Source: Cyathus striatus
Lineage: Eukaryota; Basidiomycota; Agaricomycetes; Agaricales; Nidulariaceae
Direction: 5' to 3'
Assembly: GCA_025738555.1 (NCBI GenBank)
Contig: JAOVFP010000008.1
Location: 4,030,001 to 4,094,000, forward strand
DNA: 64,000 nt
The notes beneath the pieces are model-generated. The model made no database searches. It saw only the letters and a list, made by a program, of their open reading frames with translations, and was not told the origin of the DNA. A program made the translations under genes and the position numbers. Position 1 is the first letter of the stretch, and each line of letters opens with the position of its first letter. Below, in pieces: positions 1 through 64,000 of the stretch.

Positions 1-835
1 GCACTTCGACCAGTAGACTCGAACATCACCTTGTCGTTTAATCCCAGACGCAACTCGGGCATCCCGGATAGATAGCATTTCATCTTGACCGCTCCCAAGA
101 TCTCGGAACGCACTACATTTCCGTTGGCGTTGACCTTGCGCGATAACATTAATGTATTACAATGGCCTGGGAGAGATAAATGAACGCACCAACATATTTA
201 CACTTTCAATGACATCCAAGAACACTTCATTCTTGCGGTAACGAATACCTTCCGTTCTCCACGATACTGCATTCGTAACTGCCATAGGCGGTCGCACTTG
301 TATTTCGAGTTTGTGGGATTCTTGTGTGATGTATCTGCGGAGAGGTAGGGACATAAGGTTCCAAAAGTGTCAAATGGGTAAGACTTACTCCTGCAATATC
401 TTGCTCTCTGTTGTTTGAGGGTATCCAAAGTCCATCATTTCATCCATTAACTCGTATATAATCACAAAATTGTCGCGAATACTCTCTTCCTCAAGCTCCT
501 TGAAGTATTCCACCAGGACCTGAGTGAGACGGTGGAGAAATATGATAATCTCGGAAGCATTACTATTTCGCTTTGATAGCGCAAGTACTACAAATAATAT
601 TGAGCGACAGGGTGTATATAAAATAAATTGTCTCACAGTAAAGGTTTGAATGTCGGATATGCATATAGTTAACGCCCTGACTTGAGAAGCAAGGGGTGAC
701 TTGCTGACCTTCCTCCTCGATCTCCAGGACCAAGGGGAGAAATCGCTCAATACAAGAGGGCGGAACATCGTCACGGTACGATCTTTGTATGAGAGGCTTT
801 CCCTTCAGGTCGAGGATGGCGATAAGCGAGGCCAT
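1..835 (-). CDS. apm1: AP-1 clathrin adaptor complex mu subunit (5' part)
   Basis: Medium (mu) chain of the AP-1 adaptor, which sorts cargo into clathrin vesicles at the trans-Golgi network and endosomes. The start is the ATG at 835 (MASLIAILDLKGKPLIQRSY, the canonical mu1 N-terminus). I place exons at 637-835, 389-587, 190-334 and <1-134, with GT-AG introns of 49, 54 and 55 bp. The spliced product reads through the longin-like domain (FKELEEESIRDNFVIIYEL, DFGYPQTTESKILQEYIT), the linker with RYRKNEVFLDVIESVN, and the start of the mu-homology domain (SGMPELRLGLNDKV). The window edge cuts the gene, so about half of the expected ~430 residues is present. No disruption is seen. It shares a divergent upstream region with the F-box gene. 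Confidence 0.95.
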
Positions 836-1166
836 TAGAAGAGCTGGTGATCGTTGCAGACGACGACGACTGAAAGTTGCGATTTCGGCGTTAACGGGAA
901 CAAGGACAGATATGGAAGTGTATTACCATGGTCATGTGATATATCTGAAGCAACCCGTGGTGACGTCACACCAGAACGGGGATAGCCCAAACTTATAAAT
1001 GCAGCAACTCAAACGTTTGCAATTCATCCACGTTACATTCTGCTCATCACCTGTCGACACCCCATAGACCACTTCCTTCTATCACTAGAAATTCTCTACC
1101 AACCTCCCGTGTTTATACGTACAGCGCTCTGAATTATCGTCCTATCTATTCAGTTGTACCCCCAAG
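836..1166. promoter_or_regulatory. divergent promoter with a CRE/ATF palindrome
   Basis: This 331 bp spacer separates the AP-1 mu start (835, minus) from the F-box start (1167, plus). It contains a perfect TGACGTCA palindrome at 961-968, the class of site bound by ATF/CREB bZIP factors, and a TATAAAT at about 994. It retains normal CpG content, unlike the sequence beyond 2.2 kb. Use by either gene is inference. Confidence 0.5.
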
Positions 1167-2087
1167 ATGAGCTTACTTCAAGATGTGTTACGATCACAAA
1201 CAGAGGAATCGATAGAGAGAGGTATTCGCAATATGGGAATATCTCAGCGACAGCAACCGCTATCTGATAAAGATGATTCTGATGACGATCTCGTTAATGT
1301 GGTGGGTCCCCTTAAACCATCTTACCCTATGTCCATGATTCTGAACCTCCTCAGGTTTCTCTCCCACCAACGCCAGATCGTACTAGACCACCATCTCCTG
1401 CTAAAGGAGCATCCGCCCGTCCTGTGCGAGGCCCCCTTCATATATCGTCCAACCAACGAGACCCATTGAAAGTATTTCCAACGGAGATATCGCAGAGGAT
1501 ATTCTCTCAACTTTCCCTCCGTGATCTTGCCAAGTGCGCTTTAGTATCCAAGAAATGGTGCCGTAGTCAAACCATTAACTACGGTTAGTTTAGGATAACA
1601 CACTCCTGTAAATACTCTGCTGACGTATGACTGCAATATCTAACACAGTGTGGTTCCAACATTATCGCAAGGAAAACTTCCACGACGAAAGCTTACCACC
1701 AGGTAAATGGACGAAACGCGAATCCAAACAGAATTGGGTGCGTTACCCCGTCGATGTCGATTGCATTTTGCTTAATATTTATTTATGTGTTGTAACTAGC
1801 GCGCTGTTCACTTGAAAGCCAGAAAGGAGCGGATACAATCTGAAAGTACCTATTCTCGTGGATCGGGTTATTCCTCCGCTTCATTCTCTGGCTACCAGAC
1901 GCCACGAGAAATAAAGGAAGAACAATGGAAGCAAGAAGCTCACGCGGCATCAAAGCCTGGTAAATTAGAAATGCGGGAGATGTACAAAGAACTCGGAGGG
2001 CGTAAAGCCAAGTCCAAGACTAAGCTCGGAAGCTCTGGAGGTGTGCGCGATAAAGGTGGCTGGGATGAAGGCGGTTCTGATTGGTAA
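1167..2087 (+). CDS. F-box domain protein
   Basis: Four exons: 1167-1301, 1355-1583, 1649-1737 and 1800-2087 (introns 53, 65 and 62 bp), giving 246 residues. An acidic N-terminus (DKDDSDDDLVN) and a Pro/Ser-rich stretch precede a clear F-box in exon 2 (VFPTEISQRIFSQLSLRDL, then AKCALVSKKWC). Exon 3 gives WFQHYRKENFHDESLPPGKW, a motif seen after the F-box in fungal proteins, and the product ends in a basic, Gly/Lys-rich tail. F-box proteins recruit substrates to SCF ubiquitin ligases through Skp1; the substrate is unknown. The splice sites were chosen because they are the only GT-AG pairs that join all four pieces in frame. Confidence 0.85.
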
Positions 2088-2387
2088 ACGGAGGAGGAGA
2101 ATAACTCAGGCTTAGGTTTAATATAAGAACAAGGTGTTGATTGGATGGAATCTAGAGGACTATGGGGATCAGGGAAAAGCATATTTACGATGAATGACAT
2201 GCATTGTATTATTACATCTACATCAGCAAACACAGATTTTTTTGCATAGCAGGACATAGCACATCTTCTAATTCCATAGCAGCCCATAGGAAACTGACAT
2301 TATGTAACTAGCTGACAGCATGCTATAGCAATCACTAGCATGCACACTTCATTATATAGTCCTGTATAGCAAAGTCATGAAGCTAAG
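2088..2387. other. 3' flank of F-box gene, start of repeat-rich DNA
   Basis: No gene is seen. From about 2210 there are repeated CATAGCA/CTATAGCA words, and similar words recur at 7360-7560. TACATCAGCAAA at about 2219 has its reverse complement near 7570. These may be the two ends of an older element into which the RecQ transposon inserted, but the similarity is weak. The last nine bases (GAAGCTAAG, 2379-2387) are the left target-site duplication of that transposon. Confidence 0.35.
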
Positions 2388-2507
2388 CAGACTCCAAACC
2401 AGTCGCTTTCCGCGCGTTCAAGTTGGCTAACGCCGTTATATCCGAAGAAGTTGAACTTGAACGCGCTACAAGCGACTGGCAAAACTTGTAAGGTCGGTCA
2501 CGTGATT
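2388..2507 (+). repeat. left TIR of the RecQ element (internally palindromic)
   Basis: 120 bp, identical to the reverse complement of 5113-5232. Within it, 2399-2424 and 2454-2479 pair as 26-nt arms with three adjacent mismatches and a 29-nt loop, so each TIR can form its own hairpin. It also contains TCACGTGA near its inner end and keeps CpG dinucleotides. Confidence 0.92.
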
Positions 2508-2794
2508 TCGTTTCCCATGGACACTCCGAGGTAGAGCGCTATCAGCTTCGCTTGCCGTTTGAACCGACCACATACTAATTAAACTCACTTTGTTGTATCT
2601 TCAGCACCCAGAAACGTGAGATTATATTTTTTATAAAGTATATACATTGTATTATATGAAATGAATGGATATATGTGCTCAATTGCACAATGCAGTGCAA
2701 TCGGTGTTGAATTGGTGTCTAAGGTTTTTTGGAATTGACAGACTGCCGCAAATTGTATTTGGGACACAATCTATTTGATGCTACAATAAATAAT

Positions 2795-5048
2795 TCAGCA
2801 GTTGACAATAATAAAAACTGTACAGAAATACAAACCAATATGTGAATGAGATCCACATGAATTACAACGCCGAGATGACTTTGAATGAGCCAATTGAGTG
2901 GAAGGTAATGTGAGTGGGAGATTTTTGTCAAGGCAAGGCTTCTTTGCAGGTTGTGCATCTTTAACTTTAAAATTCGGGCACATTTTATTTGAAGCTGTAG
3001 GCCATTAATGTAAATAAAATGTGTATCTTCCAACAGTGATAGTTACATACCAATGTGATCAAAGCTGCCACATGCTGCGCAACGACGCCGATTTGGAGTT
3101 GATGAAGAAAGCTGTGTATTTTCTTGCACTGGTAACATTGGGAGTGGAGCGGAATGTTCATTCATGATCGCAAGGATACTTGATCCATATTTAACTGAAT
3201 GCCTCCAGCCTGTTTGCTGAAGCAATGTTTCAACATCTGCCAACTTGTGATGATGTGCAAGGTCAACAATGTGTTGAAGGATTCGATCTGAAAGAAGAAA
3301 CTGTGGGCCAAAAAAGTCATCGTTTGAGAAGCCCTCAGCATCATGCTGCTTCTTGCGCCAGATTTTGAGTGCATCCTTGAGCTTGAGGTCATAAGAGTCC
3401 ATTTGATAGTTGTTGATTCCTTTGAACTTCCGCTTTGATCGAACACTTTTTGTTGATGATTGTACAGGGGGCAAAAATAGAAGGAATGCTTCTGGCATAC
3501 AGTAATCACAACACAGTCGTGATCTCGCTGGACTACAGCGTTCACAACACCTGTCTTTGTTGTCAACTAAGTCTTGTTGTTTTCAGTTAATGTCATACTA
3601 TAAATCAAGGTAGATATACAAATCTCACTGTTTTTAAAATATTCATTTAATATCCTTCTCCTACAGTTTCCATGGAGCCGTGCATTTATGTATGCATCCA
3701 TAACAAGAGCCTCATATTCAACTGTAGACAACCCTATAGGTGAGATTAGCGCATTTGATTTGTCCCCCAGCCCAACTACAAGTGCCTTTGAGCTACTGGC
3801 TGCCTGGTTACTAGCTGGTGCGAGGTCAACTTTTTTTTTTGAATCATCCATATACTTAGGCTCAACAAGATAAATTCCAGTTGCTTCTGTTCCTCGTCGA
3901 CGCCCTCCTCGTCCTAGTTGCTGAGTCAATGTACAAAGTGACACAACATATTTCCATTGAATAACAAGTTCTATATCTGGAATATCCAGTCCCTAAAACA
4001 TAAACTGTTAGGCTCGTCTGGCTAATTATAAATTCGAAACAGTACCATTCCAGCTGCTTCAGTGCATATAATTCCCCAAATTTCTCCGGCTTTGAGTTTT
4101 TGAATTGTAGCCTCACAAAAGTCAGAGCTCATTCCTGAGTGAAACCATACAACATTGAGGCGCAATTCATCTGATACCTTTTCCCACTCGCACTCAACTC
4201 CCTCTTCTGCCTCTCGACGCTTATTCACGAAACACATGAATTTGGGAGGTGGAGAACCACTCCCTAATCGAAGAATTCGTTCAAGATCTAGCCAACTATT
4301 GGCAGGATATTTCATATCCTCAACCATGAGATGGATGTTTAGGCGATCATTGAATCGCCATATTATGGATGTCTGCTCTGCATGCATCTGCAACTTTTCC
4401 ATGACATCCCGAAGAATCAAATGTGGCATAGTTGCCGACACAACATGGAATTTCACATGTTCTGGGAGTAACCAACGCAGAACTCCAATTTTTCCATATT
4501 CTGGCCAGAATTCATTCCCCCACTGGCTAATACAGTGGCCTTCATCAATGGATACATTGAATAAACGCGATGTGAATGCTTTTGTGTCCCAAAGTGCACG
4601 AACCCGACTGTCATGCTGTACCTTCTCAGGGCTAATAACAATAACACGATGCTTTCCAGCTCTAACATCCTAAAAATAGTTGTGTATAAATATAACTGTA
4701 AGCTTCACATGGTGATTTATTTCGTACTTTAAAGAGTTCATCTGATGCTGTCTCGCTGGTCACATTTACGGCACTTATTCCCATGTCTGCCAACTCAGCA
4801 ACATTCTTATCCCCAAGTATATTGAGTGCCGTTATGATAATAATGATTCCGTTGTCATTAAACAGGAGGGGAATCCAGAATGTAAGTGTCTTGCCGGAGC
4901 CAGTGGGTGAGATTGTAATACAGTCTTGTCCCTTCAGCTGAGCTAGTGCATCATCAATTTGGAACTTGCAAGGCTTGATGCCAAAAATATTCTCGACTCG
5001 GGTACTGATATCAGTGCGTGTCGGCACGTGGTACCGCAATCTCGACAT
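2795..5048 (-). CDS. RecQ-family ATP-dependent DNA helicase (transposon cargo)
   Basis: Five exons: 4728-5048, 4046-4669, 3629-3992, 3051-3566 and 2795-2994 (introns 58, 53, 62 and 56 bp). All splice in frame to 674 residues with no stop. The ATG at 5048 lies 65 bp inside the right TIR. Motifs in order: Walker A SPTGSGKT; DEGH box in IDEGHCISQWG; motif III VSATMP; motif V TEAAGMGLDIPD; motif VI QQLGRGGRRRG; then a Cys-rich RecQ zinc region (DRCCERCSPARSRLCCDYC). The C-terminus has two copies of a short CxxCGSxxHIG knuckle (RRRCAACGSFDHIG and RRCNSCGSHSHIG), perhaps an exon duplication. RecQ helicases unwind DNA 3'-5' in repair and recombination. Related multicopy RecQ genes are common in fungal subtelomeres and transposon-rich DNA. 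Its role in the element is unknown. Confidence 0.85.
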
Positions 5049-5112
5049 CCGATATGGGGGGATGTCTATGTATGGAAGCCTTCTACTGACACATGGCACA
5101 CGAGAAATTTAC

Positions 5113-5232
5113 AATCACGTGACCGACCTTACAAGTTTTGCCAGTCGCTTGTAGCGCGTTCAAGTTCAACTTCTTCGGATATAACGGCGTTAGCCAACTT
5201 GAACGCGCGGAAAGCGACTGGTTTGGAGTCTG
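5113..5232 (-). repeat. right TIR of the RecQ element
   Basis: Perfect inverted copy of 2388-2507. The helicase start codon lies 65 bp inside it, so the TIR and the short spacer must hold the promoter. Confidence 0.92.
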
Positions 5233-5241
5233 GAAGCTAAG

Positions 5242-8097
5242 TAGCTTTTCACGGTGTTCAGACTTGCTATATAATCCTTTTGTTATATAATGAGCTAATT
5301 AGCATCACATAGCCCAAACTTATATGCTTAAAGTCCTACATAGTGAACTTCCATTTCTTGACAACCTCTACCAAGTCTTCAGAACCGTTCCACAACTTCA
5401 AGTGTACACATGTATCTCAGATGAACTCATGTGAACCATAGCCAATGCTTTGGCTCCATCACTGTGTTCACAGAAAAACTCAATGTCAACCTTCCCCCAC
5501 ATCCACACTTTTCCTGCCTGCTTCGAGACCTTCCTTCTTTCTTGCCTTCATTGTCCACTCTTCCTTCCTCTGTTGCTCCCTTACTCTTTCTCATTGCATA
5601 TCTCCATTTCCCTCCCTTCCTCATCTTCATTCTTTATGCCTTCATCCTGTTCTTCCTTTCCTGTCACCTCGTCATCACTGCTAATGTACCTTGCCTACAG
5701 GAACCTGCCATCTCCATAGATGTGCACCTCTACTCGCACCTACTCGATGATTGATAGCAGGCAATATACTTATACCAAGCGCCGACCATGTGATACCCAA
5801 ACATGCAGCCAAGATGCAACTCTTGTTCTAGATGAGAGGATATGGTGGATCAGTGAGTTCAATTTTGACTTTTTAGTTTGAATGAGGGAGAACCTGGGAT
5901 GGGAAGAGGATTGTCATTGGGGAATTTGTTATGTGCCACTGCAAACCTGGGCCCAGGATAGCTAGCCAGGTCATGATGCTCTGTAGTGTCAGACTTCACC
6001 TACTATTGCTGTCAGCTGTGCACTGTGGATGGATGGGCAACGACATGTACAGGCACATACTGTCAGATATGTGACAGATTTAGTGTCCCTAATTTGTGAT
6101 AAGGAGTGTGACTGGAGCTAGGCCATGGCTTTGGGGGTGCTGGATACAGCTAGTGAGCATCTGCTCATACATACCCCTGGCAGTTTGTGTTTGTGCTATA
6201 TTTTATCTTCTATTCCCCCATTCTTGTTTTTCTCAGGAGAGTGACCCACACTAACACACATGTGCACTATGTATAGAATAAGAATGGGAGATGCCCACCA
6301 AACTGCCCTCCTGTATGCAAGACTTTGGACATTGTTCCTGAGGGAGACTGGGCATAAGGATGAACTGGAAGACACTACCTGCAGGGGTATGGGCTTCAAT
6401 GGCATAGGGTGTATATAGTAGGGTTGGGCAGAGCACAGCACATGTATTTTGCCATCATTGTTGGTCCCTTTAAGATCTTCTGCCCTGTCTTCTCCCTCCA
6501 TCATTCTCCTTCTACTCTCCCACCCATCAATCTGTTTCCCTTTCTGTGTCTCCTCTGTTGATGTCCATGTTTCATTGGCACTTCCTCTTGTTCATTTCCA
6601 TTGTGATACTCATATTCCCTAACAACATGACTTATGCTCTCCTTAGGATTTGCCTCCTCCCTACAAGTCTTCACTACAAGCTTGTAAGCCCGGGTGATGC
6701 TAAACACTGAAGAGTCCTCCAGCCTGTGATGAGCTATGGTTAGGTCACCCAGAGAGAGCAGAGGTTGTGGTGTACAGGTTTGTTGTTGGAGTTGAAAGGT
6801 GATACAAAAGGTACTTATTGTTTGAACTTCTGGGATGATAGGCATGGATGTACAATGTGGATTGTTTGCCCAGATGGAGCTCAGAGCAGATTCAGTGGAA
6901 GTGTGGATACATGTTCAGTTGCTGGAGTCTTGCATGTCTTCAGATAGGGTAACATATGTGAGGGTTCTAACATCAGCCTATGTCAACGAGGACCCCATCT
7001 GAGTGCAGGGGCTATTAGGAGGAGGATGCGTAAGGTTGAGGATTGTCTTGAGGAGTCCAGGGTGCAAGATATAGGTCAAGTATGGAATGTATATTACAAT
7101 GATGAATGATGGAATTGGATGGGCATATACGATTTGAACTCATGGGAGCTGGTGGCTTGTGGGCATGGCATGTGCCACTCGTATTCATGCTGGCACTGTT
7201 CAACTCTTTATCTTATGTTCCAGTCCACCCCTCTCTCCTTCAACTGTACTTTTATTATATCTGTTCTATGTGTATGTATGTCTAATCTATAATTTAAAAA
7301 TGTTAAATATAAGCAAGAAGCAATATTATTTTCAAAATATGCTAGCATCTGTATGACTTCCATAGCAACTTACAGGGTGCTCATATGGCTCTATAACACT
7401 CCATAGTATGCTACTAACACTCCATAGCAACCCATAGTATGCCATACAAGCTATATAGATCTTTATGGCACAGGTAGGAGCCTATGTAGCATCTGATAAA
7501 GGGGGGTCTTGGTTATGGTGCTATGGCACTATATAATGCTATATAGCACTGAAGAGCAAACCCAGACTTTGCTGATGTAAGTGCTGTACTTATTACATTA
7601 AGAGTAAGAGCATTAGCTGATTAAGTATCAATTTTCTGGTTGAGTATACTATATAGGTTGAATTTGAATCAAATTTGGATCAATCTTCTGCAAGGTGCTG
7701 CATAGCTTTAGCTTCAATGATCATTGGACAACTGAAGGATTATTGATTATTGCTGACATTCAAGAATTGTTCATACTACTGTACATAGGCTCAGGCTCAA
7801 AGTGAATTCTGGATTGAGGGAACAGTCCATGGGTCTTATTAGATTAGGTTAAAGAAGCAGGAAGGTTGAAAATTAGCTCCCGCATTCCTGATGTGGTTCT
7901 TCCTTATACCCACACAATGTAAACATGCAACATATGTCACTTTGCAATACACATTAAAGTGGGAGCCTGATGAATCCTAGTTTTTAGAATATATATTTTC
8001 ATGTGAACAAAATAAGTACATTAATTTTCTACAAATCATTGAATACAAATTCACTTAAATCCATTCCATATGTATTTAATTCAAATCCTAAACTTTC
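5242..8097. other. repeat-derived intergenic DNA, no gene recognised
   Basis: I find no convincing coding region. ORFs near 5.43-5.75 kb are low-complexity Ser/Leu/Phe-rich translations of pyrimidine-rich DNA. CpG is rare. From 7360 to 7560 there are repeated CCATAGCA / TATATAGCAC words matching 2210-2370, possibly the right end of an older element split by the RecQ transposon. Confidence 0.35.
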
Positions 8098-8372
8098 TCA
8101 TCTCTCATTGTCTTCTCTAAGCATGTGCATCATTACAGTTTCATCTTTTCTTTGAAGGCAATTGTGAGGGAATGATGAACAAAAGGCAAGTCCACCTAAA
8201 GTTTTGACATGTGAAATGGCTACAAATGAAAGACCATTGACAAAGTCTTTTGGACCTAAGTCAATAGTTGCAGTGTTAAACCCTGGCTTTTGTGAACAGT
8301 AATTGCCCAAGCCAAAGTTAGAGGTAGCTGTGTGCAAGACATTTGTTTCTGAGTTTTGCTCTCCCATTGAGC
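8098..8372 (-). pseudogene. Helitron-type Pif1 helicase, C-terminal fragment
   Basis: Minus-strand fragment containing QLPLTLAWAITVHKSQG followed, after a one-base frame shift, by a stretch with FVNGLSFVAISHVKTLGGLA. These are motifs V/VI of the Pif1-like helicase of Helitron rolling-circle transposons. It joins the 11348-11668 fragment once the hAT-like insertion and one copy of its TSD are removed. Confidence 0.75.
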
Positions 8373-11339
8373 TAGGGCTGCCAACCATAACTGTATGAAA
8401 CAGCTATAGTACAGTTGCAGTGCTCATGGGTACTGTACTGTCAGAGGTTCAGGAGCTCAGCTATATGGTATGGGTATGGGATGGTATTCACTGTTGGTAC
8501 CTGTCCCATGATGCCATTTACAACCATATATACAGCTACATGGATTCAATCACATGACTGCATACCTCATCTTTCTAATTAGCTTGAACCTCTATTAAAA
8601 CTTCCAAAACATTTCAGTAGTTCAGTTAGCTTTTGTACTGTATACATCACATGAAAATCCTTTAACCTTCATACTACTATGCATGTAATTAACTGAGCAG
8701 AAGTTTAAACCATCTGCCTTTGTAATAAATATTAGGTGTGGTCAAAGGTTGGTGGTTGATGTGCCATGGTCTTTATTTGTCTTTATTCAAATCCAGTCTG
8801 TGTTTTGATTATACACAATCCAATCACCACTTTGAAGCACAGGGTTTTGACATTGAAGCAAGCTTAAGTTTCTACTGAGAATTCTTCAATGTTCATTCTT
8901 TGCATGCCATACACTTCAAGAATGAACATAATGGGACCTTCAAAAGCATCAAAACAGTGATAGAGGTACTTATCTAATCCTTGGTAGAATGGTGCAGATT
9001 AAACTTGAATTTAATGGTAAAATAGGAAGATTCAACAAGATATGAGAATGAAATACCTTGAACATGTTGTGAGTAAAATTCAATTTTGGTTGGCAGAACC
9101 AAGCAGACAACTCCATTGTTGAAGGCTCATTTATCTTTAGAGATACTAATACTAGGCTACAAAATAATTATAATGTGTATTTATATTGCTACAAGTGTCT
9201 ATTCATTATTCTTTGCTGGTCTTATCTTTCTCGAACTGATCTAGGTCGGGGCTTCTGGAAAAATCGAATCATCAATGTCCCCATGCACTCTGCCCTGCCC
9301 TGCACATATATGAAGCCACTGCACAATACAACACCACCAGATTCTTTCCCCCAGCCTGCATTTCTGAACAATGTAACTTAAAGGTGGAAAAGACTTAATC
9401 TTCCTGTAGGCAGTATGTTCAGTATTATCAAAGATAAGTAATCTGTTGCATGATAAAATTACATGAGTTACTAGTTATATGGGCCTTTGATCAAATAAAC
9501 ATGAAAAACATTTAAATTACACATAGTCAATGAGCACCACACTGACAATTAACCTGCCATAACAATTTCTAAGTGTTATAAACATTGCAAAAACTTAGAA
9601 ACCTTGTTAACAAGAAATTCAAATAAATATAAATCCATAAACCATTTACAGCCATATTTTCACCCATCCTGTACTGTCAAGGCACTGAAAAAACTTCATA
9701 TGGTTAGGGCTGCCAACTGTACCATAATGGGTTATGGCCATATTTTGAAAACTGTTTATGGTATGGATTTAAGCTGTAACTGTACCATATGAGGTTTTTT
9801 AGACTCCTTATGGTACAGGACAGGTGAAAATATGGCTGTAAACAGTTTACAGTCTGAATTCATAGATTCTCACTGCAATTTCACCATTTTCTCCAAGTTT
9901 ACTCATCTACAATCATCACTGAACTAATGCTATAGCAATCATATACTGAAAAAGATTTTATTCTGTACTGAATTGACACTGAATACAAGTATAGCACAAG
10001 TATATACCAAAAATATTATGTATAATCTCTTATAACCTACAACTGAATAACATACTTAAGTTGTAATTATCAATTTTGAAGGTATTTGTTGCATCATGAT
10101 CTCTAATATTAGGTCTGTGGCTATCTTGCAAGGCAGCAGTCCATTTGTAGCTCTTGTTACCTCTGTCATGTTGAATTTGGAGGCAAAGCACTGGTCAGAG
10201 GAAGCATGTTGGTGTGTAAAATGCTCTCAAGGACTCAATCAATGAGATAGGCATCAAAGATGCTTGTTCAGTAGCTTTTACTGCTGCTGAAGCCATTCGT
10301 CAGATGAAGTAATACTCACTTACTCATTTGAAGCTTAGAGTTTCTTCAAGCATCAGCCTATACCTCTGAAGTTCCTGCGAGCTCTCAGCACCTTTAAATT
10401 TCAAAGTTAATGTAGCACAACAAAGAAGAACCTTCACCACATGAAAAAGACATCACATAGAAGCAGTTACTGTCACAAAAGTTAGACCACAAGGGAAGTG
10501 TGGAGCTGAGTCCAAGACTGGTGATAGATGAGGTTTAAATCAAGCAATTCAATGGCATCAAGTACACTTGACAACCCCATTACCTCACTGCTGCTGAACT
10601 GGAAAAAATGCTAGTGTATAATTATATTAATACCTAGCATTGCAGCTACAAAAATCTCAACTCATACCTGATGTTTCCATGTGACTTGCACTGACATGCC
10701 ATATAGTAGCTCCCTCCAACCCTCCTCCATGGACGACAACCAAGATTAATTCCACAAAGAGTGTTCCAAAGGTGCAGTTATACAAGTCAAATACAAGTAG
10801 CTATTTGCTGCATCAATCATTGGAAAGTTCCCATAAATTCCTGCACCAGCTAGTTTGCAAGTGGCTGTTGAAGCCCAACTTCTACATTCCACACCTGAGG
10901 TCATTGAATAAAAATTTAAATACAGAGTTTGTTTTCGAAGCTTACTGATGTAACTGAATATATCACCATATGATTTGCAAGCTTGAGTAGAGCTTGAGAG
11001 CAAGTGAGGGAGTTGAATCAGAGAGTAAATTGAAGTTATTGAATCAACCAAAGTGACCACATAGTATATCACATGACTGTATTCTCAAAGCCATACAGAC
11101 AGCCATATATGGGCAGATGGGATGGGTACTGATGGGTGAAAGTCATACCATACCCATACTGTATGAACAATTTATTTTGCTCATATGGTATGGCAATATA
11201 TACCATATCATACAAGCCATAACTATTTTGTATGGTTACAGTTGGCAGCCCTACATATGGTACAGTTATGAGTGAAATCTGTACCATAAACAGTTTTCAA
11301 ATATGGCTGTAAACCATTATGGTATGGTTGGCAGCCCTA
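8373..11339. mobile_element. hAT-like non-autonomous element (outer)
   Basis: Starts TAGGGCTGCCAACC and ends with its inverted form GGTTGGCAGCCCTA. A perfect 8 bp duplication, CATTGAGC, flanks it (8365-8372 and 11340-11347). Terminal TAGGG and an 8 bp TSD are classical for hAT. Subterminal TATGGTAC-type repeats are present. Without the nested copy it is about 1.4 kb. No transposase was recognised. It interrupts the Helitron helicase relic. Confidence 0.85.
9705..11253. mobile_element. hAT-like non-autonomous element (nested)
   Basis: 1549 bp with ends TAGGGCTGCCAACTGTA / TACAGTTGGCAGCCCTA and a perfect 8 bp duplication CATATGGT (9697-9704 and 11254-11261). It has the same terminal family as the surrounding element, so one family member jumped into another. 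No transposase ORF is evident; the ORF-like stretches at 10.7-11.3 kb mostly cover subterminal repeats. Confidence 0.85.
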
Positions 11340-11347
11340 CATTGAGC

Positions 11348-11668
11348 AGCAACAGGTGTAATTGGTACCCAAGAAGAATCTAAGTCTGTCCATTGAGGGA
11401 TTGTAGGACCTGAGATATAAAAGTAAGTAATTTGAATTAAAGAAAATCTAAATATCACATATCTGAATATCCTTCACATGATACAAATACAACTGCTGGC
11501 AAGTTACCTCTTTGAGGATTAGAAAGTGGGTTATACCAAATTCTTTTCACAATGCCTTGTGCACCATTTACCAGTCTTATAATTATGTAGGATTAAATCT
11601 AGTATCAACAAATTACAATGTTAAAACTTAAAATTACCTTTTGCAGTTCAGAGATTTCTTGTAATCAT
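11348..11668 (-). pseudogene. Helitron-type Pif1 helicase, fragment
   Basis: Minus strand encodes MITRNL-stop-TAK, then (after an apparent intron) LVNGAQGIVKRIWYNPLSNP, and later PTIPQWTDLDSSWVPITPV. This corresponds to the region between the helicase core and the C-terminal motifs of Helitron helicases. The TGA lies where relatives have Trp (NLWTA), consistent with G-to-A decay. It is flanked by insertions on both sides. Confidence 0.7.
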
Positions 11669-12036
11669 TAGGGGGGGTCAGAGTGGCTGGTTTTGATCTT
11701 AGTTATGTTGTTAGTTTTGATTTTGAAACTGTGTGAAAACCAGCCTAAAACCTGGTTTAAGTCTGACCACCCCAACCTACACTTGGTTCAGCACCTTGGT
11801 TTATACTTAATTTTGTTTCCACTTTTCAATAATCATGTAATTCTTTCAGAATATACTACTTCTTCCATCTCAATTAGTAATCATAGTAACTTAAGAAAAA
11901 ATTCCTGTATATTTCACTCCTCCATGAGATCAGGTGGACTCTGGGTAGAGTCCAGGACTCCAGGTGGACTCCAGGTGGACTCTACCTGGACTCTACCTGG
12001 ACTCTACCTGGACTCCACTGAACTCAAGTGCCTAAG

Positions 12037-13739
12037 TATGGAAAGCCTAACGACCACGCTCAAATGCATCAATTATAATTGAGCTCCGGTGTCCGGCACC
12101 ACGGCGTCTCGGTTAGATATCGCAATCTCAGTTTCAGAATTTCACTTAAGCGAGACTGAGCGCTTACTAACTGAAGCATGGTTGTCCGGTACGGCGGTAA
12201 CTTCAAGGAATTATTTAGTTTGTTACTGTAAAATATAATAATATACCTATATTAGCTCCGATATAAGTATTTGTGGACTATGAGATGAACCGGCGATGTA
12301 AATGATACTAGGCGGTGCTCATATTAAATGAACCAAATGCTTGTTACAATTGTGTTATAAGTAATGTCCATCGACTTGTCTCGAGTTCAAATAAATTACG
12401 TCCGGCCCATATGAGTGTAGGATGGTTAATATTATATGAGAGGTGTTAATAATGAATCGTTGCCCGACATAATGCAGTCTGTCTTATATTGATTTATATA
12501 ATCGTCCACAGTGGATTCATCCACTTGATAGCCTGCCAAATGACAAGAATTCAATGTGAGATATTGCGAGGTAACGCAGTGCTCTAAAATAAGGAGTTGA
12601 ATTAGTTGCTTCAACACTCCATATTGCCATGATTTTCATATTATCCATCAAAACAAATCGAATGATTTGTGCTGATAAGTGACTTGGGCTTGCTTGCGAA
12701 CATAAGGATTGGAAAGTTTCCCAAAAAGTTCACAGTAAGGTCGCCCCTAAATTTTGAAGAGGTGAAGGTGCCGTTGCGCATACCTAATAAAGACAAATTA
12801 TGTGAGTATGTTGAGATGTCCGTCCGACTGGGTATTTTAAGGTGCAAAGAATGAAATTAGAACAATAAAATGAGCGTGCAGAATGTAATAATTGAAAATG
12901 AACTTTGAGACAAAGTTCCAACGTAACGAGAGTTGGCGAGAACGTAAAACAAGTGAATTGAAGATTACTGTTGATACGTCATATGAAGTTTAGTGCGAGT
13001 CCAAGTAAAATTGATTAGATTCTGTAGCATAACCGTACAGAGATTTAAATACTGGAAAAACAAATGAATCTAAATGTAGTAAGACTGTATACATCGGACA
13101 AAGGGATGAGGAACAATTTTTTTTTTAAATAGATTAAAATATTAATAGTGAATGGAGAATCTTAAGGAAGAAAAATTGAAAGACTACTAGTAATTGAAGA
13201 GTTTGCGATGAGACGAGAGCTTTCTTGTCAAACTCAGGGTCTTGATTCAGTGCCAATATCAGAGCTATTATTTTTGAGAGCTCGGAGCGTGGCAGGAGAT
13301 AGGTACCGGTTGGAAAGGTTCATGAAGAGGCACAACTTGAGGAAAGCTTGGAACAAGTGAGCGGGGAGGAGAGATTTGGTGGACAACGCGAGCGGATACT
13401 AATAATACGGTAGGATATATACTGTATACAGTATAGCTCGCTTACAATTCAGCAGGTTCCGAGTTCGATCCCCACCTTAGCCTCTAGTCCACAAATACTT
13501 ATATCGGAGCTCATATTTATAAGTATTTTATTCTATTTATCGTAATGAACTAAATAATTTCTTGAGTACACATGGTTACCGCCGTACCGGACGACCATGC
13601 TTCAGTTAGTAAGCGCTCAGTCTCGCTTAAGTGAAATTCTGAAACCGAGATTGCGATATCTAACCGAGAAGCCGCAGTGCCGGACACCGGAGCTCAATTA
13701 TAATTGATGCGTTTGAGTGTGGTCATTAGGCTTTCCATA
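12037..13739. mobile_element. CpG-rich element with ~250 bp TIRs and 6 bp TSD
   Basis: 1703 bp starting TATGGAAAGCC and ending GGCTTTCCATA. TIRs extend roughly 12037-12285 and 13490-13739. A 6 bp direct repeat, CCTAAG, flanks it (12031-12036 and 13740-13745). Mismatches between the arms are largely C/T or G/A at CpG positions. No transposase was recognised in the 1.2 kb interior. It is far richer in CpG than its surroundings. The superfamily is uncertain: long TIRs suggest a Mutator-like element but the 6 bp TSD does not fit well. A CpG-depleted relative lies at 39.1-39.8 kb. Confidence 0.8.
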
Positions 13740-13740
13740 C

Positions 13741-14009
13741 CTAAGCTGTATGTAGACTCTATTGTTACATGTGTGTGAAAGTGTGACATGTTGAAAAATG
13801 TTTGAAAAAGCGTGACATGTGTGACAAGCGTGGGAAAAGTGTGACATGTTCGAAAAGTGTGGCAAGTGTGATGATTGTGATATGTGACATTTTTCGAACA
13901 TGTCACACTTTTCCCACGCTTGTCACACATGTCACGCTTTTTCAAACATTTTTCAACATGTCACACTTTCACACGCATGTAACAATAGAGTCTACATACA
14001 GCTTAGGCA
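13741..14009. repeat. large near-perfect palindrome
   Basis: Arms of about 120 bp (13741-13860 and 13890-14009) are reverse complements with only about two mismatches, around a ~29 nt loop. They consist of GTGTGACATGTTGAAAAA-type words. Before the 12037-13739 insertion the palindrome extended further left (GTGCCTAAGCTG facing CAGCTTAGGCAC). Related words occur at 35.6 and 36.7-37.0 kb. Confidence 0.85.
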
Positions 14010-14159
14010 CCACACTTTTTCTAACATTTTTCAATATGTCACACTTTTTCAACATTTTCCAACATGTCACACTTTCACACATGTGTGACAAGTATGATGA
14101 CTGTGGGAAACACATTACAACTATGACAATAGAGTCTAGGTACAGCTTATACACTTGAG

Positions 14160-15080
14160 TTCAGTGGAGACCAGGTAGAGTCCAGGTAGAGTCCATGTAG
14201 AGTCTAGGTAGAGTCTGATTGCTTGAGTCCAGGTAGAGTCCAGGTGGAGTCCAGGTGGAGTCCAGGTAGAGTCTAGGTAGAGTAAGGACTCTACCTAGAC
14301 TCTACATGGACCACCTGGACTCTACTGAACTCAAGTGCCTGAGTTTAAGCAACTGGACTCTATCTGGACTCTACCTAGACTCTACATGGACTACCTGGAC
14401 TCTACTGAACTCAAGTTTACTAAAGTCCAGGTAGAGTCCAGGTAGAGTCCATGTAGAGTCCAGGTTCAGTCTAGGTGCTTGAGTTTACTAAAGTCCAGGT
14501 AGAGTTCAGGTAGAGTCCAGGTAGAGTCCATGTAGAGTCCAGGTTCAGTCTAGATGCTTGAGTTTACTAAAGTCCAGGCAGGTAGAGTCCAGGTAGAGTT
14601 CAGGTAGAATTCATGTAGAATCCAGGTTCAGTCTAGGTGCTTGAGTTTACTAAAGTCCAAGTAGAGTCCAGGTAGAGTCCATGTACTTGATTCTACTAAA
14701 GTCCAGGTTCAGTCAGTTACTTGATTCTACTAAAGTCCAGGTAGAGTCCAGGTAGAGTCCAGGTAGAGTCCATGTAGAGTCCAAGTTCAGTCTAGGTGCT
14801 TGATTCTACTAAAGTCCAGGTAGAGTCCAGATAGAGTCCAGGTTCAGTCCAGTGCTAGAAACTTAAGTCAGGTAGAGTCCAGGTAGAGTCCAGGTAGAAT
14901 GCTTGAGTCCAGTTGCTTGAGTCCAGCTCACTCCAGGTGCAGTCCAGCTCACACCTGGAGTCCACCTGAAGTCTATGTAGAGTCTATTATTTTCTATATG
15001 TAAAGTCCAGGTGAAGTCCAAGTAGAGTCCAAGTAGAGTCCTAGAGTCCAGGTGGAATCTACATGGAGTCTACATGATTT
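14160..15080. repeat. degenerate AGGTAGAGTCC tandem repeats
   Basis: Dozens of imperfect copies of an 11 bp unit (AGTCCAGGTAG), in direct and inverted orientation, with a longer periodicity marked by GTGCTTGAGTTTACTAA. They form the body of the 11909-15102 element. Confidence 0.8.
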
Positions 15081-15504
15081 CGTGGAGGAGTGTAATGACC
15101 TCAAAAATTCTGTGATCATTCTCCCACCTTTCTTTTCATGTTATTTGCCCAGATCTCTATTATGACTCACTATACTCATTGTCAAGCAAGGGAGTGAGAG
15201 CTCATTGTACCATTTACTGAGCTGTACAAGTTGAAACAGAAGCAAGAATGAGTTTGCCAACATTGTAGACAGCTAGAAAATGGAATTATATGTATTTAAC
15301 TCAAGTGTGAAGAGATGTTGAGAACAGAGTATGATCAAAACTAGAACCAAAACCAGAACCAACCTGAAAAGCAGCTCTCAGGTTGGTTCTGGTTTTGGTT
15401 GGTTTTGGTTCTGGTTTTGATTTCCCATGATTTGGCCTGTCAAAAACCAAGTGTCATAACCAAGATCAAAACCATCACAAAACCAGCCACTCTGACTCCC
15501 CCTA

Positions 15505-15652
15505 TTACTCTTGCACCTTCACACAAAAGAATTTCAGGGTCAAGCCCTTCAGTGTCATCTTCAGAGGCCTTTTTGGCTTCCACACAATTATTCTTGGCTA
15601 AACAATGAACTACAGGCTTGCCCAGTAGTGCAAGTCTTCTTATATTTAGCTG
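15505..15652 (-). pseudogene. Helitron-type Pif1 helicase, fragment
   Basis: Minus strand encodes LALLGKPVVHCLAKNN and then DDTEGLDPEILLCEGARV, a conserved Helitron helicase segment. It joins both neighbouring fragments in frame once the flanking insertions are removed: HQLNIRRLALLGK on the upstream side and GARVMITRN on the downstream side. Confidence 0.75.
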
Positions 15653-17753
15653 GGAAACTAGTCATCAGGAAAAACCTCAACCACTTAAATAGTAAATTTC
15701 AGGTAATTTAAGTGAATAAAAAGCAAAAATAAGGTCAAAAAAGGGAAATAAGTACTATTAGTGAAAATAGTGAGGGGTACCCCTTATACCATCCTTAATT
15801 AGTTCAGATAAGGACTGATAAGTTCATTTAAGGGGTAATATGCCCACATAAACAAAACCTAGATGCTTATAAGCACACATTACTTTTCACTCAGTGCAGT
15901 ATATAATAGGTTTCAGTTAATTATATATTGTTATTGTATTACAATGAAAGTAGTTACATTAATATATACATAATATATCTAATTACAATAGTCCCCTAAA
16001 GATATGGCATATGCACTCCACAACATCCAGCTACACATATCTCCCTTTCCATTATCCAGCAGCAAGCAGCACTCACTCAATGACAACATATGCACCCCAC
16101 AACATCCAGCTACACATATCCTCCCATATCCACCCCCTTTCCATCATCCAGCAGCACCAGCTACACAATGACAGCAACTAGAGTGCTCCTGTACATGATG
16201 AGCACACACATAAGAAGACAACTCAAATACATACCTGGAAATAGAGACTATAAATACAAGTAATGACCAAACATGCAATACAAGTTCAAGTGGAGGACAA
16301 GCCTATAAGTTGGAAAGCAGTGAGACTGGTGGAAGTTATTGAAGCAGACTTAAGTGTAGATATTGAAGTCAGATCTTGAAGTAGAAACCCAGCATTTTAC
16401 TAGACAAATGGGTACAAATGACAGGCAGGGGAAGGAGGGAGGGGAAGGAAGAAACTTAGAAAAGGTGGGGGAATTGAAAGAAGCACAACAACAATTGACA
16501 TGTCAAGACCTGTCAAGACTTGAGTTCAACAAGCACATGCTCCAATCAAGGCCAAACAAAGTGAAGTGATCACATGCCGACTTTCTCACTTGCCATGACC
16601 ACTTCACTTTATAGCTTGCCATTTGAACTTAATGTTTAAACCTTCATACAGTACATCTAACTTGTATGTAACTTATTTCTCCCCCCAATTAACAATGATG
16701 TAGGCTATGTTGTGTGCTCCCCCACCATGATATTGGTTCTTAACTACAGTTTAATTACTAGAAAGTATTGTACATGTACTTAATCTATTGCCTTTAGCCA
16801 TTGAATGGAATGTATATACAGTGCCATCTGGGATCTACAAAATTATGTGTATTTTAGGTATGTTATACTACTGCTTAAGAGCTTCAAAATGTGTTATTAA
16901 ACATAAAATTATGAGTTGTGGGTTATTTGTTATTGTCAAGGTGTTCTGGTGACTTTTGCTATTTTTCGCATCATTTGGCTATTTTTAGCGAAAGTTGCCA
17001 GAATGCCTTGACAATTACAAATGACCCACAACTCATAATTTTATGTTTAATGATGTGTTTTGAAGCTCTTAAGCAGTAGTATAACATACCTAAAATACAC
17101 ATAATTTTGTCTATTCCAGATAATGTGGTAAAGCTTGGAATATAGTCAAAACATCACCCTTTTTCGTCACTTCCTGTAGCATTATTCTGTGCATATAAAA
17201 ATTTGCAAAAATCATATTATAGTAGAGCAGGCCATATATTACATATCTACATTTTACATGAAGAGATTTGATCAACTTAGAGGGAAGTTATGTCTTTTGC
17301 AATCTTGTTTGTTTGGATTTTGTGTGTGCAATACTTTTGATCAGCACTGTAGCACATGCATAATTTCATTATGGAATTAAACTAGATGCACAGTGCCTGG
17401 GATGAAATTCTCTGTGAAATGGAATTGTCATAAAGTTAATTTTGCTATAGGAATAGCTGGTATATTATACTGAAATTGAATGTAATTTTATGATAGTTAA
17501 TTCTTGTAAAACTTATCATTCTTACAGTAGGTGATATAAGTACAAGTTTGCTTTGCCATTGTACCAAACTTATGAACCCTTATCATGACTCACAACAGGC
17601 AATTTAAGCACAAATAAGTATGCTTTGCTGTTGTACCAAACTTATGAATACTTATTGTGCCTCACAATAGGCAATATAAGTATAATTAAGTTGAATTACC
17701 TCAAATTAGTAATATTTGGACATGGGTACACCTTAGATTTACTAATATTACTA
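15653..17753. mobile_element. insertion with a 9 bp TSD, ends unclassified
   Basis: 2101 bp of non-coding AT-rich DNA. ATTTAGCTG occurs on both sides (15644-15652 and 17754-17762). Removing the insert and one copy joins two helicase fragments in frame, so the insertion is real. I see no convincing TIRs (ends GGAAACTAG and ATATTACTA), so the class is unknown. A smaller TA-flanked element is nested inside. Confidence 0.6.
16819..17349. mobile_element. Tc1/mariner-like MITE containing a long hairpin
   Basis: Ends CAGTGCCATCTGGGATC and GATCAGCACTG, flanked by TA (16817-16818 and 17350-17351). Inside, about 16837-16975 and 16985-17120 are long complementary arms (for example CATAAAATTATGAGTTGTGGG facing its complement). 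A CAGTGC terminus with a TA target is typical of Tc1/mariner MITEs. No ORF of a transposase. Confidence 0.55.
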
Positions 17754-18308
17754 ATTTAGCTGATGGGGATTTTCCTGATGTAATTCATGAGTTGGAAGAA
17801 GGTGCAGAGCATCATTGAAGAGCAAGTGTTCTTCAGGTGTAAGGTAGTCCAAGAAACATGTTGAGAAGAGATTATAGTCAACTGGAGTGGTGGAATATGT
17901 GTGCAGGTGGGGAAGTGCATTATGAAAGGCAATTTGTAATGGATTATCTCCTGCTTGATGAAAAACTGTCTTTAAGGTGATAGATTGTATAAATGATTCA
18001 TAGGCACATCTTCCTTCTGAGGATAATCCAGATAGGCCACTGGATATTTTGGAGGAATATAAAGGAGAATCACCAACAGGAGAAAGCTGAGCAAAGTCAC
18101 CAAAAATAGTAATTCCAATTCCACCAAACATTTCTGCAGCTCTACTTGGATATGCTTGATGTAAATGGTGACTGGTTCAACCCATGCTAGTATGGCCAAA
18201 CATTGACTTCTCATCTAGTATCAAAAGTTGAACATCCTTCCAATATGTTTGAAAGCAAGTAAGAGAAGCTTGCAATAGTTGACTAAAGGTTCCTTTAACA
18301 GGAATCAT
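17754..18308 (-). pseudogene. Helitron-type Pif1 helicase, middle fragment
   Basis: Minus strand encodes KGTFSQLLQASLTCFQTYW, the Walker B region LLILDEKSMFG, an in-frame TGA after GHTSMG (about 18177), then GGIGITIFGDFAQLSPVGD (motif III, DFxQLxPVxD) and DALHLLPTHELHQ. This is the central helicase core. Decayed by the stop codon and by flanking insertions. Confidence 0.85.
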
Positions 18309-20279
18309 TAGGCAACAGCATGGGTACACCATACCCATGCAGGTTACAGGTATGGGTACCAGTGGGTACAGGTGCAGGTCAGGTTCAAGGTACCCATAAC
18401 CTGCAGGTACCTGTGAGTGGAATATTGGATAAAAACATGCAAGTACAAAGTCAGTAATAAATTACCTTCATACATACTTAATAGAGTACATTAATATACA
18501 ATGTGCAATGTATTAGCACAAGAACCCACTTTTGTATTTTGTTTAGCCTGTGGGGTTGAACTTTGGCACCATACTCATGTATTTTACTTAAACTATAGTT
18601 TTCTGAAAAATACACTCCATATTATTATGATAATTTAACCAGTAATAGTTCATGTTGATATAGTTAAATTGAGAATCTATATTCAATGTTGAGGATGGTG
18701 TATTAACTGTATAATGTGACCCTCTTGTTCTAATTCTATAGTTTATCTATCTTTCCTTCCTGTTACATCTGTGTCTGGATACACCATGCCAACGTTACTG
18801 AAGGTTCCCATGTGACCTTCCAACACACCTGGTCTGTTCCTGGAACATACCCACTATGGGTTTATACTTCCTGACATTCCCACCCAGGAATGTACCTGGA
18901 ACCCATTGGGTTTTCCTTCAGATATCCTGAATACATAGTTTCTCTTATAACAGCCTCACCACATCATTATACTATTACTCCTCCCTTCCATTCCTACTTG
19001 TATATTTCATTATGGCCTTTGTAGTTTAGTTCTTTATTCTGCATTCTGAGCATGTCATTTGTGCCCCTACTCTGCTTTGCTCAGACTTCATCTTCTACTT
19101 ACTCCCTTGACTTGTCCTTAGTATTATACTTCTACATTCATACCTAAAGGTTTCTACTTAGTGTATATAGTCTTCCAGATGTACTAAGTAGTCTTCAGTA
19201 TTCATATCAACTTCATACACTTCTTCCTACACTTAAGTTCTGAAACCTGCTCTGGGTTTTCCTTGGGTTTCTCTCCTGCTGCCTAGTGTAGTAGCAAAGC
19301 CTCTTCTCATACTCTGGAACATTTCCCTTTGTTGTATATTGTCTTCCGTGAAATATGAACTATTCCCTGGGGATATCCAGGTGGTGCAGCACATACACTG
19401 AAGCCACAGTTCTTTCCTGCACTCCCACTCTATGTTCCACACCTGTACTCACTTTAGGTTCTTGTTATAGTTCTTCTGCACCCTCTGAGTATCTTTGCAT
19501 CCACTTCTCAGTAGGAAGAGAATCGGTACATAACACTTCCCCACAAATAAATTATCATATATCTCCACTATTTGTTCTCCTTTCATTTCATAAATTTGTG
19601 TACTGATTGTACTTCTGTTAACATCCAGAACAGCATATTGGCTATACATTTTGGTGTTTTTGTTCTAATGCTATCACATCTTCTATCATTTCTTCCTGAA
19701 ACTAACAATTATTACCATTTCACCATCATGTGTTGTCCATTCATTTCATAAATCAATACATTGTTAGTACTATATTGAATGTAAAATTTGGTGCATATGT
19801 TATAACACTATGTATTTTTCCATCATTCTTTCCTCACACTAATAATTTATTATTATTTTGCCATCAGTTCTGGCCTATTCATTTCATAACTTTGTATAAG
19901 ATTTGCCCTCACTTTAATGTTTATAATGACCTATTAAACATACAATTTGGACTTTTTGTTCTAATGCTATGATTTATTCTTTCCTATCTACCCCCCACTA
20001 TTATCTAGTACTACTTTTAAGTCTAAACTCTTTCTCATATGAATGTATGCACATTTGTGATTAAAACTGTGTGTCATGTATATATACTACTACTATATAT
20101 CACACCAATCTAATATACATTTTTATTTTTTTCTTCCCCAACCTAATCAAAAACCCATAGGTTTACCCACTATCTGCCATACCATGGGAACCTGTACCTG
20201 TGACCAAGGGTATGGGTTTTGGTGGGTATGGGTATGGGTAGCTGCTCATATACCCATGGGTTACCTGTGAGATTGCCTA
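18309..20279. mobile_element. hAT-like element with GGTACCCATACC repeats
   Basis: 1971 bp with termini TAGGCAA / TTGCCTA and a perfect 8 bp duplication GGAATCAT (18301-18308 and 20280-20287). Both ends carry multiple CCCATACC/GGTATGGG repeats. The 8 bp TSD and TAGG start suggest hAT. The interior has no recognised transposase. It splits the helicase pseudogene between the GVAA motif and the Walker B region. Confidence 0.75.
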
Positions 20280-20565
20280 GGAATCATGCAAGCAAAATTT
20301 ATGGTCCAGCCATGAATACAAAAGCTGCCACACCTGTTGGAGCCATATAAATTACAGGATCAGATATAGCATCAGGAAATAAATTGTAGATTGCTGTTGA
20401 AATTGCCCAAATAATGAAGGACTTTCCAGTACCAGCTGTGCCATCAACATTTAGATGAAGTGGAGAAGAATCTTCACCATGTAGAATTTTTTTGATATAA
20501 GCCATAACTTGTAAAAAAACTTTTTGCTGATTGCCTTTAAGTTGGTGATAGTTAGTGATGAGCAA
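20280..20565 (-). pseudogene. Helitron-type Pif1 helicase, N-terminal fragment
   Basis: Minus strand encodes YHQLKGNQQKVFLQVMAYI, the Walker A segment HLNVDGTAGTGKSFIIWAIS and IYMAPTGVAAFVF (motif Ia), typical of Pif1-like helicases of Helitrons. The upstream Rep/HUH nuclease part is not present in the window. The fragment ends near 20565, where repeat DNA with GGGGTACAGCATACCC begins. Confidence 0.85.
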
Positions 20566-21640
20566 GGGGTACAGCATACCCTGGAGGTCCATGGGTAGAG
20601 TCCAAGGGAGGTAGGGGTAGGGGTCCAGATTTTTTGGAAATGAAAATACCCCTACCCCTGGCAAGGGTCCAGGGGTATTATTAATGTAAATACTGAAAAC
20701 ACTACATAGCCAATGCAAAAATATGCTTTCAACATGTTATGCAAGAATAAGTGATCAGATAGGGTTGAATCTATGTACAGCATTTTCTCATGCTAAGTTG
20801 AGTGTATTCAACTGATAATGAATCAAGTACAAGCATAATCATTACCTGAGCTCATGAACAGCTGTGGAGGGATCTGAACATTGGATAACAAGTTTACAAA
20901 TGCATTAATTGCTTCACTTTCCAAATCACCCTCAGATTGACTATCATCTCCTGCACTAATTATACATACCATGTATCAAGTATCTACTCAATGACAATAA
21001 GTTTTATGATTTTATATTTCTGTTGTAAATGACAAGTATATATAAAATTATAGGCTATTATATGCACAGTCAATGTTCAGCACAGTTGTGTGGCAACTAG
21101 ATGTGGTACAAGTCAAGCTCAACCCCAGTGGCAAGAATGCAAAATGACTACAATGTATTCCAATGAAATAAAACATTTACCATCAAAAGACACAGACTTG
21201 ATTCTTAATACTGCACAAATGTAAAATTCCATTCATTTGCATAATTTCCATGCAAAAATTGTATCTAGGAAGCAAACAAAAAAACAAACAAAGCAGCATG
21301 GACAATTGGCAAGCAGTCCTGCACAGCAGATACACTCCAACTTGGTTTGTGGAACTTCAAATCTATGAAATATTTTGAGAGGAGGTCAAGACTCAAATGT
21401 CAAGTCACACCAGCTCATTGGAGCCAGGTGCTTGATCTTGGCACTGGAAGCAACCAAACAATCATCACACAATTCACTATTGACCATGTCACAATTCTCA
21501 GTCCACTTGTTTCACCATTGATCTTGCCATTGTTCAAATTCATTCCTCTTGCCTCCCACCCAAAAAAATTTCCAAACCAAGATTTTGCAACTCAAAATTA
21601 TTGAACCATGCAGCTTTTGGCCATATTTTGAAGAATTAGG
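20566..21640. other. non-coding repeat-derived DNA
   Basis: GGGGTA/CCCATACC-like words at 20570-20690 resemble the ends of the 18309-20279 element. The rest shows no gene or clear repeat boundary. Confidence 0.3.
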
Positions 21641-21941
21641 TGTCAGAAGTAACAAGGATAAAGAGAGGTAGTTGAGAGAATAGGAGGTGATAAAGGGGTA
21701 AGGACTCAGATACAAACACTGACACAGACACAAGATGGGGAGGAAACTTGTTAACTACTACCAAGATACAGAGTGTTTATATACTGAGGGTGTCTACCAA
21801 AGTCCAACCAAGGTCCTGTAACTAAGATAACTGACAGCTGTCAATCTGTCAATCATATATTTGTCAATCACAGAACTGTCAAGTATGACAGGTGACAAGT
21901 GACAGCTGTCAAAAAAGCTGTGCAACCCTGAATATCTAACA
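21641..21941 (-). mobile_element. solo LTR, Copia family B
   Basis: TGTCAGAAGTAAC...ATATCTAACA (inverse of TGTTAGATATTC...TTACTTCTGACA), 301 bp, flanked by TTAGG on both sides. Contains the family's TGACAGCTGTCA palindromic clusters and pyrimidine tract. Confidence 0.85.
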
Positions 21942-22002
21942 TTAGGAGATACAGTCATCCACCCCTAGTTGTTACATAATCACAATGTGTTACAAATAGA
22001 GG

Positions 22003-23014
22003 TCTTTACCCTCCCCTCTAAATTCCATCCAGACTCCGGACGGAATCTGCAGACTCTCCAGAAAGTCCACAGAATTTCCACAGAATTTCGGTCATTCCAT
22101 GGATTCCATCCGGACTCTGGATGGACTTGTTTTGGCAGAGATACCTGCCAAATTTTAGTTTTCTGGTCTGGGTGTTTTCTGGATGGATTCCACATGGAAT
22201 CCGGATTATTGGCCAAATTCCGCCTTTTAGCCGGAATTCCAAAGGAATTTACTATACTGGATTCCAGGTAGCTTGTATTAACTGGTGGTTTATTACTTAC
22301 TTTACTTGCATTATAAAAAATTAGTAGAGCATGGCATAGTTGCATAGTTTGAACCAATATTGTTGTGATGATTACATAACATTCATTCACACCATAGTGT
22401 GTGTGCACATACTGTACAGTCCACAACTTCTATTATGGCTATGTCAAGTGTGACATGGTGTGTGGAGCAAGACACTATGCATTGAGTGTGATATGTGTGT
22501 TGAGTGTGACATGATGCATTGAGTGACACCATGTGAGTGACACCATGTGTTGAATGTGACACTGTGTGTTGAGTGTGACATCTGTGACATAATGTGTTGA
22601 GTGTGATACCATATATTGAGTGTGACACTGTGTGCTGAGTGTGACACTATGTGTTGAGTGTGACACTAGGTGTTAAGTGTGATACCATGTATTAAGTGTG
22701 ACACCTGTGATATCATGTATTGAGTGTGACACCACATGTTGAGTGTGATACCGTGTGTTAAGTGTGACGCACAGGCATCACAATGTTTCCACCTGGATTC
22801 CACCCAGAAAAAATATTCTTTAACATGGACTCAATGTGAACTTTGTCTGGAAATTATCTTGTCCATCTGGACTCCATTCAGAAAATCTGTGTTCCATGTG
22901 GATTCCATCTGGAAAATCTGGTTTTGATATGGAGTCCACCTGGAAATTCTGGACATTTTCTTGTCTATCTGGAGTCTGTCCAGAAATTGGGGGGAAGGGT
23001 AAAGTACTAAGAAA
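22003..23014. mobile_element. fold-back type element with degenerate repeats
   Basis: Left CTTTACCCTCCCCTCTAAATT and inverted right end CTTTACCCTTCCCCCCAATTT match. The interior has TTCCATCCGGACTCC repeats (22.0-22.3 kb) and diverged GTTGAGTGTGACACC repeats (22.44-22.77 kb). A homologous stretch lies at 48.6-49.5 kb. No TSD was established and there are no genes. Confidence 0.45.
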
Positions 23015-23021
23015 AAGGAGC

Positions 23022-24561
23022 ACTTTACAGTCCCCCACATGTTTACATGGACTCCATGTGGACTCCTTGTAAATTTTCAGGAGCCTATGTGGAGTGATGA
23101 GTTATTGACATTGAAAGATAGGCAGATTTTACATGGACTCCATGTGGACTCCACATGAAATCACTAAATTCCACATGGAGTCCACAGAGTTTAGGAGGAC
23201 TCCACATAAATTTTTCATATAACATCCTGGTACACTCCATATAAACTTCATGTGTAATAACTGTGACAACTGTAACACTATGTAACTTATAGTATCACAG
23301 TGTCATATTCATCACACCTGTCACATATTGTCATGGTGTCACAGTCACTATAGTTGCCACAGTATAGCAATTGTCACACTTATTACACAGTGTTGTCAAG
23401 TGTGACACTGTGCATGAAGTGTGACACTGTGTGTCAAGTGTGACACTGTGTGTCAAGTGTGACACTGTGTGTCAAGTGTGACACTGTGTGTCAAGTGTGA
23501 CACTGTGTGTCAAGTGTGACACTGTGTGTCAAGTGTGACACTGTGTGTCAAGTGTGACACTGTGTGTCAAGTGTGACACTGTGTGTCAAGTGTGACACTG
23601 TGTGTCAAGTGTGACACTGTGTGTCAAGTGTGACACTGTGTGTCAAGTGTGACACTGTGTGTCAAGTGTGACACTGTGTGTCAAGTGTGACACTGTGTGT
23701 CAAGTGTGACACTGTGTGTCAAGTGTGACACTGTGTGTCAAGTGTGACACTGTGTGTCAAGTGTGACACTGTGTGTCAAGTGTGACACTGTGTGTCAAGT
23801 GTGACACTGTGTGTCAAGTGTGACACTGTGTGTCAAGTGTGACACTGTGTGTCAAGTGTGACACTGTGTGTCAAGTGTGACACTGTGTGTCAAGTGTGAT
23901 ACTGTGTGTTGAGTGTGACACTGTGTGTCAAGTATGATACTGTGTGTTGAGTGTGACACTGTGTGTCAAGTGTGATACTGTGTGTTGAGTGTGACACTAT
24001 GTGTTGAGTGTGACATTATGCATCAAGTGTGACACCATGTATTGAGTGTGAGTGTGTTGAGTGTGACACTGGTGACACTGTGTGTCAAGCATGACACTGT
24101 GCATCAAGTGTGACAACTATAACACCATAACAACTGCAATAGTAACATTGTCACAAAGGTGGGACAATGACAGACAAAATTAAATGTGCTAAGATAACTG
24201 TGACAACTGTGACACTGTGTGACAAATGAGATAATTTATGAATATATTACACCTGTAATTAGCAGTAACAACTGTCACATAAATATAAACATAGCAAAAC
24301 AAAGCAATGTAACAGCTAATATCAATCCATACATGTAGTGTTATGTGAAATCTATATAATATCTACATAGACTCCACATAAATTCTACATGGAGGATAAT
24401 GTGGACTACATGTGGAATTTACATGAAGATAAGATGGACTCCACATGGAGTATATATGGAAATTATGGACTCAATGTAGACTTTATGTGGACTCCACTTA
24501 AAAAAAGAAGAGGTTATGTGGAGTCCACATAAACTGGTGGGGGAGTGTAAATTACTGAGAA
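23022..24561. mobile_element. fold-back type element containing a 19 bp satellite
   Basis: ACTTTACAGTCCCCCACATG at the left resembles the inverted right end AATTTACACTCCCCCACCAG. Both are followed inward by CATGTGGACTCC repeats. The centre is the GTGTGACAC satellite. Non-coding. Confidence 0.5.
23396..24110. repeat. 19 bp satellite (CAAGTGTGACACTGTGTGT)
   Basis: About 26 consecutive near-identical 19 bp units from roughly 23.41 to 23.90 kb, then diverged units to about 24.11 kb. There are no spacers of unique sequence, so it is not a CRISPR array. Homogeneity in the centre and decay at the edges is the usual pattern of unequal exchange. Confidence 0.95.
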
Positions 24562-25014
24562 AAAGAGTCATGCATGTTATATGGAATTGAACAGTTCATT
24601 GATTGATATCAAACAAAGCACAGTTTGGAAGTAAATCTGTAGATCATTAGATATTAAGAAATTCTATTAACATGACATTGAAATATTCAACATGTAATAA
24701 TAATATAGTAAGTAAAATTTAGCTGCAGTATAAGTGCATATTTATTTTCTTTGTGCTGCACAAATGTGAAAAGAGAATGTTGACCAGAACTGTGAGCCAT
24801 TGTAGAATATTACATAACTAACTTGTTTCACCTGAGAAGTTCGTGTTTCTGGTTTGCTTTCAAGTCTTTCAAGTCACAAGATATTTCTCTTTGTTCCTCT
24901 GTAGATATCGAACTAGTTCAAGTTATAATGTTCTTTGTGACTACTTATTCTACATGACAGATCACACTACTGTTCAACACTCAATCATTACATGACAGCT
25001 AATACCCCACCATG

Positions 25015-25301
25015 TGTTAGATATTCAGGGTTGCACAGCTTCTTTGACAGCTGTCACTTGTCATCTGTCATACTTGACAGATCTGTGATTGACAGATTGA
25101 CAGCTGTCTGTTACCTTAGTTACATGGACCTTGGTTGGACTTTGGTAGACACCTTCAGTATATAAACACTCTGTAACTTGGTAGTTGACAATAAGTTTCC
25201 TCCCCATCTGTATCTGTGTCTGTGTCAGTGTTTGAATCTTTGCCCCTTCATCATCATCTATTCTCTCATATTACCCCTCTTTATTCTTGTTACTTCTGAC
25301 A
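25015..25301 (+). mobile_element. solo LTR, Copia family B
   Basis: TGTTAGATATTCAGGG...TACTTCTGACA, 287 bp, flanked by CCATG on both sides (25010-25014 and 25302-25306). Confidence 0.88.
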
Positions 25302-25463
25302 CCATGTTTGCACTACATCACTGAAGTGTGATAGGCTGCCAATGAGTTTGAAATGACATGGAGCACTGGTGAGCATAGTGCATGTCACTTACAAATAGCA
25401 CACCATATCCAATCATTGCTCATCGATGATCTGACAGTCTCTGCTCTAATTGCAACCACCATC

Positions 25464-25804
25464 TGTGAGATGTGCAACCAGGACAGTGACCTGCAGAACT
25501 GAGAGAGACAATAGAGTCTGAAGTCCAATGTACAGTGAGCAAGTGTTAGATTGAAGTAGTATGTGTACAGCTTACCTGAAGTCCAATGTACAGTGAGCAA
25601 GTGGGGATTGCCACTGTAGGACCTCAGGATTATATACTACTAGCTTATCTACCAAAGTCCGAGGGTCTAAGGGTCTAAGGGTCCAAGGGTCCAACCAAGG
25701 TCTAAGGGTCCAACCAAGGTCCCAACCCAGGTCCAGTACCTAAGTTTACCTAAGTCTACCTAAGGTTCATTAGTCATCAGAGAAGTGTCAGATCACTTCT
25801 AACA
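25464..25804 (-). repeat. 3' LTR of Copia family A element
   Basis: 341 bp with terminal TGTT/AACA inverted ends. Includes tandem GGTCCAAGG/GGTCTAAGG words and a duplicated GAAGTCCAATGTACAGTGAG motif. Confidence 0.92.
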
Positions 25805-25900
25805 CCCCCCCATGATCTGAACAGTCTCTAAGTATGTAGTTAAGTAAAGGAAGTAAAGGAAGTAAAGTAAAAGAAAGTGTAAGAAAGTAAATGAATGAAT

Positions 25901-28900
25901 CTAAGGTAAAAGTCCCATGTTCTCTCTACAGAATTCAACCTTTGGAATGGTAAGTGGCTTGGTGAGAATGTCGGCTATTTGCTTTTCAGTTGGAACATGA
26001 TGCAAGCTGATAGAACCTTTTTCAACAGTTTCTCTAAGCCAGAAATAACAAAGATCAAGTTGCTTCATGCGCCCATGGTGTTCTGGATTCTTGGTCACAG
26101 AGATGGCAGACTGGCTGTCAATGTGAAGAGGACTAGAAGTGGGAATGGGGAAGCCAAATTCCTTCATGATATTCTGCATCCAAAGTATCTCTTTGCCAGC
26201 TTCAACAGCAGCAATGTACTCTGCTTCAGTTGTGGATAAAGTTACTATAGTCTGTAACTTGCTAGACCAGCCAATGGCACCTCCACCAATCAGAGTTACA
26301 TAACCACCAGTAGAATGACCTGTGTCTTTGCAATCACCATGGGAAGCATCACAATATGTGAGGAAGAGTTCATCTCCTTTGGCAGCACTGTAGGTCAACT
26401 TGTAGTCAAGAGTTCCCTTCAAGTATCTGAAGAGATGTTTGACAGCTAACCAGTGTTGCATGCCAGGGTTGGAGTTGAATCGACCTAAGTACCCAACAGC
26501 AAAAGCAATGTCTGGTCTTGTAGTGATAGCAAGATATTGTAGAGATCCTACAGCACTTAGATAAGGGATGGAGGCCATCTCAGAACGTTCCTCAGCTGTC
26601 TGAGGACCCATAGATTTGGTCAGGATGAGACCATGATTCATAGGAGTTCCACAAGGTTTGCAATCACTCATGCCATATCTCTCAAGCATATCCAGCGCAT
26701 ACTGGCGCTGTGAGAGAGTAATAGAGCGATTGGGACGATCCCTGTCTATCTTAACACCCAGAAGGAAAGAAGTAGGGCCCAAATCTCGAAGTTTGAAGTG
26801 GGCAGAAAGCTGCTTGACTGTATCATCAGCAGCAGAAGGAGAAGTTGATGCAATGGTAATGTCATCAATGTAAACAGGCATGATGATCTTAGTATCACCC
26901 TTTGTGTAAATATAGACAGAGTGGTCTGAATGAGTTCTGGTGAAGCCCATAGTGGTTAGAACATCCTGAAGCTTCTTTCTCCATTGTCTAGCAGCTTGCT
27001 TAAGTCCATAAAGTGATTTCTTAAGTCTGCATACATGATTGGGACCACCTTGATGGAATCCTTCTGGTTGGAGCATGTATATCTCCTCCTCCAATTCACC
27101 ATATGTAAAGGCAGATGAGATGTCAACAGATCGCATAGTCATGTCTTTGATAGCAGACAGAGCAGCTACAAGCCTGAGAGAGGCAGGACGAAATGTTGGT
27201 GCAAATATCTCTGTGTAATCATATCCAGGACGTTGTGAGTACCCCTTTGCAACAACTCTAGACTTGTATCGCTCAACAGCACCAGTAGGAGTTGGCTTGA
27301 TCTTGAATACCCATCTAGAGCCTATAGCCTTCTTTCCTGGAGGCAACTCCACAATATCCCAAGTTCCATTTCGCATCAATGACATTATTTCATCATTGCA
27401 AGCTTCCTGCCATGGTTGTGCATCAGGGGCTTTCATGGCAAGCTTGTAGTTCTTGGGATCAACTCCTGTTGATGCAGCTCCAGCAAATTGAACCTCCAGA
27501 TACCCCCCCAGATCATCTTCACTGCTATTATCATCTAATGCATCAGGCTCCTGAATATCCTCATCTGGGTCATCAGGTAGAGGAGCAGGTGATGATGGTA
27601 CTCTTACTTTCCACCACTCACCAGGAGGCCTTACATCCCTTCTGGGACGCCTCTGAGCCAGTGGAGGAGTAGCAGGCAGAGCAGGAGGAGCAGGAGGTGG
27701 TGGTGAAGGGGTGGGAGTTGAGGTTGGTGTGGCAGTAGGAGATGATATTGGAGTTGTAGGTGGACTAGTTGGAGAGCTAGAATGATTTGGAGGTGATATG
27801 GAAACATCAGGAAAGGGAATGGATGAGTCTGTAGATTCATAGACAGCAGGCTCTGGAGATGAAATAATGTAAGGTGGAATTGGAGATGTTGGCTTGGATA
27901 GACCAGGAAAGAGCCTTTCATCAAATTCAGCTCTCTCTGAGATAACAGTCTTCTTGGTGGTTGGATTGTAGAATTTCCAAGCCTTGTACCCAGCTGGGTA
28001 ACCAATGAAGACACATTTCTGCATATGTGGCTGAAGGGACTTTCTCTGCTCTTTGTGCACAAAGACATAAGCAGTACACCCCCAAACTCGCAGATTGCTA
28101 AGATTAGGTTTCTGGCCATGCCATGCCTCATAGGGTGTCTTGTCAGGCAGAGAAGAAGTGGGAAGACGATTCCACACATAAACCATAGAAGATAGGCATT
28201 CACCCCAAAATGTTGGAGGGAGATGAGACTCATTGAGCATAGCTGTAACATCATCAGCCATAGTGCGATTTGCACGCTCTGCAACTCCATTTTGCTGAGG
28301 CCTGGCAGGAGCAGTATGTCTCCTTACAATTCCACATCTATCTGTGAACTTGATGAATGCATTAGACATGTATTCACCTCCCTTGTCATCCTGTAAAGCT
28401 TTAATCTTTCTCCCAAGTTGGTTCTCAACCAATGACTTGTAACTCCTGAAAGCATCAAATGCACCACTCTTCTTCTTCAAGAAGGCAACACAACGATATC
28501 TGGTGTAATCATCAATGAATGTGATCCAGTATCTATAGCCAGATGGAGTCTGAGTAGGCAAAGGGCCATGGAGGTCAGAATGAATGAGCTCTAAGGGGGC
28601 AGAAGTGCGAGATTCAGATGAAGGGAATGGATTAGAATGCATCTTGCCAGCTAAGCAAGGTTCACAAATAGGGTCAGGCTTCTCCTTGGACTTGATGACA
28701 ATCCCTGTAGCCATATCTTCAGATATAAGTTTCTGAATGTCTGCATAATTATGGTGTGCAAGACGACGATGCCATAGCTGTAAATCCATGGGGCAAGTTG
28801 AAGAAATGTTGGCTACTTCAGAAACAGCAGAAAGGGCTTCTGTCTCTCCATCCAAGTATGCATTATTGTTGGCAGTGATGGAAGCAGAGAATATAAGACT

Positions 28901-29797
28901 TCCATTCTTGCTGAAATCAACATACTGTGATCCAGCAGTCATAATGATGCCCTTGCAACAAGTTAAGTAGAGACAGGAGAGTAAATTGTTTCTGAGCTGG
29001 GGTACATGCAGGACTCTGGTGAATTCTATAGATCTGGATACCTTTCCTCTAATCACTGGGTGGAAGACCACAGTGCCCACTCCTTGGGAATAAATGATTT
29101 TCCCATCAGCTAACTTGATTGGAACCTTCTTGGGTGCATAATTGCGAACCCAATGGCGATGGGGTGTCATATGACAAGATGCCCCTGTATCTGTGTTCCA
29201 ATCAAAGTCTGCATCAAGTTGGAGTGGGTAGGAAGGATCTGAGGGATCCAGAGAATGAGTACTTGCATTTCCAGCAAATTCAGTAGCATCTCCATTGAAT
29301 TCTGAATCAAATTTGACATCAGCAGAGGCAGTAGTAACTTCTGAAGTGGGGGATTGTGCTCTGGAAGCAGTGGAAGAGAGAGAAGGCTGTGGAGAACCAG
29401 TGGAAGATGGCAGACTAGATGAAGATATGCCAGGAGAGGTTCTTTTAAATGAAGTGGAACCTGGAATGGGAGACCTAGTGGTAGCCTGCTTATGAGCCTG
29501 TGATCTTGCTCTTTTGAATCTGTAGCAGTTGGATAGAGAGTGACCTACTCGAGTGCAGAATTCACAAGTAATAGGCATGGTGTCACCAATGTCTGGTTGT
29601 GAGGAGAAGAAGCAGGTGGTTGATCTAGGATAACTAGAAAGACCAAAGGAATGTGGTTGGGAAGTGCACTGTTGGTAAAATCCCAGACAGCACACTGAAG
29701 GAGTGTGGATGGGTGGGAAGAAGGAAGGTGATAAGTTGTAGTGGATATCCCAGAACAACAGTAGTCCAAAGATGCAAAGTAGAGGTTGATCTGACAA
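25901..29797 (-). CDS. Copia pol polyprotein (zinc knuckle-PR-IN-RT-RNase H)
   Basis: Uninterrupted 1298-codon frame. Approximate residues: nucleocapsid knuckle CEFCTRVGHSLSNC (78-91, just after MPIT at 74, the likelier start); protease DTGA (203-206); pre-integrase zinc HLAH/CEPC-type finger (HRRLAHHN...CEPCLAG); integrase core with HSDLHG (about 406), DDKGGEY and NGVAERANRTM; reverse transcriptase with YIDDIT (about 974); RNase H with YCDASHGD (about 1146) and STTEAEYIA (about 1186). The enzymes would copy RNA to DNA and integrate it. The capsid (UBN2-type gag) domain found in other copies here (50.6-51.1, 52.4-53.0 and 61.2-61.4 kb) is absent, so packaging would need gag supplied in trans. 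Confidence 0.93.
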   Translation of the reverse strand: MSDQPLLCIFGLLLFWDIHYNLSPSFFPPIHTPSVCCLGFYQQCTSQPHSFGLSSYPRSTTCFFSSQPDIGDTMPITCEFCTRVGHSLSNCYRFKRARSQAHKQATTRSPIPGSTSFKRTSPGISSSSLPSSTGSPQPSLSSTASRAQSPTSEVTTASADVKFDSEFNGDATEFAGNASTHSLDPSDPSYPLQLDADFDWNTDTGASCHMTPHRHWVRNYAPKKVPIKLADGKIIYSQGVGTVVFHPVIRGKVSRSIEFTRVLHVPQLRNNLLSCLYLTCCKGIIMTAGSQYVDFSKNGSLIFSASITANNNAYLDGETEALSAVSEVANISSTCPMDLQLWHRRLAHHNYADIQKLISEDMATGIVIKSKEKPDPICEPCLAGKMHSNPFPSSESRTSAPLELIHSDLHGPLPTQTPSGYRYWITFIDDYTRYRCVAFLKKKSGAFDAFRSYKSLVENQLGRKIKALQDDKGGEYMSNAFIKFTDRCGIVRRHTAPARPQQNGVAERANRTMADDVTAMLNESHLPPTFWGECLSSMVYVWNRLPTSSLPDKTPYEAWHGQKPNLSNLRVWGCTAYVFVHKEQRKSLQPHMQKCVFIGYPAGYKAWKFYNPTTKKTVISERAEFDERLFPGLSKPTSPIPPYIISSPEPAVYESTDSSIPFPDVSISPPNHSSSPTSPPTTPISSPTATPTSTPTPSPPPPAPPALPATPPLAQRRPRRDVRPPGEWWKVRVPSSPAPLPDDPDEDIQEPDALDDNSSEDDLGGYLEVQFAGAASTGVDPKNYKLAMKAPDAQPWQEACNDEIMSLMRNGTWDIVELPPGKKAIGSRWVFKIKPTPTGAVERYKSRVVAKGYSQRPGYDYTEIFAPTFRPASLRLVAALSAIKDMTMRSVDISSAFTYGELEEEIYMLQPEGFHQGGPNHVCRLKKSLYGLKQAARQWRKKLQDVLTTMGFTRTHSDHSVYIYTKGDTKIIMPVYIDDITIASTSPSAADDTVKQLSAHFKLRDLGPTSFLLGVKIDRDRPNRSITLSQRQYALDMLERYGMSDCKPCGTPMNHGLILTKSMGPQTAEERSEMASIPYLSAVGSLQYLAITTRPDIAFAVGYLGRFNSNPGMQHWLAVKHLFRYLKGTLDYKLTYSAAKGDELFLTYCDASHGDCKDTGHSTGGYVTLIGGGAIGWSSKLQTIVTLSTTEAEYIAAVEAGKEILWMQNIMKEFGFPIPTSSPLHIDSQSAISVTKNPEHHGRMKQLDLCYFWLRETVEKGSISLHHVPTEKQIADILTKPLTIPKVEFCRENMGLLP

Positions 29798-29814
29798 GCA
29801 AGCAAGCAGTTAAA

Positions 29815-29831
29815 GCTCGGGGCCCATAACC
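29815..29831 (-). other. primer-binding site (half-tRNA-iMet)
   Basis: GGTTATGGGCCCCGAGC on the minus strand directly follows the 5' LTR. It is complementary to the anticodon stem-loop of initiator tRNA-Met (the CCCAUAACC region), not to a tRNA 3' end. Priming by a cleaved iMet half-molecule is established for Drosophila copia and Ty5. The same site occurs at about 43.93, 62.38 and 62.84 kb. Confidence 0.75.
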
Positions 29832-30172
29832 TGTGAGATGTGCAACCAGGACAGTGACCTGCAGGACTGAGAGAGACAATAGAGTCTGAAGTCCAATGTA
29901 CAGTGAGCAAGTGGTAGATTGAAGTAGTATGTGTACAGCTTACCTGAAGTCCAATGTACAGTGAGCAAGTGGGGATTGCCACTGTAGGACCTCAGGATTA
30001 TATACTACTAGCTTATCTACCAAAGTCCGAGGGTCTAAGGGTCCAAGGGTCCAAGGGTCCAACCAAGGTCTAAGGGTCCAACCAAGGTCCCAACCCAGGT
30101 CCAGTACCTAAGTTTACCTAAGTCTACCTAAGGTTCATTAGTCACCAGAGAAGTGTCAGATCACTTCTAACA
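29832..30172 (-). repeat. 5' LTR of Copia family A element
   Basis: 341 bp, nearly identical to 25464-25804. Confidence 0.92.
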
Positions 30173-30682
30173 CCTGCTACCAAGAAGCCAGCAGTAGAAG
30201 AAACCAATGATACTGTACAATCTGGTAGAGGTGGAAAAAGTGTGTGGGGTAGGAAACAGAATAGGAAGCAAGCAGTACAGGGAAGGTTCATTGTCTGTTC
30301 ATGTACTCCCCAGCTCTCACTGTCTCACTGTTTTCAACATTTAGGATAACATCTGCCAACAAAAATGAGATGGATGAAGCTGCTAAGGCTACAGCTGAGA
30401 AACAGATTGCAGGGTGAGTAACACTCTTTATTCTTTGTTATGTGATATCATTGACACCATTACTTACAATTTTACAGTGCCATGAAGTACTTGAAAGATC
30501 CACATGTGTCTGTTGCTCCACCCAAGGCCCTAAACCTAAGGCTACTGAGTCCACAGCTAAGCCAAAAGTTCCCACTCCAGCTGAGAGTCCTGCTTCAACC
30601 TGAACACCTTCTGAAATTGATGATAATATCAACACAATTGAAGAAGGAGATGACAGTAAAGTGGTAACTGAGGAGGAAGGTC

Positions 30683-30921
30683 TGTTGCATGATGATGTAT
30701 TAGTCATGTGACAGGTAGAGTCCCTGAGTATTCCATACATGCCTACCCAGTAATACACAGAGGCTCTTGGCAGGAATAACACACTTGGTCCTTGGGTATA
30801 TATAATACAACCCAACTTTCACTTGAACAAGACCATATAGCTCAGTTGGTTAGAGCACTCTGAAACTATCAGATAGGTCCCAGGTTCAAACCCTGGTGTG
30901 GTCACTTTGCTACATCTAATA
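30683..30921 (+). mobile_element. solo LTR of the tRNA-bearing TRIM family (C)
   Basis: 239 bp, TGTTGCATGATG...TACATCTAATA, flanked by AGGTC (30678-30682 and 30922-30926). Same length and structure as the LTRs of the complete element at 62144-62729. Confidence 0.9.
30831..30904 (+). tRNA. tRNA-like sequence inside family C LTR
   Basis: 74 nt cloverleaf: acceptor GACCATA/TGTGGTC (7 pairs), D-arm GCTC/GAGC, T-arm CCAGG/CCTGG with TTCAAAC loop, discriminator A. A box TAGCTCAGTTGG and B box GGTTCAAACCC are present. The anticodon loop reads AAACTAT, lacking the universal U33, with one stem mismatch, so it is tRNA-like and probably not a decoding tRNA. Repeated identically in other family C LTRs. 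Confidence 0.6.
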
Positions 30922-30957
30922 AGGTCCTAGCACAGAGGATGATAAAGTTGAAGAGGA

Positions 30958-31273
30958 TGTCAGAAGTAACAAGAATAAAGGAGGGTGGTTAAGAGAATAG
31001 AGAGTAATAAAGGAGCAAGGAAGGTGATGAGAGAGCAAATAACTCAGACACAAACACTGACACTGACACAAGATGGGGAGGAAACTTGTTAACTACTACC
31101 AAGTTACAGAGTGTATATATATAGAGGCTGTCTACCAAAGTCCCAACCAAGGTCCATGTAACTAAGGTAACTGACAGCTGTCAATCACATATCTGTCAAT
31201 CACAGAACTGTCAAGTATGACAGGTGACAAGTGACAGCTGTCAAAGAAGCTATGCAACCCTGAATATCTAACA
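30958..31273 (-). mobile_element. solo LTR, Copia family B
   Basis: 316 bp, TSD GAGGA (30953-30957 and 31274-31278), inserted into gene 1 copy II. Confidence 0.9.
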
Positions 31274-33006
31274 GAGGAGGAGAGTGGGAAGAGCAGTGAA
31301 GCAGATGAAGGAAGTGGGGAGTATGTTGACAGTGGTTTGGAGAGTGGAAGAGATGAGAGTGAAAGAGGAGAGAGTGAGGAAGGTGAGGAAGGTGAGGAAG
31401 GTGTAGAACAGGAAGGGGAAGGGGAAATTGAAATAGAGGAAGGGGCAGTTTCTATTAAACAGAAAGGAAAAGGGAAGGGAAGGGAAAATAAAGGGGGTAA
31501 CAAGGATGAATATGAAAATATAGTTATCAGCAATCCCACCACCCCAACAAAGAAAAGTGGTATGCAATAATTATTTTTTAAAATTAAAGTTTATTCATTG
31601 TTTTCAGATATTGTTATGAGAAGCCCAAGTCCATTATGGTCTAAAGAGATATTGCAAGGTTCATCTAAAGTTTCAGATATATTCTAATTATTTTGGTTGA
31701 ATAATTTCTTATAAATTAGTAGGAGGTATACTGTGTGGAAATGCAATTGGAAATGTTGACAACTGGGCAGATATAGCTGATCCTACTACTCCCTCTCACT
31801 CACCAGTTAGTGGAACTGTACAACTGTACATGACCCAGGATGAGCCAGACTTCAATCCTACTGATCAATCTGGGATACCTCCAAAAACTATTTCAGTCCC
31901 ATTTTTATATGAAATTGGTAATGTTTTGAAGGCAGTGGCAACACATATGTCACCTGTCAAAAGTGAGTTCTCATAAATTTATTGGTTAAAAATATGTTTA
32001 TTAATGTAAGTTATAGACCAAAACCAACAAATGTACATATATGATACTGCCAGTAAGGAATGGAATATTTTGGGGTGCTATTCAGTAGTCGATAAACAAG
32101 GTGAAGTGTACTGGAGTAGCAGGGATAATAAAAATATAGTTTATTTAGCTGTAATATTTCTTCTAGTTATTGCATAAAATGTGTACTAACTTTCTTTTAG
32201 GCTAATCCAGTTTCCTCTTATCAGGGAAATTCTACCAGTGTTCCAAGTGCTCCAGCCACAGAGGTTGATAACAAGAGCTCTTCTGAGGAGTTTAATTACT
32301 TCACAGAGGACTTCATAACTTACTGTGAAGTAAACACTGATTTAATTGGTGTTGAAAAATAGGATATTCATTTTGCTTGGAGGTTCCATAAGGAGATTGA
32401 AAGAGTTCATACTTTCATTCAAAATATAAAAGCTGATGAAAATCCTTGGCCACAAAGTTTGTTATATTTTATTAATGATTTATGTTTTACTAATGAAAAT
32501 AAAAGGTGTTGGAAAGCCAAATAAGAAGCAAATAGTTTCATTTTTCACAGGTGGAAAGCATGGACACACATCTTACTACAATTGAACACATATTATGGGG
32601 TGTGTATCTGAGTATCCTGAAATAACTCAGTGGCTTGAAAATCTGGATCTTACTGATGTGGATACAAGAGAGCTTTGGGGACTTCAGAAGATATCTGGTT
32701 TTACTCACACAGATTTGGAACAATGGGTTAAGCACCAGTCTGGAGTTCAGAAAAATAAGAAGAGCAGTAGTAGCAGAGGTGGTAGTAGCAAGAGTGGTAA
32801 CAGTAAAGGTAGTGGTAGCAGGAGTGGTAGTTGTAAAGGTGGTAGTAACAAGAGCACCACCAATAAGTAAGTGATTTAACAATTTTTTTGTTTTTTGACT
32901 TTGGTCTTTCCATAACTGTACTTTTAGTTTTTCTTTTTTTTGTCTTCTATGTCTGCTATATGACCCTCTTCTTCAACAGTCTCCTCTATTTTGGAAAATT
33001 CTCTCT

Positions 33007-33602
33007 ATGCTGCTGTGCTTGACACTGGACTACAAATATATCTATCTGTGGACTTCACTTTATAAGTCTGGATTCTCCAATCTGAGAGGTATTGCTATAT
33101 TATGCCTGCTATCTTTTCTACCTATGGCAGCTGCAAGTCCAAATGAACAGTCTTTTCCTAAAATCTATTTCAAAACCTTTTCCAACTTTATAGAATGCAA
33201 CTTTAGCTCAAATATATCACTTTCAACTGTTCTTATGCTGTTATTCACAATGACAAGCAATACAGAGTTACTGAATTTACACCAAAGACAACAGCATCCT
33301 GAAAATGAATTTGAAAGAAAAAGTTTAATCTCTGCTTGGATACAATCTTTAAGCTATGCAGTTATACATGAGCTTGGTGACAAATCAAAGCATCTTTTCA
33401 AAGACAGTGAAATAACACCTGGTTTCTGGAATGTTAATAATAAAAATGCAGTTGCTTTGAACTTTGGAAAGAAGCTAAAGAAATTTAGTAAAATTCTGAA
33501 ACTAACATCATATGATGATCATGGAAGACTTGTTAAATATCTTAAACCTGTTTCTCTCAATAAAATACAGCCTATAAAAATGATATGTCCAGCTTCTGTC
33601 AG
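33007..33602 (+). pseudogene. two-gene module, gene 2 (CxC5-type), copy II, truncated
   Basis: Reads GIAILCLLSFLPMAAASPNE, then KIYFKTFSNFIECNF...STVLMLLFTMTSNTELLNLH, colinear with the N-terminus of the gene at 53.9-56.3 kb (IKFSDFSEFITSNF, VVLKLLFTLINNTDLLNLH). It is cut by an LTR just after MICPASVSV, that is, at the first cysteines of the CxC5 cluster. The segment before the conserved domain is hydrophobic and ends in AAAS, like a signal peptide. Confidence 0.7.
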
Positions 33603-33797
33603 TGTGAGATGTACAACCAGGGCAGTGACCTGCAGGACTGAAAGAGACACAATAGGGTCTGAAGTCCAATGTACAGTGAGCAAGTGTTAGATTGAAGTAG
33701 TATGTGTACAGCTTACCTGAAGTCCAATGTACAGTGAGCAAGTGGGGATTGCCACTGTAGGACCTCAGGATTATATACTACTAGCTTATCTACCAAA
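33603..33797 (-). mobile_element. truncated LTR, Copia family A
   Basis: Begins TGTGAGATGTACAACC and matches family A to CTTATCTACCAAA, then stops. It truncates gene 2 copy II. Confidence 0.85.
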
Positions 33798-34985
33798 ACA
33801 TACATACAGTACTTTTTTATCATACTCAATATGTTCTTCAGAAGCATAGCAAAAAGTGGGTAAAGATTAGTGATGATATTGTAAAAGATAATGAGTAAAT
33901 ACTAAATGCCTTTTGTATGCAACCCACTTTCCAAACCAGTCTCTTAATATCTTCATTTCTACTTGCATGTAAAGTCATTATAAAGCTGTAATTGATGTAT
34001 TATATACTCCAGTCTCAAGACTTCTTTCAGATAAATTTAGCTATATAACATGTATATAGTATGTGATTCAGTTTATAAATAAATTGTATTGGTGTATTTA
34101 GTTTAGTTTTTAAACCAATCTGTTCATGAATTAATGTTTATATATTTTTCAGAGTTAATTTCACATGTAATACATCAGAACTTTATGTGAACTTAACCTT
34201 GAAGTTATGTGGCAAAATGTATTTAAATACATGTGGAATCCATGTGGATTTCACATGTAATACACCTGAACTTCATGTGAACTTAACCTTGAAGTTATGT
34301 GGCACAACATATTTAAATGCATATGGAATTCATGTGGATTCCATGTGAATTCCACATGAATCATTACAAATTTTAAGGATTCCATGTGTAGTCTACATGG
34401 AATTCACATAGAAAAGTACACATGAAGTACACCTTAAGTACACCTTTCAACTGTCATTTTCATCAAGTTATAAGAAAGGTGGAATCCATGTGGACTTCAC
34501 ATAGAAATGTGTACTACATGTGGAGTACACATGTATAGGTGGGTGTGTGGAAAGTACTGAGCACTGCCTACTTCCTTTTCAGAACTGTTATTAATAGATC
34601 ATATGCCAGTGTGCTGCTAATTTAATGGGTGCTTCTTTAAACCTTTGTATTCTCTCTCATGAAAGCCCATGAAACATATTAAAAAATGGTAAATATGATA
34701 GTATTTAAATGTTCAATCAACATATATAAATAATATCACACATTTATATTTAGCTTAAAGCATGTTCAATATATTGCTTTGGACTCAGCATATTTAAACA
34801 ATTCTAAGAAACATACATTATTACTGTAGTGCAACATATCATATTAGTCCTATATTATTTCCATACTGTGGTAATTATAAGTCCATGTGTTCCAACAATA
34901 TGTAGAAATGAAGAGTAAGTATGCTATCATACTTTTGTAAAATTATCTGATGGTAGTACAATATAAAATAATGTTCTGAATACCA
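33798..34985. other. AT-rich non-coding DNA with degenerate repeats
   Basis: 34.17-34.56 kb holds imperfect repeats of ATGTGGAATTCACATG-type words ending in GGTGGGTGTGTGGAAAGTACTGAG, resembling the end of the 23 kb fold-back elements. No gene seen. Confidence 0.4.
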
Positions 34986-35207
34986 TGCTAGTAGCTGTAT
35001 GTGTCACTCCCACACATATCTCAACTGACTATCAACTGACTATCAACTGACTCTCATATAAGTATTGATAGTCTCACCTGACTCTCATCTGATTCTCAAC
35101 TAAGTCTCAGAAGTCAGGTTAGACTCTCATCTGACTGTCATTTGACTTTCAACTGAGTCTCAAGAGTTAACTGAGAGTCTCATTAGAGTTAGTTGAGACC
35201 TGAAATT

Positions 35208-35551
35208 TGTTAGATATTCAGGGTTGCACAGCTTCTTTGACAGCTGTCACTTGTCACCTGTCATACTTGACAGTTCTGTGATTGACAGATCCTTGATTGA
35301 CAGTTCTGTGATTGACAGATATGTGATTGACAGATTGACAGCTGTCAGTTACCTTAGTTACATGGACCTTGGTTGGGACTTTGGTAGACAGCCTCTATAT
35401 ATACACTCTGTAACTTGGTAGTAGTTAACAAGTTTCCTCCCCATCTTGTGTCTGTGTTAGTGTTTGTGTCTGAGTCATTTGCTCTCTTACTGCCCTCTAT
35501 TACTCTCTATTCTCTCTCCATCCACCCCCTCTATTCTTGTTACTTCTGACA
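35208..35551 (+). mobile_element. solo LTR, Copia family B
   Basis: 344 bp with TSD AAATT (35203-35207 and 35552-35556). Confidence 0.88.
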
Positions 35552-36669
35552 AAATTAGTATTGGGCTAAGCTTGGATTCTTATCTGACTCTTATCTGACT
35601 CTCACCTAACTCTATGTGTGATATGTTGGAAAATGTTGAAAAAGTGTAACATGCTGGAAAATGTTGGGAAAAGCGTGACATGTGTGACAAGTGTGGGAAA
35701 AATGTGACATGTTGGAAAACTGTCACATACAGTCATCAACTGGGACATGTGACACCAAAAACAAAAACTTGATCTCCATTGTCAGATATACATAAGATAA
35801 ATATAAAAATTGCACAAATGATTGAAGATATACCACATATATAACATAGTAAAATTTTGAGAATTTTGAGTGGGGGAAAGTGGGTGAAATTCTTGAAAAG
35901 GTTGAGGAGGCCAGAAATCAGCCATCACCACATGGCATAACAGTGAACCTTGAGCTTGATTGTTCTCACCATTGAGGCATTGCCTTGCCCCTGCTATGAT
36001 ACAGAAAGTCTATATTTGCTCTCACAATAACACTGTGAAGACTGAATTTAATATATTTACCAGCTGATTGTAAGAATGTCTGCTCAAAGTCCCCAGCAAT
36101 TGTACATGCATCCTTCCCATTTGGCTTCCATTCAAGATAAGCAGCAACTCTATGATGTCCACTCCTTTACAAATATCTTCTCCTTTCCTACCTTAAATAA
36201 TATGTAGAATTATTCTGGCTAGCATCTGTAAAGGTGCAAAAAAACAGTGAGAAAATGGTTGGTGTGAATATTGTGTATTATCCATTCTAATAGCATGGAA
36301 TCCATACTGCATTCTGATCCCTTTTACTGAGTATCAGCATATTGATTCTTATAAATATCATGTATAATGAGTCTGACTGGAACAGTGATGCTTTAAACAA
36401 CTACTTCTATGTGAAATAGTTTTGTCTATACATAGTTCTATGTCATTTAATTTTTGAAAGTCTCAGATTCTGACAAACCTATCAAGTTTTGTGAGTGTTA
36501 TTTATATCAGTTTACAGTGCTGTGCAAGATTATGATATTCCTAAATGTTAACTACATGCACAGCTGTAATTTACAAAAAATTCTAAGGAAATTGGTATTG
36601 ATTTGAAAGTGGGAGAGTGTAGATAGACCAGAAGTGTCATGTGACAAGGTGGTGGCCTCATTAGGTGGT

Positions 36670-36981
36670 TGATGACTGTATCATAGCCATCACACTTGCC
36701 ACACTTTTCCCATGCTTGTCACACATGTCACGCTTTTTCCAACATTTTCCAACATGTCACACTTTCACACACATGTGTGACAATAGAGTCTAGGTATGGC
36801 TTAGTTTCCCAGCATGTCATACTTTTTCCAACATTTTCCAGCATATCACACTTTTTCAACATGTCACACATGTTATGCTTTTTCCAGCTTTTTCCAATAT
36901 GGCACACATGTCATGCTTTTCCCAACATTTTCCAATATGTCACACTTTTTCCAACATTTTCCAGCATGTCACACTATTTCC
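36670..36981. repeat. AACATGTCACACTTTTTCC repeats
   Basis: Degenerate tandem words also seen at 35.62-35.72 kb (inverted) and in the 13.7 kb palindrome. They continue at 37548-37620 after the LTR insertions. Confidence 0.7.
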
Positions 36982-36998
36982 TATTAGATGTAGCAAAG

Positions 36999-37072
36999 TG
37001 ACCACACCAGGGTTTGAACCTGGGACCTATCTGATAGTTTCAGAGTGCTCTAACCAACTGAGCTATATGGTC
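36999..37072 (-). tRNA. tRNA-like sequence inside family C LTR
   Basis: Reverse-strand copy of the 74 nt cloverleaf, with both internal promoter boxes intact. Confidence 0.6.
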
Positions 37073-37167
37073 TTGTTCAAGTGAAAGTTGGGTTGTATTA
37101 TATATACCCAAGGACCAAGTGTGTTATTCCTGCCAAGAGCCTTTGTGTATTACTGGGTAGGCATATA

Positions 37168-37489
37168 TGTTAGAAGTGATCTGACACTTCTCTGCTGACT
37201 AATGAACCTTAGGTAGACTTAGGTAAACTTAGGTACTGGACCTGGGTTGGGACCTTGGTTGGACCCTTGGACCCTTAGACCCTTAGACCCTCGGACTTTG
37301 GTAGATAAGCTAGTAGTATATAATCCTGAGGTCCTACAGTGCCAATCCCCACTTGCTCACTGTACATTGGACTTCAGGTAAGCTGTACACATACTACTTC
37401 AATCTAATACTTGCTCACTGTACATTGGACTTCAGACTCTATTGTCTCTCTCAGTCCTGCAGGTCACTGTCCTGGTTGCACTTCTCACA
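37168..37489 (+). mobile_element. solo LTR, Copia family A (nested)
   Basis: 322 bp, TSD ATATA (37163-37167 and 37490-37494), inside the family C LTR. Confidence 0.88.
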
Positions 37490-38164
37490 ATATATGGAAT
37501 ACTCAGGGACTCTACCTGTCACATGACTAATACATCATCATGCAACATTTCCAACATGTCACATATATCACACTTTTCCAACATTTTCCAACATGTCACA
37601 CTTTTCCCTTGTCACATTGATCACCAATAATGTATTGACAACTTGCTTATTCAACAAACAACTATTACTGATAGTCTAATGAGAGTCCTATCAATCTAGT
37701 CTCAGATTACTATTGAGATCTGAGTGAGAGAGTTTTCAGTTTTGTAAAAATTTATCATCTAACTCTCACCTGACTCTCACCTAACTCTCATCTGACTGTC
37801 ATTTCAGGCTAAAAATCTCAATCTACTCTCACTTGACTCTCAATCTACTCTCAGAGAGTCTCAGCTAACTATCAACTGACTCTCTGATAGTCAGTTGAAA
37901 CATGTGGCTAAGTGTATTAACCTTGCTAGTAGTATATAAGCACAAGTCTGTAGGACTGTAATTTTTTCATCTGACCAAAACTCAAGCAAACTTATATAGC
38001 ATTTACAAAGGATATTTACAGCTCAGATTCAATATATTAGCACATATGAGTATGATGTTCACTTATATTATGCTATACTACTGAATAAATGTGTTATAAT
38101 TTCAATATTTTCACATTGCATAAACCTCCATATGATGTGGCAGGCATGGCACAAGTGTTCTGGC

Positions 38165-38481
38165 TGTTAGATATTCTGGGTTGCACAGCTTCTTTGACAG
38201 CTGTCACTTGTCATCTGTCATACTTGACAGATCTTTGATTGACAGATCCTTGATTGACAGTTCTGTGATTGACAGATTGACAGCTGTCTGTTACCTTAGT
38301 TACATGGACCTTGGTTGGACTTTGGTAGACAGCCTCAGTATATATACACTCTGTAACTTGGTAGTTGTTAACAAGTTTCCTCTCCATTTTGTGTCAGTGT
38401 CTGTGTTAGTGTCTGAGTCTTTGCTCCTTTATCACATTCTATTCTCTCAACAACCCCTCTCTATTCTTGTTACTTCTGACA
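38165..38481 (+). mobile_element. solo LTR, Copia family B
   Basis: TSD CTGGC (38160-38164 and 38482-38486). Confidence 0.88.
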
Positions 38482-40200
38482 CTGGCAGCTTCAATTTAGA
38501 GTTGAGACACAATCACCATGTGATTTACTATTATTATCAACATTTTGGAGTGTTTGGGTTGCACCTTGCAGGTGGCTGCCAGCAGTGTAGTGGTGTGCAC
38601 CAAAGCTCTGTCCAGTGTCCACTCTCTCAATAATGCTGTGCTCTAGAATCTCCTTGGATAGCCTATTATAATTGTAGTATATTAGTACAGTAAACACATA
38701 TGCAATGCATCATAGATTGACTAATAAATAAAATAAAATAATGGAAATTATAAAAAACATAACATGGAGTGAAACATATCATCAGCATATCATTCTGCTA
38801 TGTATAGGGGGTATGAAAGCATAACAATATAATTTGATGGAAAAAAGAAGTAATAGAATGACATCAAATTAAAAGTTGATGGAAGATATAAACAAACACC
38901 AACCTCCAGATATGGGCATGTCGGGATTGCAGGGTGTGCATAGGTAACAAAACAGAACAAAGACAGATGGGCATGTTGAAGTATCCTTCACTTATGGTAA
39001 GTATGAAGCCACATCAAGCTACACTATAATTGCAGTGGATAATAGATGAGAGGGCCTACTATAACTAAAGTAATCCATACATTGTGTCATTACTATGATT
39101 ACTGTGAATAATGTATGAGCCATACATCATCTGGTGGAGATAGCACTTTGAGACAAAGTTGTAGCATAATAAGAGTCAGCAGGAGCACAAAGCAAAAGAA
39201 TTAATGGTGATATTGTCAAAATTGTGAGTGAGACTTAGGAATTGAGCTTGAGGGAGAGTGCAACTCGATTATATTGTCTGTAGAGTATCTACAAAAACTT
39301 ATATACTGATAAAACCAATAAATCTGAATCTAGTATGATTATGTATATAGGAAGAAGTAGTGTAAAATATTATAAACAACATAGCTTAAACAATATTGAA
39401 GAATGGAAGAACTTGAGTATGAAAATTCAATGAGTTGAAGTTTGTGAGGAGACAAGTCAAAGACAAGTTTTCTTGTCAAAACTCAGGGTCCTGTGTTGCT
39501 TGCCAATGTCAGGGCTATTCTGACAACTTGAAGTGTCATAAGAAATAGGTATCATGTTGGGAAGGTGCACAAAGAGGTATAAAGCGAGGATAATGAGGGA
39601 GAGAGCGAGCAGGGACAACAGATTGGGTAGAGAATGCAAGTGGGATGTGTATGGATGCATTGTGCAAACATGATCTTGTTTATTACATAATGTAATCTGG
39701 AATGTCTTTGATATGTCGAATAAGTATATTGTGTTTCGCAGCACAGGCAATTTGCCTGCTCTACAATATACTACAATTTCAAGGAACCATTGGGTGATGT
39801 CCAGATTTCTAATGAAATACTGACATTGCCTGAGTCAACGGAGCGAGCCAAGAGCAAGCAGCATAACTATTTGTCAAAAATAAGACTTTGAAATTATATC
39901 CCAAATAATGAAGTACTATCCAAGTACTATGTAACAAGGAGCACTAAACAATTTCTGAAATATTAATATGTATTCTTAAAACATGATTCTATGTCAGCCA
40001 TGGAAATCATAGATCTTGAATTTGAAACTGAATAACCATATACATACACAAGTACATTATTATCATATTATTTGTCTCTAAAATAATGGATTCATGCTGG
40101 CTGAAGAGAACATAGGTTCTGAATTTAATTTTAAAGCTGAAAGACTGAAATTAATATTGCTAACACTGAGCTGAAAACTTGAACTGAAGATTAGCAGCAA
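38482..40200. other. mostly non-coding; decayed copy of the 12 kb CpG-rich element
   Basis: A minus-strand ORF at 38491-38697 is not recognisable. From about 39.1 to 39.8 kb the sequence aligns by eye with 12.9-13.4 kb: ACTTTGAGACAAAGTT, TTTCTTGTCAAA(A)CTCAGGGTC, TGCCAATGTCAGGGCTATT. CG in one is replaced by TG/CA in the other. No gene. Confidence 0.5.
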
Positions 40201-40216
40201 GTCTCTGTGCTGAAGG

Positions 40217-40523
40217 TTGGAGCTTGAATTCCTTGATATGGATGAGCATGGTTGTCCAGCTTTCCATAGTTTTGCAGTCGACTCAGAGCTTGAAAAAATA
40301 CTTATTGAAGCAAATGTTTTCTATTGGGCTGCATCATTACTATTCCATACATACTCATACATATCACAGGTGATATCAGCAAAAGGATCACCTCCATTTG
40401 AAGTTCCTCAACTGTGCTTTGTGAAGGCAGGTGTAGCAATTGTACATGACTCAATGGCTACAAAATCAGGTGGAAAAGTAACAACAATGCACAGAGTTTA
40501 CCTTGTTGAGGAGTTGATTGAAG
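40217..40523 (+). pseudogene. alpha-type protein kinase-like fragment
   Basis: Encodes FYWAASLLFHTYSYI, PPFEVPQLCFVKAGVAIVHD and VYLVEELI, the pattern of fungal atypical alpha-kinase genes (the VYLVEELI strand is in the kinase N-lobe region). The catalytic half is missing because LTR sequence begins at 40524. Probably a gene fragment. Confidence 0.5.
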
Positions 40524-41194
40524 TGTCAGAAGTAACAAGTGTTAGAAGTGATCTGACACTTCTCTGCTGACTAATGAACCTTAGGTAGACTTAGGTAAAC
40601 TTAGGTACTAGACCTGGGTTGGGACCTTGGTTGGACCCTTAGACCTTGGTTGGACCCTTGGACCCTTGGACCCTTAGACCCTCGGACTTTGGTAGATAAG
40701 CTAGTAGTATATAATCCTGAGGTCCTACAGTGGCAATCCCCACTTGCTCACTGTACATTGGACTTCAGGTAAGCTGTACACATACTACTTCAATCTACCA
40801 CTTGCTCACTGTACATTGGACTTCAGACTCTATTGTCTCTCTCAGTCCTGCAGGTCACTGTCCTGGTTGCACATCTCACAACAAGAATAGATGGGGTGGA
40901 TGGAGAGAGAATAGAGGGATAATAAGAGCAAGGAAGGTGATAAGGGAGCAGATAACTCAGACACAAACACTAACACAGACACAAGATGGGGAGGAAACTT
41001 GTTAACTACTACCAAGATACAGAGTGTTTATATACTGAGGGTGTCTACCAAAGTCCCAACCAAGGTCCATGTAACTAAGGTAACTGACAGCTGTCAATCT
41101 GTCAATCACATATCTGTCAATCACAGAACTGTCAAGTATGACAGGTGACAAGTGACAGCTGTCAAAGAAGCTGTGCAACCCTGAATATCTAACA
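40524..41194 (-). mobile_element. family B LTR split by a family A LTR
   Basis: Reverse family B LTR. The family A LTR at 40540-40880 (TSD ACAAG) lies 16 bp from its edge. Flanks of the B copy do not match: an alpha-kinase fragment on the left, Copia pol on the right. Confidence 0.85.
40540..40880 (+). mobile_element. solo LTR, Copia family A (nested)
   Basis: 341 bp, TSD ACAAG (40535-40539 and 40881-40885). Confidence 0.9.
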
Positions 41195-42396
41195 GTAGGA
41201 GATGATATAGGAGTTGTAGATGGACTAGTTGGAGGACTAGAATGATTTGGAGGTGATATGGAAACATCAGGAAAGGGAATGGATGAGTCTGTAGATTCAT
41301 AGACAGCAGGCTCTGGAGAAGAAATAATGTGAGGTGGAATTGGAGATGTTGGCTTGGATAGACCAGGAAAGAGCCTTTCATCAAATTCAGCTCTTTCTGA
41401 GATAACAGTCTTCTTGGTGGTTGGATTGTAGAATTTCCAAGCCTTGTACCCAGCTGGGTAACCAATGAAGACGCATTTCTGCATATGTGGCTGAAGGGAC
41501 TTTCTCTGCTCTTTGTGCACAAAGACATAAGCAGTACAGCCCCAGACTCGCAGATTGCTAAGGTTAGGTTTCTGGCCATGCCATGCCTCATAGGGTGTCT
41601 TGTCAGGCAGAGAAGAAGTGGGAAGACGATTCCACACATAAACCATGGAAGATAGGCATTCACCCCAAAATGTTGGAGGGAGATGAGACTCATTGAGCAT
41701 AGCTGTAACATCATCAGCCATAGTGCGATTTGCACGCTCTGCAACTCCATTTTGCTGAGGTCTGGCAGGAGCAGTATGTCTCCTTACAATTCCACATCTA
41801 TCTGTGAACTTGATGAATGCATTAGACATGTATTCACCTCCCTTGTCATCCTGTAAAGCTTTAATCTTTCTCCCAAGTTGGTTCTCAACCAATGACTTGT
41901 AACTCCTGAAAGCATCAAATGCACCACTCTTCTTCTTCAAGAAGGCAACACAACGATATCTGGTGTAATCATCAATGAATGTGATCCAGTATCTATAGCC
42001 AGATGGAGTCTGAGTAGGCAAAGGACCATGGAGGTCAGAATGAATGAGCTCTAAGGGGGCAGAAGTGCGAGATTCAGATGAAGGAAATGGATTAGAATGC
42101 ATCTTGCCAGCTAAGCAAGGTTCACAGATAGGGTCAGGCTTCTCCTTGGACTTGATGACGATCCCTGTAGCCATATCTTCAGATATAAGTTTCTGAATGT
42201 CTGCGTAATTATGGTGTGCAAGACGACGATGCCATAGCTGTAAATCTATGGGGCAAGTTGAAGAAATGTTGGCTACTTCAGAAACAGCAGAAAGGGCTTC
42301 TGTCTCTCCATCCAAGTATGCATTGTTGTTGGGAGTGATGGAAGCAGAGAATATAAGACTTCCATTCTTGCTGAAATCAACATACTGTGATCCAGC

Positions 42397-42715
42397 TGTC
42401 AGAAGTAACAAGAATAAAGGAGGGTGGTTGAGAGGATAGAGAGTAATAAAGAGCAAGGAAGGTGACAAGGGAGCAGATAACTCAGACACAAACACTGACA
42501 CAGACACAAGATGGGGAGGAAACTTGTTATCAACTACCAAGGTACAAGAGGTTTATATATACAAGAAAGCACAGCCATGTAACTAAGGTAACTGACAGCT
42601 GTCAATCTGTCAATCACAGAACTGTCAATCAAGGATCTGTCAATCACAGAACTGTCAAGTATGACAGGTGACAAGTGACAGCTGTCAAAGAAGCTGTGCA
42701 ACCCTGAATCTAACA
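42397..42715 (-). mobile_element. solo LTR, Copia family B (nested)
   Basis: TSD CCAGC (42392-42396 and 42716-42720); interrupts the Copia pol frame. Confidence 0.9.
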
Positions 42716-43524
42716 CCAGCAGTCATAATGATGCCCTTGCAACGAGTTAAGTAGAGACAGGAGAGTAAATTGTTTCTGAGCTGGGGTACATGCAGAACTC
42801 TGGTGAATTCTATGGATCTAGATACCTTTCCTCTAATCACTGGGTGAAAGACCACAGTGCCCACTCCTTGGGAATAGATGATTTTCCCATCAGCTAACTT
42901 GATTGGAACCTTCTTGGGTGCATAATTGCGAACCCAATGGCGATGGGGTGTCATATGACAAGATGCCCCTGTATCTGTGTTCCAATCAAAGTCTGCATCA
43001 AGTTGGAGTGGGTAGGAAGGATCTGAGGGATCCAGAGAACGAGTACTTGCATTTCCAGCAAATTCAGTAGCATCTCCATTGAATTCTGAATCAAATTTGA
43101 CATCAGCAGAGGTAGTAGTAACTTCTGAAGTGGAGGATTGTGCCATGGAAGCAGTGGAAGAGGGAGAAGGCTGTGGAGAACCAGTGGAAGATGGCAGACT
43201 AGATGAAGATATCCCAGGAGAGGTGCTTTTGAATGAAGTGGAACCTGGAATGGGAGACCTAGTGGTAGCCTGCTTATGAGCCTGTGATCTTGCTCTTTTG
43301 AATCTGTAGCAGTTGGATAGAGTGTGACCAACTTGAGTGCAGAATTCACAAGTAATAGGCATGGTGTCACCAATGTCTGGTTGTGAGGAGAAGAAGCAGG
43401 TGGTTGATCTAGGATAACTAGAAAGAACAAAGGAATGTGATTTGAAATGCACTGTGGGTAATGACCCAGACAGCACACTGAATGGATGTGCAGAGGAGAA
43501 AGACCAGAGTGTGGTAGGAACTGC

Positions 43525-43847
43525 TGTCAGAAGTAACAAGAATAGAGGGGGTGGATGGAGAGAGAATAGAGAATAATAGAGAGCAAGGAAGGTGATAAGG
43601 GAGCAAATAACTCAGACACAAACACTGACACAGACACAAGATGGGGAGGAAACTTGTTAACTACTACCAAGATACAGAGTGTTTATATACTGAGGGTGTC
43701 TACCAAAGTCCAACCAAGGTCCTGTAACTAAGGTAACTGACAGCTGTCAATCTGTCAATCACATATCTGCCAATCACAGAACTGTCAAGTATGACAGGTG
43801 ACAAGTGACAGCTGTCAAAGAAGCTGTGCAACCCTGAATATCTAACA
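43525..43847 (-). mobile_element. solo LTR, Copia family B (nested)
   Basis: TSD ACTGC (43520-43524 and 43848-43852). Confidence 0.9.
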
Positions 43848-43944
43848 ACTGCACTGTCGGTAAAATCCCAGACAGCACAAGTAGAAGGAAGGTGATAAGT
43901 GGTTGATTTAACAAGCAAGCAGTTAAAGCTCGGGGCCCATAACC

Positions 43945-44565
43945 TGTGAGATGTACAACCAGGGCAGTGACCTGCAGGACTGAGAGAGACACAATAGGGT
44001 CTGAAGTCCAATGTACAGTGAGCAAGTGTTAGATTTGTGAGATGTACAACCAGGGCAGTGACCTGCAGGACTGAGAGAGACACAATAGGGTCTGAAGTCC
44101 AATGTACAGTGAGCAAGTGTTAGATTTGTGAGATGTACAACCAGGGCAGTGACCTGCAGGACTGAGAGAGACACAATAGGGTCTGAAGTCCAATGTACAG
44201 TGAGCAAGTAATGGAATTGGAGTAGTATGTGTACAGCTTACCTGAAGTCCAATGTACAGTGAGCAAGTGGGGATTGCCACTGTAGGACCTCAGGATTATA
44301 TACTACTAGCTTATCTACCAAAGTCCGAGGGTCTAAGGGTCCAAGGGTCCAAGGGTCCAACCAAGGTCTAAGGGTCCAACCAAGGTCCCAACCCAGGTCC
44401 AGTACCTAAGTTTACCTAAGTCTACCTAAGGTTCATTAGTCACCAGAGAAGTGTCAGATCACTTCTAACAAGATTGAAGTAGTATGTGTACAGCTTACCT
44501 GAAGTCCAATGTACAGTGAGCAAGTGGGGATTGCCACTGTAGGACCTCAGGATTATATACTACTA
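43945..44565 (-). mobile_element. compound family A LTR with repeated 5' segment
   Basis: The first ~91 bp of the LTR (TGTGAGATGTACAACC...GTGTTAGATT) occurs three times in a row, then the LTR runs to AACA at 44470. AGATT follows and the remainder of an outer LTR resumes (44471-44565). AGATT on both sides indicates an LTR inserted into an LTR, later amplified. The outer LTR is broken at 44565 by an inversion. Confidence 0.75.
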
Positions 44566-45297
44566 CACAGATGCCCCAAGTGTCCTCGAATCCCCCACCT
44601 TCACTAGCATGGTGTACGCACGCCTTCATCCGCCATGTCTGCCTAAAGTCCCACCTGGTCTACCCAACATCTGCAATGTGCTGCACAATGACAAGATGCT
44701 CCTGCGAGAAAGAAGAGATGATTGATAACGTGGCATCGATTAGTTGACAGGGGACAAGGGCGGTGCTGGATAATGGAGATGGCAATGGTGTATGGACACC
44801 ATTGTGGTAACAAGAGGGGGCTGAAGGTGTTGAGGGCTTGGTGGATTGTGTTGATGATCTGCGGGGACTTCGGGAGGGGAACATTGGGGTTGGGGAGTTG
44901 GAGTGGGCATGGAAAGGTTGAGGTGAGGGTGATAATATGGCATCAACGACATTTCATGTTGGCGCTGGGACCACCCGAGATGGCACCGAAAGGGGGAATG
45001 CAGTGCTGGAAGGCAGAGAAGGGGGGTTGAGGACCTTGAGGGCTTAGTGCATCACATCGACAACCAGGAAGGACTTGAGAGGAATGTTGAGGTTGAAGGG
45101 GGTGGTAACATAGTGTTGGTGCTTCGTGTTGACACTGTTAGAAGTGATCTGACACTTCTCTGCTGACTAATGAACCTTAAGTAGACTTAGGTAAACTTAG
45201 GTACTGGACCTGGGTTAGGACCTTGGTTGGACCCTTAGAACTTGGTTGGACCCTTGGACCCTTAGACCCTTAGACCCTCGGACTTTGGTAGATAAGC
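44566..45297. other. 732 bp micro-inversion
   Basis: 44471-44565 and 45136-45297 are complementary halves of one family A LTR in opposite orientation. Re-inverting 44566-45297 rejoins TACTA to GCTTATCTACC with no base lost. The inverted interval carries 44566-45135, moderately CpG-containing sequence with no recognised gene. Confidence 0.7.
45136..45297 (+). mobile_element. partial family A LTR (inverted half)
   Basis: TGTTAGAAGTG to GGTAGATAAGC; the missing half is at 44471-44565 in the other orientation. Confidence 0.85.
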
Positions 45298-45934
45298 CTC
45301 AGGGTGTCTGTGCATGCATACATCTCATTTTCCCACCTCTTCTCCTGCTCATGCGTCTTCCACCAGTCCTCAATGAAGTCAACGTGCAATGTTCTTCGCG
45401 CTGTCTCCCTGTCTATGCTAGTGTCCCTAACCCCCCTTCTTCTTCGTACTCTCCAGCCTTTCCCTTTGTGTTGATGGCAGTGGTGGTGCATCAATGGCCC
45501 CGCCCCCCCCAGCCAGCCTCTCTTGGGCCTCTTCCTCTATGTCCATCTTAGCACGTGTGTATGTGGGTAATGAGTTGGAAGTGCAGCATTCAATGAAGTG
45601 AGTATTTTTCACTTTTTAATTGTCATAAATTAGTACTAATGTTCACTACATGTAGTAAGTAGGAGTTACAGCATGTGCATGTAATGCTAGGGGGTTTGGA
45701 GATGCTATGGTATACATGTACTTGTGTATTAGGGGATTTGGAGACAGTGGATGAGAGTGTGTGTGCACCATGCTAGGGAGGGTGGGGGATATGAGGATGC
45801 TTGGTGTGTCTGTGCATTGGTGTGTGCACCACGGTGTGTATGCATAGTGCTAGGGGAGGGGGATTTGAGATTCAAGGACGCTTGTAGTGTCTGTGTGTGT
45901 GTGTGCCTGTGTAGTGCTAGGGGAGGGGGGATTC
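45298..45934. other. unrecognised sequence, possible gene remnant
   Basis: A minus-strand ORF (45270-45494) reads LHVDFIEDWWKTHEQEKRW and keeps some CpG. It could be an exon of an unknown gene, but no family is recognised and no splice partner is clear. The rest is G/T-rich with GTGTGTGCACCA words. Confidence 0.25.
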
Positions 45935-46289
45935 TGTCAGAAGTAACAAGAATAGAGGGGGTGGATGGAGAGAGAATAGAGAATAATAGAGAGCAAGGAA
46001 GGTGATAAGGGAGCAAATAACTCAGACACAAACACTGACACAGACACAAGATGGGGAGGAAACTTGTTTACTACTACCAAGTTACAGAGTGTTTATATAC
46101 TAAGGCTGTCTACCAAAGTCCCAACCAAGGTCCATGTAACTAAGGTAACTGACAGCTGTCAATCTGTCAATCACATATCTGTCAATTACAGAACTGTCAA
46201 TCAAGGATCTGTCAATCACAGAACTGTCAAGTATGACAGGTGACAAGTGACAGCTGTCAAAGAAGCTGTGCAACCCTGAATATCTAACA
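45935..46289 (-). mobile_element. solo LTR, Copia family B
   Basis: 355 bp, TSD GATTC (45930-45934 and 46290-46294). Confidence 0.9.
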
Positions 46290-46776
46290 GATTCGAGATT
46301 TGAGAACACTTGTGGTGTCTGTGCATGCATGCGCCTGTGTAGTGCTAGGGGAGAGGAAGATTTAAGGATTAGAGCACTTACAAAGGCTTGAGGATGCTTG
46401 GATGTGTGCACACGTGGTAGGGGGGGACTTGGGCACTTAAGTGCGCATGTGATGCTTCTGAGTTGGCTGTGTATGTCATAGCTAAGTTTAGTGTAGATAT
46501 TATTAGTCTACCAATAGAATTGGTTTTCACAGAGAAGATTGTGCATGTTGTAGTTAAGTTTAGTGTAGATAATATTAGCTCACCAATAGGATTACACCAC
46601 ATGTTAAGATAATTTTAGACAAGGTTAGGAAGCATGTCATGTGTGTGTATGCATGGGACACAGGCCATGGGACACAAGCTATTGAGTTTATTGTGTCCCC
46701 CCCACTTAACTCTCAACCACTCAACCACCATCTCTTACTTCAACTTTGTTAAACTCTTACTCTGTTTTCAACAAAT
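46290..46776. other. non-coding, upstream of gene 1 copy III
   Basis: No gene. Contains a direct repeat of AGTTAAGTTTAGTGTAGATA(A)TATTAG (46490 and 46552) and a pyrimidine-rich stretch just before the ATG at 46777. Confidence 0.3.
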
Positions 46777-47272
46777 ATGCCATCTCAAAACAGCAAAAAA
46801 TGCAACAATACCCCAGTCTCACCACCAACTTCTTGCAGTGGTTTGACTTGCACTGAGCCACCTGCCTCTAAAGGCTGCAAATGTACACAATCTACTGTAG
46901 ATACCACAGCTGAGCCAGCTACCAAGAAGCCTGCTGTTACAGCTGATGAAGAAACAGTGGATAACAGTGAAAAGCAGGGAAAGAAAAGAGATGGGAGGGG
47001 AAGAGGTGGGAAACTGAGGGGGAGAGGTGGGTGGTATGTATCAGCTATTGTAGTTATTTTTCAAAGTTCAATATCTCACTTAAATTTTAAGTAAAACTGC
47101 TGGTGATAAAGATAAGGAAGATGAAGCTGCAAGCAATGCAGCCAACAAAGAGAAATCCAAGGCATAAGTATATATTTTGTTGCACTAGATTTTTCTAATG
47201 CAATAATTTTAGTGCTATGAAGAAACTTCAAGAAATGTCAATTTCTATTGCACCACCTATGCAGCCTAAAAC
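46777..47272 (+). pseudogene. two-gene module, gene 1, copy III, truncated
   Basis: ATG at 46777 (MPSQNSKKC), a Thr/Pro/Cys-rich start, EPATKKPAV (shared with copy II), KRDGRGRGGKLRGRGG, an apparent intron, then TAGDKDKEDEAASNAANKEK and KKLQEMSISIAPP (compare SNISVAPP in the intact gene). Cut at 47273 by a family A LTR. Shows the likely start of the gene. Confidence 0.65.
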
Positions 47273-47596
47273 TGTGAGAAGTACAACCAGGGCAGTGACC
47301 TGCAGGACTGAGAGAGACACAATAGGGTCTGAAGTCCAATGTACAGTGAGCAAGTATTAGATTGAAGTAGTATGTGTACAGCTTACCTGAAGTCCAATGT
47401 ACAGTGAGCAAGTGGGGATTGCCACTGTAGGACCTCAGGATTATATACTACTAGCTTATCTACCAAAGTCCGAGGGTCTAAGGGTCTAAGGGTCCAAGGG
47501 TCCAACCAAGGTCCCAACCCAGGTCCAGTACATAAGTTTACCTAAGTCTACCTAAGGTTCATTAGTTATCAGAGAAGTGTCAGATCACTTCTAACA
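47273..47596 (-). mobile_element. family A LTR
   Basis: TGTGAGAAGTAC...CACTTCTAACA, 324 bp. Flanks do not form a TSD, so sequence next to it was deleted or rearranged. Confidence 0.85.
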
Positions 47597-47713
47597 ACCT
47601 CACTGTCCCATATTGTCACATCAAGCCCACTTACAGTCCCACATCATCACCTCAAGCTATCCATTTTGGAAGAAAACAAATTGATTACAAGATCAATAAT
47701 ATTATGGCACAGG

Positions 47714-47849
47714 TAGGGCTGCCAACCATCCTGTATATGGGTGATGGCCGTATATAGATGGCATATATACATACATTGTTTCATTAGTTCTCTCTCAATA
47801 TGAGTGTCAACCCCTTCCTCTCACAGAACATATTGTCACCCTCCAAATA
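47714..47849. mobile_element. hAT-like terminus, truncated
   Basis: TAGGGCTGCCAACC followed by ATGG-rich subterminal sequence, as at 8373. Lost at the junction with the partial LTR at 47850. Confidence 0.5.
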
Positions 47850-48063
47850 TGACCTTAGTTACATGGACCTTGGTTGGGACTTTGGTAGACAGCCTTAGTA
47901 TATAAACACTCTGTAACTTGGTAGTAGTAAACAAGTTTCCTCCCCATCTTGTGTCTGTGTCAGTGTTTGTGTCTGAGTTATTTGCTCCCTTATCACCTTC
48001 CTTGCTTTCTATTATTCTCTATTCTCTCTCCATCCACCCCCTCTATTCTTGTTACTTCTGACA
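47850..48063 (+). mobile_element. partial LTR, Copia family B
   Basis: Starts at TTAGTTACATGGACC inside the LTR and runs to TTCTGACA; the 5' portion is missing. Confidence 0.85.
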
Positions 48064-48616
48064 GATGAGATGGCATGGGTTTTAACACCCTAGCTTACAC
48101 TCCCACCATCACATCTGTTGAAGATATGTTAGCCTCTAGAATCTAGGCTACTACCTGTCCCACGCATCTGCCATCTTCCTCCCTCCATTGCCCAATATTG
48201 ACATATTCACTGACATCATCATCTTCCTCTCCACAACCTACCCACCAATACATGTCCAAGAACTGCAACATGTTCTTCTAGTGCATAGAGCCACCAAGGC
48301 CAGTGCTGCATGCAATGTCAAGTTAACCGATGCTATTTCTGATTTGTGGACATTTGAGGGGTGGAGGAGTGTGCAGAGAGATGGGGTTGTTATTACAGTG
48401 TGTATTCTGAGATTTTTGAGATGTGGAAAGTGACTGATGAGGAGAGTAGGATATGTAAATGGGTTGAACAATCAGTTATACTCTCCAAACCACAACTGTA
48501 CATCTCCACCCCTTCCACCTCCTCCCTCCTATCTAACTTTCCCCTAGACACCAATACTACTCTACCTACCCCACAAAAATATTCTCTGGCATAATCAGAA
48601 CATCCACCAACCTCCT
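48064..48616. other. unrecognised, possible gene remnant
   Basis: A plus-strand frame at 48188-48433 (ELQHVLLVHRATKASAACNV, then LTDAISDLWTFEGW) has a protein-like composition but no family I recognise. It may continue as MWKVTDEESRICKWVEQSV after a frame change. No start or splice sites can be assigned. Confidence 0.25.
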
Positions 48617-48892
48617 CCCCCCTAAATTCCTTCCGGAGTCCAGACAGAATCCACAGAATTTCCATGGAATTTCCAGCCATTCCACAGATTCCATCCAGAC
48701 TCCAGGTGGACTTGTTTTGGAAGAGACACCAGCCAAATTTTAGTTTTCCAGTCCAGGTGCTTTCCAGATGAATTCCACATGGAATCTGGATTATTGGCCA
48801 AATTCCACCTTTCAGCTGGAATTCCAAAGGAATTTGCTATACCAGATTCCACCTGGAATCCATATGGATTCTGGGTAGCTTGTATTAATTAG

Positions 48893-49110
48893 TGTTAAAA
48901 CTATTGAACTGGACAGGGATTGAACCTGTGACCACCTGTACTCATGACTAGGCGCTCTTCCAACTGAGCTACCAGCCCTTGCCTATACACAAGCAAGAAC
49001 AGGTACTTAACCAGTTGAGTGGGCTACCAGGCTTGTCACCATGGCAGGAGTGCTCCAATATTATACACCCCCATAATCCAGTCAAGGCTGTCAACCTTGC
49101 CAATCCAACA
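48893..49110 (-). mobile_element. solo LTR of a second tRNA-bearing family (D)
   Basis: On the minus strand it runs TGTTGGATTGGC...TAGTTTTAACA, 218 bp, with a perfect 5 bp duplication ATTAG (48888-48892 and 49111-49115) and an empty site at 22.27 kb in the related repeat. It contains a TATA-like GTATAATATT and a tRNA-like sequence near the 3' end. Not similar to family C outside the tRNA portion. Confidence 0.75.
48905..48978 (-). tRNA. tRNA-Met-like sequence inside family D LTR
   Basis: 74 nt. Acceptor GGGCTGG/CCAGTTC (two G-U), D-arm GCTC/GAGC, T-arm ACAGG/CCTGT with loop TTCAATC, A box TAGCTCAGTTGG, B box GGTTCAATCCC. The anticodon loop TCATGAG offers CAT (Met), but the anticodon stem is poorly paired, so it is probably a tRNA-like relic. 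Confidence 0.5.
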
Positions 49111-49539
49111 ATTAGTAGTTTATTACTTACTTTACTTGTATTATAAATAAATTAGTAGAGCATGGCATAGTTACATAGTTTGAACCAATATTGTTGTGAT
49201 GATTATATAACATTCATTCATACCATAGTGTGTATGCATATACTGTACAGTCCACAACTTCTATTATGGCTATGTCAAGTGACACTGCATTAAGCATGAC
49301 ATGGTGTGTGGAGTGTGATATGATGCATTGAGCGTGACACTGTGCATTGAGCATGAAACCATGCATAGAGTGTGACACACTGTGTTGAGTGTGACTCTGG
49401 ACTCTGACACCATGTGTTGAGCATGATACAGTGTGTTGAATGTAACAGGGTGTGTTGAGCATGACACAGGTGTGACAATGTTGCATAGTATTGCAATATC
49501 ACAATATTATATGTCTCACAGTCTTGTAGTCATCACAGC

Positions 49540-49940
49540 TACTTTCACATGATGTCATGCTCAATGCATAATGTCACACTCAATGCATGATGTCATACTC
49601 TACACATGGTGTCACGCTTTTCACATCATGTCACACTCAACACATGGCATTACACTTGACATACAGTGTCACACTTTTCACTTAGTATTACACATGTCAC
49701 TTTCACATAGTGTCACAGTATCTTTTACATAATGTCACACTTGTCATGTTTGTCACACTTTTTGTAGTGTCACAATATCACAGATTTTGACAGCTGTGGC
49801 ACTATGTGACAAGTGTGATAATGAAGATGACCCTGATAACTATGACAATGTGAATGTGATATTTGCTTCATTATGACCATGTGTGATACTGTGACACTAT
49901 GCAATGGTAACTGTGACAACTCCAATACTGTGATACTGCA
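49540..49940. repeat. GTCACACTCAACACATG degenerate repeats
   Basis: Inverted relatives of the GTGTGACAC repeats at 22-24 and 49.3 kb. No gene. Confidence 0.6.
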
Positions 49941-49945
49941 AAAAG

Positions 49946-50234
49946 TGTTAGATATTCAGGGTTGTACAGCTTCTTTGACAGCTGTCACTTGTCACCTGTC
50001 ATACTTGATAGTTCTGTGATTGACAGATTGACAGCTGTTAGTTACCTTAGTTACATGGACCTTGGTTGGGACTTTGGTAGACAGCCTTAGTATATAAACA
50101 CTCTGTAACTTGGTAGTAGTCAACAAGTTTTTCCTCCCCATTTGTGTCTGTGTCTGTGTTTGTGTCTGAGTCTTTGCTCCACTATCCTCCTCTATTCTCT
50201 CCACAACCCCTCTTTATTCTTGTTACTTCTGACA
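49946..50234 (+). mobile_element. solo LTR, Copia family B
   Basis: 289 bp, TSD AAAAG (49941-49945 and 50235-50239). Confidence 0.88.
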
Positions 50235-50311
50235 AAAAGTGTGACAAGTGTAATACTATGTGAAACATAACTATGATGACTGCAACTGTGAGACACTTGA
50301 TATTGTGATAC

Positions 50312-50614
50312 TGTTAGATATTCAGGGTTGCACAGCTTCTTTGACAGCTGTCACTTGTCACCTGTCATACTTGACAGTTCTGTGATTGACAGATATGTGA
50401 TTGACAGATTGACAGCTGTCAGTTACCTTAGTTACATGGACCTTGGTTGGGACTTTGGTAGACACCCTCAGTATATAAACACTCTGTATCTTGGTAGTAG
50501 TTAACAAGTTTCCTCCCCATTTGTGTCTGTGTTAGTGTCTGTGTCTGAGTCTTTGCTCCACTATTATTCTTTATTCTCTCCATCTACCCTCCTTTATTCT
50601 TGTTACTTCTGACA
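50312..50614 (+). mobile_element. family B LTR abutting a gag fragment
   Basis: TGTTAGATATTC...TTCTGACA. Left flank GATAC and right flank GCTTC do not match; the right side continues into a minus-strand gag remnant. Confidence 0.85.
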
Positions 50615-51345
50615 GCTTCCTCTGAGCAGAAGCAGCAAGTCCAGAAATAGGAGTGAGTGGAGCAGAAGATGAATCCACATCTGCAGGAGTGGCAGACTGG
50701 AGCAGAACCTTCAACTCCTCCAAAGTAAGTTCCTCCTTCCTAGCAAGAATGGCAATCCTGATGGAATTGAAGGAGTCATCCAAATTCATGAGAATGACAT
50801 CAACAACCTCTGTGTCATCTTCAATCTTGCAGCCTAGAGCAGTGAGCTTCTTGGAAGCTGCAACAACAGACTGAATGTAGAAGTCAATAGGCTTGGAAAC
50901 ATCATGGTGGACACTGTAAAACTCCTTCCTATACTGCATTCTAGTCCCAATAGTAGACTTCTCAAAATGGCCCTTGAGCTCAGCCCAAGCTGCCCTTCCA
51001 GACACCAGATCCTCTACAAGGTACTGGTAGTCATCATGAATCTTGGCATAGATGTAAGCAACCAGCTGCCTGTCAACAGCTTTCCACTGTTTCAATTCTT
51101 TGGGATCTTCAGGAGGAGACAGAGAAGACTCCTGTAATGCCTGCACCTAAAAAGAACATGTTCATCTTTTTGACCCAGATGTGCCAGTCAGTTGTTAGAA
51201 GTGAGGATGGGAATGTTGGCCATAAGTCCAGAAGCATTGTGGAGAGACATGGTGAATGATGAATGAAGGGATAGAGTTGATGATGAAGGAATGAATGATG
51301 AATTGTAATGGGACTACCAGAACAATCAGAGGACTGTAATTGAAA
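50615..51345 (-). pseudogene. Copia gag (UBN2-type capsid) fragment
   Basis: Minus strand encodes WKAVDRQLVAYIYAKIHDDY, GHFEKSTIGTRMQYRKEFYS and DDTEVVDVILMNLDDSFNSI, the UBN2/DUF4219-type capsid of Copia gag. A frame shift follows the N-terminal stretch near VKKMNMFF (51.15-51.2 kb). The 3' end is lost at the LTR. Confidence 0.85.
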
Positions 51346-51349
51346 AAGG

Positions 51350-51749
51350 TGTTGCATGATGATGTTGTGAGATGTACAACCAGGGCAGTGACCTGCAGGA
51401 CTGAGAGAGACACAATAGGGTCTGAAGTCCAATGTATAGTGAGCAAGTGGGGATTGTCACTGTAGGACCTCAGGATTATATACTACTAGCTTATCTACCA
51501 AAGTCCGAGGGTCTAAGGGTCTAAGGGTCCAAGGGTCCAACCAAGGTCTAAGGGTCCAACCAAGGTCCCAACCCAGGTCCAGTACCTAAGTTTACCTAAG
51601 TCTACCTAAGGTTCATTAGTCAGCAGAGAAGTGTCAGATCACTTCTAACAGATGTATTAGTCATGTGACAGGTAGAGTCCCTGAGTATTCCATACATGCC
51701 TACCCAGTAATACACAGAGGCTCTTGGCAGGAATAACACACTTGGTCCT
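51350..51749 (+). mobile_element. truncated TRIM family C LTR, split by a family A LTR
   Basis: TGTTGCATGATGATGT at 51350, resuming at 51656 to CTTGGTCCT. It lacks the tRNA-like 3' part. Family A LTR at 51366-51650 has TSD GATGT (51361-51365 and 51651-51655). Confidence 0.8.
51366..51650 (-). mobile_element. solo LTR, Copia family A (nested)
   Basis: TGTGAGATGTAC...CACTTCTAACA, TSD GATGT. Confidence 0.88.
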
Positions 51750-52110
51750 ATGTCATACATGCACCTAGCAACAACATGACCAGTTCTTCCTGTTAGATAT
51801 TCAGGGTTGCACAGCTTCTTTGACAGCTGTCACTTGTCACCTGTCATACTTGACAGTTCTGTGATTGACAGATATGTGATTGACATATTGACAGCTGTCA
51901 GTTACCTTAGCTACATGGACCTTGGTTGGGACTTTGGTAGACAGCCTTAGTATATAAACACTCTGTAACTTGGTAGTAGTAAACAAGTTTCCTCCCCATC
52001 TTGTGTCTGTGTCAGTGTTTGTGTCTGAGTTATTTGCTCTCTCATTACCCTCCTTGCTCCTTTATTACTCTCTATTCTCACAACCACCCTCCTTTATTCT
52101 TGTTACTTCT

Positions 52111-52349
52111 TGTTGCATGATGATGTATTAGTCATGTGACAGGTAGAGTCCCTGAGTATTCCATATATGCCTACCCAGTAATACACAGAGGCTCTTGGCA
52201 GGAATAACACACTTGGTCCTTGGGTATATATAATACAACCCAACTTTCACTTGAACAAGACCATATAGCTCAGTTGGTTAGAGCACTCTGAAACTATCAG
52301 ATAGGTCCCAGGTTCAAACCCTGGTGTGGTCACTTTGCTACATCTAATA
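52111..52349 (+). mobile_element. solo LTR of TRIM family C (nested)
   Basis: 239 bp, TSD CTTCT (52106-52110 and 52350-52354). Confidence 0.9.
52259..52332 (+). tRNA. tRNA-like sequence inside family C LTR
   Basis: Identical fold to the copy at 30831, including the AAACTAT loop. Confidence 0.6.
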
Positions 52350-53030
52350 CTTCTGACACTTCCACACCTATGGCAAGCCCCTTCATCAGTGGGATTGCAC
52401 CATCTAAAACCCTTGGAGTCCACCAGAGAAGGACTCCCACCTAATCCTGATGGTCCTGCATGACTCCCACCTAATTCTGATGATCCTGCATGTCCTTGAA
52501 ACCTAACACCTTGATGACCATGACCAGAACCAGAGTGATCATGATCTGAACCTGTAAAACCACCAAATGCATGTCTTCTCTGAGTAGAAGCAGCAAGACC
52601 AGAGATGGAAGGGATGGAAGTGGAAATGGAGTCCACATCTGCAGAAGTGGCAGACTTCAGCAACACCTTCAAATCCTCCAAGGTGAGTTCATTCCTAGCA
52701 AGAATGGCAGTCCTAATGGAGTTAAAGGACTCATCCAGATTCATGAGAATAATATCAACAACTTCAGTATTGTTGTCAACAGTGCAGCCTAATGCAGAAA
52801 GCTTCTTGGAGGCTGCAATAACAGACTGGATGTAGAAGTCAATGGGCTTGGCAGTGTCATGGTGAACACTGTAAAACTCCTTCCTGTACTGCATCCTGGT
52901 ACCAACAGTTGACTTCTCAAAATGGCCTTTGAGTGTGTCCCAAGCTGCCTTTCCAGATGTGAGATCCTCAATAAGATACTGGTAGTCATCATGGACTTTG
53001 CCAGTATGTTGCACTCTCCCACAGTTATCA

Positions 53031-53560
53031 CTGGACTCTCACTGGACTCTCACCAGACTATCGAGACTCTCAATGGACTCTCACTAGATTATCGAGAATC
53101 CAGTGAGAGTCTCACTGGACTATCGAGATTTTAGTGAGAGTCTCACTACACTATCAGTAGTCTCAGTGAGACTACTCTCACTGTATTCTCACTGTATTCT
53201 CACTGTACTCTCACTTTTAAAACTGTTGTCAGCCTCAAATTTGGATAATCTCGATGTACTCTCATTGTACTCTCATTGTACTCTCACTAGACTCTCACTA
53301 GACTCTCACTAGACTCTCACTGGACTCTCACTGGACTCTCACTGTACTTTCAGTTTCTAAATGCTTTCCAACCTCAAATATGCATATTCTTACTGTAATC
53401 TCACTGGACTCTCACTGGACTCTCACTGGACTCTCACTGTACTTTCAGTTTCTAAATGCTTTCCAACCTCAAATATGCATATTCTTACTGTAATCTCACT
53501 GGACTCTCTGAGAACTGGACTCTCACTGTATTATCAATTGTGAAATATATACATCTTGTT
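53031..53560. repeat. subterminal CTCACTGGACT repeats (left)
   Basis: Tens of 11 bp imperfect units, with a ~95 bp longer duplication (TACTTTCAGTTTCTAAATGC, twice). The partner array is at 60900-61190. Confidence 0.85.
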
Positions 53561-53891
53561 GGAGGGTTTCTAAAGTGATCTTATAATTTATCACTACAGT
53601 ACAACAAATAGTTATCACATTCAGCTATATAGTTGTGATATAAGTCCATGCACTTGATATAACCTATCAGAGGTGCAATAAAAATTTAAAACAAAACAAC
53701 AAATGTGAATATGTCCATGCTCTTGACATAACAAGTCAGTGGAGCAGATAAAGTTTGTGTTTAAAGATGGGAAGTGAGGGAAGTGAGTCATATCAAAGGT
53801 GGAAATGAAGTAATAGAAGGAAAGAACTACATAGAGGTGGGAGAACATAACTGAAGGGGCTGAAATACAAAAATCAAAAAATACAAAGTAC

Positions 53892-56283
53892 TTAGACATC
53901 AATATCCAATCCATAATCTGCTATTCCTTCATCTTCTTCTCTGTCATATTCATCTGCTGCTTCTTCTCTGTCATATATATCTTCTGCTTCCTCTTCTGCT
54001 TCCTCTTCCTCTTCTACATCAGAATTATCAGAATTATCTTCTATAATATCTTCATCATCTTGAGTACTATTGTTTCTTTCAAGTTGCTTCTTAATAACCT
54101 TTTGTGTATGAATAAATAGAAGTGCATGTATGGTCCAGTTGAAGTTAATAACTGTCATTCTGTTAAGCATGTTCTGAAACCCTCCAAGCCATGCATTTAA
54201 TTGCTCACAAGCCTGTATGGAAATATTAAATAAAGTTATACATATACTAATATGAAATTCTTCTTACCTGAGTATTGAAGGCTCTTTTATAATGTGGTCT
54301 TCCATGAATATCATTTTCCACTACAACCAAGTTGGGTGCAGATCCATTTAAAGGTGCTGGGTTGCACCATTTACGACATGTATAATCAGTTGTTCTATGG
54401 TTAACATAATGATATGAATCAACAATAAATCTAGTTGTTAGACTCCAAATTCTCCATGCACCATTTAACACAGCATTTTTTAGCACTACACATGCTTTGT
54501 CAATACAGACATAGCTTGGACGAGATTCAAGAGTTGGATAGACATGATCTAAAAATCTCATAATATTTCCAGGTCCTTCAGATTTTGTAAACTTGGTCCA
54601 TGCAATAACTGCTCCACATGGTGCACATAATGTCTCAACACAGTAAAATCGAGGAGCAGTAAAGTAATGATTTCGCTCCTCATGTGGTGCAGGAGCATCA
54701 TCATGAGGCATCACTTGCCGGTTTATACGAGGAAGCCAATCTACTCGTTCCTCTTCACTTCTTCGAATAAGTCTTCTTATTCCTAAAAGTGTTTGCCGAC
54801 CAAATCTTACAAGATGGTTGCGCCATCGTGACTGATGATTAATACATGTTTTAGAGTTTTGTTCTTTGGGGTTGTTACATGATTTTATATGACATATGTG
54901 ACCACGCATAGCTTGATGATACATACAGAATACACCTGTTCTTTCATTTTCTAAACTATTATCACAGTTCTCATATGCACAATGTCTTGGACCCATAATT
55001 ATCCCATCCATAACAACCATGTTTACTATTGGTTTCTCAGCTTGATTTGATTGACTTGTGTTTGGTACATTATTGGATGATTCATTGGATGATTCACTAG
55101 ACAGTTCATTGTCAATATCCATATCATTAGTTGTACTATTGGTTTGTTGAATTTGTTGCCGAGAAAGTGCTCTAGCTTCAATTTCCTCTCTCATTGATTG
55201 TTCAGCATCTTCACCCTGTAAAATTGGAACTGTTTGATTTTCATCAATTCCAGCTACTGCAGCTGGAGTATCATCAGTTATTCTGTCTGGAGTACTTTTA
55301 TAGTCATGTGTACATTCACTACATGAATGATCTTTAGCACATGCAATAATTCCTTCCTGTCCAAGTATTTCAAATGCTTTTCTAGTTAACTCTTGTATGT
55401 CACGCTCATCAGATGTTATAACAAGTGTTTTATCATTATATGTTGCTACCTGTCTTACACTTTCAGAAATAAATGCCTGCCAAGTTTGTCTACGAGACAG
55501 TTTAAATGCTGATTCTCTAAAGCATTCATTCCAAAATTCTGCAAATGCAGCTGTAGATGCATGAAAATGATAAATTCCTTGAAGAACTGCATTTGTATAG
55601 CATCTGTCTGCCCAGACTTGCTGTCCAAGCTTTACATATTTTGCAGAGTTCTTTAATCCTTTAATCCGTGTGCCATTTGTATGTTTTACACTTTTATGAT
55701 CTGCATAGTAAAATGCATTACAATGCTTGCATTTCCCTTTCAGAACATAGGCACTACTGTAAGGATGCATTCCTTTTATAAGTGTTACACATGAAACATC
55801 TCGTTTGCGGACTTCTTGGTAAAGTGGTGCCCCATCACATGATGGTGTTGAGCAAGTATAACGGCTTGGACAAATAGTAAAGACTGGTTCAATTTCTATA
55901 GTTCTTACAGCATTTAAAGAATGACCTTTTATAATTGGATCTAGTGCTAAAATTGCTGCAAATGAATCAAGTTTTGAGCCCAATGAATTTATTTTCTGTA
56001 TATTGGTTAAATTCTCAGCAGCAGCAGATTCATCTTCAGTAAATAGATAATTAATCTTATCATTTATATCTCTTTGTAGAACTCTAATAAGAGCATTAAT
56101 CCAACTTGTTGTAGGTTTCTTATATGCTTGTTTTTGACATCCATGGAGATTCAATAGATCTGTGTTATTTATTAATGTGAATAACAGTTTGAGTACCACT
56201 GCTAGTGTAATGTCTGTATGGAAGTTGCTGGTGATAAATTCGGAAAAATCTGAAAATTTTATTTCTGGAAATGGATCTTGCAC
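53892..56283 (-). CDS. CxC5/CxC6 cysteine-cluster protein, putative KDZ-type transposase
   Basis: Two exons, 54268-56283 and 53892-54212 (intron 55 bp, GTAAGA...ACAG), about 778 residues from a GTG-bounded frame. The true start probably lies upstream, since the in-frame codons to about 56375 encode WLFTFYALISCIPKAWASSP. After a conserved N-domain, a Cys cluster (CPSRYTCSTPSC...CKHC) matches CxC5. HCAYENCDNS...CMYHQ...CHIKSCNNP...CINHQ matches CxC6. These clusters are known partners of KDZ transposases. The C-terminal core has IDKACVV, FIVDSYHYVNH, CRKWCNPAP and, across the intron, ACEQLNAWLGG, which I read as a candidate D-D-E triad. The tail is acidic. The reading is open throughout. Confidence 0.75.
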
Positions 56284-56824
56284 TGGAGAAGATGCCCATG
56301 CTTTTGGAATGCATGATATAAGGGCATAAAATGTGAAAAGCCAAATAAAAGAGTGCCAGAAACTAAAGAATTTTAAGTTAGCTTATTATCCTTGCAGGAT
56401 TAAACAAACACATCAAGAGATATGTATTTGAATTATAGTACAAGGAAAAACTGTTCAAGTTTATAATGTACATATTGAATACTTGTTGAAAGTATGACTA
56501 AATCATAATACAAATTGCTCTATGTTGTACTTGTTGAAAATACAACATTGAGATAAATAGTAATGAAAGTAAAACAAGTATATAATGAAAAAATTGAAGT
56601 CTATACTGTTGAAGTAAAATATAGTACATATCTTGCATACTTGTTGAAAGAATGTAAGATAAATAGCAATTAATACAGAACTTACAGTCCATACTGTTGA
56701 AAGTAGGACCTAAGTTGAAAAAGAAATATTGTACAAGTGCTACATACTTGTTGAAAGTATGTATACACATAATAGATAAAATATTGACACTAAATATAAA
56801 CAAAAAGAAAGTTAAATGAAAATC
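56284..56824. other. spacer between the two module genes
   Basis: About 450 bp of AT-rich DNA with ACTTGTTGAAA(G)TA words repeated at 56.48, 56.53, 56.64 and 56.75 kb. It probably holds the gene 2 promoter and an upstream exon. Confidence 0.4.
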
Positions 56825-58990
56825 TTACAGATCTCTGTTCTTCTTTCTCTTTCCATCCTTCCGTTTCTCTTTCTCCTTCTCTTTTCCTTTAGTTTGTTCT
56901 CTTGCTCTTTCTTTTCCCTTTCCCTTCCCCTTGTCTTTGCTTTTCAAATTGTCAGAAATCTCCTCATCTTCTGAATCCTCTTCTGCATCTTTCTTAGCAG
57001 CCTTCTGCTGTTTCTCAATCTTATTAAGAATTGCCTTTAACATGTCTTGAGTTTGTGACTTTCCTCTCCAAACCTCATAATCAGAAATGCCTTCTTTTCC
57101 CTGAAGCCAAAGCTCCATTTGAGGATAAAGATGAAGTCTCACAAATACACCCTTCCACCTGTAGTATGCCGGTACTGACATAAATATTGGTGCAATGACA
57201 TATATACCAGGCAATTTTCCTTTCCATTTTCCACCAGAAACTAATGATGGAAGTTGCTTAATAATATTTTCAATGAATAACCATTTGGCATAGTTCAAAC
57301 GTATATTCACAATACCATAGTCACGTAAAGCACTGGGAATCTTAAATAGATCAATTAACTTTTGCTGATCTAAGCTTGTTTCCCTTAACTTAGAGGTGGA
57401 AGGTGTTGAAGTATCCACATTGGAATCTGATGGAACACTAGATATATTTGATGTTTTTGTTGTACCAAAACCATCCTAAATTCCAGTTAAGTTATGTACT
57501 AGTTCTGAAATGAATTGTAACTTACAAGTAAAATCTTGCAATATGTATTTTTATTTATGTCTAAATTCCATTCTACTTGCCGGTTTGTATCACTTAATAA
57601 CTCTGAATATTGACCAGTAAAATTCCATCCTTCACTTTCCCATAAAAATACATATGGATTGGATGCTTCAATCAACTTATACTTCTGCCCAATATATTTC
57701 AAAATCTTAGATAGAAGAACTTGAATTTCAATTTTTGAAATGAAAATATTGGATCAGAAGCTGAGAAATCATTGTAAATATATAGTGTTCCAGTGGATAA
57801 AATTGCATTAGATGCAATCTCTGATGTTGTATCACTATCTCCAATATTATAGTTATTTCCAATTGCATTCTGGCGACTGTGTCCACCAGTAATCTTTGAG
57901 GCACCTTGAAGATCCAAAGATATATCATCTTCTTCAGAAATATACTCAAATTGTCTCATAAAATTTTCAAATTGCATTGGATCATAGAGCAATTCATTTT
58001 GAACAAGTTTATCAGATTCTGAAATAGAACTTCTGGATGAAGTTCTGGATGCAGAATGGCTTGAAGTAGATTGACTGGATGCAGAATGGTGTGAAAGTGA
58101 CCTTCTGCTAACCTTTGATGAAGAACTCATTGTAGGAGAATCAGGGGACTCAGATCTTCCCCTCTTATCAGCAAGTTTACGAGGAGTAGTTTCCACTAGA
58201 TCATAATGCTTAAAGTCCATCTCTTCTTCTTGAATTTGAAGAGGATATTTTGATTGTGAAAATACAGCTGAGCTCTCATTGTCATTAAACAAATTGTCCA
58301 TATTTCTGGACAGAGTATTAAATGAGTCTTGAGGAATAGATCTGTGAACCAAAGTTGCTGGTGTCACTGTTCCTGAGCGCTCACGGTAGTGGGGTGGAGG
58401 AGCAACTGAAATGTTGCTATGTTCTAGAATTCTTTCTGCACTGAAAGTCAAATAAAATGTTAGAAATACATATAGATAAATAAATAAAATGTACTTGGTT
58501 AGTTTTCTTGGTGGTCCAGCAGCCTCATTGCGCTGGTCTTCTTCAAGACGTTGAACAGAGGTAATTCTATAAGTGTATAAGATCACTGAAATTATATAGA
58601 CATTTTTACTTACTTATTCTTCTTTCTGATCACCACTTTTTTCATCTTAGAACTCACCTCCTTCACTTGTTCCTCCCCCTGTTGTTCAGTTTCAATGTCT
58701 ACTTTTCTCCCAGCCATCACAACCAGATCTTCCTCCTCTTCCTCTTCCTCTTCCTCCTCCTTCTCCTTCTCCTCCTCCTCCTCCTCCTCACTCACAACCT
58801 TTCTTCTCCCTCTGCCCTTTCTCCCACCTTTACTAACCTCTCCTGACTTACTTGCACCTCTCTTAGATCTGGAAATAGCAGCTTGAGGCCTGGCTGTTTC
58901 AGAAGTGCCAGAGTTGGTCTTAGACCTGGTAGAAGTGGCAGGAGCAGCAGCAGCAGCAGCTGTTGCAGATCTGAGAGCTCTGGGAGGCAT
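56825..58990 (-). CDS. partner gene of the KDZ-type element, function unknown
   Basis: ATG at 58990 (MPPRALRSATAAAAAAPATS). Exons inferred at about 58614-58990, 58499-58567, 57526-58440 and 56825-57475. The first exon is Ala/Lys-rich with a run of Glu. ITSVQRLEEDQRNEAAGPPR, SNISVAPPPHYRERSGT, a long Ser-rich stretch, YKLIEASNPYVFLWESEGW and IYVIAPIFMSVPAYYRWKGV are conserved in copies II and III where these survive. The tail is a Lys/Glu coiled-coil-like stretch. No known domain is recognised. One base appears to be missing from an A5 run at 57732-57736, shifting the frame inside exon 3; it could be decay or sequence error. Same strand as the cysteine-cluster gene and always upstream of it. 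Confidence 0.6.
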
Positions 58991-59299
58991 AGAAGTTGAA
59001 GTACAAAAAGCAGAGGTTAAATGATGCACTCTGATGGGGGGGGAGGGAAGGAACTTGATAATGCAGGTGCTTCTATATAATAGATACAGCGAGACATCAC
59101 AAGATTCAATTTATAAATAGCATGTGGCAGAAGATCATTCAACTTTCCATATAGGTCCTGCTGTTCTCGTCAACTGACAACTGTCAGGACAAAAATACAA
59201 CAGGACCTAAAGAAAGATCTCCGCCGAAGCAGAGAAGACAAAAAATTTACCCACACACAAAAGTGTAAGTGGGACTAATATATCTCATGCACCGAAGTG

Positions 59300-60250
59300 C
59301 ACGTCGCACAGCACAACAAGAATACAGCATGGGGGAGTAAACACAGACAGGGGGGGAGGACATACAATAAGGAGGGGTATATACAGTGCAATGAGAACAG
59401 TGAGGGGGGTACATGCCAACAAAGGGGAGTATGGTACATGGCATAACGAGAACACGGTGATGGGGGGTTAAGCACGGATGAGGGGAGAACAGTGCGCAGC
59501 GTAACGAGAATACGGCGAGGGTGGGTACGTGCAGGCGAAGAGGGATGGTGACGGCGTAATGAGAACACGGCGAAGAGGGGTACGTGCCAACGAGGGGGGA
59601 GAACCGTGCACAGAGTAACGAGACCACAGCGAGGGTGGGTACGCGCAGACAAGGGGGTGGTGCACGATGTAACGAGAACACGGTGAGGTGGGTACGTGCA
59701 GGCGAGGGGGGGATGGTGACGGCGTAACGAGAACATAACGAGGGGGTTACGCGCAGATGAAGGGGGATGGTGCACGACGTAAGGAGAACACGGCGAAGAG
59801 GGGTACGTGCCAACGAGGAGGGAGAACCGCACACAGCGTAACGAGACCACAGCGATGGTGGTTACGCGCAGATGAGGGGGGTGGTGCACGACGTAACGAG
59901 AACACGGCGAGGTGGGTACGTGCAGGCGAGGGGGGATGGTGACGGCGTAACGAGAACATAGCGAGGGGGTTATGCGCAGATGAGGGGGGTCGTGCACGAC
60001 GTAAGGAGAACATGGCGAAGAGGGGTACGTGCCAATGAGGGAGAACCTTGCACAGCGTAACGAGACCACAGCTAGGGTGGGTACACGCAGACAAGGGGGA
60101 TGGTAACGGCGTAACGAGAACATAGCGAGGGGGTTACGCGCAGATGAGGGGGGTTGGTGCACGACGTAAAGAGAACACGGCAAGGGGGGACGCGCCAAAG
60201 AGGGGGAGGACGGTGCGCAGCGTAACGAGAATACGGCGAGGGTGGGCGGC
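59300..60250. repeat. GC/CpG-rich minisatellite
   Basis: Imperfect ~45-55 bp units such as CGTAACGAGAACACGGCGAG followed by GTGGGTACGTGCAGGCGAGG, with a higher-order period near 225 bp (59716 versus 59941). Long ORFs here on both strands (for example 59275-60282 minus) are by-products of the repeat. Confidence 0.85.
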
Positions 60251-60499
60251 GCAACGAGAACACCAACCACGGCCATCGACACACGAAACGTGCAGCGTTT
60301 GCGCTATACAACAGAATCGCACACGCATATACCGGCATATGCTGTGCCGGCGAAGATACACGCCTGCCGTTGTATGACAGAATCGCCCTCACACGTACCG
60401 GCACATGGTATCCCGTCGAATATATACATCTGCTAAAAAAAAACAACGCGAGAGAGTGAATGAAACGTAAAAAAAAACATACGTTGTCGCCCTATCACG

Positions 60500-60527
60500 C
60501 AACCCTCAACCCTCAACCCTCAACCCT
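60500..60527. repeat. four CAACCCT units
   Basis: (CAACCCT)x4, one base longer per unit than the fungal telomere repeat (CCCTAA). Short and internal, so probably a chance or microsatellite array. Confidence 0.8.
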
Positions 60528-60890
60528 CCATCATGCTTGTAGTGTACGACGCTGCGGGACGACGGAACGAACGGGACTAAAAAGCAAACAGCGGGGCCAG
60601 GGAAAAAAGCAGGAAAGGGCGAAGGGGGGGAAGAAAGGGGAGGAAGAGAGGGGAGAAGCGAGTAACAAGTCCGAATAATTCTAGCAAACTCGAATACCAC
60701 GCACAGACCATTTGCGCATGGACCATGTCACATGACCGTTACGGTAAAAGCCGAAATGACATGTGAAAAGCGCACAGACCCTGACACGTGATCGTTGCGC
60801 ACGGACCATTCACACGGTCACGTGACCGCTTCGATGCGGAGAGATCTTATCATATGTTGTGTGGGAATTTGTGACAAGAGAGGTAAATGT
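60528..60890. other. CpG-rich end region of the KDZ-type element
   Basis: No gene. Contains several CACGTGA and CACATGACCG words (60.72-60.83 kb), possible E-box-like sites, before the subterminal repeats begin near 60.9 kb. Confidence 0.3.
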
Positions 60891-60899
60891 CAGAGACTG

Positions 60900-61190
60900 T
60901 ACTGAGAGTCCAGTGACTTACTCTCAGTAGATTCTCATTGGACTCTCTAAGATTCATCTCACTATAGTATCACTGGACTCTATGAGACTCTCACCCAATG
61001 AGAATTTACTGAGATTTTAGTGAGATGAAAATTGTTCATTTTCTCGATGTAGTCTCACCAATGTCTCACTAATATCTCTCTACACTCTCTGAAATACCAC
61101 TAAAATTAACCTGGATTCTCACTGGAGTATCAGAGAATCTCATGAGAATCTCACTGGATTCTACTGAGACTGTGGGTCAGTGACATGACC
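60900..61190. repeat. subterminal CTCACTGGACT repeats (right)
   Basis: Degenerate units like those at 53.03-53.55 kb, in both orientations. Confidence 0.75.
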
Positions 61191-61192
61191 TC

Positions 61193-61444
61193 GACTTTGC
61201 CATAAATATAGGCCACCAGCTGTTTGTCTAGAGCCTTCCACTTTTTGTATTCAGTGGGATCTTCAGGAGGAGAGTCAGAGGAGACTCCTTCAATGCCTAC
61301 ACCCAAAAAGAACATGTTCATCTTTTTGACCCATAAGTGCCAGTTGTTGGAGGTGAGGATGGGGATATTGGCTATAAGTCCAGCAGCATTGTTGAGAGAC
61401 ATAGTGAGTGATGAATGGAGTGATGAGGTTGGTGATGAAGGAAT
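61193..61444 (-). pseudogene. Copia family B gag, N-terminal part
   Basis: Encodes MSLNNAAGLIANIPILTSNN, WHLWVKKMNMFFLGVG and KALDKQLVAYIYGKV. It continues at 53003 once the 8.2 kb element is removed. Confidence 0.85.
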
Positions 61445-61449
61445 GAATG

Positions 61450-62138
61450 TGTCAGAAGTAACAAGAATAGAGGGGGTGGATGGAGAGAGAATAGAGAATA
61501 ACAGAGAGCAAGGAAGGTGATAAGGGAGTGAATAACTCAGACACAAACTGTTAGATATTCAGGGTTGCACAGCTTCTTTGACAGCTGTCACTTGTCACCT
61601 GTCATACTTGACAGTTCTGTGATTGACAGATCCTTGATTGACAGTTCTGTGATTGACAGATATGTGATTGACAGATTGACAGCTGTCAGTTACCTTAGTT
61701 ACATGGACCTTGGTTGGGACTTTGGTAGACACCCTCAGTATATATAAACACTCTGTAACTTGGTAGTAGTTAACAAGTTTCCTCCCCATCTTGTGTCTGT
61801 GTTAGTGTTTGTGTCTGAGTTATTCACTCCCTTATCACCTTCCTTGCTCTCTATTATTCTCTATTCTCTCTCCATCCACCCCCTCTATTCTTGTTACTTC
61901 TGACACAAACACTAACACAGACACAAGATGGGGAGGAAACTTGTTAACTACTACCAAGTTACAGAGTGTTTATATATACTGAGGGTGTCTACCAAAGTCC
62001 CAACCAAGGTCCATGTAACTAAAGTAACTGACAGCTGTCAATCTGTCAATCACATATCTGTCAATCACAGAACTGTCAAGTATAACAGGTGACAGGTGAC
62101 AGCTGTCAAAGAAGCTGTGCAACCCTGAATATCTAACA
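61450..62138 (-). mobile_element. family B LTR containing an opposite family B LTR
   Basis: TSD GAATG (61445-61449 and 62139-62143). The inner LTR is at 61549-61905. Confidence 0.88.
61549..61905 (+). mobile_element. solo LTR, Copia family B (nested, inverted)
   Basis: 357 bp, TSD CAAAC (61544-61548 and 61906-61910). Confidence 0.9.
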
Positions 62139-62291
62139 GAATGTGTTGCATGATGATGTATTAGTCATGTGACAGGTAGAGTCCCTGAGTATTCCATACA
62201 TGCCTACCCAGTAATACACAGAGGCTCTTGGCAGGAATAACACACTTGGTCCTTGGGTATATATAATACAACCCAACTTTCACTTGAACAA

Positions 62292-62365
62292 GACCATATA
62301 GCTCAGTTGGTTAGAGCACTCTGAAACTATTAGATAGGTCCCAGGTTCAAACCCTGGTGTGGTCA
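62292..62365 (+). tRNA. tRNA-like sequence in TRIM 5' LTR
   Basis: 74 nt cloverleaf with A and B boxes, as at 30831, except C-to-T in the anticodon stem (CTATTAG). Confidence 0.6.
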
Positions 62366-62382
62366 CTTTGCTACATCTAATA

Positions 62383-62399
62383 GGTTATGGGCCCCGAGC
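62383..62399 (+). other. primer-binding site of the TRIM
   Basis: GGTTATGGGCCCCGAGC immediately after the 5' LTR, identical to the site of the Copia family A element. Confidence 0.8.
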
Positions 62400-62638
62400 A
62401 CTACACTGTGTGTGGGAATCTGCTTATTCAGCAAAGTGTCTCACGGTCACATGATCCAAAAGTCACAAGACCTGCCACATCAGGGGAGAGTGTTGCATGA
62501 TGATGTATTAGTCATGTGACAGGTAGAGTCCCTGAGTATTCCATACATGCCTACTCAGTAATACACAGAGACTCTTGGCAGGAATAACACACTTGGTCCT
62601 TGGGTATATATAATACAACCCAACTTTCACTTGAACAA

Positions 62639-62712
62639 GACCATATAGCTCAGTTGGTTAGAGCACTCTGAAACTATCAGATAGGTCCCAGGTTCAAACC
62701 CTGGTGTGGTCA
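62639..62712 (+). tRNA. tRNA-like sequence in TRIM 3' LTR
   Basis: 74 nt, identical in fold to the copies at 30831 and 52259. Confidence 0.6.
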
Positions 62713-62729
62713 CTTTGCTACATCTAATA

Positions 62730-62849
62730 GAATGATGAATTGTAATGGGACTACCAGAACAATCAGAGGACTGTAATTGAAAAAGGTTGATTGGTGAATA
62801 AGCAGTGGTAATATGTTGTGGCAAAGATTAAAAGGCGGGGCCCATAACC
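62730..62849 (-). other. leader and primer site of Copia family B element
   Basis: Non-coding leader shared with 51.29-51.35 kb (GGACTACCAGAACAATCAGA). It ends at the primer site complement CGGGGCCCATAACC, directly against the 5' LTR at 62850. Confidence 0.75.
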
Positions 62850-63498
62850 TGTCAGAAGTAACAAGAATAGAGGGGGTGGATGGAGAGAGAATAGAGAATA
62901 ACAGAGAGCAAGGAAGGTGATAAGGGAGTGAATAACTCAGACACAAACACTGACACTGACACAAGATGGGGAGGAAACTTGTTATCAACTACCAAAGTAC
63001 AAGGGGTTTATATATACAAGAAAGCACAGCCATGTAACTAAGGTAACTGACAGCTTGTCAGAAGTAACTAGAATAAAGGAGGGTGGTTGAGAGGATAGAG
63101 AGTAATGAAGGAGCAAAGAGGGTGATGAGAGAGCAAATAACTCAAATACAAACACTAACACAGACACAAGATGGGGAGGAAACTTGTTTACTACTACCAA
63201 GTTACAGAGTGTTTATATATACTGAGGGTGTCTACCAAAGTCCCAACCAAGGTCCATGTAACTAAGGTAACTGACAGCTGTCAGTCTGTCAATCACATAT
63301 CTGTCAATCAAGGATCTGTCAATCACAGAACTGTCAAGTATGACAGGTGACATGACAGCTGTCAAAGAAGCTGTGCAACCCTGAATATCTAACACAGCTG
63401 TCAATCTGTCAATCACAGAACTGTCAAGTATGACAGGTGACATGTGACAGCTGTCAAAGAAGCTGTGCAACCCAGAATATCTAACAGAATATCTAACA
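62850..63498 (-). mobile_element. 5' LTR of Copia family B element, split by another B LTR
   Basis: Reverse LTR beginning TGTCAGAAG at 62850. The nested family B LTR at 63056-63394 has TSD CAGCT (63051-63055 and 63395-63399). The end GAATATCTAACA occurs twice (63475-63486 and 63487-63498). It inserted into the hAT transposase remnant. Confidence 0.85.
63056..63394 (-). mobile_element. solo LTR, Copia family B (nested)
   Basis: 339 bp, TSD CAGCT. Confidence 0.88.
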
Positions 63499-64000
63499 GA
63501 ATGACCACTGGGTCTTCACATCTAAAATAAGCATAAGTGGAGTACCACCAATGGCCAAATATCCTTCTCTAATCAATGCTGAAACCTTCTTAATCCATGC
63601 CTGCCAGCATTAGGGACTGGAACAAACTGCCTGAACAATTTTTTGAAGCTAAACAGTAATATTATTGATGAGACTTGAGGTTAATGCAAGAATGTGAAGA
63701 AATATTACCTTAAAAATTGTGCTGAAAGGGGGACATAAGCACAACACAGTCTCATTCACATTTTCATCTTCATCTGGATCAAAGGATACCACTTCGTCAT
63801 CAAGTAGTGTGTCCAGTGGAAGGGTGATTGCTCTCTTGGTATAATCTACTTCATGAGTTAGCCTTGCAACTCTCTGTGGAATCGAGAACCCCAATGCTTT
63901 CCAATAGCTGTGATTTCTATCAGAATACGAATTACAGAAGATTTAATAATAAATACAAGCCTTAATTGCTGCCAGATGAATTGTATGTGGCATACATCAT
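63499..64000 (-). pseudogene. hAT-family transposase fragment
   Basis: The right-hand exon encodes SYWKALGFSIPQRVARLTHE, LDDEVVSFDPDEDENVNETV and PPFSTIFK. After a GT-AG intron come LQKIVQAVCSSP, a premature TAA, then QAWIKKVSALIREG and LMLILDVKTQWSF. The LMLILDVKTxW block is typical of the hAT transposase catalytic region. Disabled by the stop and by the LTR at 63498; it continues beyond the window. Confidence 0.7.

Follow-up and report, generated by a model that had tools for sequence, protein, structure and literature searches.

In the genome of Cyathus striatus, copies of a miniature retroelement of the TRIM type carry the 5' LTR of another retroelement family, Copia A, in place of their own, and the exchange sits at a 17-bp PBS that is identical in the two families. 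Those hybrids that are flanked by matching TSDs can be read as a physical record of a TRIM and one Copia family having been reverse transcribed together. This record of the reverse-transcription partner is the new aspect of our work, whereas the kind of TRIM concerned, Helenus, has been known since 2024. We consider it fairly probable that one joint explanation covers the observations: a Helenus-type TRIM whose LTRs hold a tRNA-derived Pol III promoter and whose RNA would be packaged with Copia A RNA, primed at the common PBS and mobilised by Copia-type enzymes. Our confidence in this explanation is lowered by the fact that no gag was recognised in Copia A.

A TRIM family whose LTRs both contain a tRNA-like sequence

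The element was found in the window, i. e. the whole stretch of 64,000 nucleotides analysed here, which is a part of contig C8 of the genome (107.45 Mb, 24 contigs). The original prediction of a complete miniature retroelement at 62144-62729 was borne out: within 586 bp, two LTRs of 239 bp that differ from each other at 3 of 239 positions enclose an interior of 108 bp with a PBS and a PPT, and the TSD flanks the whole (Table 1). Both LTRs end in TA (CTAATA, at 62382 and 62729) and not in CA, the ending of the copy on C20.

Table 1. Features of the window that bear on the TRIM, its relatives and Copia A.
Feature	Positions	Strand	Remarks
Copia A	25464..30172	-	LTRs 29832-30172 and 25464-25804, PBS at 29831
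Solo LTR, family T	30683..30921	+	TSD AGGTC
One LTR, family T, interrupted by a solo LTR of Copia A	36982..37547	-	pieces 36982-37169 and 37490-37547
Solo LTR, family U, 218 bp	48893..49110	-	TSD CTAAT; tRNA-like sequence 48905-48978
ORF with copia-type Gag (PF14223)	50571..51146	-	relatives adjoin LTRs of a third family, B
LTR fragment, family T	51651..51749	+	LTR positions 12-110, without the tRNA part
Solo LTR, family T	52111..52349	+	TSD CTTCT; nested within another LTR
TSD GAATG	62139..62143 and 62730..62734		5' and 3' flanks of the TRIM
5' LTR, 239 bp	62144..62382	+	TGTTGC...CTAATA
TATA element TATATATAAT	62258..62267	+	-34 to -25 relative to the start of the tRNA-like sequence
tRNA-like sequence in 5' LTR, 74 nt	62292..62365	+	boxes A and B intact
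TRIM interior, 108 bp	62383..62490	+	12 genomic copies
PBS GGTTATGGGCCCCGAGC	62383..62399	+	same as Copia A PBS
PPT GGGGAGAG	62483..62490	+	abuts 3' LTR
3' LTR, 239 bp	62491..62729	+	
tRNA-like sequence in 3' LTR, 74 nt	62639..62712	+	Rfam, ARAGORN, predicted fold

The tRNA-like sequence of 74 nt with boxes A and B that had been proposed for each LTR was recovered by both Rfam and ARAGORN: the Rfam tRNA family scores 49.8 bits (E 1.1e-7) in the 5' LTR and 50.8 bits (E 5.9e-8) in the 3' LTR, ARAGORN calls both sequences Ser-ACT, and the box motifs are TAGCT...TTGG (A) and GGTTC (B). For the sequence in the 3' LTR a full cloverleaf is predicted (z -2.0, with 8 of 200 shuffles equally good); the one in the 5' LTR carries one base change in the anticodon stem, and its MFE structure is not a cloverleaf. 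Decoding is unlikely since the predicted anticodon-stem loop has only 5 nt and, by the position rule, presumably lacks U33. We infer that, rather than being a working tRNA, the tRNA-like part serves as an internal Pol III promoter that the element has captured. As to its origin, tRNA-Ile-AAT was the best of 56 sequences compared (55 of the 61 host tRNA matches, many of them duplicates, and the U tRNA-like sequence of the window), but with 56 of 74 positions the match is too weak to name a source. A selective constraint on the tRNA part was not seen inside the family: it varies as much as U3 (0.0068 vs 0.0069, estimated on 52 of 53 full LTRs, one LTR of less than 95% identity being left out).

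Copies of this family, T, are spread across the genome, so that the claim of a mobile family holds and a chance duplication does not explain the element. In the genome search with the LTR, the best 40 of 67 candidates were scored, and those listed are full-length and 99-100% identical; the search with the interior gave 12 candidates, all of which were scored and are the 12 interior copies. It had also been asked whether the tRNA part might be absent from most members. When the LTR part without it served as the query, the tRNA region was present in all 40 scored matches (the best 40 of 68 candidates). The examined loci, partly retrieved with the tRNA-like part as the query, yielded 61 LTR pieces: 53 are full-length, and 57 contain the whole tRNA-like region, which is identical in 42 of the 57. 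Exact 5-bp TSDs were present at 28 of the 37 full LTRs that were not recognised beside an interior, a set that includes the C20 hybrid. The two LTRs of each of the five complete TRIMs show 0 to 3 differences over 239 sites, and the TSDs match in four of these TRIMs, the copy on C9 being the exception. The family looks young. Within the window, the copies proposed at 30683, 36982 and 52111 exist as two solo LTRs with TSD and one split LTR, but the truncated copy placed at 51350 is a Copia A LTR with its flank, and the real fragment lies at 51651-51749. Inverted partial LTRs were seen in the copies L060, L061, L012 (C16:2888656-2889226) and L134 (C8:151 kb); they might be a product of self-integration.

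A second family of tRNA-bearing TRIMs, U, is represented in the window by a solo LTR. A genome search with the U LTR, in which the best 40 of 145 candidates were scored, was followed by inspection of six U loci: five have the order LTR-interior-LTR, and the sixth is an array comprising three LTRs and two interiors (C9:611150-612250). The U interior has 87 bp and the same 17-bp PBS as T, and the TSDs match at all six loci. Since clear similarity of the T and U LTRs is confined to boxes A and B, the sequences argue for separate tRNA captures. In a rescan of 13 loci, the Rfam cut-off was reached by 10 of 12 tRNA-like parts of T and by 9 of 10 of U; both parts of the C9 TRIM copy were below it.

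Members of family T are concentrated near Copia A: for 46 of the 51 listed insertion sites, a Copia A interior match is no more than 100 kb away, which applies to 3.3% of the genome, and for U the corresponding figure is 15 of 33 listed sites. The TRIM and Copia A form dense clusters, one per contig, with a TRIM span of about 10-65 kb on C1, C3, C4, C5, C6, C8, C13, C16, C23 and C24, and the TRIM copies known from the C8 cluster fall within the window. The clusters are possibly centromeres, and the proximity to Copia A may reflect a common safe region. Two further features of the window deserve mention in their own right. A 19-bp tandem repeat forms a long array at 23242-24092 and beyond, and the gene at 54247-56283 (minus strand) encodes cysteine clusters (CxC5 and CxC6) that are associated with KDZ transposases; its relatives in Agaricomycetes (Pleurotus, Cyathus, Piloderma, Laccaria and others) are 35-49% identical, and further ones up to about 53%.

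Hybrid copies and the probable part played by Copia A

The PBS sequences of Copia A and the TRIM are identical over 17 bp, and the two elements diverge directly after it. On their 5' sides, five of the 12 interiors belong to complete TRIMs, five follow a Copia A LTR, one is rearranged, with pieces of the tRNA-bearing LTR on both sides (C16:2888751), and one, an older copy on C13 from which the PBS is missing, follows an LTR of family B. On the 3' side, all 12 interiors run into the tRNA-bearing LTR, and a swapped 3' LTR was found in none of them. The Copia A LTR is spanned from the first to the last base in four hybrids (C1, C4:3666679, C5:5048209 and C6) and truncated in the fifth (C16:2882491); in the C4 hybrid it is interrupted by a B-type LTR, and the hybrids on C5 and C6 carry variants of the Copia A LTR (94% and 88% identical, respectively). 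The reciprocal arrangement was encountered once: a genome-wide pattern of the tRNA-bearing LTR plus PBS, which misses the TRIM at C4:3694503 due to one changed base, occurs at six sites, and the one on C20 runs into a Copia A interior. Of this reciprocal element, the 5' junction is defined; the locus is nested, and the far flank does not match. All six junctions, i. e. those of the five hybrids and the reciprocal one, are located at the common 17-bp PBS. At the nine U interior starts found, there was no hybrid 5' junction. The hybrids represent 5 of the 51 insertion sites of family T, to which the C20 junction is to be added. Because the two LTRs of a hybrid are unlike, solo LTRs would not form from it, and hybrids are therefore expected to be enriched among the interior-bearing copies.

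In the retroviral scheme of reverse transcription, plus-strand strong-stop DNA is the intermediate that holds U3-R-U5-PBS. A transfer of this DNA onto the minus-strand PBS of the other element would yield just what is seen, a swapped 5' LTR with the breakpoint at the PBS. Among the explanations considered, plus-strand strong-stop transfer between co-packaged molecules would best account for the six junctions.

The proteins needed for mobilisation may not all be provided by Copia A. The window copy, whose flanks GCAGG and GATGG are not a matching TSD, contains an ORF (25901-29797, minus strand) with integrase, RVT_2 and gag-pre-integrase domains. Retrotran_gag_2 was absent from this copy in a domain search with E up to 0.01, and tblastn of the window Gag against Copia A gave no match. 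Copia A as a family seems to have no capsid gene after the PBS, since the ORF begins at 29797, only 34 nt after the start of the PBS at 29831, and since 23 of the 45 matches listed span the first 600 interior bases as a whole, which leaves no room for gag. Outside Copia A, Gag ORFs were noted in the window at 50571-51146 and 52334-53014 (both on the minus strand), and three B-type loci outside it, C16:2865 kb, C16:2888 kb and C1:4621 kb, have Gag-like sequence next to the LTR. Family B has only about 14 bp of the PBS in common. We regard Copia A as a partner that is supported by these sequence data, but not as a complete or autonomous helper; another, gag-bearing family may supply Gag, and gag and pol are perhaps split between elements. 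To go further and propose a three-part system, in which a Pol III TRIM, capsid-less Copia A as the source of pol and family B as the source of the gag particles share a near-identical primer site and strong-stop jumps generate the hybrids, is a doubtful step for the time being.

How much the hybrids tell about the partner depends on how they arose. It is improbable that they result from DNA-level recombination or from nested insertions of neighbours, in which case they would be uninformative. The copies do lie in dense nests with Copia A, rearranged copies exist (C16), and the flanks of the full-span hybrid on C5 are not a matching TSD. The three other full-span hybrids, however, have matching 5-bp TSDs, each a different one (GTTAA on C1, CCCCT on C6 and CATCC on C4), and so must have been hybrids when they were integrated; moreover, recombination at the level of DNA is difficult to reconcile with Copia A junctions that sit at the PBS and with 3' LTRs that are never swapped. 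If the exchange took place during reverse transcription, Copia A might still be a fellow passenger, the RNAs of both the TRIM and Copia A being packaged, and perhaps copied, by another gag-bearing Copia element. The lack of a recognised capsid domain, the ORF that begins so close to the PBS, the listed matches without room for gag and the Gag-like sequence adjoining B-type LTRs at three other places are all in keeping with this idea, and it is a possibility to be taken seriously even though we do not think it likely: integrase and RT domains are encoded in an open frame of Copia A, the foreign 5' LTRs at six interiors are five times from Copia A and only once B-type, and the overlap of family B with the PBS is short. 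We thus prefer Copia A as the actual partner in reverse transcription.

Transcription and the proposed life cycle

The TATA element of the LTR was found about where it had been predicted, but Pol II is not the only polymerase it would suit, since the host tRNA genes also have TATA-like sequences near -30: in 30 host tRNA loci, several of which are near-identical copies, 14 starts of [TC]ATA[TA] fall into the interval -40..-22, against an expectation of 3.6. TATATA and TATAWA occur in this interval at none of the 30 loci (expected 0.4 and 0.6), and judged by the absence of these strong forms, the TATA of the element is stronger than that of the host tRNA genes. A T5 run follows within 40 nt downstream in 28 of the 30 host loci (about 6% in the control). 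The window TRIM has no TTTT in its sense strand, and T4 was present in 2 of 56 family pieces checked. The absence of TTTT was rejected as a sign of selection because 56% of shuffles are also devoid of it. A TATA at -30 without T4 is what a read-through promoter would show, and it is compatible with Pol II too. ARAGORN, incidentally, predicts introns in 21 of 25 host tRNA loci.

It is rather unlikely, in our view, that the element is an ordinary Pol II TRIM, transcribed from the TATA of its LTR, with the tRNA-like sequence as a chance passenger in R. The position of the TATA fits Pol II too, the Copia A LTR has a similar one (TATATAAT), strong TATATA forms are not a feature of the host tRNA genes, and no constraint on the tRNA part was seen within family T. 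A mere passenger is hard to reconcile with the intact A and B boxes that T and U, with their otherwise unlike LTRs, both carry in a single window, with the lack of a TATA at -30 in family U, and with the recurrent tRNA-like parts described by Kojima (2024, PMC10886601). Even less probable is that the tRNA-like fold acts not as a promoter but as a tRNA mimic by which the RNA would enter Copia particles as their tRNA primers do. The acceptor stem is paired at 7 of 7 positions (wobble pairs included) and the T stem at 5 of 5 in T as well as in U, despite differing sequences, and T is predicted to form a cloverleaf; yet such pairing is expected anyway if the two descend from different tRNAs, the T fold is only moderately better than its shuffles, and the predicted U fold is not a cloverleaf.

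We therefore retain a Pol III promoter in the preferred life cycle. Transcription by Pol III would begin near the 5' end of the tRNA-like sequence in the 5' LTR, read through the element, as the window copy without a sense TTTT would permit, and end in or past the 3' LTR, and the tRNA-like part would form much of R. Particles would then take up the TRIM RNA along with that of resident Copia A; priming of the TRIM RNA at the common PBS and its reverse transcription would follow, and integration by Copia-type enzymes would create the 5-bp TSDs. Pol could come from Copia A, and Gag perhaps from a different gag-bearing family. The complement of the PBS contains CCCATAACC, which we take to be tRNA-iMet-like; with the one pattern used, a host tRNA-iMet gene matching the PBS was not found in the genome.

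Relation to known systems

With the hybrids, the question of the helper is narrowed to a testable pair within one genome, and a search for hybrids may be a route to the partners of those TRIMs for which no autonomous element with similar LTRs exists. No precedent for a TRIM joined at its PBS to the LTR of a different family was found in the open-access literature, which is a weak negative. Du et al. in 2010 and Yin et al. in 2014 reportedly dealt with LTR swapping and Cassandra recombination, and their work may contain precedents.

The assumption that there is no established fungal counterpart with a tRNA had to be given up: Helenus TRIMs are described from basidiomycete fungi (Pucciniales and Agaricomycetes), animals and one plant (Kojima 2024, PMC10886601). 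Set against the published fungal Helenus by description, the TRIM at 62144-62729 is a new Helenus family in a new host. It agrees with the fungal elements of that account in its length of less than 1000 bp, a short non-coding interior, a tRNA-like sequence with boxes A (TRGCY, YGG) and B (GGTTC) in each LTR, 5-bp TSDs, a PBS and a PPT at the ends of the interior, and the presence of several families per genome. Two further traits of the fungal elements may also be shared: a PBS of the tRNA anticodon-loop type, of which iMet is the commonest, and mobilisation by Copia, the hybrids and the common PBS linking the TRIM to Copia A. In the same source, helpers are inferred from PBS and interior similarity, at best across species, unlike the partner proposed here, which is supported by hybrid copies; Pol III transcription is stated to be without experimental validation, and the word TATA is absent from the main text, whereas our element has an upstream TATA. 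The tRNA gene counts of rusts can, according to this report, be inflated by LTRs, and the same is possible in other TRIM-bearing genomes.

Cassandra resembles the element in having a sequence derived from a Pol III gene in each LTR of a TRIM, but there it is 5S rRNA, in plants, and here a tRNA; no 5S rRNA-derived sequence was present in the LTR, the Rfam matches in the window being to the tRNA family only. Tandem LTR-interior arrays are known from Cassandra (PMC7215508), and family U has one. With tRNA-derived SINEs the element has in common the tRNA-derived Pol III promoter, the shortness and the lack of coding capacity, but the LTRs, PBS, PPT and constant 5-bp TSD, as opposed to the target-primed insertion of SINEs with its variable TSDs, rule out this identity. 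Finally, Onsen also produces hybrid cDNAs from molecules that are copied together (PMC5668417). As described there, members of one family are the exchange partners, and most exchanges within the LTRs coincide with the first template switch (R), whereas in C. striatus a TRIM exchanges with a different family, and at the PBS.
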